Shown: one piece after another, positions 1 through 57,830 of the stretch
Layout: each line of letters opens with the position of its first letter
How positions within the stretch are numbered: position 1 is the stretch's first letter
NCBI RefSeq assembly: GCF_003144315.1
Contig: NZ_MPDK01000016.1
Span: 1-57,830 of the forward strand
From: Sulfoacidibacillus thermotolerans
Lineage (GTDB): Bacteria > Bacillota > Bacilli > Alicyclobacillales > SLC66
Direction: 5' to 3'
DNA length: 57,830 nt
Program-made: the position numbers and the translations under genes
Notes under the pieces: generated by a model
What the model was told of the DNA's origin: nothing
Seen by the model: the letters and a program-made list of their open reading frames with translations, nothing else
Database searches by the model: none

Positions 1-70
1 ACCGCCGTATGCGGACCCGCATGTACGGTGGTGTGAGAGGTCGGGGGCTAGCCGCCCCCTCCTACTCGAT
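1..70 (+). mobile_element. 3' end of a group II intron (domains V and VI)
   Basis: Bases 1-32 fold as a domain V hairpin. ACCGCCGTA (1-9) pairs with TACGGTGGT (24-32), TGCG (10-13) pairs with CGCA (18-21), and a two-base TG bulge sits at 22-23. The CGC at 3-5 is in the place of the catalytic triad, as in group IIC introns. Domain VI follows: GGGGGC (43-48) pairs with GCCCCC (54-59), an unpaired A at 64 lies 7 bases from the end, and the intron ends in AT at 70. The reverse transcriptase part lies outside the window. The exact exon junction is inferred. Confidence 0.8.
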
Positions 71-144
71 CTGCTATGATCAGCTCGTGACGGACGGCGA
101 TCGAACGCAGTGTATTTTTTGTACATCAAGAAGGGGGCGGATTG

Positions 145-897
145 ATGAGTAGTTTAATGGGAAAAGTCGCTTTAGTCACTGGTGGCGGACGTGGAATCGG
201 AGCTGCGACAAGCAAATTACTTGCCGAGCGCGGAGCGCGCGTTGTGGTGAATTACGTCGGAAATCAGGCCAGTGCAGAACAAGTAGTTGCTGAGATTGTT
301 CAAAAAGGCGGAGAAGCACTGGCTGTGCAAGCGGACGTACGCGATGTAGGGCAGGTCGAACAGATGGTTGGCGTCGCTGTTAAGAAATGGGGAACAATTG
401 ATCTTCTCGTCAACAACGCCAATATGTCGTTTGCTATGAAACCGATTGCAGATATGACATGGGATGAATTTGCACAAAAGTTAAACGATGAGATGAAGTC
501 TGCCTTTTATTTGACGCAAAGTGTAACACGAGTGATGGTGCGTCAGCATTACGGACGCATCGTGTATATCGCAAGTGGGCTTGCACGACGTCCAGGGCCA
601 CGTATGGCGGCACATGGAACAGCAAAGGCGGCACTCGTTCAGTTTGCGCGCTTTGTTGCGCAAGAGTATGGGCCCATGGGAATTACGGCTAACGTCATTT
701 CGCCTGGACTTGTACAAACTGACGCTACACGTTTTCAACCAGAGGAATACCTAAAACACACAGCTGAGGTGACGCCGCTTGGCCATGTGGCGACGCCAGA
801 AGATATCGCACACGCAATTGCGATGTATGTTAGCGATGACACACAGTTTATTACAGGTGTCTATGTGCCGGTTAATGGCGGCCTGTCGATGGACTAA
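145..897 (+). CDS. SDR-family oxidoreductase (FabG-like) with His in place of the catalytic Tyr
   Basis: A 250-residue short-chain dehydrogenase/reductase. The Rossmann motif TGGGRGIG is at about residues 12-19, the NNA motif at about 90-92, and Ser144 is in the catalytic serine place (YIASG). The usual YxxxK motif reads HGTAK, so the catalytic Tyr is His157 while Lys161 is kept. The C-terminus (ITGVYVPVNGG) is typical of the family. The start at 145 is preferred because a TTG at 142 sits too close to the ribosome site AAGGGGGCGG (131-140). The gene lies directly behind the intron end, so its native promoter may have been displaced. NAD(P)-dependent reduction is the family role; the Tyr-to-His change makes ordinary catalysis uncertain. 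The substrate is unknown. Confidence 0.85.
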   Translation: MSSLMGKVALVTGGGRGIGAATSKLLAERGARVVVNYVGNQASAEQVVAEIVQKGGEALAVQADVRDVGQVEQMVGVAVKKWGTIDLLVNNANMSFAMKPIADMTWDEFAQKLNDEMKSAFYLTQSVTRVMVRQHYGRIVYIASGLARRPGPRMAAHGTAKAALVQFARFVAQEYGPMGITANVISPGLVQTDATRFQPEEYLKHTAEVTPLGHVATPEDIAHAIAMYVSDDTQFITGVYVPVNGGLSMD

Positions 898-1019
898 GAA
901 AAAGCAGATTGTCAATTTGCCACGGAATGATGGACGATCTCCAGGTTGATTTCAGGCCTTCTATTGTATTATGGTAGCGAGGTCAAAGAATCTCCATTTG
1001 AAAGGATGGACTGGTCGAA

Positions 1020-1625
1020 GTGGCATTTTTACAAGGGGTGTGGAACGGAATTTTAACGGCATGGATTGCGATTGGGACGCGTCTTTTTCCCCACACGATT
1101 CATCCGATGATCGTTCACTTCCCAATCGTATTGTTATATCTAGCATTGTTTGTTGAAATTGTGCGCTACGGGACAAAAAATCGGCGCGATCGATTTTTTG
1201 ATCGCGCGAGTTTTTGGATTCTTACACTCTCGCTATTTGCACTTGTTGCCACGGCATTAGCTGGCATCCTCGCAGAACAGTATGTGAAATTCACACCAGC
1301 GACTGAGCAATTGTTGTCTGCTCATCAACGGGATGCCGTTTTAACAGGTGTTTTTGCACTGGCTGCGTGGGTTGTACGAGTGTTTAGCAAGTATCCGATG
1401 CGCGAAGCAAAGGGGCGTGAACAAGCTTGGTCGCTGTTTCGTACAGGGAGAGGACGCTCCTCACTGCTTGCGACGTTTTTGCTGTTGCTAGCTGTGATCA
1501 TGGTGAGTATCACCGGATCGCTCGGCGGGACAATGGTTTATCATTATGGCGTTGGTACACCTAAGTCATTGAAAATACACCAGGTGGCGAGCGGGCATTT
1601 GTCGTCTGCAGCTTCGGCAAGGTAG
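1020..1625 (+). CDS. DUF2231-type membrane protein
   Basis: A 201-residue predicted integral membrane protein with four or so hydrophobic segments (about residues 30-50, 65-85, 105-120 and 145-170). The segment HPMIVHFPIVLLYLALFVEI matches the HPMxVHFPI signature of DUF2231 membrane proteins, some of which carry haem or sit next to redox proteins. Function is not established. The start is a GTG at 1020, with the weak site AAAGGA about 13 bases upstream. It stands alone, between the SDR and the convergent lysA, and ends before two hairpins. Confidence 0.75.
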   Translation: MAFLQGVWNGILTAWIAIGTRLFPHTIHPMIVHFPIVLLYLALFVEIVRYGTKNRRDRFFDRASFWILTLSLFALVATALAGILAEQYVKFTPATEQLLSAHQRDAVLTGVFALAAWVVRVFSKYPMREAKGREQAWSLFRTGRGRSSLLATFLLLLAVIMVSITGSLGGTMVYHYGVGTPKSLKIHQVASGHLSSAASAR

Positions 1626-1647
1626 TTACTGTAAACTGCTAAGCGTG

Positions 1648-1666
1648 AGAAGGAAAACCTTCTTTT
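1648..1666 (+). terminator. Short hairpin terminator after the DUF2231 gene
   Basis: AGAAGG (1648-1653) and CCTTCT (1658-1663) form a six-pair stem with an AAAA loop, followed by TTT. It lies 22 bases after the stop codon. The stem is short, so efficiency is uncertain. Confidence 0.5.
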
Positions 1667-1673
1667 ACACACA

Positions 1674-1727
1674 AGCGACACAAAGGCCGCAAGTCCAGCG
1701 ATGGATGATTGCGGTTTTTGTGTCGCT
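1674..1727. terminator. Long inverted repeat between convergent genes
   Basis: Bases 1674-1692 pair with 1709-1727 over 19 positions, including two G-T pairs, around a 16-base loop. It lies between the DUF2231 gene and the end of lysA and could stop transcription from either side. There is no clean T-run after the stem on the plus strand. Confidence 0.6.
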
Positions 1728-1740
1728 ATGTAAAGCGGAG

Positions 1741-3048
1741 TTATTCATCCAAAATGCAGTCTAATCGGCACATGTCCTCTACGCTTTCACGTGCTACAAG
1801 TAAACGTGCAAAGCCTTCTTTAACAAGTACAGCCGCTGGTCGAGGGATGCGATTATAATTGCTTGCCATTGAATAATTGTATGCCCCCGTGCAAGAAATT
1901 GCGAGAAGATCTCCTGCTTTTGCTTCGGGTAACTGCGCATCCCAAACAAGCATATCTCCGCTTTCACAACATTTACCTGCGATTGATACTTTTTCAGTTG
2001 GTTTTTCGTGCATGCGTGTCGCAATGGCAGCTTCATATTTTGCTCCATAGAGAGCTAATCGAGGGTTATCCGTCATGCCGCCATCGACTGCTACATACGT
2101 ACGGACGCTTGGAATTTCTTTGCGACTCCCGACTTCATAGAGTGTCGTTCCAGCTTGTGCCACAATACTGCGACCTGGTTCTAGCATCAGCAGGGGAAAG
2201 GGAATCCCAAAAGATGAAAATGCATCTTGTGTCACATGGATCAATTCTGCTGTAAGTCGTTCGATGGGCGTAGGCGTATCTTCTTCTGTATAACGAACAC
2301 CTAGACCTCCACCAAGGTTTAAGACACTCAGTTCCAACTGATAATTGCTTGTCAGAAATGCGTATTGTTCGGCAAGGCGATGAGCAGCCAAACGAAATCC
2401 TTCGACGTCGAAGATTTGTGACCCGATATGTGAGTGTAGGCCGACGAGATGCAATTCTTCATGTTCTTTTACGCGACGAACGGCCATCTCAATTTGTCCG
2501 CTTTTTAAGTCAAAACCAAATTTCGAATCTTGCTGTCCGGTTGAGATAAATTCGTGCGTGTGAGCCTCAACGCCTGGTGCAACGCGCAAAAGAATGTCAA
2601 GTGAGCGCCGTTGTTCGCGCAAGATCGCAGCGAGTAACTCAATTTCATAGAAGTTATCGACAATGATGAGCCCGACGCCTGCATGTACGGCATAACGCAA
2701 TTCTCGCTCACTCTTATTATTTCCATTCATACAAATGTGATTTGGATTAAATCCTGCTTGCAGTGCAGTATATAATTCACCCTCAGAAACCACGTCGAGC
2801 CACATGCCTTCAGATTTTGCAATTTGGCAAATGCCAATGGTGCAAAATGCTTTGCAAGCGTATGCGATACGGTAGGGTAAATGCGCATGCTGAAATGGGC
2901 GCTGATAAGCGCGCATTTGTTCGCGAATAAACAACTCGTCATAAACGTAAAGAGGTGTACCATATGTCTTTGCAAGTTTTGAGACGGGAATTTCACCAAT
3001 CGCAAGTTCCCCATTTTCTAAAATTCTACTTGTTCCATAAAGCTCCAT
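1741..3048 (-). CDS. lysA: Diaminopimelate decarboxylase
   Basis: A 435-residue PLP enzyme of fold type III that decarboxylates meso-diaminopimelate to L-lysine, the last step of lysine synthesis. The PLP lysine lies in YACKAF at about residues 64-69. HSHIGSQI, LNLGGGLGVRY and LEPGRS are the phosphate-binding and barrel motifs. CCESGDML near residue 360 supplies the active-site Cys from the partner subunit. GAYNYSMASNYNRIPRP is the usual C-terminal signature. The minus-strand ATG has AAAGGAGC about 9 bases upstream. No other lysine genes are adjacent; the gene is divergent from the efflux operon. Confidence 0.97.
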   Translation of the reverse strand: MELYGTSRILENGELAIGEIPVSKLAKTYGTPLYVYDELFIREQMRAYQRPFQHAHLPYRIAYACKAFCTIGICQIAKSEGMWLDVVSEGELYTALQAGFNPNHICMNGNNKSERELRYAVHAGVGLIIVDNFYEIELLAAILREQRRSLDILLRVAPGVEAHTHEFISTGQQDSKFGFDLKSGQIEMAVRRVKEHEELHLVGLHSHIGSQIFDVEGFRLAAHRLAEQYAFLTSNYQLELSVLNLGGGLGVRYTEEDTPTPIERLTAELIHVTQDAFSSFGIPFPLLMLEPGRSIVAQAGTTLYEVGSRKEIPSVRTYVAVDGGMTDNPRLALYGAKYEAAIATRMHEKPTEKVSIAGKCCESGDMLVWDAQLPEAKAGDLLAISCTGAYNYSMASNYNRIPRPAAVLVKEGFARLLVARESVEDMCRLDCILDE

Positions 3049-3297
3049 CGAAAAGCTCCTTTCTGATCTTGCACTGCTTCTTTGATCTCGTTCTTAAGCA
3101 CTTGCCTACATCGTATGCCTTTGTTGCAAATCTTGTCGCAGCTGACAAGGTTGAAGCATTTCACATCGTACGCGTATTGACGGGTACTGCACAAGGGGGA
3201 TAGGCTTTGTTTAGATAGGCTCGTCAGAGAACCACTTTAGAATAGTTATACACGATTGCGTTTAAGTATACAATCTCGCAAACAACCTGCAGACTTT

Positions 3298-3321
3298 CTG
3301 ATATATAGATGACTATATCAG
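3298..3321. promoter_or_regulatory. Inverted repeat in front of the efflux operon, candidate PadR operator
   Basis: CTGATATA (3298-3305) and TATATCAG (3314-3321) form perfect 8-base arms around 8 bases. A second, overlapping repeat (ATATAG-ATGA-CTATAT) has its centre one base further on. It lies 34 bases before the start of the efflux gene, whose operon encodes a PadR regulator. AT-rich dyads of this kind are typical PadR targets. Assignment to this PadR is inferred from autoregulation in the family. Confidence 0.5.
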
Positions 3322-3354
3322 TATGCTGTGTTATTCTGTATTCAGGGGGGATTT

Positions 3355-4797
3355 ATGATGACACGACGACAGTTGTGGCTTGCTTTTTCCTTTGTAACAA
3401 CTGCAACGTTTATGGTAAACGTCGACAGCAGTATCGTTAATGTCGCGCTGCCGACGTTATCGCATCAATTTCATTTGAGCGTGGCTTCCTTACAATGGGT
3501 TGTGACGATGTATTTGTTGGTGATCACTGCGATTTTGCCAATCGTTGCGAAACTTGCTGATGTATTCGGACGCAGGCGAATTTTCGTCATTGGTCTTATG
3601 ATTTTTTCTTTGAGTTCATTGTTTTGCGGACTATCCCCCAATTTTCCTGATCTCGTGGCAGCTCGTGGATTGCAAGGCGTAGGGGGAGCCATTATGCAGG
3701 CAAACGTCATGTCAATTGTCACATTAATGTTCCCTGTAGAGATGCGTGGACGGGCACTTGGCACGATCGGTAGCGTGGTTGCGGCAGGAACGTTAATGGG
3801 TCCTATCTTAGGCGGGCTGCTCATCTCCTGGTTTGGGTGGCCTAGTATCTTTTATGTGAATGTTCCCATTGGAATTCTTGGTGTTGCGGGGATTTTACGC
3901 TATGTGCCAGAATTCCCGGGAAAGCCGTTACAACGCAGTTTTGATCTGCTAGGCGGTGTGCTTTTTGCCGCTTTTGTCGTGAGCTTTCTCACGCTGTTTG
4001 CAGATCTGTCTCATGCTGCCGTATCCTATAAAGATGGAGCATTGACGATTGTAACAGCGCTCTTGCTGTATGCATTCATCCGCGTAGAATCGCGCCATCC
4101 AGAACCGCTTGTCGAATTGTCGGTGTTTAAACGCCCACTCTTTTCAGCAGCAATGGGGGCCGGTCTGTTATACTGGATCTTGATGTTGTTTCCGGCTTTT
4201 TTGATGCCGCTATATTTACAAGAAGTCTTGCATTTACCAGTCTGGGAGATTGGACTTTTGATGACGCCACAGAGTATCGCCATGTTGGTGATTTCGCCAA
4301 TCGGCGGTTATTTAAGCGATCGCTATGGGACAGTTGGTCCTGCTGCTTTGGGAATAGGATTGTTTGTGGCGGCTGATATTTGGTTTGCCTCACTAGGGAC
4401 GCACGCATCACTCTTGTCTGCCATTGGTGCACTGACTTTGCAAGGCATAGCGGCTGGTATGTTTAGCTCACCGAACAACGCAGAAATCTTCAACCGAGCT
4501 GACAAGGAAATGACAGGTATTGTCGGCGGATTAATCGCGTCTGAACGCAATTTCGGTCGGTCGCTTGGTGTCACTTTCGCTGCGCTTGCACTTTCACTTG
4601 GAATGCAGCTTTTTAGCGGGACGCGCGTCAAGAGTGCGGAGATGGGAGTGCTGCCAAGCCATGTGTTTGTGACAGGTTTCGATTTTGCGTTTTGGATCGC
4701 AGTTTGCGTCGCACTTTTGGCGATGATGTTTGTCTTTTATCCGCGCTTGCGTAGGGATAAAGGACTACGAGAAGTGGCCATGATAAAAGGAGAGTGA
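3355..4797 (+). CDS. MFS drug-efflux transporter, DHA2 (EmrB/QacA) type
   Basis: A transporter of about 480 residues with some 14 hydrophobic segments, the length and layout of proton-driven DHA2 multidrug exporters. VNVDSSIVNVALPTL near residue 20 is the DHA2 motif D1, and KLADVFGRRRIF near residue 68 is the cytoplasmic loop motif A of the major facilitator superfamily. The start is ATG 3355 or 3358, behind GGGGGG at 3345-3350. It ends in a 4-base GTGA overlap with the padR gene, so the two form one translationally coupled unit. The substrate is not predictable. Control by PadR at the dyad 3298-3321 is likely. Confidence 0.9.
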   Translation: MMTRRQLWLAFSFVTTATFMVNVDSSIVNVALPTLSHQFHLSVASLQWVVTMYLLVITAILPIVAKLADVFGRRRIFVIGLMIFSLSSLFCGLSPNFPDLVAARGLQGVGGAIMQANVMSIVTLMFPVEMRGRALGTIGSVVAAGTLMGPILGGLLISWFGWPSIFYVNVPIGILGVAGILRYVPEFPGKPLQRSFDLLGGVLFAAFVVSFLTLFADLSHAAVSYKDGALTIVTALLLYAFIRVESRHPEPLVELSVFKRPLFSAAMGAGLLYWILMLFPAFLMPLYLQEVLHLPVWEIGLLMTPQSIAMLVISPIGGYLSDRYGTVGPAALGIGLFVAADIWFASLGTHASLLSAIGALTLQGIAAGMFSSPNNAEIFNRADKEMTGIVGGLIASERNFGRSLGVTFAALALSLGMQLFSGTRVKSAEMGVLPSHVFVTGFDFAFWIAVCVALLAMMFVFYPRLRRDKGLREVAMIKGE

Positions 4798-5177
4798 GTT
4801 TTACGGGCAGCCTATCCGCAGATTCAAGACAAAAACGTCAAACAGGCAAGCATTTGCCCGCATTTTTGCTACTATTAATCGCGAAACGACCTGCACATGG
4901 CGGCGCACTGATGACAGAACTCGGCGAGTTGTTGCCGGATTGGACCATAGACAGCGGCGGGGTTTATCGCGTGTTGCGCGACATGGAAGAACATGGGTTG
5001 CTGCACTCTGCTTGGGATACGCCAGACGGTGGTCCACCACGTCGCATCTATATGCTAACTTCAGAAGGGCGGCAAGAATTAGAGCGCTGGCGCGAAGATA
5101 TCTTGGCGCGCAAACGCGGGCTTGATCTGTTTGTGAATATGTATGATGAATGGATCCGGCAAAATCCTGAGTCCTGA
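4794..5177 (+). CDS. PadR-family transcriptional regulator
   Basis: A 127-residue regulator. The PadR winged helix covers about residues 20-100. LPAFLLLLIAKRPAHGGALM and GGVYRVLRDMEEHGLL are the recognition-helix region, and PRRIYMLTSEGRQEL is the wing. A short helical C-terminus probably dimerises. The start is a GTG overlapping the last codons of the efflux gene. PadR proteins next to efflux pumps usually repress the pump until a ligand binds. The first ~18 residues are not typical of PadR, so an internal start is possible. It is followed immediately by the palindromic promoter of the rhodanese operon. Confidence 0.88.
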   Translation: MSFTGSLSADSRQKRQTGKHLPAFLLLLIAKRPAHGGALMTELGELLPDWTIDSGGVYRVLRDMEEHGLLHSAWDTPDGGPPRRIYMLTSEGRQELERWREDILARKRGLDLFVNMYDEWIRQNPES

Positions 5178-5178
5178 C

Positions 5179-5210
5179 TTGATTATATACCCTGCAGGGT
5201 ATATAATCAA
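5179..5210 (+). promoter_or_regulatory. Perfect 32-bp palindrome holding promoter and CstR-type operator of the rhodanese operon
   Basis: Every base from 5179 to 5194 pairs with its mirror in 5195-5210. The left end is a -35 box TTGATT (5179-5184) and TATAAT (5202-5207) is the -10 box, 17 bases apart. The spacer holds TATACC-CTGCAG-GGTATA (5186-5203). CsoR/CstR-family repressors bind TACCC/GGGTA dyads of this sort, and a CstR-like gene ends the operon. Because the element is symmetric, it reads as the same promoter on the other strand. The same TATACC-N6-GGTATA box recurs at 8932-8949. Confidence 0.85.
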
Positions 5211-5289
5211 ACTGTAAACCGAATGGTGTGTGATAAGCATTCGGTCACAACGTGGGATATTAGAGGAGATTTCAGGAGGGATTTTGATT

Positions 5290-5595
5290 ATGGCAGTACC
5301 ACAATGGATGTCAATTGACGTAAAAGAGCGTATGAAAGCCAATAAAAACTTGCAAATTATTGATGTGCGCGAGCCGTACGAGTATAATTCAGGTCACATT
5401 CCTGGAGCGAAGTCGATTCCTTTGGGTCAATTGCAACATCGTCATCATGAAATTGACAAAAACGAGGAAGCGGTCATCGTATGCTTGAGCGGCGGTCGCA
5501 GTTCATCGGCTTGCAATTTCTTGCACAGTATGGGTTATAAAAACATCTACAATCTCATGGGCGGTATGTCTGGTTGGGATGGAGATGTGGAGTAA
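5290..5595 (+). CDS. Single-domain rhodanese (sulfurtransferase)
   Basis: A 101-residue rhodanese domain. DVREPYEYNSGHIPGAKSIP (about 25-44) is the N-terminal rhodanese signature. The active loop VCLSGGRSS carries the persulfide-forming Cys65, and GYKNIYNLMGGMSGW is the C-terminal signature. It moves sulfane sulfur between a donor and a thiol acceptor in the cytoplasm. The start ATG 5290 is chosen for the site AGGAGGG at about 5273-5279. It is the first gene behind the palindromic operator and the first of three rhodaneses in the operon. Confidence 0.93.
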   Translation: MAVPQWMSIDVKERMKANKNLQIIDVREPYEYNSGHIPGAKSIPLGQLQHRHHEIDKNEEAVIVCLSGGRSSSACNFLHSMGYKNIYNLMGGMSGWDGDVE

Positions 5596-5619
5596 GCTTG
5601 TAGGAGTATTTGCCTCCTT

Positions 5620-5681
5620 GGCGAAATAAATAGGTCCACGCGCGACGAAGCCTAGTTTTGCCTGCGCGTGGCATTTTCGCC
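5620..5681 (+). other. Nested hairpin in the gap between rhodanese and disulfide oxidoreductase
   Basis: GGCGAAA (5620-5626) pairs with TTTCGCC (5675-5681), and inside it CCACGCGC (5636-5643) pairs with GCGCGTGG (5664-5671). It has no T-run and is followed by the palindrome TCGCCTAGGCGA (5677-5688) and a ribosome site. It may set mRNA stability or processing between the first and second genes. No known riboswitch class is recognised. Confidence 0.45.
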
Positions 5682-5705
5682 TAGGCGAAGGAGTAAAATG
5701 GGGGG

Positions 5706-6359
5706 TTGCGCGTGCTGATCGGAAAAAAGGACCAAGAGGCAATTAAATCGCACTTTGCTGCGTTGACTGGCAAAGTGCGCATGGTGTTTTTTGAGGCAGC
5801 TTTAGATTGCCCGTATTGCCCACAGACGAAACAACTCGTCACTGAACTTGCGGAGTTATCACCACTGCTTGAAGTCGAAGTATATAATTATCATACAGAT
5901 GAAATTGCCGTGAAAAAATACGGAATCAATAAAATTCCAGCCATTGTTTTGCTTGATGGCGAAGAGAAGGACTATGGAATTCGATTCTACGGAATTCCCT
6001 CAGGATATGAATTCTCAACGTTGATTGAAGACATCATGATGGTTTCTACAGGAAAAACCTCCTTGACAGCAAAAACAATCGAGACATTGAAAAATCTCAA
6101 ACAAAAGGTCCATCTACAAGTTTTTGTGACCCCTACCTGACCTTATTGCCCAGCCGCGGTGCGGCTTGCCCATATGGCAGCATTTGTGAGTGATCAGGTG
6201 GTAGGCGACATGGTAGAAGCCTCTGAGTTCCCAGAACTCTCGGATCGATTTGATGTCTATGGGGTTCCTAAGACGATCATCAACGAAACAGGCAGCATGG
6301 AAGGCGCTGTGCCTGAGAACATGTTTATGGAGAAAATACTGCAGACGATTGGACAATGA
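5706..6359 (+). CDS. Two-domain protein disulfide oxidoreductase with in-frame TGA at an active-site Cys: candidate selenoprotein
   Basis: Two thioredoxin folds of the PDO (glutaredoxin-like) family span the 217 codons. The N-terminal fold has the redox motif CPYC at Cys35-Cys38 and the cis-Pro segment INKIPAIV. The C-terminal fold reads VFVTPT-TGA-PYCPAAVR, followed by VGDMVEASEFPEL and VYGVPKTII. Archaeal and thermophile PDOs have VTPTCPYCP here, so the TGA (6138-6140, codon 145) replaces exactly the first Cys of the second CPYC. The frame stays open and conserved for 72 more codons. A hairpin with a GGT loop follows at SECIS spacing. The start is unclear: TTG 5706 or GTG 5712 behind AAGGAG (5688-5693) or the G-run. 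The alternative is a single-base nonsense mutation (TGC or TGT to TGA) or a sequencing error, leaving an N-terminal domain only. Confidence 0.75.
6138..6166 (+). promoter_or_regulatory. In-frame TGA plus SECIS-like hairpin
   Basis: After the TGA (6138-6140) come 11 bases, then AGCCGC (6152-6157) paired with GCGGCT (6161-6166) around the triloop GGT (6158-6160). Counting the T of TGA as 1, the loop is at 21-23. In E. coli fdhF the essential GGU is at 22-24. The base after TGA is C, a context that favours readthrough. No bulged U is obvious below the stem, so SelB binding is not assured. Confidence 0.5.
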
Positions 6360-6375
6360 AAGGAGTCGCTATGTG

Positions 6376-6675
6376 ATGGCGGGATGCATGACGATTACCC
6401 TTCCTGAATTTAAGAGCAAACTCTTTGCGCGCGATCGGATGAAAGTCGTTGACGTGCGTGAGATTTCCGAATATCGTGAGGGTCATGTCGAAGGATCGGT
6501 ATTGATCCCACTCGGTGAACTTCCTCATCGCTTACATGAAATCAGTCCGCATGAAGAAGTGATTCTCGTGTGCCGTTCCGGCAATCGCAGTTCGCAGGCG
6601 TGCGATATCTTGCGTCAGCGCGGCTATACGAATGTTCGCTCTCTGACGGGTGGGCTTTCCGCTTGGGGCGCATAA
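6376..6675 (+). CDS. Second single-domain rhodanese
   Basis: A rhodanese of 99 residues. VVDVREISEYREGHVEGSVL is the N-terminal signature and VCRSGNRSS is the active loop with the catalytic Cys. GYTNVRSLTGGLSAW closes the fold. A GTG at 6373 is also possible; both sit behind AAAGGAG (6359-6365), which overlaps the stop of the disulfide oxidoreductase, so the genes are likely co-translated. The CRSGxR loop differs from the CLSGGR loop of the first rhodanese, which suggests different partners rather than simple duplication. Confidence 0.92.
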   Translation: MAGCMTITLPEFKSKLFARDRMKVVDVREISEYREGHVEGSVLIPLGELPHRLHEISPHEEVILVCRSGNRSSQACDILRQRGYTNVRSLTGGLSAWGA

Positions 6676-6777
6676 TTGAGCGATCTCAAATGTTGTTTTG
6701 GATATAGAAAAAGTGGCCTTGTCTTGTTTTTAGGGCGAGGCCCTTGGCTTATATGAACATATGAATGGGGATGGAAT

Positions 6778-7164
6778 ATGAATACAACAACGCTTATTCT
6801 TCTGATCATCGCGGTCTTTCTCGTTGTCTATACGTTTACAAAGCGTAAGGCAGGTGTCGGTGTTCGCTCGATTTCAACGAGTCAGTTAGAAGAAGCACTA
6901 AAAAGTAAAGAAGGCAAAACGTTCCTTGATGTGCGAGAACCGGGTGAGTATAAGAGTGGTCATGTCCCTGGGATGAAAAATATTCCACTCAGTCAACTCT
7001 CGCGCCGGTTAAACGAAATTCCCAAGGGGAGCGAAATTTATCTCATGTGTCGCAGTGGTCACCGCAGTGTGCAAGCGGCGCGCATTCTAAAGGGAGCGGG
7101 ATATGAAAATATTATCAATGTTGCTGGAGGCATTACTGCTTGGCGGGGTCCAGTAAAAAAATAA
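6778..7164 (+). CDS. Membrane-anchored rhodanese
   Basis: A 128-residue protein with a single N-terminal transmembrane helix (about residues 4-20, TLILLIIAVFLVVYTF), followed by KRK and then a rhodanese domain. FLDVREPGEYKSGHVPGMKN and the loop MCRSGHRSV carry the signature and the catalytic Cys. The positive KRK after the helix suggests that the rhodanese domain faces the cytoplasm. It would place a sulfurtransferase at the membrane, near quinone-linked sulfide oxidation if that exists. There is a 100-base gap before it with a weak hairpin around 6714-6741. Confidence 0.92.
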   Translation: MNTTTLILLIIAVFLVVYTFTKRKAGVGVRSISTSQLEEALKSKEGKTFLDVREPGEYKSGHVPGMKNIPLSQLSRRLNEIPKGSEIYLMCRSGHRSVQAARILKGAGYENIINVAGGITAWRGPVKK

Positions 7165-7200
7165 TGTTGTACCACGGTGCGGAGAGGTGGGACGAAACGA

Positions 7201-7494
7201 ATGGCAGATGAGATGCAACGTTTTAATGAACAGATGGAGTATCCTGCAGAAGTCAAAAATCGTTTGCGTCGCATTGAGGGACAGGTACGCGGTGTACTTG
7301 GTATGATGGAGAATGAACGCGGTTGTCAAGATGTGATCACGCAACTTACAGCCGTTCGTTCTGCGGTAGATCGGGTGCTGATGTATATTGTTGGGGCGAA
7401 TATGGAACGGTGTATTCGCAGGGAAGTTGATGAAGGGACACCTGCAGATGACGTGATTCGTCAGGCGATTGAGGCGCTCATGCGCAGTCGATAA
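7201..7494 (+). CDS. cstR: CsoR-family repressor of the persulfide-sensing CstR type
   Basis: A 97-residue all-helical regulator. NRLRRIEGQVRGVLGMME is the family signature. Copper CsoR uses Cys-His-Cys; here Cys42 and Cys71 are kept, but the His position is Asn67 (GANMERC). CstR of S. aureus also has Asn there and senses persulfide and polysulfide by linking its two cysteines. Cu(I) sensing is therefore unlikely. The start ATG 7201 is chosen for GGAGAGGTGG at 7181-7190; a GTG at 7177 is upstream in frame. It is the last gene of the operon and probably binds the TATACC-N6-GGTATA boxes at 5186-5203 and 8932-8949, repressing its own operon. Confidence 0.9.
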   Translation: MADEMQRFNEQMEYPAEVKNRLRRIEGQVRGVLGMMENERGCQDVITQLTAVRSAVDRVLMYIVGANMERCIRREVDEGTPADDVIRQAIEALMRSR

Positions 7495-7523
7495 CAGTGA
7501 GAAAATAAGTCGTAGACTGATCG

Positions 7524-7551
7524 TCTCCCAATTACCATGGGGGATTTTTTT
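7524..7551 (+). terminator. Rho-independent terminator of the rhodanese-cstR operon
   Basis: TCTCCC (7524-7529) pairs with GGGGGA (7539-7544), and seven T follow. It lies 30 bases after the cstR stop. Confidence 0.7.
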
Positions 7552-7557
7552 CGCTAT

Positions 7558-7588
7558 TTTACCTCTTTATACGTGAACAGCGTATAAT
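7558..7588 (+). promoter_or_regulatory. Promoter of the methyltransferase gene
   Basis: TATAAT at 7583-7588 is a consensus -10 box. TTACCT (7559-7564), 18 bases upstream, or TTTACC (7558-7563) is a fair -35. The gene starts 84 bases downstream of the -10. Confidence 0.55.
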
Positions 7589-7671
7589 GAAAGAGCGAGA
7601 TAGAACATCAAGTAAGATGCTCGAGATTTGTTTGTATCATTTTGAACAGAGGATTGTATAGGAGGGGTCAC

Positions 7672-8238
7672 ATGGGTCACAGATTTAATCCTGCCCATTT
7701 AGATCGGTTACTTTCGGCAGATCGGCAAAAGATGTTACCGCCAGAGAGAATTCTTGATCGCATTGGACATACAGAGCAGACTACACTTGCGGATGTAGGG
7801 GTTGGGCCGGGATATTTTGCTTTACCTGCCGCAAAACGCACAAGTAAAACAGTGTATGGTATCGATATTCAACCGGAAATGCTGATTGCACTAAAAGAAC
7901 GGGCAGGTGATGCTGGACTGACGAATGTCAAGGCCGTGTTAGGACATGCACACGAAGTACCCCTAGAGACTGCCGCAGTTGATTGTTCGCTATGCGCATT
8001 TGTCTTACACGAGGTAGAAAATTTACCTGCTGCGTTAACTGAACTGAAGCGAATTACAAAAAAAGGAGGGAGAATTGGAATTATTGAGTGGGAGAAGAAG
8101 CCTACTGCATATGGTCCGCCTGTATCAGAGAGATTGGGGAAAGCACATTTGCGCGAGCAAATGGAGGAAATTGGTCTTTTACATATCGAAGAATGGACTC
8201 CCAATGAAGATCAATATATGTTAATTGCAACGGTCTAG
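7672..8238 (+). CDS. Class I SAM-dependent methyltransferase (UbiE-like)
   Basis: A 188-residue protein. ADVGVGPGYFALPAA (about 41-55) is the SAM-binding motif I, and VYGIDIQPEML is the acidic motif II that holds the ribose. CAFVLHEVENL and KKGGRIGIIEWEKK are motifs IV and V of the UbiE/Methyltransf_11 group. The ATG 7672 follows AGGAGGGG by 4-5 bases. The gene has its own promoter and converges on the FAD protein. The substrate is unknown. The position next to a CstR regulon allows a thiol or selenium acceptor, but nothing in the sequence shows it. Confidence 0.85.
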   Translation: MGHRFNPAHLDRLLSADRQKMLPPERILDRIGHTEQTTLADVGVGPGYFALPAAKRTSKTVYGIDIQPEMLIALKERAGDAGLTNVKAVLGHAHEVPLETAAVDCSLCAFVLHEVENLPAALTELKRITKKGGRIGIIEWEKKPTAYGPPVSERLGKAHLREQMEEIGLLHIEEWTPNEDQYMLIATV

Positions 8239-8272
8239 TGACCGCATACCGTTTTTCTGTCGAACAGAGAAA

Positions 8273-8314
8273 AAGGCTTACAAACCAATGGGTTTTCCCA
8301 GGTTTGTAAGCCTT
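8273..8314 (-). terminator. Strong terminator of the FAD-protein gene
   Basis: AAGGCTTACAAACC (8273-8286) pairs perfectly with 8301-8314. An inner TGGG-TTTT-CCCA hairpin sits in the loop. Read on the minus strand, the stem runs into TTTTTCTC. It may also stop the convergent methyltransferase transcript. Confidence 0.85.
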
Positions 8315-8331
8315 GATGACAAGCGCTGCGA

Positions 8332-8898
8332 TTAGTCATGCCACATAAATGGTTTTTGCAAAAAGTCGCTCGCGATTTGCACACCTACAAAAGCTCCCTG
8401 TCCTGCTGCAATCACAGATTGACTGGGTACATTGGCTAACAGACCTGCGACATAGATCCCTTCGTAGGGAGTCTTTCCGTCGAAAGACGTTTCATTCACA
8501 TAGCGAATTTTTTTGCTTGGGACATGTTCGTTGACTGAGAGTGTGAAATCGTGTTTTGTTAGAAGTTCATAGCCTAAGTTGACGGCAAGCACAAGATAAG
8601 GCGCAGTATAGGACTGCCCGTCTTCTGTTTGTACAGTGTAGGGTCTATCCTTGGTTGTAAACCCTGTCACCGTAGCAGTTACGATTTCTCCGCCTAATTG
8701 CGTTACTTGTTGGCGTGCCTCTGAAAGCCACTGGTCTCCTGAGATTGGCTGCGCTACCCCAGGGTAATTAAATACTGCTTTCACTTGACTTATCTGTGAT
8801 TTTTGCTGATCTAGGACTAGCGTTTTCATACCTGCTTTCCTTGTGTATAGGGCACAGCTCAGCCCAGCAACGCCTCCGCCAATAATCAGAACATCCAT
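8332..8898 (-). CDS. Short thioredoxin-reductase-like FAD protein without NADPH domain
   Basis: A 188-residue protein. DVLIIGGGVAGLSCALYTRK at the N-terminus is a clear dinucleotide-binding FAD motif, and GIYVAGLLANVPSQSVIAAG near residue 150 is the second FAD motif of the thioredoxin reductase family. At about 190 residues instead of ~310 it lacks the inserted NADPH domain, and no CxxC is present. Short FAD-only proteins of this kind occur in Bacilli; their reaction is not settled. The promoter carries a TATACC-N6-GGTATA box like that of the rhodanese operon, so a role in persulfide or disulfide chemistry is likely. It cannot by itself be an NADPH-thioredoxin reductase. Confidence 0.85.
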   Translation of the reverse strand: MDVLIIGGGVAGLSCALYTRKAGMKTLVLDQQKSQISQVKAVFNYPGVAQPISGDQWLSEARQQVTQLGGEIVTATVTGFTTKDRPYTVQTEDGQSYTAPYLVLAVNLGYELLTKHDFTLSVNEHVPSKKIRYVNETSFDGKTPYEGIYVAGLLANVPSQSVIAAGQGAFVGVQIASDFLQKPFMWHD

Positions 8899-8931
8899 CG
8901 CTTAACACCCCTACTTATAACAAGTTGCACA

Positions 8932-8970
8932 TATACCCCTTATGGTATAGAAGGGAGAATAGGTTGTCAA
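8932..8970 (-). promoter_or_regulatory. Promoter and second CstR-type operator
   Basis: On the minus strand, TTGACA (8970-8965) and TACCAT (8947-8942) are 17 bases apart. The box TATACC-CCTTAT-GGTATA (8932-8949) covers the -10. Its arms and 6-base spacing are identical to the box at 5186-5203. Binding by the CstR-like repressor would block this promoter. Confidence 0.7.
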
Positions 8971-9115
8971 ATCTTTTTGCTATTTTGTAACTTGGATAAT
9001 CGCCGCAACAAGTGATAAGATCTGCTTATTTAGAGGCAACCTCGACGAAGCAGGCATTCATAGCAAAAGCCATCTCTGTGTGGTTTTAAGTAAGTTTGAA
9101 GGGATGGAAGCAAAG

Positions 9116-9856
9116 ATGATTAAGGCTGTCTTGTTCGATCAAGACGGAGTGATGATTGACACGGAACGCGATGGGCATAGAATTGCTTTTGAAAAAGCAT
9201 TTCAGGAGTTTGGATACGATATCTCCTGGGATGTACAATTGTATCACGAACTGCTTCAAACGGGGGGTGGCAAGGAACGAATTCGGCACTATTTTGAGCA
9301 TTACTATAGTGGGGATATTCCATCTGATTTGACGAAATTCACAAAAGAGTTACACGAACGAAAAACGGAGATCTTTTTACAAATGGTATCCTCGATGCCG
9401 CTTCGCCCGGGGATTCGACGCTTTATGGAAGAACTTAATAGCGCACATATCCCTATCGGCATATGTACCACTTCACACGTAAAAGTGGCAAATACCATCG
9501 CTAAACAAGTGCTTGCTGGGATAAAATTTGAACTTGTTTTGGCTGGAGATATGGTGGCTGAGAAAAAACCGCACCCCGAGATTTATCAGAGGGCACTCAA
9601 ACATCTCAATATTAAACCTACAGAATGCCTTGTCATTGAAGACTCAAATATTGGGGTGAGAGCTGCAAAAGCAGCAGGTTGTTACGTGTTAGCTACGTAT
9701 AATGATTTTACGCGGCATGAAGATTTGAGCCAAGCTGATTTCATCGTAAGTTGCTTAGGAGATAAAGACGGCGAACAAGCACAGTTTGTCAAGCATTCAA
9801 TAGATCTTTCTACGCCCGGAGTGATCACATTTGCTGATCTTGTAAACGTGTTTTGA
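9116..9856 (+). CDS. HAD-superfamily hydrolase, beta-phosphoglucomutase-like
   Basis: A phosphatase or phosphomutase of about 246 residues. DQDGVMIDTE holds the nucleophile Asp and the acid/base Asp (motif I). CTTSHVK is motif II, EKKPHPEIY provides the motif III Lys, and VIEDSNIGVRAAKAAG is the metal-binding motif IV. A helical cap lies at about residues 15-85. The usual DFDG is DQDG here, a harmless variant. ATG 9116 is chosen because it starts exactly at the conserved strand, with GAAGGGA 12 bases upstream; 9080 and 9104 are in-frame alternatives. The substrate is not predictable. Confidence 0.85.
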   Translation: MIKAVLFDQDGVMIDTERDGHRIAFEKAFQEFGYDISWDVQLYHELLQTGGGKERIRHYFEHYYSGDIPSDLTKFTKELHERKTEIFLQMVSSMPLRPGIRRFMEELNSAHIPIGICTTSHVKVANTIAKQVLAGIKFELVLAGDMVAEKKPHPEIYQRALKHLNIKPTECLVIEDSNIGVRAAKAAGCYVLATYNDFTRHEDLSQADFIVSCLGDKDGEQAQFVKHSIDLSTPGVITFADLVNVF

Positions 9857-9916
9857 CGTTTTCGGTGGACTGTGTAAGGGCCATGGCAGGTATATTCTGT
9901 CGCTATAAAATAGGAA

Positions 9917-9943
9917 TCGCGGGGGTGTATGAAGTCCCCGCGA
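9917..9943. terminator. GC-rich hairpin between convergent genes
   Basis: TCGCGGGG (9917-9924) pairs with CCCCGCGA (9936-9943). It lies between the HAD gene and the end of the chemoreceptor-like gene. It has no T-run, so it is a weak terminator candidate for either strand. Confidence 0.45.
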
Positions 9944-9951
9944 GTATTCAG

Positions 9952-11379
9952 TCAATGGCTAAGTGTATCAAGTGACAGATCAGCACCAAGGCATCCAATA
10001 ACGACGCCCTCCTGATTTTTGATCGGGACTGAAATTGTTAGACAGGGGCGCCTTGAAATCGCAGAAATATAGATTTCAGACAAATACTTTTGACCATTCA
10101 TTGCGGCAATCCACCAGGGTCTTTCACTCGCGTTGAGGAGACCAGCAGGTGGATCGGAAAAGATGAATCGACCATCCGAAAAATTAGACCAGATTGCTTC
10201 AAAGATGGGCATTCGGGCTTTTAGGTCTTGCAGCCGCTTTTCATGTGTATGTGCGTTTAATTCTATCATTTCTGGTTGCCTTGCTTCTTGAGATAAGAGA
10301 TCCTGGACCTGTTCAATTACTTTTTTATTTACTCTCGCCTGCAAAGGGTCATCAACACCGAAGGTTGTAGAAAATTCAGCGAAGGCAGTATGGATGAGTT
10401 GTGAAGTTTTGCGCAAATGGTCGGTTGAGCGAGTTAAGAGATCAATTTGTTTGCGTTGCTCCTGCATTTTATCGAGCAACAGGTTCATCTGACCGAGCGT
10501 GTCTTGCATTAGATGTGTGACATGGGTTACGCGAGTCTCTACTTTTTCGGTTGCGATCGACTGGGCTTGACTCGCACGGGTTGCTGTTTCCACCTGTATT
10601 CTCAATTCATTGAAATGAGTGGCCATATGGCTGACTTCGTTTACCATTTGTGCGATGTTTGTTTTGCCTTTTTTTGCAGTGGATTGGCCGAGTTCAGCAG
10701 CTTGAACAATGGAAGTCATTCCATTTCCTATATTTATCAGAATTTCATTCGAATGTTCGACTGCAGTACGGCTCTTTTCGGCTAACGTGCGAATTTCCGC
10801 GGCTACTACAGCAAACCCTTTGCCCTCGGTACCTGCTCGCGCAGCTTCAATCGATGCATTTAAAGCGAGTAGATTCTTTTGTTTCACAACACTTTGGATG
10901 ATTTCGTGAATTTCCTGCACACGACTTGCCTCTTGCGCGAACTGATGTGTTTTATCCTGGATTGCGTTTGCTACTTCATCAATTTCTTGCATCATTGCTT
11001 CAGTCTTTGCAAGTAAAGCGATGATTCCCTGAGTGATGACCTGTGTTGCATTTGTTTTGTTGTGCAATTCATTCATAGCTTGTGCAATTGAATGGGCTGC
11101 GAATGCGATCTCTGAAGCGGCATCCGTCGTTTCCGCGAGTGATTGAATTGCCGCTTGACCGTCCTGATTTACGTTTTTTTCAATCGAAATAGACTGATCG
11201 GCGATCGACTGCAGGACATTCGCGCTACTTTCAACTTCCCTTACAACGGCTGAAAGTCTATCAGTTGTTGCTTGGGATTCGTATACGAGCATTTTTAAAT
11301 TTTCTTTTGAATCATCAGTCAGGGGAGAAGCGGTTGCACGGGGTGTAGCTGATATCATTGGCAGTTTCTTAGTCCACAT
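9952..11379 (-). CDS. Soluble methyl-accepting chemotaxis-like protein with C-terminal sensor domain
   Basis: A 475-residue protein with no transmembrane segment. A long coiled coil (about 20-330) contains the receptor hairpin tip NLLALNASIEAARAG, followed by KGFAVVAAEIRTLAEKS, which contacts CheA and CheW. In this protein the residues before the tip read VVKQK instead of the usual IADQT. The C-terminal ~110 residues (WIAAMNGQKYLSEIYISAIS, LTISVPIKNQEG, IGCLGADLS) look like a Cache-type ligand domain. The sensor is therefore behind the signalling domain, the reverse of most receptors. ATG 11379 has AGGGAGA 6 bases upstream; 11385 is an alternative. No che genes are adjacent. Confidence 0.85.
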   Translation of the reverse strand: MWTKKLPMISATPRATASPLTDDSKENLKMLVYESQATTDRLSAVVREVESSANVLQSIADQSISIEKNVNQDGQAAIQSLAETTDAASEIAFAAHSIAQAMNELHNKTNATQVITQGIIALLAKTEAMMQEIDEVANAIQDKTHQFAQEASRVQEIHEIIQSVVKQKNLLALNASIEAARAGTEGKGFAVVAAEIRTLAEKSRTAVEHSNEILINIGNGMTSIVQAAELGQSTAKKGKTNIAQMVNEVSHMATHFNELRIQVETATRASQAQSIATEKVETRVTHVTHLMQDTLGQMNLLLDKMQEQRKQIDLLTRSTDHLRKTSQLIHTAFAEFSTTFGVDDPLQARVNKKVIEQVQDLLSQEARQPEMIELNAHTHEKRLQDLKARMPIFEAIWSNFSDGRFIFSDPPAGLLNASERPWWIAAMNGQKYLSEIYISAISRRPCLTISVPIKNQEGVVIGCLGADLSLDTLSH

Positions 11380-11617
11380 CTTCATTCTCCCTTATTCAGT
11401 TCATATGTACACGATACATGTAGGATTTATACAGAGTAAGCGGAGAATAAATCCCCTTATGTGTAAGTGTACCTGACAATTCTGATGAATTTCAAGAGAA
11501 AAATCATTGATAAAGAGCATATGATGCGTTTGATTTCAAATTTGTGTGATCTTACATTACATTAAGAGGAACACCTCTTTCTCGCAAATTCATTTTAAAA
11601 AAAGTGGGCGTGATGGC
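11380..11617. other. Intergenic region before the tRNA genes
   Basis: AT-rich. It holds the upstream region of the chemoreceptor gene. An 8-base inverted repeat lies at 11423-11430/11447-11454 (GGATTTAT/ATAAATCC). A short hairpin AAGAGG-AACA-CCTCTT lies near 11564-11580. No gene is supported. Confidence 0.4.
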
Positions 11618-11646
11618 TTGACTTAGATTCCGCAGGATGATATTCT
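11618..11646 (+). promoter_or_regulatory. Promoter of the tRNA pair
   Basis: TTGACT (11618-11623) and TATTCT (11641-11646) are separated by 17 bases. tRNA-Arg starts 20 bases after the -10 box. Confidence 0.65.
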
Positions 11647-11665
11647 ACTCGTGTCCCCAAAACGA

Positions 11666-11742
11666 GTGCCCGTAGCTCAGCTGGATAGAGCGTTTGACTA
11701 CGAATCAAAAGGTCGGGAGTTCGAATCTCTCCGGGCACGCCA
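11666..11742 (+). tRNA. tRNA-Arg(ACG)
   Basis: The acceptor arms GTGCCCG (11666-11672) and CGGGCAC (11732-11738) pair, followed by discriminator G and an encoded CCA (11740-11742). The anticodon stem TTTGA/TCAAA encloses the loop CTACGAA with anticodon ACG at 11700-11702. The T-arm contains GTTCGAATC. A34 would be edited to inosine, which also needs TadA. Confidence 0.95.
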
Positions 11743-11779
11743 TATCTACTTGTGATGATTCAAATGCATGATTTCTCAT

Positions 11780-11853
11780 GCGGGTGTAGTTCAATGGTAG
11801 AACTTCAGCCTTCCAAGCTGATAGCGTGGGTTCGATTCCCATCACCCGCTCCA
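11780..11853 (+). tRNA. tRNA-Gly(TCC)
   Basis: GCGGGTG (11780-11786) pairs with CACCCGC (11843-11849). CCA is encoded at 11851-11853. The anticodon loop CTTCCAA has TCC at 11812-11814. The T-loop GGTTCGATTCC is standard. It lies 38 bases after tRNA-Arg and is probably in the same transcript. Confidence 0.95.
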
Positions 11854-11867
11854 AAGTAAAGACTCTG

Positions 11868-11894
11868 AATCCCTTGTGCTACAAGGGATTTTTT
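11868..11894 (+). terminator. Terminator of the tRNA transcript
   Basis: AATCCCTTGT (11868-11877) pairs with ACAAGGGATT (11881-11890) around GCT, followed by TTTTG. Confidence 0.9.
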
Positions 11895-12086
11895 GTTTAG
11901 TAAATATCTTACAGGGTTAACTAATCAGCGTGCTTAGGAACGAGTTGAGGACGAACCGATTTTTTCGAGCCTGTCGGCCATCTCACGATTGACCCGCACT
12001 GATTCGTGCAAATCTAAATCGGCTGTGGTGGACTGGACCTCTGTCCAGAACTACGAGTTTACTGACTCAACGAAAATGATACTGCT

Positions 12087-13334
12087 CTATCCTCGGTTTA
12101 TCATTTTAGAAGTCCAAAATCGTCCCCCATCGTTAGTTTGATAAAGAACTCCTTTTATCGCAACCCACCCTATATTGGAATTGATAAAGTTTAATGGAGC
12201 ATTGTGAAAATGAATATTTGCGTGCAAAGTTGACCAGGATTTCCCACTATTTGTCGTTCGATAGAGCACATTAGACTGTGATCCTTCAATAAAAAGAGTT
12301 TGTGAATTCACTTGATCGTAAGGAACAGCCTGTAATGAGGTTGCAATATCTAATACGCGTGGTGAACCAAACGTCCAATGTTCTCCATCATCATCGCTCT
12401 GTCCAATGGATACTTGATTAGAAGAACCTACCATTTCAATAAACATTGTACCTTGTCTTCTGTTTCTACCCCAAAAGACTGGAACTCCAGAATTCACATA
12501 GTAATGAATGGCTGATGTAGGAGAATTGTTTCCAGATATCGCATCGATCCATTTATTTCCGAAATCACGGGTAACCAACAATGGGATTTTAGTTGAGGGC
12601 CATTGTCCTGTATTGGTCATTGCCAAGAAACCCTCTTTATTATTTATGAAGGAAATTCCGTTTACAAAACACGACATTGGCAATTTGAAGGACGGATACA
12701 TTGTGGAAGATATCATTTCCCATTTACTAGGATTTATGATGCTAGATGTATAAAGGGCCTTATAAGATCCAGAAAGAAGGGGTGCGGATACGAGTACAAA
12801 CAGGTGGGTCTTTGTTACAGAAAGGTATAGATTTTGAAAGCCATTCTTTTTGGGTAATTGCAACGTTGAGTCTGAAAAAGAAATTGCATTTTTTCTGTTA
12901 ATGGTAAAGTGCGTAATCTCCATTGTTGAATTTTGAATCGTTCCAAGCCATGCAGTGTTTTTCTCAACTAGGAAAGAATAGCCGTGAGTTGGCCGTGTTC
13001 CACGATCAAGTGGTGTATATTCTCCTGCGCTATTTCCGATCTCTGACAGAGGCATGAGAGATGAGGGGACGTTTTTTTCTATCCAATTGGAACCGCCATT
13101 ATGAGTGTAGAGGATGTCCCATTGATCGGGTGTTTGATCAGCGAGTGCCCAACCCATATGAGAATTCAGCATTTGAATGGACACAATTTTCAAAGGAAGC
13201 TGGTAAAAAGTTACCTTATGAGAGACGTGTTGTTTCATTGTACTTATAACATTGTTTGCATTTTCAGCACCGCATCCTGTAAGAAACGTCGCTATACCTA
13301 GTAGGCTTGCGAAAAAAACAAACATCTTTTTCAC
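12087..13334 (-). CDS. Lipoprotein with YCF48/BNR-like beta-propeller repeats
   Basis: A 415-residue secreted lipoprotein. The signal peptide MKKMFVFFASLLGIATF ends in the lipobox LTGC (Cys21). The mature part has repeated blades with Asp-box-like motifs: THNGGSNW, TRDFGNKW, DDDGEHW, TTNSGKSW and TNDGGRFW. They are spaced through the protein as in YCF48-like and BNR/sialidase-type propellers, and GWALAD and GWVAIK are the matching strands. Such extracytoplasmic propellers often aid assembly of surface proteins or bind ligands, but no role can be assigned. It stands alone. Its codon choice is more AT-rich than that of the neighbours, which may point to acquisition. Confidence 0.8.
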   Translation of the reverse strand: MKKMFVFFASLLGIATFLTGCGAENANNVISTMKQHVSHKVTFYQLPLKIVSIQMLNSHMGWALADQTPDQWDILYTHNGGSNWIEKNVPSSLMPLSEIGNSAGEYTPLDRGTRPTHGYSFLVEKNTAWLGTIQNSTMEITHFTINRKNAISFSDSTLQLPKKNGFQNLYLSVTKTHLFVLVSAPLLSGSYKALYTSSIINPSKWEMISSTMYPSFKLPMSCFVNGISFINNKEGFLAMTNTGQWPSTKIPLLVTRDFGNKWIDAISGNNSPTSAIHYYVNSGVPVFWGRNRRQGTMFIEMVGSSNQVSIGQSDDDGEHWTFGSPRVLDIATSLQAVPYDQVNSQTLFIEGSQSNVLYRTTNSGKSWSTLHANIHFHNAPLNFINSNIGWVAIKGVLYQTNDGGRFWTSKMINRG

Positions 13335-13494
13335 GGAATACCCTCCTCTTAACCATGCAGTGTAGACGAAATCTCACGGGATTTGGTTTCCAAACGCGTA
13401 CATTTCTTACCTCGGGGCCATCTCTTAGTCATTCTCATGACTTTGGGACAGCCCCTTTTGAGTGATCGGGACGTCGAACAAGACCACCGATTCA

Positions 13495-14406
13495 TCAAAA
13501 TGTACGTTTCAAAAGATCACACACTGCTGATTGAACGGTTGGATATAGAAAACTAAATCCGTTTTTTATCGCCTTATCCGGTATAACTCTTTGACCTTCC
13601 AGCACTAAGTTGGCCCGTTCACCTAATAACGCATGCAGTAAAAACGGAGGAATTTTGACCCAACTCGGTCTTTGAAGACAAGTAGCAATCTCTCTTGCAA
13701 GATCATTCATATGTACCGGATATGGCGCAGTTACATTTATAATCCCTTGAATAGTTGGGTGATCTATTGCCCAACTGAACATACGCAAAGTATCTTTTAT
13801 GTGTATCCACGAAACCCATTGATCTCCTGTTCCTAATGGGCCTCCCAAATAGTATCGGTATGGGTGAACAAGCGTCGGAAACACACCCCCGTCATTTCCA
13901 AAAACAACGCCCAATCGTGCTCGAATTACCCGAAGTCCAAGTTGCTCAATCTGGGATGATTTCTCCTCCCACTTACTTACCACTTCATGCAAAAATCCAA
14001 CATTTTTTGGAGAGCTCGACTCTTCAAAAGTATCATTCAAGCTAGTTCCATAAAACCCAATTGCGGATGCTTGCAATAGGACTCCCTCATGTTGCGATCG
14101 AGCAACAAGATATTGAGTTAAAAAATCTACCATTTCTAAACGGCTCTCTAAAATCTTGCGTTTATACGCTACTGACCAACGTTTAGATATAGACGCACCA
14201 GCCAAATTGATGTAAATATGACATGTAGGAAGTTTGTTTGGATATGAAATAAAATCATGCAGGGAAATCATTTCTATGTTAGGAAGCTCCGCCTGATGCT
14301 CCGAAGGCTTGCGGCTAACTACAAAAACGCGGTGTTTTGACGCTAATTCTTGTACTAATGCTTTGCCGAGAAACCCGGTACCTCCAAAAACCAAGACGTT
14401 ACTCAT
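13495..14406 (-). CDS. TIGR01777/YfcH-type NAD-dependent epimerase
   Basis: A 303-residue extended SDR. VLVFGGTGFLGKALVQEL is the N-terminal NAD(P) motif. INLAGASISKRWS, ASAIGFYG, and WVSWIHIKD with its surrounding residues are hallmarks of the YfcH/TIGR01777 group (usually ~300 residues). The classical YxxxK is not obvious, as usual in this group. The reaction is unknown, although relatives occur with cell division and envelope genes. The minus-strand ATG at 14406 is chosen for AAGGGGGA about 7 bases upstream. No operon partner is present. Confidence 0.88.
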   Translation of the reverse strand: MSNVLVFGGTGFLGKALVQELASKHRVFVVSRKPSEHQAELPNIEMISLHDFISYPNKLPTCHIYINLAGASISKRWSVAYKRKILESRLEMVDFLTQYLVARSQHEGVLLQASAIGFYGTSLNDTFEESSSPKNVGFLHEVVSKWEEKSSQIEQLGLRVIRARLGVVFGNDGGVFPTLVHPYRYYLGGPLGTGDQWVSWIHIKDTLRMFSWAIDHPTIQGIINVTAPYPVHMNDLAREIATCLQRPSWVKIPPFLLHALLGERANLVLEGQRVIPDKAIKNGFSFLYPTVQSAVCDLLKRTF

Positions 14407-14626
14407 ACCAATCCCCCTTCTCATACGTAAACTAGTTGGCTAATTTATGCTGCGTTAGCGGAAACCCGTGACGGTGTGCGGCTTGGGCATCATTTCCACT
14501 TCATGTACTTCTTGAAGTATCCCTTCTCTAGGATTGTTATTTGACCTAGTCATTATTGTAGCGCATAATTACACGCGCGGTGGATCATGTGTGTTGTTTC
14601 ATGAAGAGGCAAAGGGGAGGTTTTTC

Positions 14627-15394
14627 TTGAGTTTCGACGGGAAGGTTGTTATCGTGACAGGTGGCGCTCAAGGGATCGGAATGGCTGTAAGTACAGCTTT
14701 TGTAAATGCTGGGGCTTCTGTTGTCATCGTCGATATTGATGAAGAGGCGGGTCGAGAGCATCTCGCACGTCTTCAACGTCTTGGTAGTGGTGCATCATTT
14801 ATTCATGCGGATGTTTCTCGTGAATCAGATGTACAGAATGTTGCCCAACAAGTGATACGTACGTACGGGGCTATCCATGTACTCGTGAACAATGCCGGAG
14901 TTTTTGATAGAAAATCGATATTCGAGCGGGATGTTTCAGAGTGGGACAGAGTGATTTCGATCAATCTGCGTGGTCCTTATATGATGGCAAAATACTGTGG
15001 ACAAGCAATCATGAAAGCTGGCAATGGGGTTATCATTAATATTGCTTCTACGCGTGCGTTAATGTCTGAGGCAGATACAGAGCCCTATGCAGCGTCAAAA
15101 GGGGGACTGCTTGCACTCACTCACTCATTAGCAATCAGCCTTGGGCCGCAAGTACGAGTAAATGCAATTAGCCCCGGGTGGATTGAAGTATCTGATTGGA
15201 AGAAAAGGGTTGATAAACAAATTCCTGTTCATTCTACGCGAGATCGTTTACAGCATCCAGCTGGACGGGTAGGGAAGCCAGAAGATATTGCGCAAGCGTG
15301 CCTTTTTCTAGCTGATGAGAAAGCAAGTTTCATAACTGGAGTAAATTTAGTTATCGATGGCGGGATGACAGTAAAGATGATTTATGAAGAGTAA
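14627..15394 (+). CDS. SDR-family oxidoreductase (glucose dehydrogenase/FabG-like)
   Basis: A 255-residue classical SDR. TGGAQGIG is the cofactor motif. DIDEEAG at the end of the second strand has the acidic residue that favours NAD(H). NNAGVF, the serine of NIAS, and YAASK complete the catalytic set; it is intact, unlike the first SDR in the window. INLVIDGGMTV is the C-terminus. The start is TTG 14627, with a strong site AAAGGGGAGG at 14611-14620. The upstream in-frame extension to 14534 has no ribosome site and no homology. The substrate is unknown. It is monocistronic. Confidence 0.9.
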   Translation: MSFDGKVVIVTGGAQGIGMAVSTAFVNAGASVVIVDIDEEAGREHLARLQRLGSGASFIHADVSRESDVQNVAQQVIRTYGAIHVLVNNAGVFDRKSIFERDVSEWDRVISINLRGPYMMAKYCGQAIMKAGNGVIINIASTRALMSEADTEPYAASKGGLLALTHSLAISLGPQVRVNAISPGWIEVSDWKKRVDKQIPVHSTRDRLQHPAGRVGKPEDIAQACLFLADEKASFITGVNLVIDGGMTVKMIYEE

Positions 15395-15501
15395 AAATTA
15401 AAATAACTTTATCAGGAAACGTTGTGAGCATTTCGTGAAGTCAGATGTTCACTGAAAGCTTTATGGTATACTCAAGCTGGATAAAATGAGGAGGAGCAAA
15501 A

Positions 15502-15744
15502 TTGGATCGCCATATTTTTTCGTTTGGACGTCAGATGCTTTTATTTATTCGTTGGACCATTGTGGCGCTCATTTTGTTTACTCTGATTATGGGCATCATA
15601 GGTTTTGCGACGAAGTGGGGAGAGTTCCTTTTCCATCCTGAATTATTTTCAACAAATTATCGTGGAATGACGGAAGATATTTTTTCATTATTACTCGTCT
15701 ATGAAATCCTCGATCTTATTCGCAGCTATCGCCGAATCGCTTGA
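15502..15744 (+). CDS. PsiE-like membrane protein, N-terminal half
   Basis: An 80-residue protein with two hydrophobic segments (about 13-35 and 55-72). The end, LLLVYEILDLIRSY, matches the middle of phosphate-starvation-inducible PsiE-type proteins, which are normally 130-150 residues. The reading frame stops at TGA 15742-15744, and the rest of the family sequence continues in the next frame. The TTG start follows GAGGAGG. A promoter with TATACT near 15465-15470 is upstream. This is either a natural split pair or one gene with a frameshift. Confidence 0.65.
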   Translation: MDRHIFSFGRQMLLFIRWTIVALILFTLIMGIIGFATKWGEFLFHPELFSTNYRGMTEDIFSLLLVYEILDLIRSYRRIA

Positions 15745-15977
15745 TGGATGTCGTTTTAACAGTTCTTGCACGGAAGATTCTGCTTTCAAGCAACGATTCA
15801 AATTTAGCAATTGAGGTAGGGGCATTTTGTTTTATTCTGATTGTTCGACTTTTATGGACAAGATATGGTGGACTACATGAAGAAACCAGTCCGCATTTAG
15901 GGCGCACTCAACAATCTTCTAAAGAATCGTCTCTAAGTCCCTCTGATTCAGGGAGTGATGAGCGTAGCGTTTCTTGA
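15744..15977 (+). CDS. PsiE-like membrane protein, C-terminal half in another frame
   Basis: 77 residues. MDVVLTVLARKILLSSNDSN followed by a hydrophobic helix resembles the C-terminal part of PsiE (IEAALVAVxRxIILL). A hydrophilic Ser-rich tail follows. The ATG at 15744 overlaps the stop of the first half as TGATG, the arrangement of translational re-initiation. No ribosome site of its own is seen. A frameshift of a single ancestral gene is the main alternative. No slippery heptamer is visible at the junction. Confidence 0.55.
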   Translation: MDVVLTVLARKILLSSNDSNLAIEVGAFCFILIVRLLWTRYGGLHEETSPHLGRTQQSSKESSLSPSDSGSDERSVS

Positions 15978-16303
15978 CCCACAAGATAAGAACTAGATAG
16001 ATGAATTTACACAAGGCAGGCATCGATGGTATGATCCCGAAAAGCTATTGAGCACCCTCTTGCAGGAGGAAGTCGTCATTTTCAACAAGGCGAAAAATCC
16101 CATGAAATGAGTCGTGAGTTCCACGGTGACAGCCTGTGAAGAGGGTAAACGCAACGTATAGGTTGCGTGAATAGGTAAAATTTTATCTATATATAATTTT
16201 TAACATCTAATAAGTGAGAGGCAACCTAGGCATCTGTCAACACGAACCGTAGGCGATCGCATAAAATACTGCAAGTGTGTCTGATTTTCTAGGGGGAATT
16301 TGT
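15978..16303 (+). other. Intergenic region before the superoxide dismutase gene
   Basis: A 326-base gap. CGCAAC-GTATAG-GTTGCG near 16150-16167 forms a 6-pair hairpin. An AT-rich block TATATATAATTTTTAACATC follows at about 16187-16208 and may hold a -10. No known riboswitch or sRNA is recognised, and no gene is supported. Confidence 0.4.
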
Positions 16304-16927
16304 GTGTATAAGGAGATTAAGCTACAACCTTTGCCTGAGCGTCTACTGAAGTTAGATGGGATTTCGGCGCGTACGATGAAGGAACACTATAAACTCTATG
16401 AAGGGTATGTCAATAAAGCTAACGAAACACGCGCGAAACTCGATCAGATTGATCTTGTAAAAGGCAATGCGACGTATAGTGAAATTCGTGCGCTCAAGCG
16501 CGGAGAAAGTTACGCTTTGGATGGCGCTAAATTGCATGAACTGTATTTTGCAGAGTTAGGGGGGAAAGGGAAAGCTGAAGGGGATGTCATAAAAAGGATT
16601 CATAGTCAATATGGATCCTACGATCGTTTTCTTGCAGAGTTTCGTGGGTCTGGGTTATCGGGTCGCGGATGGGCAGTACTTGCATTTGATCCAGAGCAGG
16701 ATGAACTTTTTATCTATATCACAGATGATCAACACAACGGACATGTGATCCAATCAATTCCTATTCTGCCGATGGACGTGTTTGAGCACGCTTATTATAT
16801 CGACTATGGGACGTCACGTGGAGAATATATCGATGCTTTCTTCCGGAATCTGGACTGGACGGTTGTCAATCAGCGGTTTCTTCAGGCGAAAAAGTCAGTT
16901 CGTCCGCGCTTTCGCTTATTCGGTTGA
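16304..16927 (+). CDS. Fe/Mn-family superoxide dismutase
   Basis: About 207 residues. The metal ligands can be followed: His in KEHYKLYEGYV near residue 28, His in LHELYF near residue 85, and Asp and His in DVFEHAYYIDY near residues 167-171. GWAVLAFD and NLDWTVVNQRF are family features. The N-terminal helix is divergent: the second-shell His pair of the usual HYxKHHxxYV is missing (HYKLYEGYV). This places it in a divergent SOD branch. It converts superoxide to peroxide and oxygen in the cytoplasm. The GTG start follows AGGGGGA (16291-16297) by 6 bases. Fe or Mn preference cannot be told. Confidence 0.88.
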   Translation: MYKEIKLQPLPERLLKLDGISARTMKEHYKLYEGYVNKANETRAKLDQIDLVKGNATYSEIRALKRGESYALDGAKLHELYFAELGGKGKAEGDVIKRIHSQYGSYDRFLAEFRGSGLSGRGWAVLAFDPEQDELFIYITDDQHNGHVIQSIPILPMDVFEHAYYIDYGTSRGEYIDAFFRNLDWTVVNQRFLQAKKSVRPRFRLFG

Positions 16928-17120
16928 TCGATCTTACACGCGTCTGCAAGATGATTCGCCGTAAGGCATTCGCATTATTGCACAGGTTGTCCTACTTGTA
17001 AAGCAAAATTGGTGTAAAATAATATCGAGCAATTTAGGTATCGAATGGCTGTGGATGTGCCTTTTTCCTTTCATTGTTAGCGCTAGTTCGGCTTGGTCAC
17101 CTCCTCCGCATGAAGAAGCT

Positions 17121-17162
17121 AACGCCTTGGATCGAGTTACTCATCTAAGGCGAGTTGGCGTT
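17121..17162 (+). other. Hairpin with two competing pairings upstream of the GGDEF gene
   Basis: CGCCTTGGAT (17123-17132) pairs with ATCTAAGGCG (17143-17152), with one G-T. AACGCC (17121-17126) can instead pair with GGCGTT (17157-17162), so the two stems exclude each other. GTTAGC near 17078-17083 can also pair with GCTAAC (17118-17123). The 16928-17269 gap contains no gene. The structure could be a leader switch or a remnant; no known class is recognised. Confidence 0.35.
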
Positions 17163-17269
17163 TGACAACACGAAGATCATACGAAGGTGTAGCGCGATTG
17201 TGAACTATTTTAGGGCAGGAAAAGCGCGTTCTGTGCGGAGCAGTATGGAGAGGTGAGAGTGAGAATCCT

Positions 17270-18517
17270 ATGCAAAACAGGCTCTTAGCGATGGTTGAAG
17301 ATGTGCCCGAAGACATGGTCTTGCTCCATGTAGATGCACGTGGAACGCAAAGTTGGTCTTCACCCCCCAATGAAAAGCGCAGTCAGATCATCGGAGATCT
17401 CGTCAATCAGGCGACTTTGCAGCATACATGGGTGATCAGAGAGTGGCGAGAACAACAGAAAACCTATCATGGACTCGCTTTCCCCCTTTTTTCAGCGCGC
17501 GGTGAATATCAAGGGGTGATTTCACTTGCTTTCCCCAAGAATTATCGCAAGGAATTACAGCGTTTACGACATGATCACGAGGTTTTCCATTGGATTTTAG
17601 AGATTTCACGCTATGTGTTATTTGAATCACGTTCCGAGGATTTATGGAGTCAATTTCGTGATTTATTCTTACAATTTTTTCAAGTTCAAGGTGGCGGATT
17701 TCTGAAGATTACTGATCTTCATCTGCAAGAATTTGAATGGTTTGGTAGTTTTCAAATTCCTTCAGAAATGAAGGAAAAAATGAAACAAGCTGCGTTAGTT
17801 CCCATTGATAGCACACAGAATCTAAAATCTCTTACATTTGATTACAACGGGACAGTTTACCATGTACTTCGTCATGATTGGATACGTGGGAGGAATCATA
17901 GGGATGTACTTTATCTTTTCCATGATCCAATTGATGAAGAAGAATCAGCCGCTTTTTTGTCACTGATGAATTTTTATCATCTTGCAGTTGAAGTTGTGGA
18001 GCAAAGAGAGATTTTACAGCGAAAAACAAACGAAGATCCACTCACAGGGGTATGGAATCGCAGAGCGCTTGAGGCACATATGGAGATGTATTATGCTTTG
18101 TCGCATCCCTCACCTGCTGCATTTGTTTTGTTTGATTTAGATCATTTTAAAGAATTAAATGATACCCGCGGACATCAAGCGGGAGATATCGCATTACAAG
18201 AAGTGGCCCGGCATTTTCGAAAACGCATCACAAAAAAAGACTGGATTGCGCGAATTGGTGGTGATGAGTGGGTTTTGGTTTTGCACGAGGTGGATGAAAA
18301 TTTCCATTTCTCCGCAAAAGTAAGGGAATGGATGGAAAATAGTCCATTTGGTAGTTATGGACTTGGACTTACGGGTGGATATGTAGAAATTCCTAGAGAG
18401 GCGGGTTCTTATCAAGATGCTTATCGGCTAGCTGATCACCGGTTATACGAAGGTAAGCGTGGTGGCCGAAATCGCATTGTAGGTCCAGATTTTACAGTGC
18501 TGCTCGCGCTGGATTGA
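17270..18517 (+). CDS. GGDEF-domain protein, probable diguanylate cyclase
   Basis: 415 residues. The N-terminal ~240 residues look like GAF/PAS-type sensing folds without transmembrane segments. The GGDEF domain starts at DPLTGVWNRRAL (about 263). FDLDHFKELND binds metal and GTP, and the signature reads IGGDEW, with Trp in place of the final Phe. This is tolerated in several active cyclases. The inhibitory RxxD site is replaced by TKKD, so product inhibition is probably absent. It would make cyclic di-GMP from two GTP in the cytoplasm. ATG 17270 has only a distant GGAGAGG site. No EAL or PilZ gene is nearby. Confidence 0.87.
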   Translation: MQNRLLAMVEDVPEDMVLLHVDARGTQSWSSPPNEKRSQIIGDLVNQATLQHTWVIREWREQQKTYHGLAFPLFSARGEYQGVISLAFPKNYRKELQRLRHDHEVFHWILEISRYVLFESRSEDLWSQFRDLFLQFFQVQGGGFLKITDLHLQEFEWFGSFQIPSEMKEKMKQAALVPIDSTQNLKSLTFDYNGTVYHVLRHDWIRGRNHRDVLYLFHDPIDEEESAAFLSLMNFYHLAVEVVEQREILQRKTNEDPLTGVWNRRALEAHMEMYYALSHPSPAAFVLFDLDHFKELNDTRGHQAGDIALQEVARHFRKRITKKDWIARIGGDEWVLVLHEVDENFHFSAKVREWMENSPFGSYGLGLTGGYVEIPREAGSYQDAYRLADHRLYEGKRGGRNRIVGPDFTVLLALD

Positions 18518-18699
18518 GAATGTGGTGAAAGAAGTCCAGAAGGACTATAAAATAAGTTCTTTTTAACCTCATGAAAAGGTTGCGGTTGATCCATAATGGA
18601 ACTACGCAGTTTACAATCATCGAATTCCCTTTACTACGCAGTTCATGTGCTGATTTGCGTAAAAGGGATACAAGGCGATCATTGAGGAGATGGGTTAAA

Positions 18700-18897
18700 A
18701 TGGAGACCTTAAATTTAGTTCCTTCAACATTGGTAAATGATGTTCGAAATTCACTCTTAGCTATTCGCTTGTTACTCTTTACGACCACTTGTGATGCGGG
18801 AGAAAATAGTTCCTTGCATTTGGCACAAGCGGAATTGCTACGTCTCGAAGCGCTGTTTCAAGATTTATCTTATCTTGATTCGAACAGAGGCAAATAG
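18700..18897 (+). CDS. Small hypothetical protein
   Basis: A 65-residue, mostly helical protein with a GAGGAG site before ATG 18700. VNDVRNSLLAIRLLL resembles the first helix of histidine-kinase dimerisation domains, but the phospho-acceptor His is absent. No family is recognised. It lies between the GGDEF gene and the sulfur cluster and may be a small regulator or a relic. Confidence 0.4.
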   Translation: METLNLVPSTLVNDVRNSLLAIRLLLFTTTCDAGENSSLHLAQAELLRLEALFQDLSYLDSNRGK

Positions 18898-19176
18898 GGC
18901 GCATGGTCTCCTTTGCCATTTGCCCTAGATGCTTGCTAGTGGGCCTTCCCCGATAGCCATCATAACTTGTTGCGAAGCCAATCGGCCCGTTCGTGATTCT
19001 TACGATCAAGCGACTATTTTATAAAAAATAGGTGGCTACTCATGTTATAAATGAATAATTACAAAAAAGAATATATACCTATAAAAATAAGTTTGTATTT
19101 GACGAGTTTGAACGTATACTAGAGTGTAGATTTGCTGGAAACTATACAGATTTTTGAATTCAAGGAGGATCAGTAA

Positions 19177-19536
19177 ATGGCGAAATTAGTCGTAAGTATT
19201 ACAACGGCCAAAAATGATACTGACAAGGCGACGCTAGGTTTTGTAGTGGCGAATGCGGCTGTGGCTTCTGGACAGGAAACAGTGGTATTTCTCAGTACAG
19301 AAGGAGTATATCTCGCCCAAAAAGGATACGCAGATGACATTCATGAAGAAGGGTTTGCACCCATACTCGATTTGATTCATAGCTTTCGTGAGGCAGGTGG
19401 AACGATCTGGGTATGTAGTCCGTGTGTAAAAAAACGTGGCTTAGGGGAAGAACAGCTCATTTCTGGTGCAACGATTGTTGGGGGAGCTGCACTTGTGGAG
19501 TTTTTGGCGTCAGGAGCAGCTTGTATCAGTTATTAA
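19177..19536 (+). CDS. DsrE-family sulfur carrier protein
   Basis: A 119-residue DsrE/DsrF-like protein. KLVVSITTAKNDTDKATLGF is the first strand and loop, and IWVCSPCVKKRGL holds Cys80 and Cys83, the probable persulfide site. GGAALVEFLASGA is the C-terminal family motif. Such proteins pass sulfane sulfur together with TusA, whose homologue is encoded next. The start follows AAGGAGG. The likely promoter has TATACT at about 19116-19121. No CstR-type box is present, so it is controlled separately from the rhodanese operon. Confidence 0.85.
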   Translation: MAKLVVSITTAKNDTDKATLGFVVANAAVASGQETVVFLSTEGVYLAQKGYADDIHEEGFAPILDLIHSFREAGGTIWVCSPCVKKRGLGEEQLISGATIVGGAALVEFLASGAACISY

Positions 19537-19560
19537 AGGGTCTCAAAAAGGAGGATGTCC

Positions 19561-20283
19561 ATGGGAGAGCAATGGACTTCTGATGGAGTGTGTGATGGAG
19601 GAGATCTTGACTGCGGATCAGGGCTCTTGCTTATTATCAAAAAAGCGATGGAGCCGATTCCAAGTGGTGGTGTCTTAGAAGTACATAGTCGAGAACCCTC
19701 AGTGGTAGTTGATTTACCTGCATGGTGTCGGATGGTTGGACACGATTTTTTAGGAGTACAGACGAGAACAGCAGATCGTGCGTTTTTTATTCGGAAAAAA
19801 GCAGAAATTGCAGAACTTCAATCAGAACTTGAGGCAGCGCGGGGTTATAAATGGTCGGTTCGAATTCGCGGGAAAGAAGGACTGCTCGCTCAAGCGTACG
19901 CACGCAATCACAGTTTCTTGGTGGGACAGCCAACAGATTTTGGAGCGACGGTAGATGCTCCTTCTGGGGTTGATTTTCTCTTGGCAGCGCTAGGTTCGGA
20001 TCTTGTTGTCGGATTAAAAGCCACCGCTTCTCGCTCGCAGGTGTTGCTTGATGAAATCGAATGCACGCTGCGGGCATCTTTAGGCAATGTACTCTATGCG
20101 ATAGGACTCGAAGAACAGGGGAGTCCAGCGATTGAAGAAATTACAGGGGTTCTCTATGTCGCCTCAAGTGCAGAGGAGCAGGAGGTACGTAATCTCTTTG
20201 TACAAACTGTAGCTCGATCTCCTATGTATCAAACTTTGCAACGCACCTGTCGCCTCAATGTGCGTTTAGAAATTACATTTTAA
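19561..20283 (+). CDS. TusA-OsmC fusion protein
   Basis: 240 residues. The N-terminal ~75 residues are a TusA/SirA fold: DGGDLDCGSGLLLIIKKAME, then GGVLEVHSREPSVVVDLPAW and CRMVGHDFLGVQ. The carrier Cys18 is kept, but the usual CPxP is CGSG. A linker helix (about 80-95) leads to an OsmC-like domain (about 97-240). There the peroxidatic Cys site reads LLAALGSDLVV, with Asp147 in place of Cys. The OsmC part is therefore unlikely to reduce peroxides and may bind or position substrates. ATG 19561 is 6 bases behind AAAGGAGG. The gene lies 24 bases after dsrE and is surely co-transcribed. Confidence 0.82.
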   Translation: MGEQWTSDGVCDGGDLDCGSGLLLIIKKAMEPIPSGGVLEVHSREPSVVVDLPAWCRMVGHDFLGVQTRTADRAFFIRKKAEIAELQSELEAARGYKWSVRIRGKEGLLAQAYARNHSFLVGQPTDFGATVDAPSGVDFLLAALGSDLVVGLKATASRSQVLLDEIECTLRASLGNVLYAIGLEEQGSPAIEEITGVLYVASSAEEQEVRNLFVQTVARSPMYQTLQRTCRLNVRLEITF

Positions 20284-20329
20284 AAATGTTTTGTCTTAAT
20301 TAGGGAACAAAAAGGGAAGGAGTAAAGAA

Positions 20330-21511
20330 ATGGAACGCAATTTACCGCTATTTCCGGTAACTGTCGTGGGAAGTTGGCCTCGTTCGCGTGAAGTGTTACG
20401 AGCTTTGCGAGATAAGCGGTCTGCACGCATGAATGATCAAGAATTTGAGCGTATCACAGCTCGTGCGATCATAGATAGTGTGCGTTTACAAGAAGCGGCA
20501 GGTGTTGATCTCGTAACTGACGGTGAACAACGACGTGATAACTTTATTTCATTTGTCGCGGATAAATTGGATCATGTGAAAATGTTGACAGTTGCTGAAT
20601 TGCTTGATTATGTGGAAGATAAAGCGGGATTTGAAGAGATTTTAGGGACGCTTGATGTTCCGGCTTACTCACTTTCTAATCCTGCTGCAGTGGGGCGTAT
20701 TCGTCGGGTAAAGCCGCTTGCATTGAACGAGTATCTTTTTTTAAAGCAACATACAGATCGTGCGATTAAAGTGGCGTTACCAGGGCCATACCTACTTACG
20801 CGTTCCATGTGGGTAGAGGGGTTATCCCAGGGAACTTATCCGACAAAAGAAGAACTGGCCCAAGACGTAGTGAAAATTTTACGCGAGGAATTGCAAGAAT
20901 TAATAGAGGCAGGAGTAGATTTTGTCCAATTTGATGAACCCGTGTTAACGGAACTTGTCTTCACGCAGAAAAATGCGAATCGCACATTTATGTGCGGAGC
21001 ACTCACTGCAAAGGCAGATGCAGATGAAGAACTGCGTTTCGCAACGGACTTGATTAACGATGTAATGGCTGGGATGCGTGGACAGGGCACACGGCTTGGC
21101 GTTCATGTTTGTCGTGGCAATTGGAGTACACATGAAGATGTCTTGTTGCGTGGGCCATATGAACCGCTGATGCCGTATTTATCAGAATTACAAGTTGATC
21201 AATTGGTATTAGAATATGCGACGCCGCGTGCTGGTGAATTGGATGCACTACAAGCATTGAAGCAGACAGAAGTGGGTCTCGGTGTTGTCAATCCGCGCTT
21301 ATCGGAGGTAGAGGCTGCCTCAGAGATTGTAGAGAAAGTAGAATCAGCACTTACGTACTTGCCGGCAGAGCGTATATTTTTGAATCCAGACTGTGGATTT
21401 GGCACATTTGCGCAACGTCCGATGAATACGCCAGAAACGGCTGTCAAGAAGTTGCAAGCTTGCTCAGAGGCTGCACAAATATTGCGCACAAAGTATGCAG
21501 ACAAGTTGTAA
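20330..21511 (+). CDS. MetE C-terminal-domain-like methyltransferase
   Basis: A 393-residue TIM-barrel protein of the cobalamin-independent methionine synthase C-terminal family. It lacks the N-terminal half of full MetE (~750 residues). TVVGSWPRS is the first strand. The zinc ligands are visible as HVCRGN (His, Cys), a Glu in the barrel, and NPDCGFGT (Cys). QFDEPVLTE holds the conserved Asp-Glu. Stand-alone proteins of this type transfer methyl groups from various donors to thiols. The location 46 bases after the TusA-OsmC gene suggests a sulfur-linked acceptor. A terminator closes the unit. Confidence 0.85.
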   Translation: MERNLPLFPVTVVGSWPRSREVLRALRDKRSARMNDQEFERITARAIIDSVRLQEAAGVDLVTDGEQRRDNFISFVADKLDHVKMLTVAELLDYVEDKAGFEEILGTLDVPAYSLSNPAAVGRIRRVKPLALNEYLFLKQHTDRAIKVALPGPYLLTRSMWVEGLSQGTYPTKEELAQDVVKILREELQELIEAGVDFVQFDEPVLTELVFTQKNANRTFMCGALTAKADADEELRFATDLINDVMAGMRGQGTRLGVHVCRGNWSTHEDVLLRGPYEPLMPYLSELQVDQLVLEYATPRAGELDALQALKQTEVGLGVVNPRLSEVEAASEIVEKVESALTYLPAERIFLNPDCGFGTFAQRPMNTPETAVKKLQACSEAAQILRTKYADKL

Positions 21512-21552
21512 TCTGTTGTGGCAAAGTTGTGATGTGTGATCAAAAGAGGATA

Positions 21553-21593
21553 AAAACCTTCGTCTGTGTGTATGGAGAGACGAAGGTTTTTTT
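21553..21593 (+). terminator. Terminator of the dsrE cluster
   Basis: AAAACCTTCGTCT (21553-21565) pairs perfectly with 21578-21590, whose terminal Ts continue into TTTT. Confidence 0.92.
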
Positions 21594-21708
21594 GTAGGCG
21601 TTGGAGAAAGTGAGCGTATTGTAACGCGAATTTTGCTTCTGGAGTGGTATTGTCATCTATCCCATGTCATACTAGATTTAGAGATTTGTACAACAGGAGA
21701 ATCTTTTC

Positions 21709-22992
21709 ATGATTTGCGGCAGGGGGTTGTCATCTGTGTTTACATTTATTCATTGTGCGGATCTTCACTTAGATAGTCCACTGCGAGGTTTATCTGCGCG
21801 TGATGACCTCCCAGAAGCAGATATTCGCTTAGCGACGCGCAGAGCCTTGCAGAATTTGGTTGATCTTAGTATAGCTGAACATGTTGCATTTGTTGTGATT
21901 GCGGGCGATGTATATGATGGCGACTGGGAGGATTATGAGACAGGTCTTTATTTTAATCGTTGCATGGCGCAGTTAGGGGAGCATGGTATTACAGTGTATT
22001 TAATCCGCGGCAACCACGATGCTGCGAGTCATATGACACATCAACTGAATCTTCCTAAAAATGTATATCGTTTCTCTGAAACATCTCCAGAGACAATTTT
22101 GCTTAATGATCTTGGTGTAGCGATCCATGGCCAAGGATTTGCAACGCGTGAAGTGTTCAGCGATCTGGTAACTGAGTACCCCAGCCCAGTTCTAGGATAC
22201 TTTAATATTGGAATCTTACATACATCGCTGCAAGGACAGCCGGGCCATGAACCGTATGCGCCTTGTCGCTTAGAAGATCTCGTTCAAAAGGGATATGATT
22301 ACTGGGCGCTTGGACACATCCATAAACGCCAGATACTTTATGAAAATCCTTTTATTGTTTATCCAGGAAATATTCAAGGGAGACACATTCGCGAAACGGG
22401 AGATAAAGGTTGTACGCTAGTTACTGTCGATGGGTCTCATGTAGAATTGCGGCATTGCAGTTTGGATGTGCTGCGTTTTGAGGTCATTACTCTTGATCTA
22501 TCAGGGATAGAATCTGAAGAAATGTTTGCTTTGATGTTGAATCAAGAATTCTTGCAAGTGATTGCACGAAACGCAGGGTATCCACTGATTTTACGGGTCA
22601 TCATTGTCGGACAAACTCTCTTGCATGAGCTCTTTTTGCGAGAGCGTGAACGTTATCAGCATGAGGTTTTGTCAGCATCTTATCTTTTAGCTGGAGCGCG
22701 CCTATGGATCGAGAAGGTGCAGTTTCAAACGGAGTCTGCAATCGCTTTAAACGTGTTAAAAGAGGCACAGGATCTGTTGCCGACGTTAACAGAGGCGATT
22801 TCAGCAGCTGCGCAAGATGAGCAATTAATACAAGACTTTCTGAGCGACATGAAGAAGTTTTTGGGGCGGATGGGTGAATATACGAAATTATCCGATCATG
22901 GTTTATTGGACTCACACGAAGACTTACAGGTACTTCGTGAAGAAACAAGGCAGATGCTCACCGCACTGTTGCAAGGAGGATCAGGAGAGTGA
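21709..22992 (+). CDS. yhaO: SbcD-like metallophosphoesterase (YhaO family)
   Basis: 427 residues. The nuclease motifs occur in order: HCADLHLDSP, GDVYDGDWED, RGNHDA and GHIHKRQ, with GILHTS between. They form the two-metal site of Mre11/SbcD nucleases. The C-terminal ~180 residues are helical and would bind the ATPase partner. The start is ambiguous: ATG 21709 has AGGAG 10 bases upstream, while GTG 21736, behind AGGGGG, begins right at the conserved strand. It overlaps the ATPase gene by 4 bases. The pair matches yhaO-yhaN of B. subtilis, a putative DNA end-processing complex. Confidence 0.92.
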   Translation: MICGRGLSSVFTFIHCADLHLDSPLRGLSARDDLPEADIRLATRRALQNLVDLSIAEHVAFVVIAGDVYDGDWEDYETGLYFNRCMAQLGEHGITVYLIRGNHDAASHMTHQLNLPKNVYRFSETSPETILLNDLGVAIHGQGFATREVFSDLVTEYPSPVLGYFNIGILHTSLQGQPGHEPYAPCRLEDLVQKGYDYWALGHIHKRQILYENPFIVYPGNIQGRHIRETGDKGCTLVTVDGSHVELRHCSLDVLRFEVITLDLSGIESEEMFALMLNQEFLQVIARNAGYPLILRVIIVGQTLLHELFLRERERYQHEVLSASYLLAGARLWIEKVQFQTESAIALNVLKEAQDLLPTLTEAISAAAQDEQLIQDFLSDMKKFLGRMGEYTKLSDHGLLDSHEDLQVLREETRQMLTALLQGGSGE

Positions 22993-25900
22993 AGATTGAA
23001 CGTTTAGAGGTTCCTGCCTTACTACATTTCGCCCCCTTTCACCTAGATTTTAAACGAGGCAAACAATCTTTGCATGTCATTTATGGTCCCAATGAAGCAG
23101 GGAAGAGCACTCTGTTAAAAGTGTTGCTTGATTTGCTTTTTGGGGGTGAAGTAGAAGAAGATTTTAAAGCATCCTATGGAGGTAGAGAAACGGCGTTACG
23201 GGGTGTACTGTGCGGTGAAGGACAAACTGAACTTGTGATTCTTCGTAAGATCTATCGCAAGCAGTTGCGCTTATTCGATACGGATAGGCATTCGGCAGCT
23301 CAGGTGCAAAGAGTATTAGATCAGTGGTTAGGGCAAATGGATCGCGAGCGATTTCAACTGTTTTTTGGATTTAATCATGAGCGTTTGCGCCAAGGTGGAG
23401 AAAGTTTGTTGCGTGCGGATGGGCAGGCAGAAATCTCGCTGTTTGAAGCAGCGAGTGGACTTACTTCACTTCAGTCGATCCTTCAGCAATTAGGTGAACA
23501 AACAAAGGAACTTTTCGATCCCTCGTGGCGTAAAAATTCTAAGAAAAAGTTAAATCAGGCCTGGCAGAATTATAAGGAACAGAAAGAAGCAGTGCGAAAA
23601 ACTTCATTGCGTGCGGACCATTGGCAGGAAATGAATCGCGAAATTTTGCGACTCGAACAGGAAATTCGCTTAATGCGTACAGGTGTGGAGGAGAAACGTG
23701 CGCAGGTAGCAAGATTGCAGCGTGTATTACGCGTACGCGGCGTGCTGCTCAATTTACGGGAAACCCAAAAGGCGGTACAAGCGCTTGGCACTGTGACAGA
23801 ATTTGCGAAAGAAGCGGATCATCGCATTGAAGGTATTGTGCATGTGATTGAAGAGAGTACAAAACAGTTACAATCCTATCACTTGCGTCTTGAGCAGGAA
23901 CGAGATGAGTATAAGAGTGTGCATGTTAACAGGGCCTTGCTACAATGGGAGGATGCCATTGAAGGGTTACAGGCAGAGCTTTCTCGTTATGCTGAAGCAT
24001 TGCGAGAAGTGCCAAACCTACATTCTACAATCAAACAAATGCAGAGTGTTCGAGCACAACTTGCACAGGAACTTGCACCGGATCACGGGCTAGAAGAAGT
24101 TGTTACGTGGCGCATCGCCGTAGTCGATCGTGAACGCATCAAACAGTTGGCAGATGATTGGCAGGAAATAGATCATAAGTTGCAGCGGTGTTTAGAGGAC
24201 TTGCAAGAGATTGAGAGTGAACACCAAGAAATCCAACTTGAGATGTCACAATTAGGAGGGAAACGAGACATCTCTATCTTGCGTACAATTTTAGAGGAAG
24301 TGCTTGGGCATGGGGAACTAGAAGAACATCTTCATGAAATGCAAGGTCAAATTGAGAAGAGTATACAGTCTCTTACCAAGAAACTGCGTCAGCAGCAGAT
24401 TTGGCAAGGCGGTATGGAGAGACTGCACGATCTCTCCCTGCCTTTAAATGAAACGAGAGAAGTGTATCTTGTCAAATGGGATCGAATGGAACAGGAAATT
24501 GAGCAACGGGTGCGTGATGAACTCGCTGTTCAAAAGCGGTTAGCAGATCTCAACGCAGAACTTACTGCGTTTGATTTAGCAGGGCATATACCAGATGAAT
24601 CGGAACTATACGCAGTGCGTGAACGGCGAAATCAAGGTTGGAGATTGATAAAAAAGGTGTGGCTAGAATCATTTGAAGACGTGATGGCCATTGCGGATTT
24701 TGCTGGCACTACATCTTTAGCTCAGGCCTTTGAAGCGGCGATGATGCGAGCGGATGAGACAGTCGATGTCTTGTGGCGTGAAGTGAAGCGCGTGGCGAGT
24801 CGAGCAGAACTGGTGTCGCAAAAAGTCAAACAAGAGCAGTTACTGGATGATTTGCAAAAAAATCGGAGGGTACTGGAAGAAGGCTTGGAAGATCTAAAAG
24901 TACAGTGGGAAAAAGAGTGGGAAGCATCGGGCATTAAACCAAAATCCCCACGCGAGATGAAAGAGTGGATCTCAGATCATTACAATGAATGGCTAAAAGA
25001 ACTGCGCATGATTCAGTCTTTGCAAGCCGATCAGTTGGCGATTGAGCAACAATTACAAACTGATCAGAATCATTTGCGAAAGGCCATATCAGCGATGGAC
25101 GACAGTTTAGAAGGAAAACTTCTTTCTCGTAAAGAAGCAATGGCTATTGCACGACAGATCGTGGAGACAGCGCAAGGGCAAAATCACAAATGGGATCAAC
25201 TAAGTGAACAACAATTGAAACTTGCAAAAAATCATTCGAAGGTGCAGCAACAGCAAGTCATATGGTTGCAAAAGCAAAAGCAAGGAGAAAGTGAATATGA
25301 GCAACTGCGTGTGCATTATCCCTTTTTACCCATGCAAGTATCTCGATCTTCCGCACTGCTTGAGCGATTAGGGAACTTTTTTTCATTGAGCAGTGAGTTG
25401 AAAAAGAAGCAAGAGGATCTTACACGAATTGAAGAGATATGCGCAGATTTTGAGCGAACAGCAAGTTACGTTGCAAAAGGCATTCAAGAAGAAGTACCAG
25501 ACGACATTCATTGGGGATCATGGGTTCGATTGATGGGTGAACGTTTGAAAGAAGCGCGCAATCAAGCAGCGCGCAGTGAAGAGATCTATCGGCGTTTGCA
25601 GCATTTAGAATCCGTTATTGCCAGTGCTAAGCAAGATCTTCAGACACAAAAAGAGCAACTCGCAAGAGAACTGGGGAAATATGCGTGCAAAAATTTGGGA
25701 GAACTACTTTCTCTAATTGATAAATGGAGAGAAAGTCAGGAACTTTCTGCTAAACAAGAGGCGCTACTTCAACAGCTTTACGTGAGTGGAGACGGTATGA
25801 CAAAAGAAGCACTCGAGGAAGAAATGGTACTTGCACCAGCCTATGACCTTATTCAACCGCGGATTGATACACTTGAGTCAGAGATCGCGCGACAGGATGA

Positions 25901-26528
25901 TGAGATTCAGTTAAAAGCAGAGTTACTTGGCAAGAAGCGACGGGATTTTGCGCAGATGGACGGGACTCGTTCAGATGCGGCACTGCATGCGCAAACAGCA
26001 GAGTTTTATTTGACTGAGGTAGATCGCTATTGGAATGAGTATCTGCGTGCGGAACTTGCGAGGCGTTTCTTACAGCATGCGATGGGTCAATTTAGAGAGC
26101 AAAATGAATCGGGGATACTCCAGCGAGCCAGTGAATTTTTTAGCCGTTTGACGTTAGGAAAATATGCAGAGTTACAAGTGGAATACGAGCAGGAGATCCC
26201 TTATCTTCTTGCTATTGCAAAAGATGGTGCTCGGCGCAAGATAGGCCAGATGAGCGATGGAACGAGAGACCAACTGTTTCTTGCCCTGCGCCTAGCCTTT
26301 GTATGGAAACATCTTACTCACGTACAGCCCATGCCATTGATCATGGATGATATACTCGTTCATTTTGATGATGAGCGAACAGCGGCAACACTCGAATTAC
26401 TAGCGGAATTTGCAGAGAAGACACAGATTTTGTATTTTACACATCAGCAATCGATTGTTCAGATGATCCCAACATTGCGTCACGCAGATGTCGTTGCCAT
26501 TCACTCACTTGTGCCACATCTAGTGTAA
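22989..26528 (+). CDS. yhaN: SbcC/Rad50-like ATPase (YhaN family)
   Basis: 1179 residues. Walker A is YGPNEAGKST near residue 33. A very long coiled coil fills about residues 170-1030. MSDGTRDQLFLALRLA is the ABC signature region and LIMDDILVHFDDER is Walker B. IHSLVPHLV is the C-terminus. No zinc-hook CxxC is evident at the middle of the coil, in line with the YhaN group rather than SbcC proper. The GTG start overlaps yhaO as GTGA with AGGAGA just before. Together the two proteins should form an ATP-gated nuclease acting on DNA ends or hairpins. Confidence 0.92.
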   Translation: MKIERLEVPALLHFAPFHLDFKRGKQSLHVIYGPNEAGKSTLLKVLLDLLFGGEVEEDFKASYGGRETALRGVLCGEGQTELVILRKIYRKQLRLFDTDRHSAAQVQRVLDQWLGQMDRERFQLFFGFNHERLRQGGESLLRADGQAEISLFEAASGLTSLQSILQQLGEQTKELFDPSWRKNSKKKLNQAWQNYKEQKEAVRKTSLRADHWQEMNREILRLEQEIRLMRTGVEEKRAQVARLQRVLRVRGVLLNLRETQKAVQALGTVTEFAKEADHRIEGIVHVIEESTKQLQSYHLRLEQERDEYKSVHVNRALLQWEDAIEGLQAELSRYAEALREVPNLHSTIKQMQSVRAQLAQELAPDHGLEEVVTWRIAVVDRERIKQLADDWQEIDHKLQRCLEDLQEIESEHQEIQLEMSQLGGKRDISILRTILEEVLGHGELEEHLHEMQGQIEKSIQSLTKKLRQQQIWQGGMERLHDLSLPLNETREVYLVKWDRMEQEIEQRVRDELAVQKRLADLNAELTAFDLAGHIPDESELYAVRERRNQGWRLIKKVWLESFEDVMAIADFAGTTSLAQAFEAAMMRADETVDVLWREVKRVASRAELVSQKVKQEQLLDDLQKNRRVLEEGLEDLKVQWEKEWEASGIKPKSPREMKEWISDHYNEWLKELRMIQSLQADQLAIEQQLQTDQNHLRKAISAMDDSLEGKLLSRKEAMAIARQIVETAQGQNHKWDQLSEQQLKLAKNHSKVQQQQVIWLQKQKQGESEYEQLRVHYPFLPMQVSRSSALLERLGNFFSLSSELKKKQEDLTRIEEICADFERTASYVAKGIQEEVPDDIHWGSWVRLMGERLKEARNQAARSEEIYRRLQHLESVIASAKQDLQTQKEQLARELGKYACKNLGELLSLIDKWRESQELSAKQEALLQQLYVSGDGMTKEALEEEMVLAPAYDLIQPRIDTLESEIARQDDEIQLKAELLGKKRRDFAQMDGTRSDAALHAQTAEFYLTEVDRYWNEYLRAELARRFLQHAMGQFREQNESGILQRASEFFSRLTLGKYAELQVEYEQEIPYLLAIAKDGARRKIGQMSDGTRDQLFLALRLAFVWKHLTHVQPMPLIMDDILVHFDDERTAATLELLAEFAEKTQILYFTHQQSIVQMIPTLRHADVVAIHSLVPHLV

Positions 26529-26567
26529 GTGAAAAGGGCTCGTTTTTGTGAATCATGAACGGCTGAT

Positions 26568-27563
26568 TTAGTGAACGAGATCAAAAGCGATTGGAGTTTC
26601 CATAATCTCCTTTATTCTTGCGATATCATCCGATTGGCCTAATGCCCACATCAACTTGGGGACGATGGCTTCGGTGTTCATATCGTAGGAAAGAATAATT
26701 TTAGGGTTTTGTGCGACTCTACGCCCTACTTCGTATAAGCTAAGATCCTCTCCCTCTTGAAGACATTGTGTCGTGATGACAATGGCGACACCTGCATCTG
26801 CTAAAGCTTCGATTTGTGGCAGGAGATTGCGCTTTAGCGAGGGGACACCGCCATTGCCAAAACTCTCGATGATGATGCCACGATAGAGGGGCTTTAGATG
26901 CTCGAAGAGTTCGGGCTTTGTTCCTGGGTATAACTTCAGCAAAAAAATATCTGGGTTCAATGCAGTGTTGAATCTCGGTTTCTGATCTTCGTGTTTTATC
27001 GGTACCCATTGATATTCAAAGGTCGTACCATTCCAATGGGCGACGGGAGGATAATTAATGCTTTCAAAAGCGTCATAGCTCTTTGTTCGCATTTTCACGG
27101 CGCGTGTTCCGGCAATCACATGTCCATTGAAAACGACATAGACTCCGCCTAAATCTTCACAAGCTAGACGTAGCGCATCAAGTAAATTTTTGCGCGCATC
27201 CGTTTTATATTCTTGAATAGGGACTTGTGAACCTGTAAGTACAATGGGCTTTCCTACTCCTTGCAGCATGTAGGAAAGTGCTGCTGCTGTAAAAGCCATC
27301 GTATCGGTGCCGTGGGTAATGACAAAGCCATCAAATTCGCTGTAATTGTCTGCAATGCATTCTGCGATCTGCTGCCAATGTTCTGGTTGCATATTGGTGC
27401 TGTCCAGACTTAACAACTGTAAGAATTGAACTGTAAAATCCGCATTTTGTTCACCTGCGATGTACATAGCAAGTTGCTCAGGTGAAAGACGTGGGACTAA
27501 TCCCTGGGGTCCTTTCACAGAAGCAATGGTTCCGCCAGTGGCGATGAGGAGAATGCGCTTCAT
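26568..27563 (-). CDS. ansA: L-asparaginase, type I
   Basis: A 331-residue cytoplasmic amidohydrolase that turns L-asparagine into aspartate and ammonia. ATGGTIAS (about 8-15) carries the nucleophile Thr, and THGTDTMAFTA (about 84-94) holds the second Thr-Asp pair with its Lys further on (KNLLDALR). No signal peptide is present, as for type I. ESFGNGGVPS and ITTQCLQEG belong to the C-terminal domain. The ATG is at 27563. It is monocistronic and convergent with yhaN. Confidence 0.93.
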   Translation of the reverse strand: MKRILLIATGGTIASVKGPQGLVPRLSPEQLAMYIAGEQNADFTVQFLQLLSLDSTNMQPEHWQQIAECIADNYSEFDGFVITHGTDTMAFTAAALSYMLQGVGKPIVLTGSQVPIQEYKTDARKNLLDALRLACEDLGGVYVVFNGHVIAGTRAVKMRTKSYDAFESINYPPVAHWNGTTFEYQWVPIKHEDQKPRFNTALNPDIFLLKLYPGTKPELFEHLKPLYRGIIIESFGNGGVPSLKRNLLPQIEALADAGVAIVITTQCLQEGEDLSLYEVGRRVAQNPKIILSYDMNTEAIVPKLMWALGQSDDIARIKEIMETPIAFDLVH

Positions 27564-27835
27564 TTTTCATTGCCTCCCGCTCATTAGGTCATGCATTTGT
27601 CCTTCTTTATTGTACTATATTTGCTCATTAAAACAGATGGAACCTGAAGTTTAGGGGTCAAGTCTTCATCTGTGTGGTAAAATGCCCAGTTATTTTCGGC
27701 ATCTTTTTTGTATGCAGACAGGGATGCTACGAACAAAAATCGCTAGGATGTCGTCGAATTAAATAGAGAGGCCGAATAGGTAATGGCCTTTGTCGCTTCC
27801 GCGTGGACAACTACCCAAGAAAGGGAGGATCGAAG

Positions 27836-27925
27836 ATGAAGGATGAAGACGCGTATCGCTTTATGCATCGAATGTTTTTTCTCCTGAGTGTACTCCTCGC
27901 CGTTTTTGCGGTAGGCAAAGCTTGA
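27836..27925 (+). CDS. 29-residue membrane miniprotein
   Basis: The ORF begins MKDEDAYRFMHRMFF and continues into a hydrophobic helix (LLSVLLAVFAV) ending GKA. GGGAGG (27823-27828) stands 7 bases before the ATG, a strong site. The acidic N-terminus and single helix suggest a small membrane-bound regulator or structural peptide. The surrounding gap 27564-28089 has no other gene. A hairpin AGGCC/GGCCT near 27769-27789 lies upstream. No family is recognised. Coding status rests on the ribosome site and the helix only. Confidence 0.55.
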   Translation: MKDEDAYRFMHRMFFLLSVLLAVFAVGKA

Positions 27926-28089
27926 TGAATGCGAGAAAGCGATTCACGGGCATGATTTTTATGTGACGGGTGGTACGCCCCCGTCACTTTTGATTATTCC
28001 ACTTATAGGGCGGGTTTCCTTGCGTGATCGGGAGGAGTCTGATACGTTAGCTTGGAATGGAACGATACTTTTTACTCGAGGTGAAGTTC

Positions 28090-28851
28090 ATGCAAGTGAT
28101 GGATCTAGATCAGATTGCGAAAACGCGTGAGCAATTGCTCCGGCATCCCGTGTATGAATCGATAGACAGTTTGCCAAAATTGCAGATCTACATGCAATCC
28201 CATGTATTTGCAGTATGGGACTTTATGAGTTTGCTTAAGCGACTACAACAAGATGTTACGTGTGTAAAAGTTCCTTGGACGCCCTCAGGGAATGCAAAAT
28301 ATGCGCGCTTCATTAATGAAATTGTGCTTGGAGAAGAATCTGATGAAGATGGACTCGGAGCATATGCGAGCCATTTTGAATTGTATGTGAGTGCGATGAA
28401 AGAGTGCGGGGCTCAGACACAAGGAATATTCAATTTTATAGAGGATGTACGTCGGGGAGTTGACCCCTTGGAATCGCTAAAACAAAATGGCGTTCCGGAA
28501 TTTGTACATCATTTTGTCGCGCATACGCTAGATGTTGCTCGTAATGGGCAGACGCATGAAGTGTGTGCGGCCTTTTTTTATGGACGAGAAGACATTATTC
28601 CTGGAATGTTTCAGAAGATTGTGGATGAACTCAGCGGGAGTTTGCAAATTTCGCGGTTCATGTATTATTTAAATCGCCATATTGAGGTAGATAGTGACCA
28701 ACATGGGCCCCTAGCTCAGCAGTTGTTAGCTGATTTGTGCGCGGGGGATGCAAAGAAGTTACAAGAAGCGCACCAGGCAGCACAACAAGCACTTGCAGCG
28801 AGAATGGCACTGTGGGATGGGGTTTTGGAAAGCATGTCAGTGACTAGGTGA
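28090..28851 (+). CDS. DUF3050 haem-oxygenase-like protein
   Basis: 253 residues from ATG 28090, which has GAGGTGA 6 bases upstream. LPKLQIYMQSHVFAVWDFMS is the DUF3050 signature. The all-helical composition fits the haem-oxygenase-like fold. Possible metal ligands are EIVLGEESDE (acidic pair) and RHIEVDSDQHGP (His, Asp, His), the layout of haem-oxygenase-like diiron enzymes. That role is inferred, not shown for this family. A flavin reductase gene follows 82 bases later and could supply electrons. Confidence 0.75.
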   Translation: MQVMDLDQIAKTREQLLRHPVYESIDSLPKLQIYMQSHVFAVWDFMSLLKRLQQDVTCVKVPWTPSGNAKYARFINEIVLGEESDEDGLGAYASHFELYVSAMKECGAQTQGIFNFIEDVRRGVDPLESLKQNGVPEFVHHFVAHTLDVARNGQTHEVCAAFFYGREDIIPGMFQKIVDELSGSLQISRFMYYLNRHIEVDSDQHGPLAQQLLADLCAGDAKKLQEAHQAAQQALAARMALWDGVLESMSVTR

Positions 28852-28933
28852 AATTTCCTGTTGGATTCGCTATGATAAGGATGCCGGGAATGTGGCGGCA
28901 CAGTTCGAAGATGTGAGGGAGGTTGTAAGCGAA

Positions 28934-29410
28934 ATGGATGAACAAGCGAAAAAAACTGCATTGCGTGGAATTACGTATGGGTTGTATGTAATTGGAACAA
29001 AAGTGGGAGACGATGTGAATGCCTTTACAGGCAATTGGGTGACTCAGGCGTCTTTTAGTCCGCCACTTGTAGCGATTGGCGTTAAGAGAGACACCACTTC
29101 CTGTGATGGGATTCGTGAAAGCGGTGTTTTCTCAGTGAATGTGTTAGAGACGGGGCAAAAAGATTTAGCATTTTCGTTTTTTAAACCCGTGTCGCGCGTA
29201 GGCAATAAATTTGGGGATGTAGAATTTTATACCGCAACGACAGGTAGCCCGATTTTGAAAGCAGCTCTTTCTTGGTTTGAGTGTAAGGTCGTTGATGTGA
29301 TCGATCGAGGAGATCACGTGCTTTATGTGGGAGAAGTAGTCGATGCAGGTGTACATAGATCAGGCGATCCGCTGACATTAAAGGAAACGGGGCTTTTTTA
29401 CGGAGGATAA
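28934..29410 (+). CDS. Flavin reductase-like FMN-binding protein
   Basis: A split-barrel flavoprotein of 158 residues. GNWVTQASFSPPLVAIGVKR is the FMN phosphate-binding signature of the flavin reductase-like domain, and SGVFSVNVL and VLYVGEVVDAG complete the barrel. Such proteins reduce flavin with NAD(P)H or oxidise small donors, and often serve a partner oxygenase. ATG 28934 is chosen because GAGGGAGG lies at about 28915-28922; a GTG at 28892 is in frame. Co-transcription with the DUF3050 gene is likely. Confidence 0.85.
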   Translation: MDEQAKKTALRGITYGLYVIGTKVGDDVNAFTGNWVTQASFSPPLVAIGVKRDTTSCDGIRESGVFSVNVLETGQKDLAFSFFKPVSRVGNKFGDVEFYTATTGSPILKAALSWFECKVVDVIDRGDHVLYVGEVVDAGVHRSGDPLTLKETGLFYGG

Positions 29411-29470
29411 TCGCCGAAGATACAAAAGAATCAGGTTGTGCATTGAATTGAACGGAATGGGGGTGGGAAC

Positions 29471-30706
29471 TTGGAAGACTTCCTTTTGCAACTAGAGAAA
29501 TATGCCAAGGTTACGATTCAAGTGGGTCTGAATTTGCAAAAAGGGCAAACCCTGTTCGTTACAGCGCCGCTTGAAGCAGTCGATTACGTGCGCACAGTTG
29601 CTCGTGAGGCATATGCGGCAGGAGCGAAACACGTGTATGTGGAATGGGGCGACGAACAGTTGGATCTCATCAAATACCAGCAAGCCCCAGAGGAGGCGTT
29701 TGCAGAGTTTCCAAAGTGGAGAGTTTTGCAAGCGGAGCAATTGGTCGAGGAAAATGCAGCATTTTTAACAGTCTATGCGGCAGACCCAGATCTTTTACAT
29801 GCAGTGGATCCAGCGCGTGTGGCGATGGCACAAAAAACGCGTTTGACGGCACTCGCTAAAATGCGCGAAGCGATCCAAAATATGCGTGTGAGTTGGTTGA
29901 TCGTCTCGATTCCAACGAGTGCGTGGGCTGCTAAGGTATTCCAAGGCTTGCCGCAAGAGCAACAAATTTCTGCACTATGGGACGCCATCTTTAAAACTAC
30001 GCGGATTTACTTAGAAGATCCAGTAGGTGCATGGCAAGAACATATTACAAAATTGCAGCAGCGGGCGGCGTATTTAAATGCCCATCAATTTAAAAAACTG
30101 CGCTATCAGGCACCGGGAACGGATCTGACCATTGAATTGCCAGAGGGGCATATCTGGATTAGCGCAGAGTCTACCAATGAACAAGGAACGTTATTTGTCC
30201 CCAATATGCCGACTGAGGAAGTATTTACACTCCCTAAGCGAGAGGGTGTAAATGGGGTTGTGCATAGTACGATGCCACTTCATTACAATGGGGTATTAAT
30301 TGAGAATCTAGTGTTGACGTTTGAGCGAGGAAGAATTGTCGATTTCTCGGCTGAACAAGGTTATGAGGCGCTAAAGGGACTCATTGAAACGGATGAGGGA
30401 TCGCATTATTTGGGAGAAGTTGCATTGGTCCCCTATGATTCGCCGATCTCTAATCTTCACACACTGTTTTACAATACGTTATTCGATGAAAATGCCTCCT
30501 GTCATCTTGCGATTGGTTCGGCTTATCCAGTATGTCTACAGGGTGGGACAAAGATGGACAAAGCTGAATTAGAGCGTCACGGGGTCAATCAAAGTGTAGA
30601 GCATGTTGACTTTATGATCGGGTCAAAAGAGCTGAATATTGATGGACAAACGCCTGATGGGGAATGGATCGCTGTCTTTCGAAATGGCAACTGGGTCGAG
30701 GCGTAG
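29471..30706 (+). CDS. M29-family metallo-aminopeptidase (AmpS/PepS-like)
   Basis: 411 residues. FLLQLEKYAKVTIQVGLNLQ is the start of the M29 fold. The metal-binding region includes STNEQGTLFVPNMPTEEVFT, GSHYLGEVALVPYDS, HLAIGSAYP and VDFMIGS, with the Glu, His and Asp ligands of the family. It removes N-terminal residues from peptides in the cytoplasm. The start is TTG 29471 behind GGGGGTGGG. The next gene is an oligoendopeptidase 30 bases on, so the pair forms a peptide-degradation unit. Confidence 0.92.
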   Translation: MEDFLLQLEKYAKVTIQVGLNLQKGQTLFVTAPLEAVDYVRTVAREAYAAGAKHVYVEWGDEQLDLIKYQQAPEEAFAEFPKWRVLQAEQLVEENAAFLTVYAADPDLLHAVDPARVAMAQKTRLTALAKMREAIQNMRVSWLIVSIPTSAWAAKVFQGLPQEQQISALWDAIFKTTRIYLEDPVGAWQEHITKLQQRAAYLNAHQFKKLRYQAPGTDLTIELPEGHIWISAESTNEQGTLFVPNMPTEEVFTLPKREGVNGVVHSTMPLHYNGVLIENLVLTFERGRIVDFSAEQGYEALKGLIETDEGSHYLGEVALVPYDSPISNLHTLFYNTLFDENASCHLAIGSAYPVCLQGGTKMDKAELERHGVNQSVEHVDFMIGSKELNIDGQTPDGEWIAVFRNGNWVEA

Positions 30707-30736
30707 TGCGTAAGATCAAGAGAAGGGGGCAGGCGC

Positions 30737-32545
30737 ATGGGGGCATTGCGTGAGCGAGATCAAATTGAGTTGCAGTACAAGTGGTCTACGGAAGCGCTGT
30801 TTGCGACAAATGAAGCGTGGGAGGAAGAGTTCCAAGCAGTGCGCAAACAGGTTGAGGACGATCCGTTTGCGTCGCTTCGCGGGCATCTGGGCGATGGAGC
30901 AGGCGTGCTGTTACGCTATTTTGAAGTGAGCAAAGTGCTCGGTGAACGCCTCGGAAAGTTGCAGATTTATGCGCACATCTTAGCGGATCAGGATACACGA
31001 CAGTCTTTGTACCAGGCCATGCAAAGTAAAGTGCAGATGCTCAGTGCCGAATTTGCGCAAAAGGATAGCTTCTTTGAGCCCGAATTGTTAGCTTTGCCTC
31101 AGGAACAATTGGATCGTTATGTGCAGAGCGAAGAATTAAATGCGTATCGGCACTTACTCGACAATCTTATTCGCAATAAACCTCATGTCTTATCTGACGA
31201 GACGGAAGCAGCACTTGCTTCTTTACACGATGTTCTTGGAACGGCTGGGCAGGTGTTTAGTCAACTCACAAATGCAGATTTCCAGCATGGCGCGTTTACC
31301 GTAGATGGAACTGAGTACGTAGTGACAGAGGGACGTCTAGGACTGTTGCTGCGAAATTCCAATCGGATGGTGCGGCAACTTGCTTATGAACATGTATATG
31401 ACACCTATTTGCATCATAAAAACGCAATTGGTGCATTGTATGCAAACAGTGTCAAGGCAGACGTGCGTCTTGCGCGCGTGCGCAATTTCGCAACAGCGCG
31501 TCAGATGGCGTTATTTGCGAATCACATCCCGGAAGCTGTGTATGACGCTTTGATCAAAGGGGTGCGCGAAAACATCTCGTACCAACATCGTTATGTCGAA
31601 TTGCGACGTCGCATTCTTGCGCTTGATCACGTGCGCTTGTACGACAAATACGTTCCGCTTGCACAAGCGAACTTGGATGACTATTCGTTTGAAAAAGGGT
31701 TTTCACTCGTACAAGAAGGGTTACGTGCGCTTGGTGACGAGTATCAAGAGATCTTGAAAAAAGCGATTGATGAGCGCTGGATTGACGTGTTTGAGACGCC
31801 AGGAAAACGCAGTGGTGCTTATTCTACGGGGTTTTATGCAACACGCCCTTATGTACTTCTCAATTATCAGGGGAATTACGACAGCGTATCAACATTAGCG
31901 CATGAGTTAGGGCATAGTGTACACACGTATCTTGCGGGGAAAACACAACTTCCTCATTACTCCCACTACTCGATTTTTCTTGCTGAAATTGCGAGTACAG
32001 TCAATGAGACGTTACTCGTCAATCACTTGTTAGACATCACGGAGGATCCGCTTGCTCGTGCGACACTGATCAATCAGCAATTGGATAATCTCGGATCCAC
32101 AATCTACCGGCAAACGATGTTTGCCGAATTTGAGTTAGATGCACATCGAGCAGTTGAGGAGGGTCATGCGTTAACTCATGATTCTCTTTCGGAAATGTAT
32201 TCGCGTTTAAACACGTTTTATCACGGACCCGCCTATGCAGAAGACGAGCGTTCGACGGCAGAGTGGTCGCGCATTCCACACTTTTATCGCGCGTATTATG
32301 TTTATCAGTATGCGACAGGGATGAGCGCAGCCCTGGTGTTTGCAGATCGCATTCGCAAAGAGGGTTCATCAGCGGCAGAAAAATACCTCGGATTTTTGCG
32401 CAGTGGGTCAAAAGATTATCCTCTCGCTGTGTTACAGGAAGCTGGTCTAGATATGACAGATCCAAGTGTTATTACACAGGCTTTGTCGATCTATGGTCAA
32501 CTTGTCGATGAACTTGAACAACTACTCACGGCGGTCAATCCGTAG
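30737..32545 (+). CDS. pepF: Oligoendopeptidase F (M3B metallopeptidase)
   Basis: 602 residues. The zinc site LAHELGHSVHTY (HExxH, near residue 390) and the downstream Glu in LAEIASTVNE form the M3 active site. The N-terminal helical lid and PSVITQALSIYGQ at the C-terminus fit PepF of ~600 residues. It cuts cytoplasmic oligopeptides of about 7-17 residues. ATG 30737 follows AGAAGGGGG. Its last 11 bases overlap the convergent regulator gene. Confidence 0.93.
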   Translation: MGALRERDQIELQYKWSTEALFATNEAWEEEFQAVRKQVEDDPFASLRGHLGDGAGVLLRYFEVSKVLGERLGKLQIYAHILADQDTRQSLYQAMQSKVQMLSAEFAQKDSFFEPELLALPQEQLDRYVQSEELNAYRHLLDNLIRNKPHVLSDETEAALASLHDVLGTAGQVFSQLTNADFQHGAFTVDGTEYVVTEGRLGLLLRNSNRMVRQLAYEHVYDTYLHHKNAIGALYANSVKADVRLARVRNFATARQMALFANHIPEAVYDALIKGVRENISYQHRYVELRRRILALDHVRLYDKYVPLAQANLDDYSFEKGFSLVQEGLRALGDEYQEILKKAIDERWIDVFETPGKRSGAYSTGFYATRPYVLLNYQGNYDSVSTLAHELGHSVHTYLAGKTQLPHYSHYSIFLAEIASTVNETLLVNHLLDITEDPLARATLINQQLDNLGSTIYRQTMFAEFELDAHRAVEEGHALTHDSLSEMYSRLNTFYHGPAYAEDERSTAEWSRIPHFYRAYYVYQYATGMSAALVFADRIRKEGSSAAEKYLGFLRSGSKDYPLAVLQEAGLDMTDPSVITQALSIYGQLVDELEQLLTAVNP

Positions 32546-33065
32546 AATGGTTTGCATCTATGGGGAAACCATCTTGTGAGGGTGCGGGTTCATTGGCTTT
32601 TTGGATAAATTCATTCATGAGTTGCACGAGTTGTGCTGTCGAATGGCGATTTGCATATAGGTTGTGAGCAAAAGTGAGATATGCCTCTGCGTCTTCGTGA
32701 AGCATAAAAGCGAGTGTTTCCGGGCGCAATGTCCGAGTCCAGTGGAAAATTTGCTCGTCGCTTGGCAGTGGAGAATGCGAAGTGGATTCGCTACTGCCAG
32801 GCGATGTTTCTGAAGGATAAGAAAAGCGGCTACTAGGTACGTCAGATGTGCTCTCACGGTCCATAAAGTAATACATTGAGACATGAAAAGCTTCAGAAAG
32901 ATCGTATACTAAATCTACTGAGGGGCTTTTTCGATTTCCCTTTTCTAACGCGGACAGATGGCTGATGGATAGCCCTGATCGGCGCGATAATTCTTCCAGT
33001 GACCATCCATGCGCCTTGCGCAATTCGCGAATCTTCGCTCCACTAAATCGTGTTACTCGATTCAT
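32535..33065 (-). CDS. XRE-family transcriptional regulator
   Basis: 176 residues. The HTH covers about residues 9-65 (IRELRKAHGWSLEELSRRSG, LSISHLSALEKGNRKSPS). A Ser-rich linker (about 72-100) leads to a helical C-terminal part without a recognised ligand fold. It probably represses nearby genes or itself; no operator is evident. It is transcribed against pepF and shares 11 bases with its end. Confidence 0.85.
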   Translation of the reverse strand: MNRVTRFSGAKIRELRKAHGWSLEELSRRSGLSISHLSALEKGNRKSPSVDLVYDLSEAFHVSMYYFMDRESTSDVPSSRFSYPSETSPGSSESTSHSPLPSDEQIFHWTRTLRPETLAFMLHEDAEAYLTFAHNLYANRHSTAQLVQLMNEFIQKANEPAPSQDGFPIDANHSTD

Positions 33066-33170
33066 TGCGGCACCTCATTATGTATATTATTTGCCTTATT
33101 GTACCTTAACTTATACAAATGTGTAAAGAGGGCAAGCGCTTTTAAAGGGAAATAATAGGAGTAAAGAAAA

Positions 33171-33197
33171 ACCTTCGCATGATTGCCATGCGAAGGT
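33171..33197 (-). terminator. Terminator of proS
   Basis: ACCTTCGCATG (33171-33181) pairs perfectly with CATGCGAAGGT (33187-33197). On the minus strand the stem continues into TTTTTC. It lies 43 bases after the proS stop. Confidence 0.9.
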
Positions 33198-33239
33198 GCA
33201 AGAAGAGACGATGAAACAACTGAAAATTCTTGGAAGATT

Positions 33240-34763
<1,524 letters not shown>

Positions 34764-35354
34764 TTACTCACGGGATTGGCGATAGGGTGCGAGATCAATC
34801 TGGAAAACGTGCACGGGATCTCTCGTTTTCCAGATTTCTGACGCAATAAAGGGAGGAAGTTTCTGTACTTGTCGTTCATCGAGTAGATGTTTGTAAGGAA
34901 GCTTTTCCATTCCTCGTAAAGATGAGTGATTATGGATGGAAATGACGGCATACAACGTCTCGACAGAGGTGGGGAGAAGTTGGAATAGCGCTTTTTTTGC
35001 ATGCATTTGGATACTTTTTCCCCGCTCTGTGGGTGTAATATAGGTACCTAATAATCCACAATGGAACTGAGGGTCATAATGGGTGATTGCAATCAGCCCG
35101 ACGACTGTCTCATGTTCCTTTTGGTGTTTCAAGATGATTGCGTGGGCGCAGGGAATTGAGTGATCGATAGTTTGCAAGGAGAAGGAGAGCCACTGTTCAT
35201 AAGCGGCAAGCGGGGAAGCAAATGGCCATTCCCGGACTCGCCAGTGATCGCTAGTGCTAGTTGCGTAAGCGGCTATACAGCGATCTACCAGGTAATTGCA
35301 ATCCTCAGCTAGATAAGATCGCAAATAAATCGAGGACTTTTCCAAAAATCTCAC
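34764..35354 (-). CDS. GNAT-like acetyltransferase
   Basis: A 196-residue protein with a RimJ-like GNAT layout. VVGLIAITHYD is the central strand, and LLGTYITPTERGKSIQMHAK gives the acetyl-CoA pyrophosphate-binding loop (RGKSIQ in place of RGxGxG/A). VISIHNHSSLRGMEKLPYKH is the NxxSxxxxEKxGF-like segment. The substrate is unknown. It lies just upstream of proS on the same strand (21 bases beyond the longest proS frame), so read-through into proS is possible. The weakly conserved loop makes function less sure. Confidence 0.7.
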   Translation of the reverse strand: MRFLEKSSIYLRSYLAEDCNYLVDRCIAAYATSTSDHWRVREWPFASPLAAYEQWLSFSLQTIDHSIPCAHAIILKHQKEHETVVGLIAITHYDPQFHCGLLGTYITPTERGKSIQMHAKKALFQLLPTSVETLYAVISIHNHSSLRGMEKLPYKHLLDERQVQKLPPFIASEIWKTRDPVHVFQIDLAPYRQSRE

Positions 35355-35416
35355 ATCCTTGTATTTCTCTAACGAGTAAATATGTTATACAATAGAGTAA
35401 ATAGAGGTGCTGTTTT

Positions 35417-35623
35417 ATGAAAGAAGCTTTGGGGGCACGTGTACGCGAACGCCGCTTAAAATTAGGAATGTCGGTCCAGGAACTTGCTAAAAAAGCGGAA
35501 GTCTCCGCTAGTTATATTTATGCCATCGAATCCGGCGTACGCGGCTCTCAGATTGAAAAATTGACGCGAATTGCTCGCGCGCTTGAGACAACTGTGATTG
35601 ATCTATGGTCGAATGAACAATAG
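35417..35623 (+). CDS. Small XRE-type HTH protein
   Basis: 68 residues, almost wholly one helix-turn-helix (VRERRLKLGMSVQELAKKAE, VSASYIYAIESGVRGSQ). GAGGTG lies 12 bases before the ATG. A promoter-like TATACAAT is at about 35386-35393. It is divergent from the acetyltransferase gene and may control it. It has no ligand domain. Confidence 0.85.
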   Translation: MKEALGARVRERRLKLGMSVQELAKKAEVSASYIYAIESGVRGSQIEKLTRIARALETTVIDLWSNEQ

Positions 35624-35801
35624 AGTGTTTACATGGTAGAAGGATCTTCGATAGTGTCCGTATGACTAAGTACAATCCCATTGTATTTCAACAATTCTAG
35701 TGTAATATACAAATTGAAAAGAGCAAAGCGGATGCTTATGCAGGGCCGTAACCGCTTTCATACTAAGCGTTGTCTTGCGAATGATAGAAGGAGGTTTCCC
35801 A

Positions 35802-36107
35802 ATGGTCAAAATGGTCGTGCTGTACAAACAACCTGAGAATCGAGAATTATTTGATGAAAAATATTTCGGCGAACATTTGGAGTTAAATGCGAAGACGCCA
35901 GGCATCTTGCGCACAGAAGTATCACGTTTTTTTGATTTGCGCGGGGGCGAACCCGAATATTATGTGATGGCTGAAATCTATTTTGAAAATCGTGACGCAC
36001 TGATGCAGGCGCTCAAATCGCCAGAGTCAAAAGCGGCAGGGGCACAACTTCAATCGTTTGCTGCTGGTCTCGCGATGTTCCACTTTGCAGAAGTACTTGA
36101 GCAATAA
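35802..36107 (+). CDS. EthD-family protein
   Basis: A 101-residue ferredoxin-like (dimeric alpha-beta barrel) protein. MVVLYKQPENRELFDEKYF and YYVMAEIYFENRDALMQALK are EthD signatures. Members assist degradation of ethers and aromatics, often as small partners of larger enzymes. The start ATG 35802 follows AAGGAGG. It lies 21 bases before the PaaG-like gene, so a shared catabolic role is likely. Confidence 0.82.
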   Translation: MVKMVVLYKQPENRELFDEKYFGEHLELNAKTPGILRTEVSRFFDLRGGEPEYYVMAEIYFENRDALMQALKSPESKAAGAQLQSFAAGLAMFHFAEVLEQ

Positions 36108-36128
36108 GTAATAAAGGAGGTAATGTGC

Positions 36129-36908
36129 TTGGAGGAAGTTGTATTACAAGAGTATAAAGAGGGCGTACTTACATTGTGGTTGAACCGCCCAGAAGTACTC
36201 AATGCATTTAATCGTGAGCTTGCTAGTGGTCTTGTGCAAGGGATACGACGAGCGGTTGCGGATGCGCAGATTCGCGTGGTCGTAATCCGCGGCAAGGGAC
36301 GAGGATTTTGTTCGGGACAAGATCTGTCCGTCGCGCTTGATGAGCGAGCCGGACGGATTCGCGATATCGTACGCGAAATGTACAATCCTTTGATCCAAGC
36401 GATGCGCGATCTTCCCAAGCCGATTATTGCGAGCATAGGCGGTGTTGCAGCAGGGGCTGGCATGAGTCTGGCGCTTGCAGCGGATCTTCGCGTCGCCTCT
36501 ACGAGCGCACGTTTTGTTTACGGGTTTAGTGGCATCGGATTGGCTCCCGATAGCGGGGCGAGTTATTATTTGCCGCGTATTATCGGCGTTGCGCGAGCTT
36601 TGGAGTTTTCTATGCTCGGCGGTTCGGTCAATGCAGAGCAGGCGTTAGCGCTAGGGCTTGTAAGTAAAGTGGTGCCTGACGATGCGTTGATGGCAGAAAC
36701 AGACACATTGGCGCGACGGCTTGCGGCTGGGCCAACTGTGGCGCTTGGATTGACGAAGCGTGCAATGTATGAAGGGGCGACAGGAGCGCTCACGGATGCA
36801 CTAGAACGGGAAGCGCTCTATCAGCAACTCGCATCAGAGACACAGGATTTCAAGGAGGGCGTCAAGGCATTTTTAGAAAAGCGCGTTCCAGATTACAAGG
36901 GTTGCTAG
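36129..36908 (+). CDS. Enoyl-CoA hydratase/isomerase, PaaG-like
   Basis: A crotonase-fold protein of about 259 residues. LNRPEVLNAFN is the N-terminal motif, and GRGFCSGQDLS and GGVAAGAGMSLALAADLR form the two oxyanion-hole segments. GLAPDSGASYYLPR carries the Asp typical of PaaG (1,2-epoxyphenylacetyl-CoA isomerase) in place of the hydratase Glu. TTG 36129 sits 8 bases from AGGAGG (36115-36120); ATG 36123 is closer and also possible. With EthD upstream and a 2-oxoacid dehydrogenase downstream, the cluster suggests breakdown of an aromatic or branched acyl-CoA. Confidence 0.87.
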   Translation: MEEVVLQEYKEGVLTLWLNRPEVLNAFNRELASGLVQGIRRAVADAQIRVVVIRGKGRGFCSGQDLSVALDERAGRIRDIVREMYNPLIQAMRDLPKPIIASIGGVAAGAGMSLALAADLRVASTSARFVYGFSGIGLAPDSGASYYLPRIIGVARALEFSMLGGSVNAEQALALGLVSKVVPDDALMAETDTLARRLAAGPTVALGLTKRAMYEGATGALTDALEREALYQQLASETQDFKEGVKAFLEKRVPDYKGC

Positions 36909-36930
36909 GAGAGTGCGGGAGGGAATCGGA

Positions 36931-37974
36931 ATGAGTGTCGATTCAATTCGAGTGTCGCAAAAGGAGCCGCAAGTGTCGACAGACATGTTGCAACGCATGT
37001 ATGAATTGATGTGGATGATGCGTCAACTGGATCGACGCGCTGTAGCGCTGCAACGCCAGGGGCGCCTTGGTACGTATGCTCCTTTGGAGGGACAAGAGGC
37101 GGCGCAAATTGGCAGTGCACTGGCGCTACGGGTGCAAGATTTTGTATTTCCTTCCTATCGCGAACACGCTGTAGCTTATGTGCATGGGATGCCGCTAAAG
37201 CGGATCTTGCTCTATTGGAATGGACGTTATGATGGTGCGATGCCACCTGAAGGCGTCAATCTCTTCCCTGTGTCGGTGCCGATTGCCACCCAAATTCCGC
37301 ATGCAGCAGGTGCTGCACTGGCTGCAAAATTGCGCGGACTCGATCAGATTGCCGTCACGTATTTTGGAGATGGGGCTACTTCTGAAGGGGATTTTCATGA
37401 GGCGATGAACTTTGCTGCGGTGATGGAATTGCCTCTTGTGTTTTTCTGTCAAAACAATGGATATGCGATCAGTTTGCCTTCGCGCAAGCAGACAAAAGTG
37501 CAGCGCATTGCTGAGAAGGCAACTGCGTATGGCATGGAAGGGGTCACAGTAGATGGCAATGATGTGATTGCTGTCTATCTGGCAATGCGCGAAGCGGTGG
37601 CAAAAGCAGCAAGTGGTGGGGGACCTACCTTGATTGAGGCGGTCACCTATCGGATGGGTTCGCATACGACCGCAGATGATGCAAGTCGCTATCGTGATGC
37701 GAGCGAAGTCGAGATGTGGAAGGCGCGGGACCCGATTTTGCGCGCGGAAAACGCGTTGCGCGAGCGCGGGGCATTTTCTGAAGAATGGGTAACGCAAGTG
37801 CGCAAACACGCGGAGGAAATAGTGACTGAAGCGATATTGGATATGCAAAGTGAACCTCCCGTAACACTTGACCAATTATTTGATCATGTGTATCGCGACA
37901 TGCCAAAGGAACTGGCTATACAAAAACAGGAGGCGTTGTCGCGGCAAGCAAAAGGAGAGAGCGTACGTGGCTAA
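36931..37974 (+). CDS. 2-oxoacid dehydrogenase E1 component, alpha subunit
   Basis: 347 residues. The thiamin diphosphate motif [31 protein letters not shown] has the GDG...N pattern. The phosphorylation-loop region [12 protein letters not shown] is present. [20 protein letters not shown] and [11 protein letters not shown] are E1-alpha features. It decarboxylates pyruvate or branched 2-oxoacids and passes the acyl group to E2. ATG 36931 is chosen for GGGAGGGAA; the frame opens at 36913. It overlaps the beta-subunit start. The branched-chain type is slightly favoured by the context. Confidence 0.92.
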
Positions 37975-38965
37975 TACGACCCTCATTGGAGCGATTACAG
38001 ATGCGTTGCGGATTGCGCTGCAACAGGATGAGCGCGTCATAATTTTGGGAGAAGACGTAGGCAAAAATGGGGGCGTCTTTCGAGCGACGGAGGGCTTGCA
38101 AGAAGAATTTGGGGAGACGCGCGTAATGGATACACCGCTCGCTGAGGCCGCGATTATTGGAGCGTCCATAGGGCTAGCTGTCAATGGTATGATCCCGATT
38201 GCAGAGATTCAATTTTTGGCGTTCGCATATCCTGCCTATGAGCAGTTGGTCTCCCATGTTTCGCGCATTCGCATGCGTTCCCAAGGGCGTTTTAGTGCGC
38301 CTATGGTCGTTCGCGCTCCTTATGGCGGTGGAATTCGTGCACCTGAACTCCACTGTGACAGTCCAGAGGTCATTTTTGCACATGTCCCGGGGTTAAAGGT
38401 TGTTGTACCTGCAACTCCCTATGATGCAAAAGGGTTGTTACTTGCAGCGATTGCAGATCCTGATCCGGTATTGTTCTTTGAACCGATGCGCATTTATCGC
38501 TCATTTCGCGAAGAAGTGCCTGAAGGATACTATACTGTGCCGATTGGAAAAGCAAGGGTGGTACAAGAAGGAACTGATTGTACCGTATTTGCATGGGGCG
38601 CGATGGTTCCTGTCGCTTTACAAGGTGCGGATTTGGCCCGCAAGCAGCATGGTATTTCTGTAGAGGTGATTGATCTGCGTTCCTTGTCACCGCTGGATCG
38701 TGATGCAATTCGCGACAGTGTCATGAAGACAGGGCGTGCTGTCGTTTTGCATGAAGCACCTCGTCATGCAGGTTTTGGTGCTGAAATCGTTGCGACAATC
38801 AACGATCTGGCACTTGACGCCTTGATGGCGCCAGTCATGAGAGTGACAGGCTATGATACGCCTTATCCACTGTTCGCCTTGGAAGATGCGTATATGCCAG
38901 ATGCTGCGCGAGTCGCGGAGGGGATCGTTCAAGCGATGAACTATGAGATTGGCGCAAGGTTATAG
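37967..38965 (+). CDS. 2-oxoacid dehydrogenase E1 component, beta subunit
   Basis: 332 residues. [20 protein letters not shown] is the N-terminal cofactor contact, [18 protein letters not shown] is the E1-beta signature, and [13 protein letters not shown] and RAVVLHEAP lie in the C-terminal transketolase domain. It pairs with E1-alpha. The GTG start overlaps the alpha stop by 8 bases with AAAGGAGAG upstream, indicating coupled translation. The longer upstream frame is not conserved. Confidence 0.93.
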
Positions 38966-38982
38966 AGCGGGGGATCGGGCGG

Positions 38983-40257
38983 ATGAGTGATCTTTTTTGC
39001 TTGTCAGATGTAGGAGAAGGAATCCATGAAGCGGAGATCGTGCGTTGGTTAGTCACAGTAGGCGATATGGTCGAAGCTTTCCAACCATTAGTAGAAGTCC
39101 AGACAGATAAGGCACTTGTCGAATTGTCATCGCCTCGTGCGGGTAAAATTGCGGAATTATGTGGCGATATCGGAACGGTCGTACATGTGGGGGACATGCT
39201 GGTGCGCTATGAAGCAGACGCTGTCAAAGCTGCAACAGCGCAAGTTTTGCAACCCGTGCAAAACTTACAAGACAATGTTGCACTCGCACAGTATAGTCAT
39301 TCGCAGGGAGCAGACTCCTTAACGCATGGCGCTGATCATGGACAGAGGGTACTTGCAGCACCAGCAACAAGAAAGTATGCACGACAACGCGGTGTTGATT
39401 TGACGCTGATCACGGGAACAGGGCCAAGGGGGAGAATTACTCGGCAAGATGTTGAACTTGCGCTTATGCATCCGCCATTGCCGCAAAATGAAGAATCTGG
39501 TGTAAAAACACCTTCTTCTGTACCTGAACCCACACAGCCTCAGGTGGACCAACCGGAAGTGGAGAGAGTTGCACTGCGCGGGTTGCGACGGGCGATTGCA
39601 GATCACATGGTGAAATCTGCGTTCACTGCACCTCATGTCAGCGCATTTGACGATTGTGACGTTACAGAACTTGTGGCATTGCGTCAACGTCTTCTCGCGC
39701 AGATGCGTGTGCTTGATGCCAAAGCGCGTCTGACCTACATGCCATTTTTCGTGAAGGCTGTTCTTGCAGCGCTGCGCGCATATCCTGAGTTTAATGCGCA
39801 TATGGACGAAGAGAAACAAGAATTAGTAATCTATAAGCAACCGCAAATTGGGATTGCAGTTGACACGAAGGATGGGCTGCTAGTTCCTGTTTTACGGGAT
39901 CCACGCAAAAAAACAATCGTACAGTTGCAAAGTGAGTTAGATGAGTCTATTGAGCGTGCACGGACGCGTAAGGCCTCGCTGAGTGAACTAAAGGGAAGTA
40001 CATTTACCATTACAAATGTGGGGGCGATTGGCGGAACGTATGCAACGCCAATTTTAAACCATCCGGAAGTGGCGATTTTCGGCGTGCATAAAATCGAGCA
40101 GCGCGCGGTCGTGCGTGAAGGCCAAATCGTAATTCGCGAGATGATGACGATGTCCATGTCTTTTGACCATCGGGTGATCGATGGGGCTAAAGGGGTCCGC
40201 TTTATGAATGAAGTGAAGAAATGGTTGGAACATCCAGAGTTATTGACTCTTTATTGA
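38983..40257 (+). CDS. Dihydrolipoamide acyltransferase (E2)
   Basis: 424 residues. A lipoyl domain comes first, with the modified Lys in VEVQTDKALVELSSP near residue 44. A hinge follows, then the E1/E3-binding domain (ATRKYARQRGVDLTLITGTG, about 126-160), a Pro/Glu linker, and the catalytic domain ending in SFDHRVIDGAKG with the active His and Asp. It forms the complex core and makes acyl-CoA. No E3 (lipoamide dehydrogenase) gene follows, so E3 must come from elsewhere. A terminator lies 31 bases after the stop. Confidence 0.93.
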   Translation: MSDLFCLSDVGEGIHEAEIVRWLVTVGDMVEAFQPLVEVQTDKALVELSSPRAGKIAELCGDIGTVVHVGDMLVRYEADAVKAATAQVLQPVQNLQDNVALAQYSHSQGADSLTHGADHGQRVLAAPATRKYARQRGVDLTLITGTGPRGRITRQDVELALMHPPLPQNEESGVKTPSSVPEPTQPQVDQPEVERVALRGLRRAIADHMVKSAFTAPHVSAFDDCDVTELVALRQRLLAQMRVLDAKARLTYMPFFVKAVLAALRAYPEFNAHMDEEKQELVIYKQPQIGIAVDTKDGLLVPVLRDPRKKTIVQLQSELDESIERARTRKASLSELKGSTFTITNVGAIGGTYATPILNHPEVAIFGVHKIEQRAVVREGQIVIREMMTMSMSFDHRVIDGAKGVRFMNEVKKWLEHPELLTLY

Positions 40258-40287
40258 ATCCTGAACATTCTCGTAAAAGGAGTTGGC

Positions 40288-40317
40288 GAGGATAGGGAAT
40301 GCCCACTATCCTCTGTT
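40288..40317 (+). terminator. Terminator of the dehydrogenase operon
   Basis: GAGGATAG (40288-40295) pairs with CTATCCTC (40306-40313), followed by TGTTTTC. Confidence 0.75.
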
Positions 40318-40395
40318 TTCTCGTTCACTGTGAAAATGGAGATTGATTTGCAACGGATGTGTGCGGCGGACTACAATGAAACCGAGGTGGTATCC

Positions 40396-40854
40396 ATGGG
40401 AACAGAAGAATATATGTCTGAACTGAAGGATCGCGGGTACCGCTTGACGGGAAAACGCCGAGAAATCCTTGAGTTTTTATTGTGCCACAACCGTTATATC
40501 AGTGCGCGTGAACTCATTGACTACATGAAAGCTAAACATCCAACGATGAGTTATGAAACGGTCTATCGCAACTTGAAAACGCTGCGTGACGAAGGGATGA
40601 TTGAGGAGTCGCGGTTTGAAGACAATGAGACAAAGTATCGGATCATCTGTCAGCCGGGACATCATCATCATTATATTTGCATTCGCTGTGGTCGAACGAT
40701 GGTGATTGACCATTGTCCAATGCCGGAACTGTCAATCCCGAAAGGGTTTCATGTATTGCGACATCGATTTGAAGTGCTAGGTTACTGCGAGCAATGCCAG
40801 CGTGAAATGGAAAAAGAACAGGAAACAGAAAAGCATTCCGATCAATCTGTGTGA
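40396..40854 (+). CDS. Fur-family metalloregulator, Zur-like
   Basis: 152 residues. The winged helix includes YRLTGKRREILEFLL and MSYETVYRNLKTLRDEGMI. HHHHYICIRCGRTM and IDHCPM are the metal-binding segment with the first Cys pair, and GYCEQCQ provides the second CxxC of the structural zinc site. HVLRHRFEVLGYCEQC fits Zur better than Fur or PerR. It would repress zinc-uptake genes when zinc is bound. ATG 40396 follows GAGGTGG. yerC is 19 bases downstream. Confidence 0.85.
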   Translation: MGTEEYMSELKDRGYRLTGKRREILEFLLCHNRYISARELIDYMKAKHPTMSYETVYRNLKTLRDEGMIEESRFEDNETKYRIICQPGHHHHYICIRCGRTMVIDHCPMPELSIPKGFHVLRHRFEVLGYCEQCQREMEKEQETEKHSDQSV

Positions 40855-40873
40855 TCAAGGAGGGGTGGTCCGA

Positions 40874-41164
40874 ATGCAGTTAGATAAATTGCGCGATCGC
40901 CTAGTGAATCAATTGTTTGAGGCGATTTTACAGCTTGAAACGGTAGAAGAATGCTATCGTTTTTTTGATGATCTCTGCACGGTAGGTGAAGTGCAATCAC
41001 TCGCCCAACGCATGGAAGTCGCGCGTATGTTGCGCCAAGGGATGACATATAGTCATATCGAGGCGGAAACAGGGGCAAGTACTGCGACAATAAGTCGTGT
41101 CAAGCGTTGTTTAAACTATGGAGCAGATGGTTATCACTTGGTGCTAGATCGACTCAAGCGATGA
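40874..41164 (+). CDS. yerC: YerC/TrpR-family DNA-binding protein
   Basis: 96 residues. ECYRFFDDLCTVGEVQSLAQ and RMEVARMLRQGMTYSHIEAE with TGASTATISRVKRCLNYG form the TrpR-superfamily helix-turn-helix of YerC/YecD proteins. No tryptophan-binding function is implied. In Bacillus yerC lies near pcrB-pcrA-ligA; here pcrA-ligA are 5 kb away, with an accessory patch between. ATG 40874 follows AGGAGGGG. Confidence 0.9.
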   Translation: MQLDKLRDRLVNQLFEAILQLETVEECYRFFDDLCTVGEVQSLAQRMEVARMLRQGMTYSHIEAETGASTATISRVKRCLNYGADGYHLVLDRLKR

Positions 41165-41201
41165 GCGGTCAAGACGTTTGCGATAAAGACTCGCCAAAGG
41201 G

Positions 41202-41963
41202 TTACGTGGCGAGAATATCTGTTAAATATTCCATCAATGCTTCGCTTGTATGGACTTCGTAGGTCGAATTGTGCGGATGGGAGACGCGGTGTCGATTGAT
41301 GAATAAAGTGTCTGCGCCAAATTGCAGCGCTGGATCAATATCATTATAGTAGTGATCGCCCACACAAAGCATGCGATTTGGCGGCACTTGGTACGTTGTG
41401 CTGACATGCTCAAGAATTTGCGGCATGTGAGTTGGTTTTCGCGCATTGTATATCATTTCAGTGAAGTAGGGGTATACGCCTAATTGTTGTAGAATCGCTA
41501 CGCTATCGGGTTCTGGGCTGTTGGTCGCGAGGATTGCAATCGGTTTTTGTCGCTTTGCAACGGTCTGTAACCACTTTTTTAACCCGACAACGAGATGAAT
41601 TTCATCCGTATGAGTCATCATGTAGTCACGTGTGCGAAAAAAACTGTCGATGAGTTGTTCGTCTGTAACTCCTAAACGATGTCCGAGCGTGTGAATAAGC
41701 CACCAATAATCACCTAAATAATATTTTCTGTTGCTGGGATGAGTCGCGTCAGCTGGTTTGGAGACTTGGGATTCTGGATCGTACCATTCCCCAATGCGCA
41801 GTACACCTTCCCCTGCCCGTGTACGTTCATATAGTTTGCGCAATTGCTTGGCTTGTGCGTCGTTTAAATGCGTGCCAATCAGATCGATATAGGTGTCGAA
41901 GTGAGCTTCCGAATCATACAGTGTTCCATCGAAATCGAATAAGACAAGTTCATAGGGCTTCAT
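41202..41963 (-). CDS. HAD-superfamily hydrolase
   Basis: 253 residues. DFDGTLYDSE is motif I with both catalytic Asp, ILATNSPE is motif II, KPTHMPQIL carries the motif III Lys, and CVGDHYYNDIDPALQFGADT is motif IV. A helical cap sits at about residues 16-110. It is a phosphatase of the nucleotidase-like HAD group with unknown substrate. ATG 41963 follows AAGGAGG. The frame stays open further upstream only because it reads through the reverse complement of tRNA-Pro. Confidence 0.87.
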   Translation of the reverse strand: MKPYELVLFDFDGTLYDSEAHFDTYIDLIGTHLNDAQAKQLRKLYERTRAGEGVLRIGEWYDPESQVSKPADATHPSNRKYYLGDYWWLIHTLGHRLGVTDEQLIDSFFRTRDYMMTHTDEIHLVVGLKKWLQTVAKRQKPIAILATNSPEPDSVAILQQLGVYPYFTEMIYNARKPTHMPQILEHVSTTYQVPPNRMLCVGDHYYNDIDPALQFGADTLFINRHRVSHPHNSTYEVHTSEALMEYLTDILAT

Positions 41964-42090
41964 GGTTTGCAGCCTCCTTATTCCTTTATCTTCGCCGATC
42001 ATGCAACGCGAATCAAGTCTATTGCTTTTGATCGCTGGCTCATGAATTTGACGGCAAGCGAAGAAAGGTGATATATTATCTTTTGTTGAC

Positions 42091-42167
42091 GGAATGTAGC
42101 TCAGCTTGGTAGAGCGCACGGTTCGGGACCGTGAGGCCGCAGGTTCGAATCCTGTCATTCCGACCAA
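42091..42167 (+). tRNA. tRNA-Pro(CGG)
   Basis: CGGAATG (42091-42097) pairs with CATTCCG (42157-42163), then A and an encoded CCA (42165-42167). The anticodon loop TTCGGGA has CGG at 42125-42127 in the stem CACGG/CCGTG. The T-arm contains GGTTCGAATCC. It marks the border of a gene-poor accessory patch. Confidence 0.95.
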
Positions 42168-42252
42168 ATGTTACAACGATGCGGAAAACAGCGCATTTTT
42201 AAGTTGTGAAAACCATGTGGCCGCAGGCTGTCACGTTTTCACGGAACTACTG

Positions 42253-42296
42253 CCACTTGTTTCCTGAGCTAGAATTCAGTAAACAAGTGGTTTTTT
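42253..42296 (+). terminator. Terminator after tRNA-Pro
   Basis: CCACTTGTTT (42253-42262) pairs perfectly with AAACAAGTGG (42281-42290), an inner CTGA/TCAG adds to the stem, and six T follow. Confidence 0.9.
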
Positions 42297-42297
42297 G

Positions 42298-42435
42298 CTG
42301 ATCAAATTTGCGATTAAAGATTTTATTGACGATCGAAAGTTGAAAAACGTCTCTCCCTACACCCTTCACGGATATCAGCGTAGGGATACCATAGAATTGG
42401 AACGGAGTTCATCGCATTGTTGGCTGCGTACGTAG
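42298..42435 (+). pseudogene. Integrase-like remnant (tyrosine recombinase N-terminal domain)
   Basis: The frame from 42298 reads LIKFAIKDFIDDRKLKNVSP followed by YTLHGYQRR and stops at TAG 42433-42435. The pattern (FIxDxxxxNxSPxTxxxYxR) is that of the core-binding domain of phage-type tyrosine recombinases. The catalytic domain is missing and there is no ribosome site, so it is at best a relic. Its place right behind a tRNA gene fits an old integration event. No att repeat was found. Confidence 0.4.
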
Positions 42436-43197
42436 GATCATCCATGAAGCAAATGTGCGCTCAGTTGCAATGGTTACTCACGGGAGAATCTTGACTGTAC
42501 TTTTTAGTTACTTATTTAAGCGACGCATGACCGTGTAAACGTACTGAATGTATGCAAATACAACGCTGATTTGCGACCGCTACGTCGCATAAGCGCAGGA
42601 GTACGCAGCATGAATAGTATGTAACGCTCGTTACCAATTGACTTCACGCAGTATATCTACTGGGAGGGACTCGGGTGATTCAGGAATTGGATGATGCTCG
42701 TTAGTGGCGTTAACTGTAATGTTCCATGGATTTGTTTAGCCATTTTGGTGTGGATACCCGTTATTCAAAGGTTACGCTATCGGAAGGTATTGGTTACTAT
42801 GCATTTAGACAAGTTGCATTCTGTTTGTAGTATTGAAACGGGAGCTTTCACTGGGAGATGGCGACTTCACAAGAAATCGCCACGTTTAATGTCATCCGTG
42901 AAAGTACTTACTCCATTCGTATTCAGGAAAGTGGCTAAGTCTACAGTATCGAGGAGGGCTTTAATTACGGGTGGAACATAAACATCGTACGAGGGAGCCT
43001 GGGGACTAAAGCGGGAGCATATTGAGTAAACTTCCTGTGGATGATTTTGCATGAAAATTCATTTTCGTATCCCGGCGCTTACTGCGTTTTCGAGCTGTAA
43101 TCTTGAGGAAGACCATGTGGTAAATGGCAGAATGTTTCCGCGTTTAATTCGTTCCTTAATCGGTGTATACTCGATATATATCATTGGAGGTGGTTTT
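42436..43197. other. Gene-poor stretch between integrase remnant and vapBC
   Basis: About 760 bases without a supported gene. Open frames here lack ribosome sites and show no recognised domain. The base composition resembles decayed accessory DNA. The upstream region of vapBC, with the palindrome GATATATATC at 43173-43182, lies at its end. Confidence 0.5.
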
Positions 43198-43428
43198 ATG
43201 GAGCGAGCAAAGATTTTTCAGTCAGGGCGTAGCCAGGCGGTTCGTTTGCCCAAAGAATTCCGATTTAACGGTTCAGAGGTTTTTGTAAAGCGCGTCGGTA
43301 ACGCAGTGGTCTTATTACCCATGGATGACGCGTGGGACTCGTTGGCGCAATCACTGGACTTATTTTCAGACGATTTTATGGTCGAGCGTGAGCAACCAGC
43401 GGAGCAACAACGAGAGGAACCATTTTGA
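43198..43428 (+). CDS. vapB: VapB-type antitoxin (AbrB/SpoVT fold)
   Basis: 76 residues. AKIFQSGRSQAVRLPKEFRF is the swapped-hairpin DNA-binding domain of VapB antitoxins. The C-terminal ~30 residues (acidic, flexible) should wrap the toxin. The start ATG 43198 follows TTGGAGGTGG. Its stop overlaps the toxin start as TGATG. It is expected to autorepress with VapC at the AT-rich dyad just upstream (TATACTCGATATATATC region). Confidence 0.9.
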   Translation: MERAKIFQSGRSQAVRLPKEFRFNGSEVFVKRVGNAVVLLPMDDAWDSLAQSLDLFSDDFMVEREQPAEQQREEPF

Positions 43429-43829
43429 TGCTTTACATGCTGGACACCAACATCTGTATATATCTCATCAAGAGACGGTCGGATGAATTAGTAAATCGAA
43501 TGCGTGTGTTTCGTACGGGCGAGATTGGCGTCTCCGTGGTGACAGTGGCAGAGTTACAGTACGGTGTCTCAAAGAGTCAGAATAAGGAACGAAATCAGGC
43601 TGCGTTAGAGGCGTTCCTGTTGCCTCTCGATATTGCAGACTTCTCGTTTTCGATCACAGTTATGTACGGAGACATACGTGCTCAAATGGAGAGACAAGGA
43701 CAACCCATTGGTCCGCTTGACACGATGATCGCGGCACATGCATTGTCACTTGACGTCCCACTAGTGACAAACAATACGAGAGAGTTTGGACGGGTCAGGG
43801 GATTGCGCGTCGAGGATTGGACGAGATGA
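43428..43829 (+). CDS. vapC: VapC-type PIN-domain toxin ribonuclease
   Basis: 133 residues. The acidic PIN residues are in LDTNICIY (Asp), VAELQYG (Glu), GPLDTMIAAHA (Asp) and TNNTREFGRV (Asn/Glu). VapC toxins cut tRNA or rRNA and stop translation when the antitoxin is lost. Translation is coupled to vapB. The module sits in a decayed accessory patch next to an IS110 fragment. Confidence 0.93.
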   Translation: MLYMLDTNICIYLIKRRSDELVNRMRVFRTGEIGVSVVTVAELQYGVSKSQNKERNQAALEAFLLPLDIADFSFSITVMYGDIRAQMERQGQPIGPLDTMIAAHALSLDVPLVTNNTREFGRVRGLRVEDWTR

Positions 43830-43917
43830 TGATGCTAGGATGAGATAGTAGACACAACGATCACCTCGAATTGTCTTATTGTTACATTCTATCCTGAAAA
43901 TAAACGAGTTCTACGTT

Positions 43918-44247
43918 CTAAGAAGCGCATAAGGAACTAGCCTTATCAGAGATGAGGATGTCTTTGGATAGTAGTTCCATTTTTGATTTCAATCGTCCTC
44001 TCGCCAGTTTCGAAAGTGCTTCAGAGCTATTCTCTCCCTGAATCATCGCCTCGAGCATGGCACGCCCAGACTTCCCCAAGGTGTTACTCGCTACGGAAGA
44101 CAGCTTGATGTTGGCCCCTTCTAGCACTTTCTGTATCCGATTATGACTACCAAGACAAACTGCGCGAGTCGTTTCAAAGACTGCTTGTCTACTGTGTAAA
44201 AACACAGAGAGAAGTGGCCTTTTGTTATTATAGGAAAAGTTACTCAA
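43918..44247 (-). pseudogene. IS110-family transposase fragment
   Basis: The frame encodes 109 residues. HNRIQKVLEGANIKLSSVAS followed by NTLGKSGRAMLEAMIQGE and LARGRLKSK is the conserved middle segment of IS110-family (DEDD) transposases, normally ~400 residues. The N-terminal RuvC-like part and the C-terminal Ser-containing part are both missing. The first ~25 residues do not match. It is a truncated remnant with no ends found. Confidence 0.75.
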
Positions 44248-44359
44248 GGACTGCTTAACTTGCTGTTTGCAGGTGCGTTCGACGTGGAGCTCATGTATAG
44301 TTGAGATACATGTTGCAACTGCAGAGGAAGCTTTTTAAATGGTGAGGTGTGAGTGTCGT

Positions 44360-44863
44360 ATGCGAGGGAAGGATACAGCGCTTGTCGGCGTGATTATGGG
44401 CAGTAAGTCAGACTACGAGACGATGCGTGCGGCAGTGGATGTGTTGCGCGATTTTCAGGTACCCCACGAAGTACAGATTGTGTCAGCGCACAGGACTCCT
44501 GATCGTCTTTATGAATATGCAAAAACGGCGCATACCCGAGGAGTCAAAGTAATTATTGCAGGAGCTGGCGGAGCGGCGCATTTACCGGGGATGACAGCAG
44601 CGATGACGCCTCTTCCTGTGATTGGGGTTCCGGTGCAGTCTAAGGCACTGCAAGGACTCGATTCCTTGTTGTCAATTGTTCAGATGCCGGCAGGAATCCC
44701 GGTAGCTACCGTCGCGATTGGGACGGCAGGGGCAAAGAATGCAGGATTGCTTGCGATTTCCATTCTTGGGCTCTCAGACAGTGAATTGTTACAGCGGCTT
44801 GAGGTGTATCGCCAAGAGCAGACAGAACGCGTCTTACAAGATCCTTTGCCAATTGAACAATAA
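44360..44863 (+). CDS. purE: N5-carboxyaminoimidazole ribonucleotide mutase
   Basis: 167 residues. [13 protein letters not shown] binds the substrate phosphate, and SAHRTPDRL holds the catalytic His. [11 protein letters not shown] and [20 protein letters not shown] are further signatures. It converts N5-CAIR to CAIR in purine synthesis, using the product of purK encoded next. ATG 44360 is preferred, with a weak GGTGAGGTG site upstream. No other pur genes follow, so purEK stands apart from the main pur operon. Confidence 0.95.
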
Positions 44864-44897
44864 GAGTGAAAATTTTTCTATAAGAGAGATGGGGTTT

Positions 44898-46055
44898 ATG
44901 TCTTTAAAAAAAAGGACCATTGGGATTCTTGGAGCAGGTCAGCTTGCACAAATGACTTGTCAGGCGGGACAAGCATTAGGATTTGAAATGCATGTGTACG
45001 CGCAAAGGCAGGATGAGCCAGCAGCATTCGTAGCTGATCGGGTGTGGGTTGGTGATTTACAAGATCGTGAACGGCTTGCCGAATTTGCCCAGGCCGTGTC
45101 TATTGTGACGTATGATACAGAACTTTTGCCCATTGAGAGCGTCCGCTATATCGCGCAATTTACGCAGGCTTATCCGGACCCAGAAATTTTGTTTGTTGCC
45201 CAGCATCGCGAGCGAGAACGAAATTTCTTACAACAGTGTGGAATTGCTATGCCGCGCATCGCTTTTGTGCATTCGGAACAAGAGGCGATCGCAGCGGTGC
45301 AAGCGGTCGGAGTGCCTGCTGTCCTGAAAACAGCGGAGCAAGGTTATGATGGGAAAGGACAGCGCAAGATCACGCAAAGCGAAGAGGTAGTGGATGCGTG
45401 GCACCAATTAGGGGAGTTACCCTGTGTGTTGGAAGAGTGGCTGGATACGCCTTTGGAGATGTCTGTCATTGTTGCGGGCGCACAAAATGGCCAGATTCTT
45501 CCTTATCCAGTCATTGATAACGAGCATCGTCGGCACATTTTGCATAAGTCCACCGTGCCTTCGCAGTTGCCAGCAGATGCGCAGGAACAAGCGCAGCAGA
45601 TTGCAATCAAGATCGCGACAGAGCTTGGGCTTATCGGATTGTTGACGGTAGAGATGTTTTATACTAAGGATGGACGAGTTCTAGTCAATGAATTGGCGCC
45701 GCGCCCCCATAATTCAGGTCACCATACACAGTTGTCGACAGCTACGAGTCAATTTGAGCAGTTATTGCGGGCTGTAAGTGGACTTGACTTGGGTGCTGTA
45801 ACGGCGAAGCCGGCAGCGATGATCAATTTGTTAGGGGATTTATTTTTGACAGATAATGAGCGAGTTTATCAGCACGTAGGGTTTTTAGATCCACAAAACC
45901 ACGAGGAAAATGTGTATTTTTACGGGAAAAGAGCAGCGCGGGTGGGACGCAAACTGGGCCATGTCATCGCGCTTGGCAACAGTGTGAATGAGGCAAGTGA
46001 ACGCGCGCAGCGCTTATATGATCACTATGCAAAGCAACCGGAGGATGTGCGATGA
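44898..46055 (+). CDS. purK: N5-carboxyaminoimidazole ribonucleotide synthase
   Basis: A 385-residue ATP-grasp enzyme. IGILGAGQLAQM is the N-terminal motif, and PAVLKTAEQGYDGKGQ is the ATP-binding Lys-Gly loop. VNELAPRPHNSGHHT holds metal ligands. It makes N5-CAIR from AIR, bicarbonate and ATP, and hands it to PurE. ATG 44898 begins at the conserved motif, after GAGATGGGG. It overlaps the next gene by 4 bases. Confidence 0.96.
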   Translation: MSLKKRTIGILGAGQLAQMTCQAGQALGFEMHVYAQRQDEPAAFVADRVWVGDLQDRERLAEFAQAVSIVTYDTELLPIESVRYIAQFTQAYPDPEILFVAQHRERERNFLQQCGIAMPRIAFVHSEQEAIAAVQAVGVPAVLKTAEQGYDGKGQRKITQSEEVVDAWHQLGELPCVLEEWLDTPLEMSVIVAGAQNGQILPYPVIDNEHRRHILHKSTVPSQLPADAQEQAQQIAIKIATELGLIGLLTVEMFYTKDGRVLVNELAPRPHNSGHHTQLSTATSQFEQLLRAVSGLDLGAVTAKPAAMINLLGDLFLTDNERVYQHVGFLDPQNHEENVYFYGKRAARVGRKLGHVIALGNSVNEASERAQRLYDHYAKQPEDVR

Positions 46056-46507
46056 CTGAAGCACAAATGTATGAAGTCTTGCGCAGTGCACTGACTGATG
46101 AGGTGATGAAGCAGGAACGTCTGCGCGTATTTGCTGCAGTAGAGCGTCGCGCTCATGATTTGCTCGCAGCGCTTGGAGTAGAATTTGTATTGGATGAGCC
46201 AGATGTCGTAGAGCGATTGGCACTTTACAAAGAGTTTCACCATGTGCCAGGGGATCATTTGTGGCAGGCGATGCAATTTGTATTTCGCGTAGCTCGTGAC
46301 GGCGCTGATGAATCGGATCGCACACTTGCGCCTGAATATCTCGGAACGATTTATCGTACGCTTTTTACTTCTGTGCTTGTAAAGACGCCGCAGATTCCCG
46401 AACAGTGGTGGGAAACGCCGCTTGGCATTGCGTGCCGAGTTGTGGAATCGGGCATTGCTGCCTGTGCGGATGTGATCGAAACACTAAAACAGCTAGCGGA
46501 GTCTTGA
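46052..46507 (+). CDS. Uncharacterised protein between purK and pcrA
   Basis: 151 residues, mainly helical by composition, with no signal peptide, transmembrane segment or recognised motif. Trp pairs (EQWWETP) and acidic stretches stand out. The ATG overlaps the purK stop as ATGA, so the two are co-translated, and pcrA starts 57 bases later. It may be a lineage-specific protein of the purK-pcrA-ligA block. The function is unknown. Confidence 0.75.
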   Translation: MTEAQMYEVLRSALTDEVMKQERLRVFAAVERRAHDLLAALGVEFVLDEPDVVERLALYKEFHHVPGDHLWQAMQFVFRVARDGADESDRTLAPEYLGTIYRTLFTSVLVKTPQIPEQWWETPLGIACRVVESGIAACADVIETLKQLAES

Positions 46508-46564
46508 AGACAGTCTTTTTTTACGCAAAAGTGGCACGATGAGATAAAGAAGGTGATCTGGGTG

Positions 46565-50929
<4,365 letters not shown>

Positions 50930-51093
50930 AAGGCATCCCTCTTTCTTCATCAAGGTCTCTTTTCAGGATATGTGCTCTATTTGATGTATAGAATAAGAAC
51001 AAGCTCTTCTGTGGCTTGGTCCCTTTTCGCGGGCTACACGAATTTGGTATACTAGCAGCGGGTTTGGATTACCTAGGGGAGGCTCCTTTTTCG

Positions 51094-52053
51094 ATGTATT
51101 ACATCGCGGCTCTAGCGGTCAGTTTTGTGATCGTGTATTTCTCTGTCCCCTATGTGCAAAAGCTAGCGCTTAGGACGGGATTTGTTGATATACCTAACCA
51201 ACGCAAGATACACAAAGATCCGATTCCACTGCTAGGCGGACTGGCGATCTATGGTGGATTCATTGTGACTGCGGCGATCTTTACGCATCGCGCTCCAGAG
51301 TTTTGGGGAATTACTCTGGGGGGCTTGATTATCTTTGTCTTAGGGATTATTGACGATTTCTATAAAACGCGCAAACAGGATCTTTCGGCATGGCCTAAGT
51401 TCTTAATCCAGATCCTCGCCGCGTGTATATTACCGATTTTTGGCGTGAGCATTCAAGGGGTTTCTATTCCCTTCATGGCTCATGGGTTCATCTTTTTTCC
51501 TATTTGGTTGCGTGTCTTTACTACGGTGGTGTGGGTTGTCGCGATCACCAATATGATGAATTTTCTTGATGGCGTTGATGGACTTGCTGCAGGAATTGCA
51601 GCCATTTCTGCCACAACGCTCTTTTTTATTGCACTGGTAAAAGGGCATGTCGCTATGGCTTCGCTGTCGATCATTTTGATTGGGACGTCACTCGGTTTTT
51701 TGCGTCACAACTTTCACCCCGCGCGGATTTTTATGGGGGACGCTGGAGCGACGTTTTTAGGCTATGTCCTTGCGGCTATTGCTGTTGGTGGTGCCTTTAA
51801 GTCCGCGACGCTTGTGTCGATGGTGATTCCAGTGTTTGCGCTTGGTGTGCCAATTATGGATGCATTTTATGTGATTTTCCGCAGATTCAAGGAAAATCGC
51901 CCCATTTATATCGCGGATAAAGGGCATACCTTTCATTATCTGATGCGGTCTGGGCTTTCACAAAAGCAGACGGTTACTTTTCTCTATCTGTTAGGAATCT
52001 GTTTTTCACTCGTGTCGATTGTGATTTTATTGGTGAACAATAAAACGCCTTGA
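51094..52053 (+). CDS. Undecaprenyl-phosphate sugar-1-phosphate transferase (WecA/TagO-like)
   Basis: A 319-residue polytopic membrane protein with ~10 helices. GIIDDFYKTRKQD has the Asp-Asp metal site, NMMNFLDGVDGLAAG is the NxxNxxDGxDGL motif, and HFHPARIFMGDAGATFLGY is the loop with the catalytic Asp. The C-terminal motif reads GHTFHYL in place of the usual GHxHHRL. It transfers GlcNAc-1-phosphate or a similar sugar from UDP to undecaprenyl phosphate, starting teichoic acid or other wall polymers. ATG 51094 follows GGGGAGG by about 13 bases; an upstream in-frame extension is not conserved. Confidence 0.9.
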   Translation: MYYIAALAVSFVIVYFSVPYVQKLALRTGFVDIPNQRKIHKDPIPLLGGLAIYGGFIVTAAIFTHRAPEFWGITLGGLIIFVLGIIDDFYKTRKQDLSAWPKFLIQILAACILPIFGVSIQGVSIPFMAHGFIFFPIWLRVFTTVVWVVAITNMMNFLDGVDGLAAGIAAISATTLFFIALVKGHVAMASLSIILIGTSLGFLRHNFHPARIFMGDAGATFLGYVLAAIAVGGAFKSATLVSMVIPVFALGVPIMDAFYVIFRRFKENRPIYIADKGHTFHYLMRSGLSQKQTVTFLYLLGICFSLVSIVILLVNNKTP

Positions 52054-52092
52054 GGAGCTAGAGTCTAAGAAGTAAACGGAGCGCTCGGCTAT

Positions 52093-52126
52093 GGGCAAGT
52101 GCAGTCGCCGGACAATGCACTTGCCC
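52093..52126 (+). terminator. Hairpin between wecA-like gene and gatC
   Basis: GGGCAAGTGCA (52093-52103) pairs perfectly with TGCACTTGCCC (52116-52126), followed by CTTT only. A -10 box TATAAT (52135-52140) follows within 9 bases, so the gat operon probably has its own promoter here; the -35 is poor. Confidence 0.65.
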
Positions 52127-52172
52127 CTTTGTGATATAATCCAACAATGATAAGTTTGGGGAGGGGACGGCA

Positions 52173-52463
52173 TTGAGTCTGACAAAAGCAGAGATACAGC
52201 ATGTGGCCGCGTTAGCGCGTCTGCAGGTTGCTGAAGAAGAGATTGGAGTCTTATCAGAAGAGCTCGAAAAAATTTTGGCGTATGTGGATCAATTGCAACA
52301 ACTTGATGTCACAGGGATTGAAGCGATGAGTCATGTCGGGGTCACACAAAACGTGACGCGTCCAGATGTGCCAGGGATTTCACTCTTACCAGAAATCGCT
52401 TTAGCGAACGGACCTGATGTTGAAGAGCAACAGTTTCGTGTGCCGGCTGTGTTGGAGGGATAG
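52173..52463 (+). CDS. gatC: Asp/Glu-tRNA amidotransferase subunit C
   Basis: 96 residues. [20 protein letters not shown] and [20 protein letters not shown] are the GatC signature. It stabilises GatA on GatB. The TTG start follows GGGGAGGGG. GatCAB makes Gln-tRNA-Gln and/or Asn-tRNA-Asn by amidation, which implies a non-discriminating GluRS or AspRS in this organism. Confidence 0.94.
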
Positions 52464-52465
52464 AG

Positions 52466-53920
52466 ATGGACTTTTTTAGCGGACTGCGAAAATTGCATGA
52501 GAGCCTGGTGGCACGTGAAGTGTCACCCTCCGAACTGGTCGACTTTAGCTTAGAGCAAATTCAGGCATTTGATGAGCAAGTTCAAGCGTTTGTAACCGTT
52601 ACGCAAGCGCAGGCAAAGGAACGAGCAGTGCATTTGCAAGATCAACTGCTGACGAGTTGGCTTGCAGGTATTCCCTTTGCCTTAAAAGACAATCTGTGCA
52701 CAAAAGACGTAGAGACGACTTGCTCAAGTAAAATTTTACGCGGCTATCATCCTCCTTACTCTGCGACTGTTGTACAGAAATTGGAGGATGCGTCTGGGAT
52801 TTTAATGGGGAAACTCAATATGGATGAATTCGCCATGGGATCATCTACAGAAAATTCTGCGTGGTTTCCCACGCGCAACCCGTGGCGGCTCGACTGTGTG
52901 CCGGGCGGTTCTAGCGGAGGGGCTGCTGCGGCTGTAGCAGCGGGCATGGTGCCCTATGCGCTAGGCTCTGACACAGGAGGGTCAATTCGTCAACCTGCTG
53001 CATTTTGTGGAGTCGTAGGATTAAAGCCAACCTATGGACTTGTTTCGCGATTTGGGTTGGTTGCTTATGCATCTTCGCTTGATCAGATTGGACCCCTTAC
53101 GCATTCTGTAGAAGATGCAGCGATTGTCTTAGAAGCGATCGCAGGAAAAGACCGCTATGATGCGACTTCTGTCGCGCGTGAGGTGCCTCACTACATAGAG
53201 AGTCTGACGGGGGATATTCAAGGCTTGCGTATAGGGATTGCGAAAGAATATTTCTCTCCCAATATTGATTCCGGTGTGCGCATGGCCGTTGAAGCGGCAA
53301 TTGGACAACTTGAACGATTAGGTGCGCGGATTGAGGAGGTCAGTTTACCGCATACACCGTATGCGTTGGCTGCCTATTATCTCATTGCGCCAGCTGAAGC
53401 TTCTTCCAACTTGGCGCGTTATGACGGGGTGCGTTATGGGTACCGTGCAGAACATGCAGAAAACTTGCTCGATATGTATCGCAAGACGCGTAGCGAGGGG
53501 TTTGGATCGGAAGTAAAAAGGCGCATCTTGATCGGGACTTATGCACTTTCATCAGGTTATTATGACGCCTATTACAAGCGTGCTCAGCAAGTGCGCACAC
53601 TCATTCGCCAAGATTTTGACGAGGCATTTGCAAAGGTGGACGTCATCGTTTCACCGACGACGCCGACGACAGCGTTTCGTTTAGGAGAAAAAACAGAGGA
53701 TCCATTGACGATGTATATGAATGATATTTGTACAATTCCAGTAAACTTGGCCGGCTTACCGGCGATCAGTGTGCCATGTGGTTTGGCAGATGGGCTCCCT
53801 GTCGGATTTCAATTGATTGGTCGCATGTTTGATGAGCAGACATTGTTGCGAACTGCGCACGCATACGAGCAAGCTGCAGGGTTTGCTCCGCTGAAACCAG
53901 CGTTGGGGGTGCAGGCATAA
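52466..53920 (+). CDS. gatA: Asp/Glu-tRNA amidotransferase subunit A
   Basis: A 484-residue amidase-signature enzyme. The Ser-cisSer-Lys triad is visible: Lys in PFALKDNLC, the [14 protein letters not shown] loop, and Ser in [14 protein letters not shown]. It releases ammonia from glutamine and channels it to GatB. It starts 2 bases after gatC and ends overlapping gatB by one base, so the three are co-translated. Confidence 0.97.
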
Positions 53921-55353
53921 TGGCTAATTGGGAAACTGTCATCGGGCTGGAAGTGCATGTGGAACTGGGGACAAAGACAAAGATTTTTTGTGATTGTGCA
54001 GTCGAATTTGGTGCACCGCCTAACACACACGTGTGTCCCATCTGTTTAGGGAGTCCGGGGGCTCTCCCTGTGTTAAATGAGGAGGCGCTCAAGCTTGCGA
54101 TTCGCGCGGCACTCGCTCTTCATTGCACAGTACGAACTCACAGCAAATTTGACCGAAAGAATTACTTTTATCCAGATAGCCCGAAAGCTTATCAAATTTC
54201 ACAGTATGATGAACCGATAGGTGAACATGGTTATTTAGAGATTACTGTACAAGGAGAGAAAAAGCGCATCGGGATAACCCGCGTCCATTTAGAGGAGGAT
54301 GCAGGGAAATTGACGCATTCACCGTACGGGGATGGATCACTTGTCGATCTCAATCGCGTAGGGATTCCACTGATTGAGATTGTGAGCGAACCGGATTTGC
54401 GTTCAGCGGAGGAGGCGCGTCTATATCTCGAAGAACTAAAAACGATCATGCAGTATTGTGGAATTTCTGAATGTAAGATGGAGGAAGGCTCACTGCGCTG
54501 TGATGCGAATATTTCTCTGCGTCCAGTGGGACATGTGGAATTTGGAACCAAGACGGAAATTAAAAACATGAATAGCTTTCGCAATGTCCAGCGCGGTTTA
54601 GAATATGAAGAGCAACGACAAGCAAAGCTTTTGCAGCGCGGTGAAGCGGTTGTACAACAAACGATGCGCTTCGATGAGGAAACGGGTGTAACTTTGGCCA
54701 TGCGTTCAAAGGAAGATGCGCATGACTATCGCTATTTCCCGGAACCCGATCTGCCACGTATCCAGTTAAGTGATGAATATATTGCAGCAAGGCTAAAAGA
54801 AATTCCGGAATTGCCCGCTGCACGCAAGCAGCGGTTTGTGAAAGAGTACGGGATCCCTGTTTATGATGCGGAAGTGTTAACTGCAACGCGCGCTCTTGCA
54901 GATTTTTTTGATGGCACAGCACGTAGAGTGCGCGATGCAAAAAGTGCGAGCAACTGGATGATGGGGGATTTACTCGCGTATTTAAAAGCAAATAGTTTGG
55001 AGATTGAACAAATTGAGGTAACGCCTGAGCAGTTTGCTGAGCTCATCGGGTTGCTTGATGATGGGACGATTTCTTCTAAGATCGCCAAAAGTGTCTTAAA
55101 GACGATGCTTGAGACAGGCAAGGATGCGAAAGTCGTTATTGCTGAGCAGGGACTGATCCAGATCTCGGATGAAGCGCAGTTGCGCGAGATTGCAGAGCGT
55201 GTGATTGCGGCAAATCCTAAATCCGTAGCGGATTTTCAAGCGGGGAAGGAAAAGGCGCTAGGCGCTCTCGTCGGGCAAATGATGAAAGAGACTAGAGGTA
55301 AAGCGAATCCGCAACTGGTCAATCGCATCATCCTTGAGCTGATTGGAAGCTAA
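53920..55353 (+). CDS. gatB: Asp/Glu-tRNA amidotransferase subunit B
   Basis: 477 residues. [20 protein letters not shown], the Cys pairs FCDC and CPIC (zinc site), [13 protein letters not shown] and [11 protein letters not shown] form the kinase/amidation core. The C-terminal ~150 residues are the tail domain that reads the tRNA ([22 protein letters not shown]). It phosphorylates the misacylated carboxylate and amidates it. The ATG shares its A with the gatA stop. Confidence 0.97.
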
Positions 55354-55367
55354 GGAGTGTGAGGTAC

Positions 55368-56267
55368 GTGCGTGAGCGCATCCGTGTGATCTACAACCCT
55401 ACAGCAGGGAAGGAAGCGTTTAAACAGCATCTTGCAGACGTCCTTGCTATCCTCGAAGAGGAAGGGGGGCTGGAGGCGTCTTGCCATGCGACAAGAGGAG
55501 CTGGCGATGCGACAAAAGCGGCAATTGCAGCGGCGCAAGAGGGTTTTTCTTATGTTGTGGCTTGCGGTGGAGATGGAACGGTGCATGAGGTGGTCAATGG
55601 TCTCGCGCAGTGTGATCAGCATAAGCGCCCTGTTCTTGGCATTATTCCAGCAGGGACGACCAATGATCTCGCGCGCGCCCTCGGAATTCCCTTTCAGATC
55701 GAACATGCCGCAAAGATTGTCGCAAGGCGGCGGACGATGCCACTGGATCTTGGGCAGATTGGTCTTGACCATTACTTTGTCAACATCGCGGCTTGCGGGC
55801 GTTTAGCAGAGATCACATACGATGTGCCTAGCAAATTAAAAACGGTACTTGGGCAACTTGCTTATTATATGAAAAGTCTTGAACGACTTCCGGGATTGCG
55901 CCCGATTCATCTGCACGTACAGGCAGGGGATGTCTCTTATGAAGGGAAAGCCATGCTTTGTCTGATTACAAATTCGCGTTCTGTGGGTGGATTTGAACAT
56001 ATTGCCCCGCAGGCGCTTGTGTATGATGGGCTGCTTGACGTCATGATTGTGAAACCGACGAATCTTGGGGATATGATTCGCTTGGTGAGTGCAGCGCTGC
56101 GTGGTGAGCATACGCGTGATGAGCGTGTATTGTATTTTCACAGCAGCGAAATCATGCTTTCTTCAGAAGATGAAGTGGATTTGAATATTGACGGAGAATA
56201 CGGTGGCAAGTTACCTCAAAAGGTACGTGTGATGCCTCAACATTTGTCGGTTATTGTAAAACAATGA
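55368..56267 (+). CDS. dgkB: Diacylglycerol kinase-family lipid kinase (DgkB/YegS-like)
   Basis: A soluble lipid kinase of about 299 residues. IRVIYNPTAGK is the first strand, VVACGGDGTVHEVVNGL is the catalytic GGDGT loop, and LGIIPAGTTNDLARALGIP binds nucleotide. LDLGQIGLDHYFVNIAACG and VDLNIDGEYGGKLP complete domain 2. It phosphorylates diacylglycerol to feed phospholipid synthesis. GTG 55368 is chosen because AAGGAG (55352-55357) lies 10 bases upstream; GTG 55359 is too close. Its position after gatB is usual in Bacilli. Confidence 0.92.
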   Translation: MRERIRVIYNPTAGKEAFKQHLADVLAILEEEGGLEASCHATRGAGDATKAAIAAAQEGFSYVVACGGDGTVHEVVNGLAQCDQHKRPVLGIIPAGTTNDLARALGIPFQIEHAAKIVARRRTMPLDLGQIGLDHYFVNIAACGRLAEITYDVPSKLKTVLGQLAYYMKSLERLPGLRPIHLHVQAGDVSYEGKAMLCLITNSRSVGGFEHIAPQALVYDGLLDVMIVKPTNLGDMIRLVSAALRGEHTRDERVLYFHSSEIMLSSEDEVDLNIDGEYGGKLPQKVRVMPQHLSVIVKQ

Positions 56268-56301
56268 ATATGAGTCGCTGAAGATCGTGAGGTTTTTTAT
56301 T

Positions 56302-57711
56302 TTGGGTAAAGAGAAAGCAATTGTGCCGCCTGTAGCGATGGGGGATCCGGTGACATTGCAAGTGGAGCGGCTTGGCTATCGCGGGGAAGGTGTGGCACGC
56401 TACCGTGGATTTACCATCTTCGTTGAAGGTGCTTTACCAGGGGAAACAGTGGAGGCACAAATCACGCAAGTCAAACGTTCGTTTGCGATCGCAGAGTTGC
56501 GAGCAATTGTACATCCAACAAGCGAACGGGTCGTGCCGTTGTGTCCCGTTTTTGACGTCTGTGGCGGTTGTCAGTTGCAACATCTGTCTTATGCAGCACA
56601 ATTACAATTTAAGCGTCAAGTCGTGAAGGATGCGCTTGTTCGAATTGGGAAGTTTGCTGCAGAGGATGTACAGCGATGGGTGCAACCTGTGATTGGTCAA
56701 GAAGAACCATGGCGCTACCGCAATAAAGTCAGCCTTACGGCTACCGCGCGAGCTGGTCGCTTTGTTGCGGGGTTTGTTGAAGAAGGGACGCATGAACCCG
56801 TCGAGTCTACGACCTGTTTGATTCGTCCACACGCTTATGATGAGCTATTGCAAATCATCATTACCCAATTCGAACAGCATGGAGTACGTGCTTATGATGA
56901 GCAGTCGCAAAGCGGGGACGTGCGACAACTGATTGTGCGCTCCAACCATAAGCATGAGGTGATGATCGTCATTCTCACTGGAATGCACGAGCTTGTGCAT
57001 GGTCGTGAGCTTGCTGCCGCATGGGCAAAACAGATGCCACAGGGATACCGCCTGGTGAGTGTCATTCAACAAAAGCGCAATGACGGGAAAAATGGAGTAC
57101 GAAAGAGGGACGCTTCCGAAGAAGTTCTTTACGGTGATGCATCGATTCAAGAACAGATTGATGGGCTCACTTTCCGTATCTCGGCTTCTGCCTTTTTGCA
57201 GGTGAACCCTATTCAAACGCGTATTTTATACGAGAAAGCGCTCAATGCCGCCGCGATTTCCTCACAGGATGTCGTATTTGATTTCTATTGCGGGGTTGGA
57301 ACGTTGTCACTGTTAGCGGGTAGACAGGCAAAAGCCGTATATGGAGTGGAAAGTGTGTCAGCTGCGGTTGAAGATGCCAAGTTTAATGCGAGGCAAAATG
57401 GTCTGACCAATGCGCACTTTTATGCAGGATTTGTCGAACAAGTGGCGCCCCAACTGCTTTCCTCCGAGGTGCACCCCAATGTCATTTTACTCGATCCACC
57501 GCGTGCTGGTTGTGGTCCAGAAGTCATCACAGCGCTCTTGCAAGCTTCTCCACAACGCATCGTATATATTTCTTGTAATCCAGCCACACTTGCGCGTGAC
57601 CTGCGCCAACTGGTGGATGGCGGCTATGCACTGCAAAGTGTCGAGCCAATTGATATGTTTCCACAGACGGCACATGTGGAAGTTATATCGTCAATAGTAT
57701 TGAAAAAATAA
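56302..57711 (+). CDS. 23S rRNA (uracil-C5)-methyltransferase, RlmD/RlmCD family
   Basis: About 469 residues. The N-terminal TRAM domain (VERLGYRGEGVARYRGFTIF) binds RNA. CPVFDVCGGCQLQH supplies Cys ligands for a 4Fe-4S cluster. DFYCGVGTLSLLAG is the SAM motif, and YISCNPATLARDL holds the catalytic Cys. It methylates C5 of a 23S uracil (U747 and/or U1939 class). The start is uncertain: TTG 56302 with GTGAGG 9 bases upstream, or GTG 56287. It is the last gene before the terminator and intron. Confidence 0.92.
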   Translation: MGKEKAIVPPVAMGDPVTLQVERLGYRGEGVARYRGFTIFVEGALPGETVEAQITQVKRSFAIAELRAIVHPTSERVVPLCPVFDVCGGCQLQHLSYAAQLQFKRQVVKDALVRIGKFAAEDVQRWVQPVIGQEEPWRYRNKVSLTATARAGRFVAGFVEEGTHEPVESTTCLIRPHAYDELLQIIITQFEQHGVRAYDEQSQSGDVRQLIVRSNHKHEVMIVILTGMHELVHGRELAAAWAKQMPQGYRLVSVIQQKRNDGKNGVRKRDASEEVLYGDASIQEQIDGLTFRISASAFLQVNPIQTRILYEKALNAAAISSQDVVFDFYCGVGTLSLLAGRQAKAVYGVESVSAAVEDAKFNARQNGLTNAHFYAGFVEQVAPQLLSSEVHPNVILLDPPRAGCGPEVITALLQASPQRIVYISCNPATLARDLRQLVDGGYALQSVEPIDMFPQTAHVEVISSIVLKK

Positions 57712-57728
57712 GCGTTGCGGGTGTAGGG

Positions 57729-57758
57729 ACCAGGGCCGGCGGTTGGCTCTGGTTTTTT
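57729..57758 (+). terminator. Rho-independent terminator used as an intron target
   Basis: ACCAGGGCC (57729-57737) pairs with GGCTCTGGT (57745-57753), with one G-T, followed by six T in total. The group II intron begins 4 bases after the T-run. Confidence 0.9.
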
Positions 57759-57761
57759 GTT

Positions 57762-57830
57762 GTACGCCCGGCATGGGCGGAATCTTTAGGGTGTAAGTCC
57801 CGAACGGGGGTTGGCGACAAACCTACCGTT
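57762..57830 (+). mobile_element. 5' end of a group IIC-type intron (continues beyond the window)
   Basis: From GTACGCCCGGCATGGGCGG, through AATCTTTAGGGTGTAAGTCC, to CCGAACGGGGG, the sequence has the domain I start of bacterial group IIC introns (consensus GTGYGCCCGGCATGGG...AGGGTG..AAGTCCC). The first five bases are GTACG rather than GTGCG. Location directly behind a terminator hairpin is the known insertion preference of class C introns. The reverse transcriptase would lie outside the window. Confidence 0.85.

Follow-up and report, generated by a model that had tools for sequence, protein, structure and literature searches.

Selenocysteine (Sec) forms of the protein family recognized by the model TIGR02187, which NCBI names PDO_seleno_TRX, have been described before. 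In its accessible text, PMC13188914 catalogues them as 'Homolog of AhpF N-terminal domain (Grx-like domain protein)', with a UxxC site and under ABB15282.1, and credits them to Kryukov and Gladyshev 2004. The same Sec family is catalogued in the accessible part of PMC9312934, and its Carboxydothermus and Symbiobacterium forms are named in that of PMC1794560. Selenoprotein lists have named this family for two decades, and their accessible portions give it no physiological role. A second set of described systems concerns sulfur control. Excerpts of PMC9918477 and PMC10318464 present the cst and yrk operons (CstR of Staphylococcus aureus, YrkD of Bacillus licheniformis), in which a two-Cys repressor of the CsoR family accompanies rhodaneses, and in which genes for SQR and persulfide dioxygenase are under such control; the CstR-like YrkD controls sqr and pdo, the latter encoding persulfide dioxygenase (PMC9918477, accessible text). 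Most of the CsoR-RcnR family bind G/C runs of four or more, according to the part of PMC10318464 at hand. Finally, selenoproteins with sulfur-handling folds are represented in the excerpt of PMC13188914 by the rhodanese-fusion protein TsoB (NF045694) and a Sec type III SQR (NF049943).

We analysed a stretch of 57,830 nucleotides of Sulfoacidibacillus thermotolerans, hereafter the window, that contains a protein disulfide oxidoreductase (PDO) gene with an in-frame TGA. Like the catalogued AhpF-N-homologue selenoproteins, its product passes the cut-off of the same model, carries Sec at the same UxxC site and has Cys forms in its relatives; it differs from what the accessible descriptions of that family contain by its occurrence in the order of Alicyclobacillus, by five genomes in which a Sec and a Cys paralogue coexist, and by a palindrome-preceded operon with rhodaneses and a CstR-like repressor. 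The likeness to the cst and yrk operons lies in the repressor, the rhodaneses and the sulfur genes mentioned above, and the differences are the selenoprotein PDO itself and a one-mismatch copy of the operator before a sulfur oxygenase reductase (SOR) gene. TsoB and the Sec type III SQR belong to other families, and matches to their models here were far below cut-off. Since Sec forms of TIGR02187 are already catalogued, the protein is not new in itself and adds one more member to a selenoprotein family already described. The CstR-type sulfur regulon around it seems to be new as far as the literature was searched: by title and start of abstract, none of the matches listed described a Sec-PDO in a persulfide operon or sulfur regulon. 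The novelty implied by the initial annotation of this DNA is accordingly lost for the protein and seems to be retained for its sulfur-regulated setting.

Table 1. Features of the Sec-PDO locus, with positions in the window.
Feature	Position	Strand	Remarks
Palindrome of 32 bp, core ATACCCTGCAGGGTAT (5187-5202)	5179-5210		Candidate operator, CstR type
Rhodanese A, single domain, CLSGGRS	5290-5595	+	PF00581 match in a longer frame starting at 5230
Sec-PDO gene, two thioredoxin-fold domains, CPYC and UPYC	5712-6359	+	Alternative start TTG 5706
In-frame TGA, read as Sec, first position of the second CPYC	6138-6140	+	Codon comparison in the order
bSECIS hairpin AGCCGC-GGU-GCGGCU	6152-6166	+	Loop 17 nt after TGA, G first in loop
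Rhodanese B, CRSGNRS	6376-6675	+	PF00581
Rhodanese C, hydrophobic N-terminus, CRSGHRS	6778-7164	+	PF00581
CstR-type repressor of the CsoR family with two Cys; Asn in place of the metal-site His	7201-7494	+	PF02583; PDB 7mq1-7mq3
Thioredoxin-reductase-like flavoprotein, half-length, 188 aa	8332-8898	-	Possible regulon member
One-mismatch copy of the palindrome core	8933-8948		5' of the flavoprotein gene

The in-frame UGA codon and its predicted decoding

The initial annotation had proposed a selenoprotein encoded by a frame at 5706-6359, with TGA in place of the first Cys of the second CPYC and an intact CPYC in the first domain. Both motifs were found as described: the frame reads VFVTPT-TGA-PYCPAAVR and runs on through 72 sense codons until it ends with TGA at 6357-6359, and the CPYC of the first domain occupies residues 35-38 of the reading from 5706. 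The frame itself was borne out and its start was revised, as several relatives show ATG at the place of GTG 5712 in the alignment of the order's PDO genes; GTG 5712 is probably the start, with TTG 5706 a possible alternative. Counted from this GTG, the Sec codon is codon 143. Annotation by the standard code stops the frame at the UGA, and the second active site is then lost. When TGA was read as Cys, the protein scored 286.3 bits against TIGR02187.2 (cut-off 185) over model positions 2-208 of 209, and thioredoxin-fold Pfam models matched either half separately. Among 13 aligned sequences C35 and C38 were invariant, as were, with the same reading of TGA, the residues C-P-Y-C at 145-148. A PDB search returned solved relatives covering the whole length of the protein. 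The closest include 1a8l, aligned over residues 4-214 (E 3.3e-51), in which the C-terminal CPYC corresponds to the Sec site; we take 1a8l and 1j08 to be archaeal PDOs. The near whole-length alignment is shared with these archaeal-type proteins, and Sec for the first Cys of the C-terminal CPYC sets the present protein apart.

We then compared this codon across 59 genomes of the order (Alicyclobacillales; labelled by G-numbers, G000 being the genome of the window). The TIGR02187 cut-off was passed by 39 PDO genes from 34 genomes, and all 39 had either TGA (21) or TGC/TGT (18) at the Sec site, so that TGA and Cys alternate at this codon as the selenoprotein reading had anticipated. The protein is conserved downstream of TGA in the Sec-PDO genes of the order. 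One Sec and one Cys form occur together in each of five genomes (G018, G020, G039, G040 and G041), which provide natural matched enzyme pairs for asking why selenium is used. The opposite pattern, close relatives all with Cys and decay in this strain, was not found. The recent nonsense mutation that the initial annotation had left open is very unlikely, and so are chance and sequencing error, given TGA at the same codon in 20 further genomes of the order and in named records. These records come from Alicyclobacillus mengziensis, A. tolerans and, outside the order, an Ignavibacterium MAG and a Chloroflexi MAG, some of these records being genomes already in the set. Among the matches listed, 80 named loci comprised 8 with TGA, 70 with Cys and 2 not read by the pattern; we draw no Sec/Cys frequency from these counts because they cover only the matches listed and one of the scan patterns, TPTCPYCP, is biased towards Cys forms. 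A tree was built from 61 PDOs (the 39 of the order and 22 of the 80 named loci) with the motif residue masked. The best tree contained 6 Sec/Cys changes, of which at least 2 are forced by well-supported branches, the bootstrap being not fully settled. The tree indicates that Sec and Cys have been swapped at this residue more than once.

The genome of the window (2.87 Mb in 135 contigs, 99.86% complete) encodes all the factors expected for Sec insertion: a tRNA-Sec (anticodon UCA; 65 bits, threshold 47), SelB (368 bits, cut-off 242), SelA (585 bits, cut-off 268) and two SelDs that pass the cut-off and whose genes each contain a single in-frame TGA. The absence of sel genes that would have spoken against the selenoprotein reading was thus not observed. 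All 21 genomes with a Sec-PDO have SelD, 20 have SelA and 19 have tRNA-Sec; G045 (60% complete) is without SelA and tRNA-Sec, and in G054 the tRNA-Sec was not found with the stricter filters. A Sec-PDO was present in 20/30 genomes with SelA or tRNA-Sec versus 1/29 without (Fisher p = 2.3e-7, uncorrected for relatedness), the single case again being the 60% complete genome. A genome with the Sec trait need not have the Sec form, since tRNA-Sec occurs in four (G024, G025, G026 and G036) of the 13 genomes with only a Cys-PDO.

The sequence downstream of the TGA, CCTTATTGCCC-AGCCGC-GGU-GCGGCU, is predicted to fold into a bare hairpin of -8.7 kcal/mol with a stem of 6 bp, a loop of 3 nt and a spacing of 17 nt. 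The accessible text of PMC13188914 defines bacterial SECIS elements (bSECIS) by a loop of 3-9 nt, a stem of 4-16 bp, a G in the first two loop positions, a spacing of 16-37 nt and an MFE <= -7.5, and the hairpin lies within all of these limits. The codons GCC GCG GTG CGG at positions +5 to +8 relative to the UGA were identical in 18/21 (+5) and 19/21 (+6 to +8) Sec genes, whereas several codons are in use at each of these positions in the Cys genes. The Sec genes have 55 columns that are conserved and degenerate, and the five most codon-frozen of these are -1, +5, +6, +7 and +8. Synonymous shuffles with local codon usage gave values below 0.05 for 19/21 Sec versus 0/18 Cys genes, with a median z of -2.52 and -0.49, respectively (Mann-Whitney p = 1.6e-6, uncorrected for relatedness). 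The bare hairpin reached -7.5 kcal/mol in 17/21 Sec genes (the others being G047, G048, G045 and G051) versus 1/18 Cys genes. In one Sec copy of G041 (G041a) and in G019, two stem pairs are changed on both sides (C14-G24 to G-C and G13-C25 to C-G); pairs 12-26 and 17-21 are gone and a shifted stem of 6-7 bp is present. G051 has no hairpin at the usual place (shuffle z +1.0) and carries instead UGUGCG-GUU-CGCACA at a spacing of 23.

Taken with the sel genes and the alternation of TGA and Cys, the conserved bSECIS upholds the selenoprotein reading of the initial annotation: the Sec-PDO is almost certainly a selenoprotein, its UGA being predicted to be decoded by SelB and tRNA-Sec with the help of the hairpin, giving a C-terminal UPYC. 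As a separate observation, the codon preceding the UGA (6135-6137) is ACC in 20/21 Sec genes versus 4/18 Cys genes. This bias at -1 is possibly a constraint outside the hairpin, of the kind of a UGA-context effect.

The operon and its candidate operator

Behind the palindrome, the window carries in this order rhodanese A, the Sec-PDO, rhodaneses B and C and the CsoR-family repressor. The repressor has the two conserved Cys and lacks the metal-site His of the family: it reads Asn-x3-Cys at a place where two solved members, InrS (5fmn) and 6ahx, have His-x3-Cys, as does CsoR. A pattern found 15 CsoR-family proteins in the 39 PDO loci, and these have Asn (14) or Gln (1) at this position. The best PDB matches of the repressor were 7mq1-7mq3, which we take to be pneumococcal CstR and which the file names csoR. 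A small gene for a PadR-like regulator (family assigned by eye) lies just 5' of the palindrome, at 4794-5177; it is conserved in G057 and G058 together with the gene for an MFS-type transporter (by eye) that precedes it. On the other side of the operon, the flavoprotein encoded on the minus strand matches its reductase model only at positions 2-108 of 300 and may therefore not be a complete reductase. Its homologues directly precede the Sec-PDO in G047 and G045.

BLAST searches with the window proteins only revealed a rhodanese gene within 3 kb of the PDO in 15/21 Sec versus 5/18 Cys loci, and a CsoR-family gene within this distance in 11/21 versus 1/18. These associations track taxonomy as much as Sec. 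The six Sec-PDOs without a rhodanese within 3 kb are G020a, G018b, G041a, G019, G030 and G050. In the two-copy genomes the rhodanese neighbour belongs to the Cys copy in G018, G020 and G041 and to the Sec copy in G039 and G040. A Sec-specific link of the rhodanese cluster is confounded with taxonomic family and is reversed in the first three of these genomes. Other sulfur genes were seen near PDO loci: in G056, genes for rhodaneses, a TauE-family protein and SOR follow the Sec-PDO in the same direction, and in G051 and G040 a CoA-disulfide-reductase-like/rhodanese fusion lies near the locus.

The palindrome core has the form ATACCC-N4-GGGTAT, a consensus derived in this analysis and not from a published CstR footprint, and its G/C runs are of three. 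It occurs exactly three times in the genome of the window, the reversed control giving 0. The first site precedes the Sec-PDO operon. The second precedes a rhodanese-MBL gene (PF00581 and PF00753; best PDB matches 3tp9 and ETHE1 4chl), followed by an SQR-like gene whose top PDB match is named NADH oxidase, ahead of many sulfide-quinone reductases. The third, on contig C71, precedes a thioredoxin-reductase-like gene of 338 residues that scored 157 bits (below the cut-off of 343). Allowing one mismatch added 2 sites, and the reversed control also gave 2 genome-wide, so that the copy 5' of the half-length flavoprotein gene is weak alone. The other of these 2 sites stands before the SOR gene on contig C35 (434 bits, cut-off 400), ahead of its probable start. 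For both the rhodanese-MBL and the SOR genes the site falls inside the longest possible frame, and the matched domains start further in.

At the PDO loci of the order we searched the region from 1700 to 420 nt upstream of the Sec/Cys codon. The palindrome was present with at most one mismatch at 32/39 loci (22 exact, 10 with one mismatch); three of the remaining loci had a site with two mismatches only and four had none, two of these four (G038 and G033) having exact sites further out. Among the 80 named loci listed, a looser form of the palindrome was found at 8/10 loci titled Bacillota or Alicyclobacillus versus 0/70 others, a count in which some records are titled only 'bacterium', flanks differ in length and several of the 8 were already counted above. 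The operator with at most one mismatch was carried by 16/18 Cys-PDO and 16/21 Sec-PDO loci, and in all five two-copy genomes the better site belonged to the Cys copy. It was rejected as a Sec-specific element on these counts. Sec is not tied to sulfur regulation, the Cys copies carrying the operator at least as often.

The number of exact copies varied widely, from 0 in 17/59 genomes to 8 in G019, 20 in G020 and 74 in G018, and the palindrome is not regulon-specific in these last three because of such numbers; the reversed control gave one copy in each of three genomes. On contig C1 of G018, which has far more copies than elsewhere in the order, some stand in rows at intervals of about 320 nt, as at 160711-161366 and 1907686-1908339. 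The copies of this genome are perhaps a repeat family.

The persulfide-responsive operon proposed by the initial annotation gains inferential support from the CstR-like repressor with its Asn, from the matches to 7mq1-7mq3 and from the palindrome standing before the operon and other sulfur genes.

A predicted role in reactive-sulfur handling and its alternatives

We propose the following sequence of events. The CstR-like repressor, bound at the palindrome, would keep the operon from rhodanese A to the repressor gene off until persulfides or polysulfides modify its two Cys, whereupon the operon would be derepressed. Such control is probable from the context described above. The selenolate of the Sec-PDO would then attack the sulfane sulfur of rhodanese or protein persulfides or of polysulfides, the partner Cys of UPYC would resolve the selenenylsulfide, and H2S or a thiol would be released. 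A thioredoxin-reductase-type flavoprotein would restore the Sec-PDO, the half-length flavoprotein of the window being one candidate and the protein of 338 residues behind the site on C71 another. We consider the whole chain likely from Sec decoding through persulfide control, with the enzyme chemistry left aside. That the job of the Sec-PDO is reductive and exerted on persulfides or polysulfides is suggested by its context, and we hold this with moderate confidence. The enzyme would complement an oxidative branch formed by the SQR-like, rhodanese/persulfide-dioxygenase-like and SOR genes, which have the same kind of site in the same genome. In its full form, our proposal is tentative and somewhat short of an even chance: the Sec-PDO may be a selenium-based persulfide/polysulfide reductase, directly controlled by a sulfane-sulfur-sensing repressor and opposing the SQR, persulfide dioxygenase and SOR of the same regulon in sulfur-handling Bacillota. 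Its conserved place behind a CstR-type palindrome, and beside rhodaneses in its own family, makes the reductive handling of reactive sulfur a specific, testable role for these long-listed proteins.

The main alternative is that the Sec-PDO serves as a general cytosolic reductant of disulfides and peroxiredoxins, its place in the operon being due to the disulfide stress that sulfane sulfur provokes rather than to direct persulfide reduction. Its closest solved relatives are archaeal PDOs, as noted above, its weaker matches (below cut-off) are AhpF-type models, and 6/21 Sec-PDOs lie outside any rhodanese cluster, all of which fits this explanation. The conservation of the palindrome upstream across PDO loci does not, nor does the presence of the other sites of this genome before the rhodanese-MBL/SQR-like and SOR genes, and we regard a general reductant as unlikely.

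That the repressor is a copper sensor and the operon a copper/thiol stress response, which would make the persulfide link wrong, could be argued from the best NCBIfam model of the repressor, the copper sensor RicR. The score is far below cut-off, however (57.4 versus 175), and the Asn or Gln at the metal-site His position in all 15 CsoR-family proteins found in the PDO loci, the best PDB matches to the CstR structures 7mq1-7mq3, and the sulfur or redox genes behind the exact palindromes of this genome make a copper response improbable.

Rhodaneses can act as selenium carriers, and the operon could be read as a selenium-delivery unit in which rhodanese perselenides and the Sec-PDO feed selenide to SelD, for selenium assimilation more than for sulfur defence. 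A SelD gene with one in-frame TGA does follow the Sec-PDO on the same strand in two genomes, at 0.3 kb (G040, contig C10) and 1.5 kb (G039, contig C153), and the second SelD in the genome of the window adjoins a sulfite-exporter-family gene. In the 14 Sec-PDO genomes of the same taxonomic family (draft assemblies), on the other hand, the SelDs found were encoded on different contigs or at distances above 250 kb, and the same operator stands at Cys-PDOs in genomes without SelA, tRNA-Sec and SelD (e.g. G003, G013 and G015). Selenium delivery as the main purpose is very improbable. As to the surroundings of these genes, DUF302 and rhodanese genes lie upstream of the Sec-PDO in G040. In the genome of the window, the weaker-scoring SelD (contig C59) is located 3' of the gene of the TauE/SafE sulfite-exporter family, with a DsrE-family gene close by, and the other SelD is on contig C24.

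A nonsense mutation, pseudogene or sequencing error, with a one-domain product (TGA as stop does leave an open first domain of 144 residues with CPYC), is negligible and was rejected, as TGA is kept in 21 genomes together with the downstream protein, the hairpin and the Sec machinery.

A reassigned code, with TGA as Trp or as a global sense codon, was likewise rejected because the gene itself ends in TGA, its homologues have Cys and a dedicated tRNA-Sec with anticodon UCA is present. About 1.2 kb from the gene of this tRNA we noted a TPP riboswitch (228-332 of locus L001, minus strand), with which no link is supposed.
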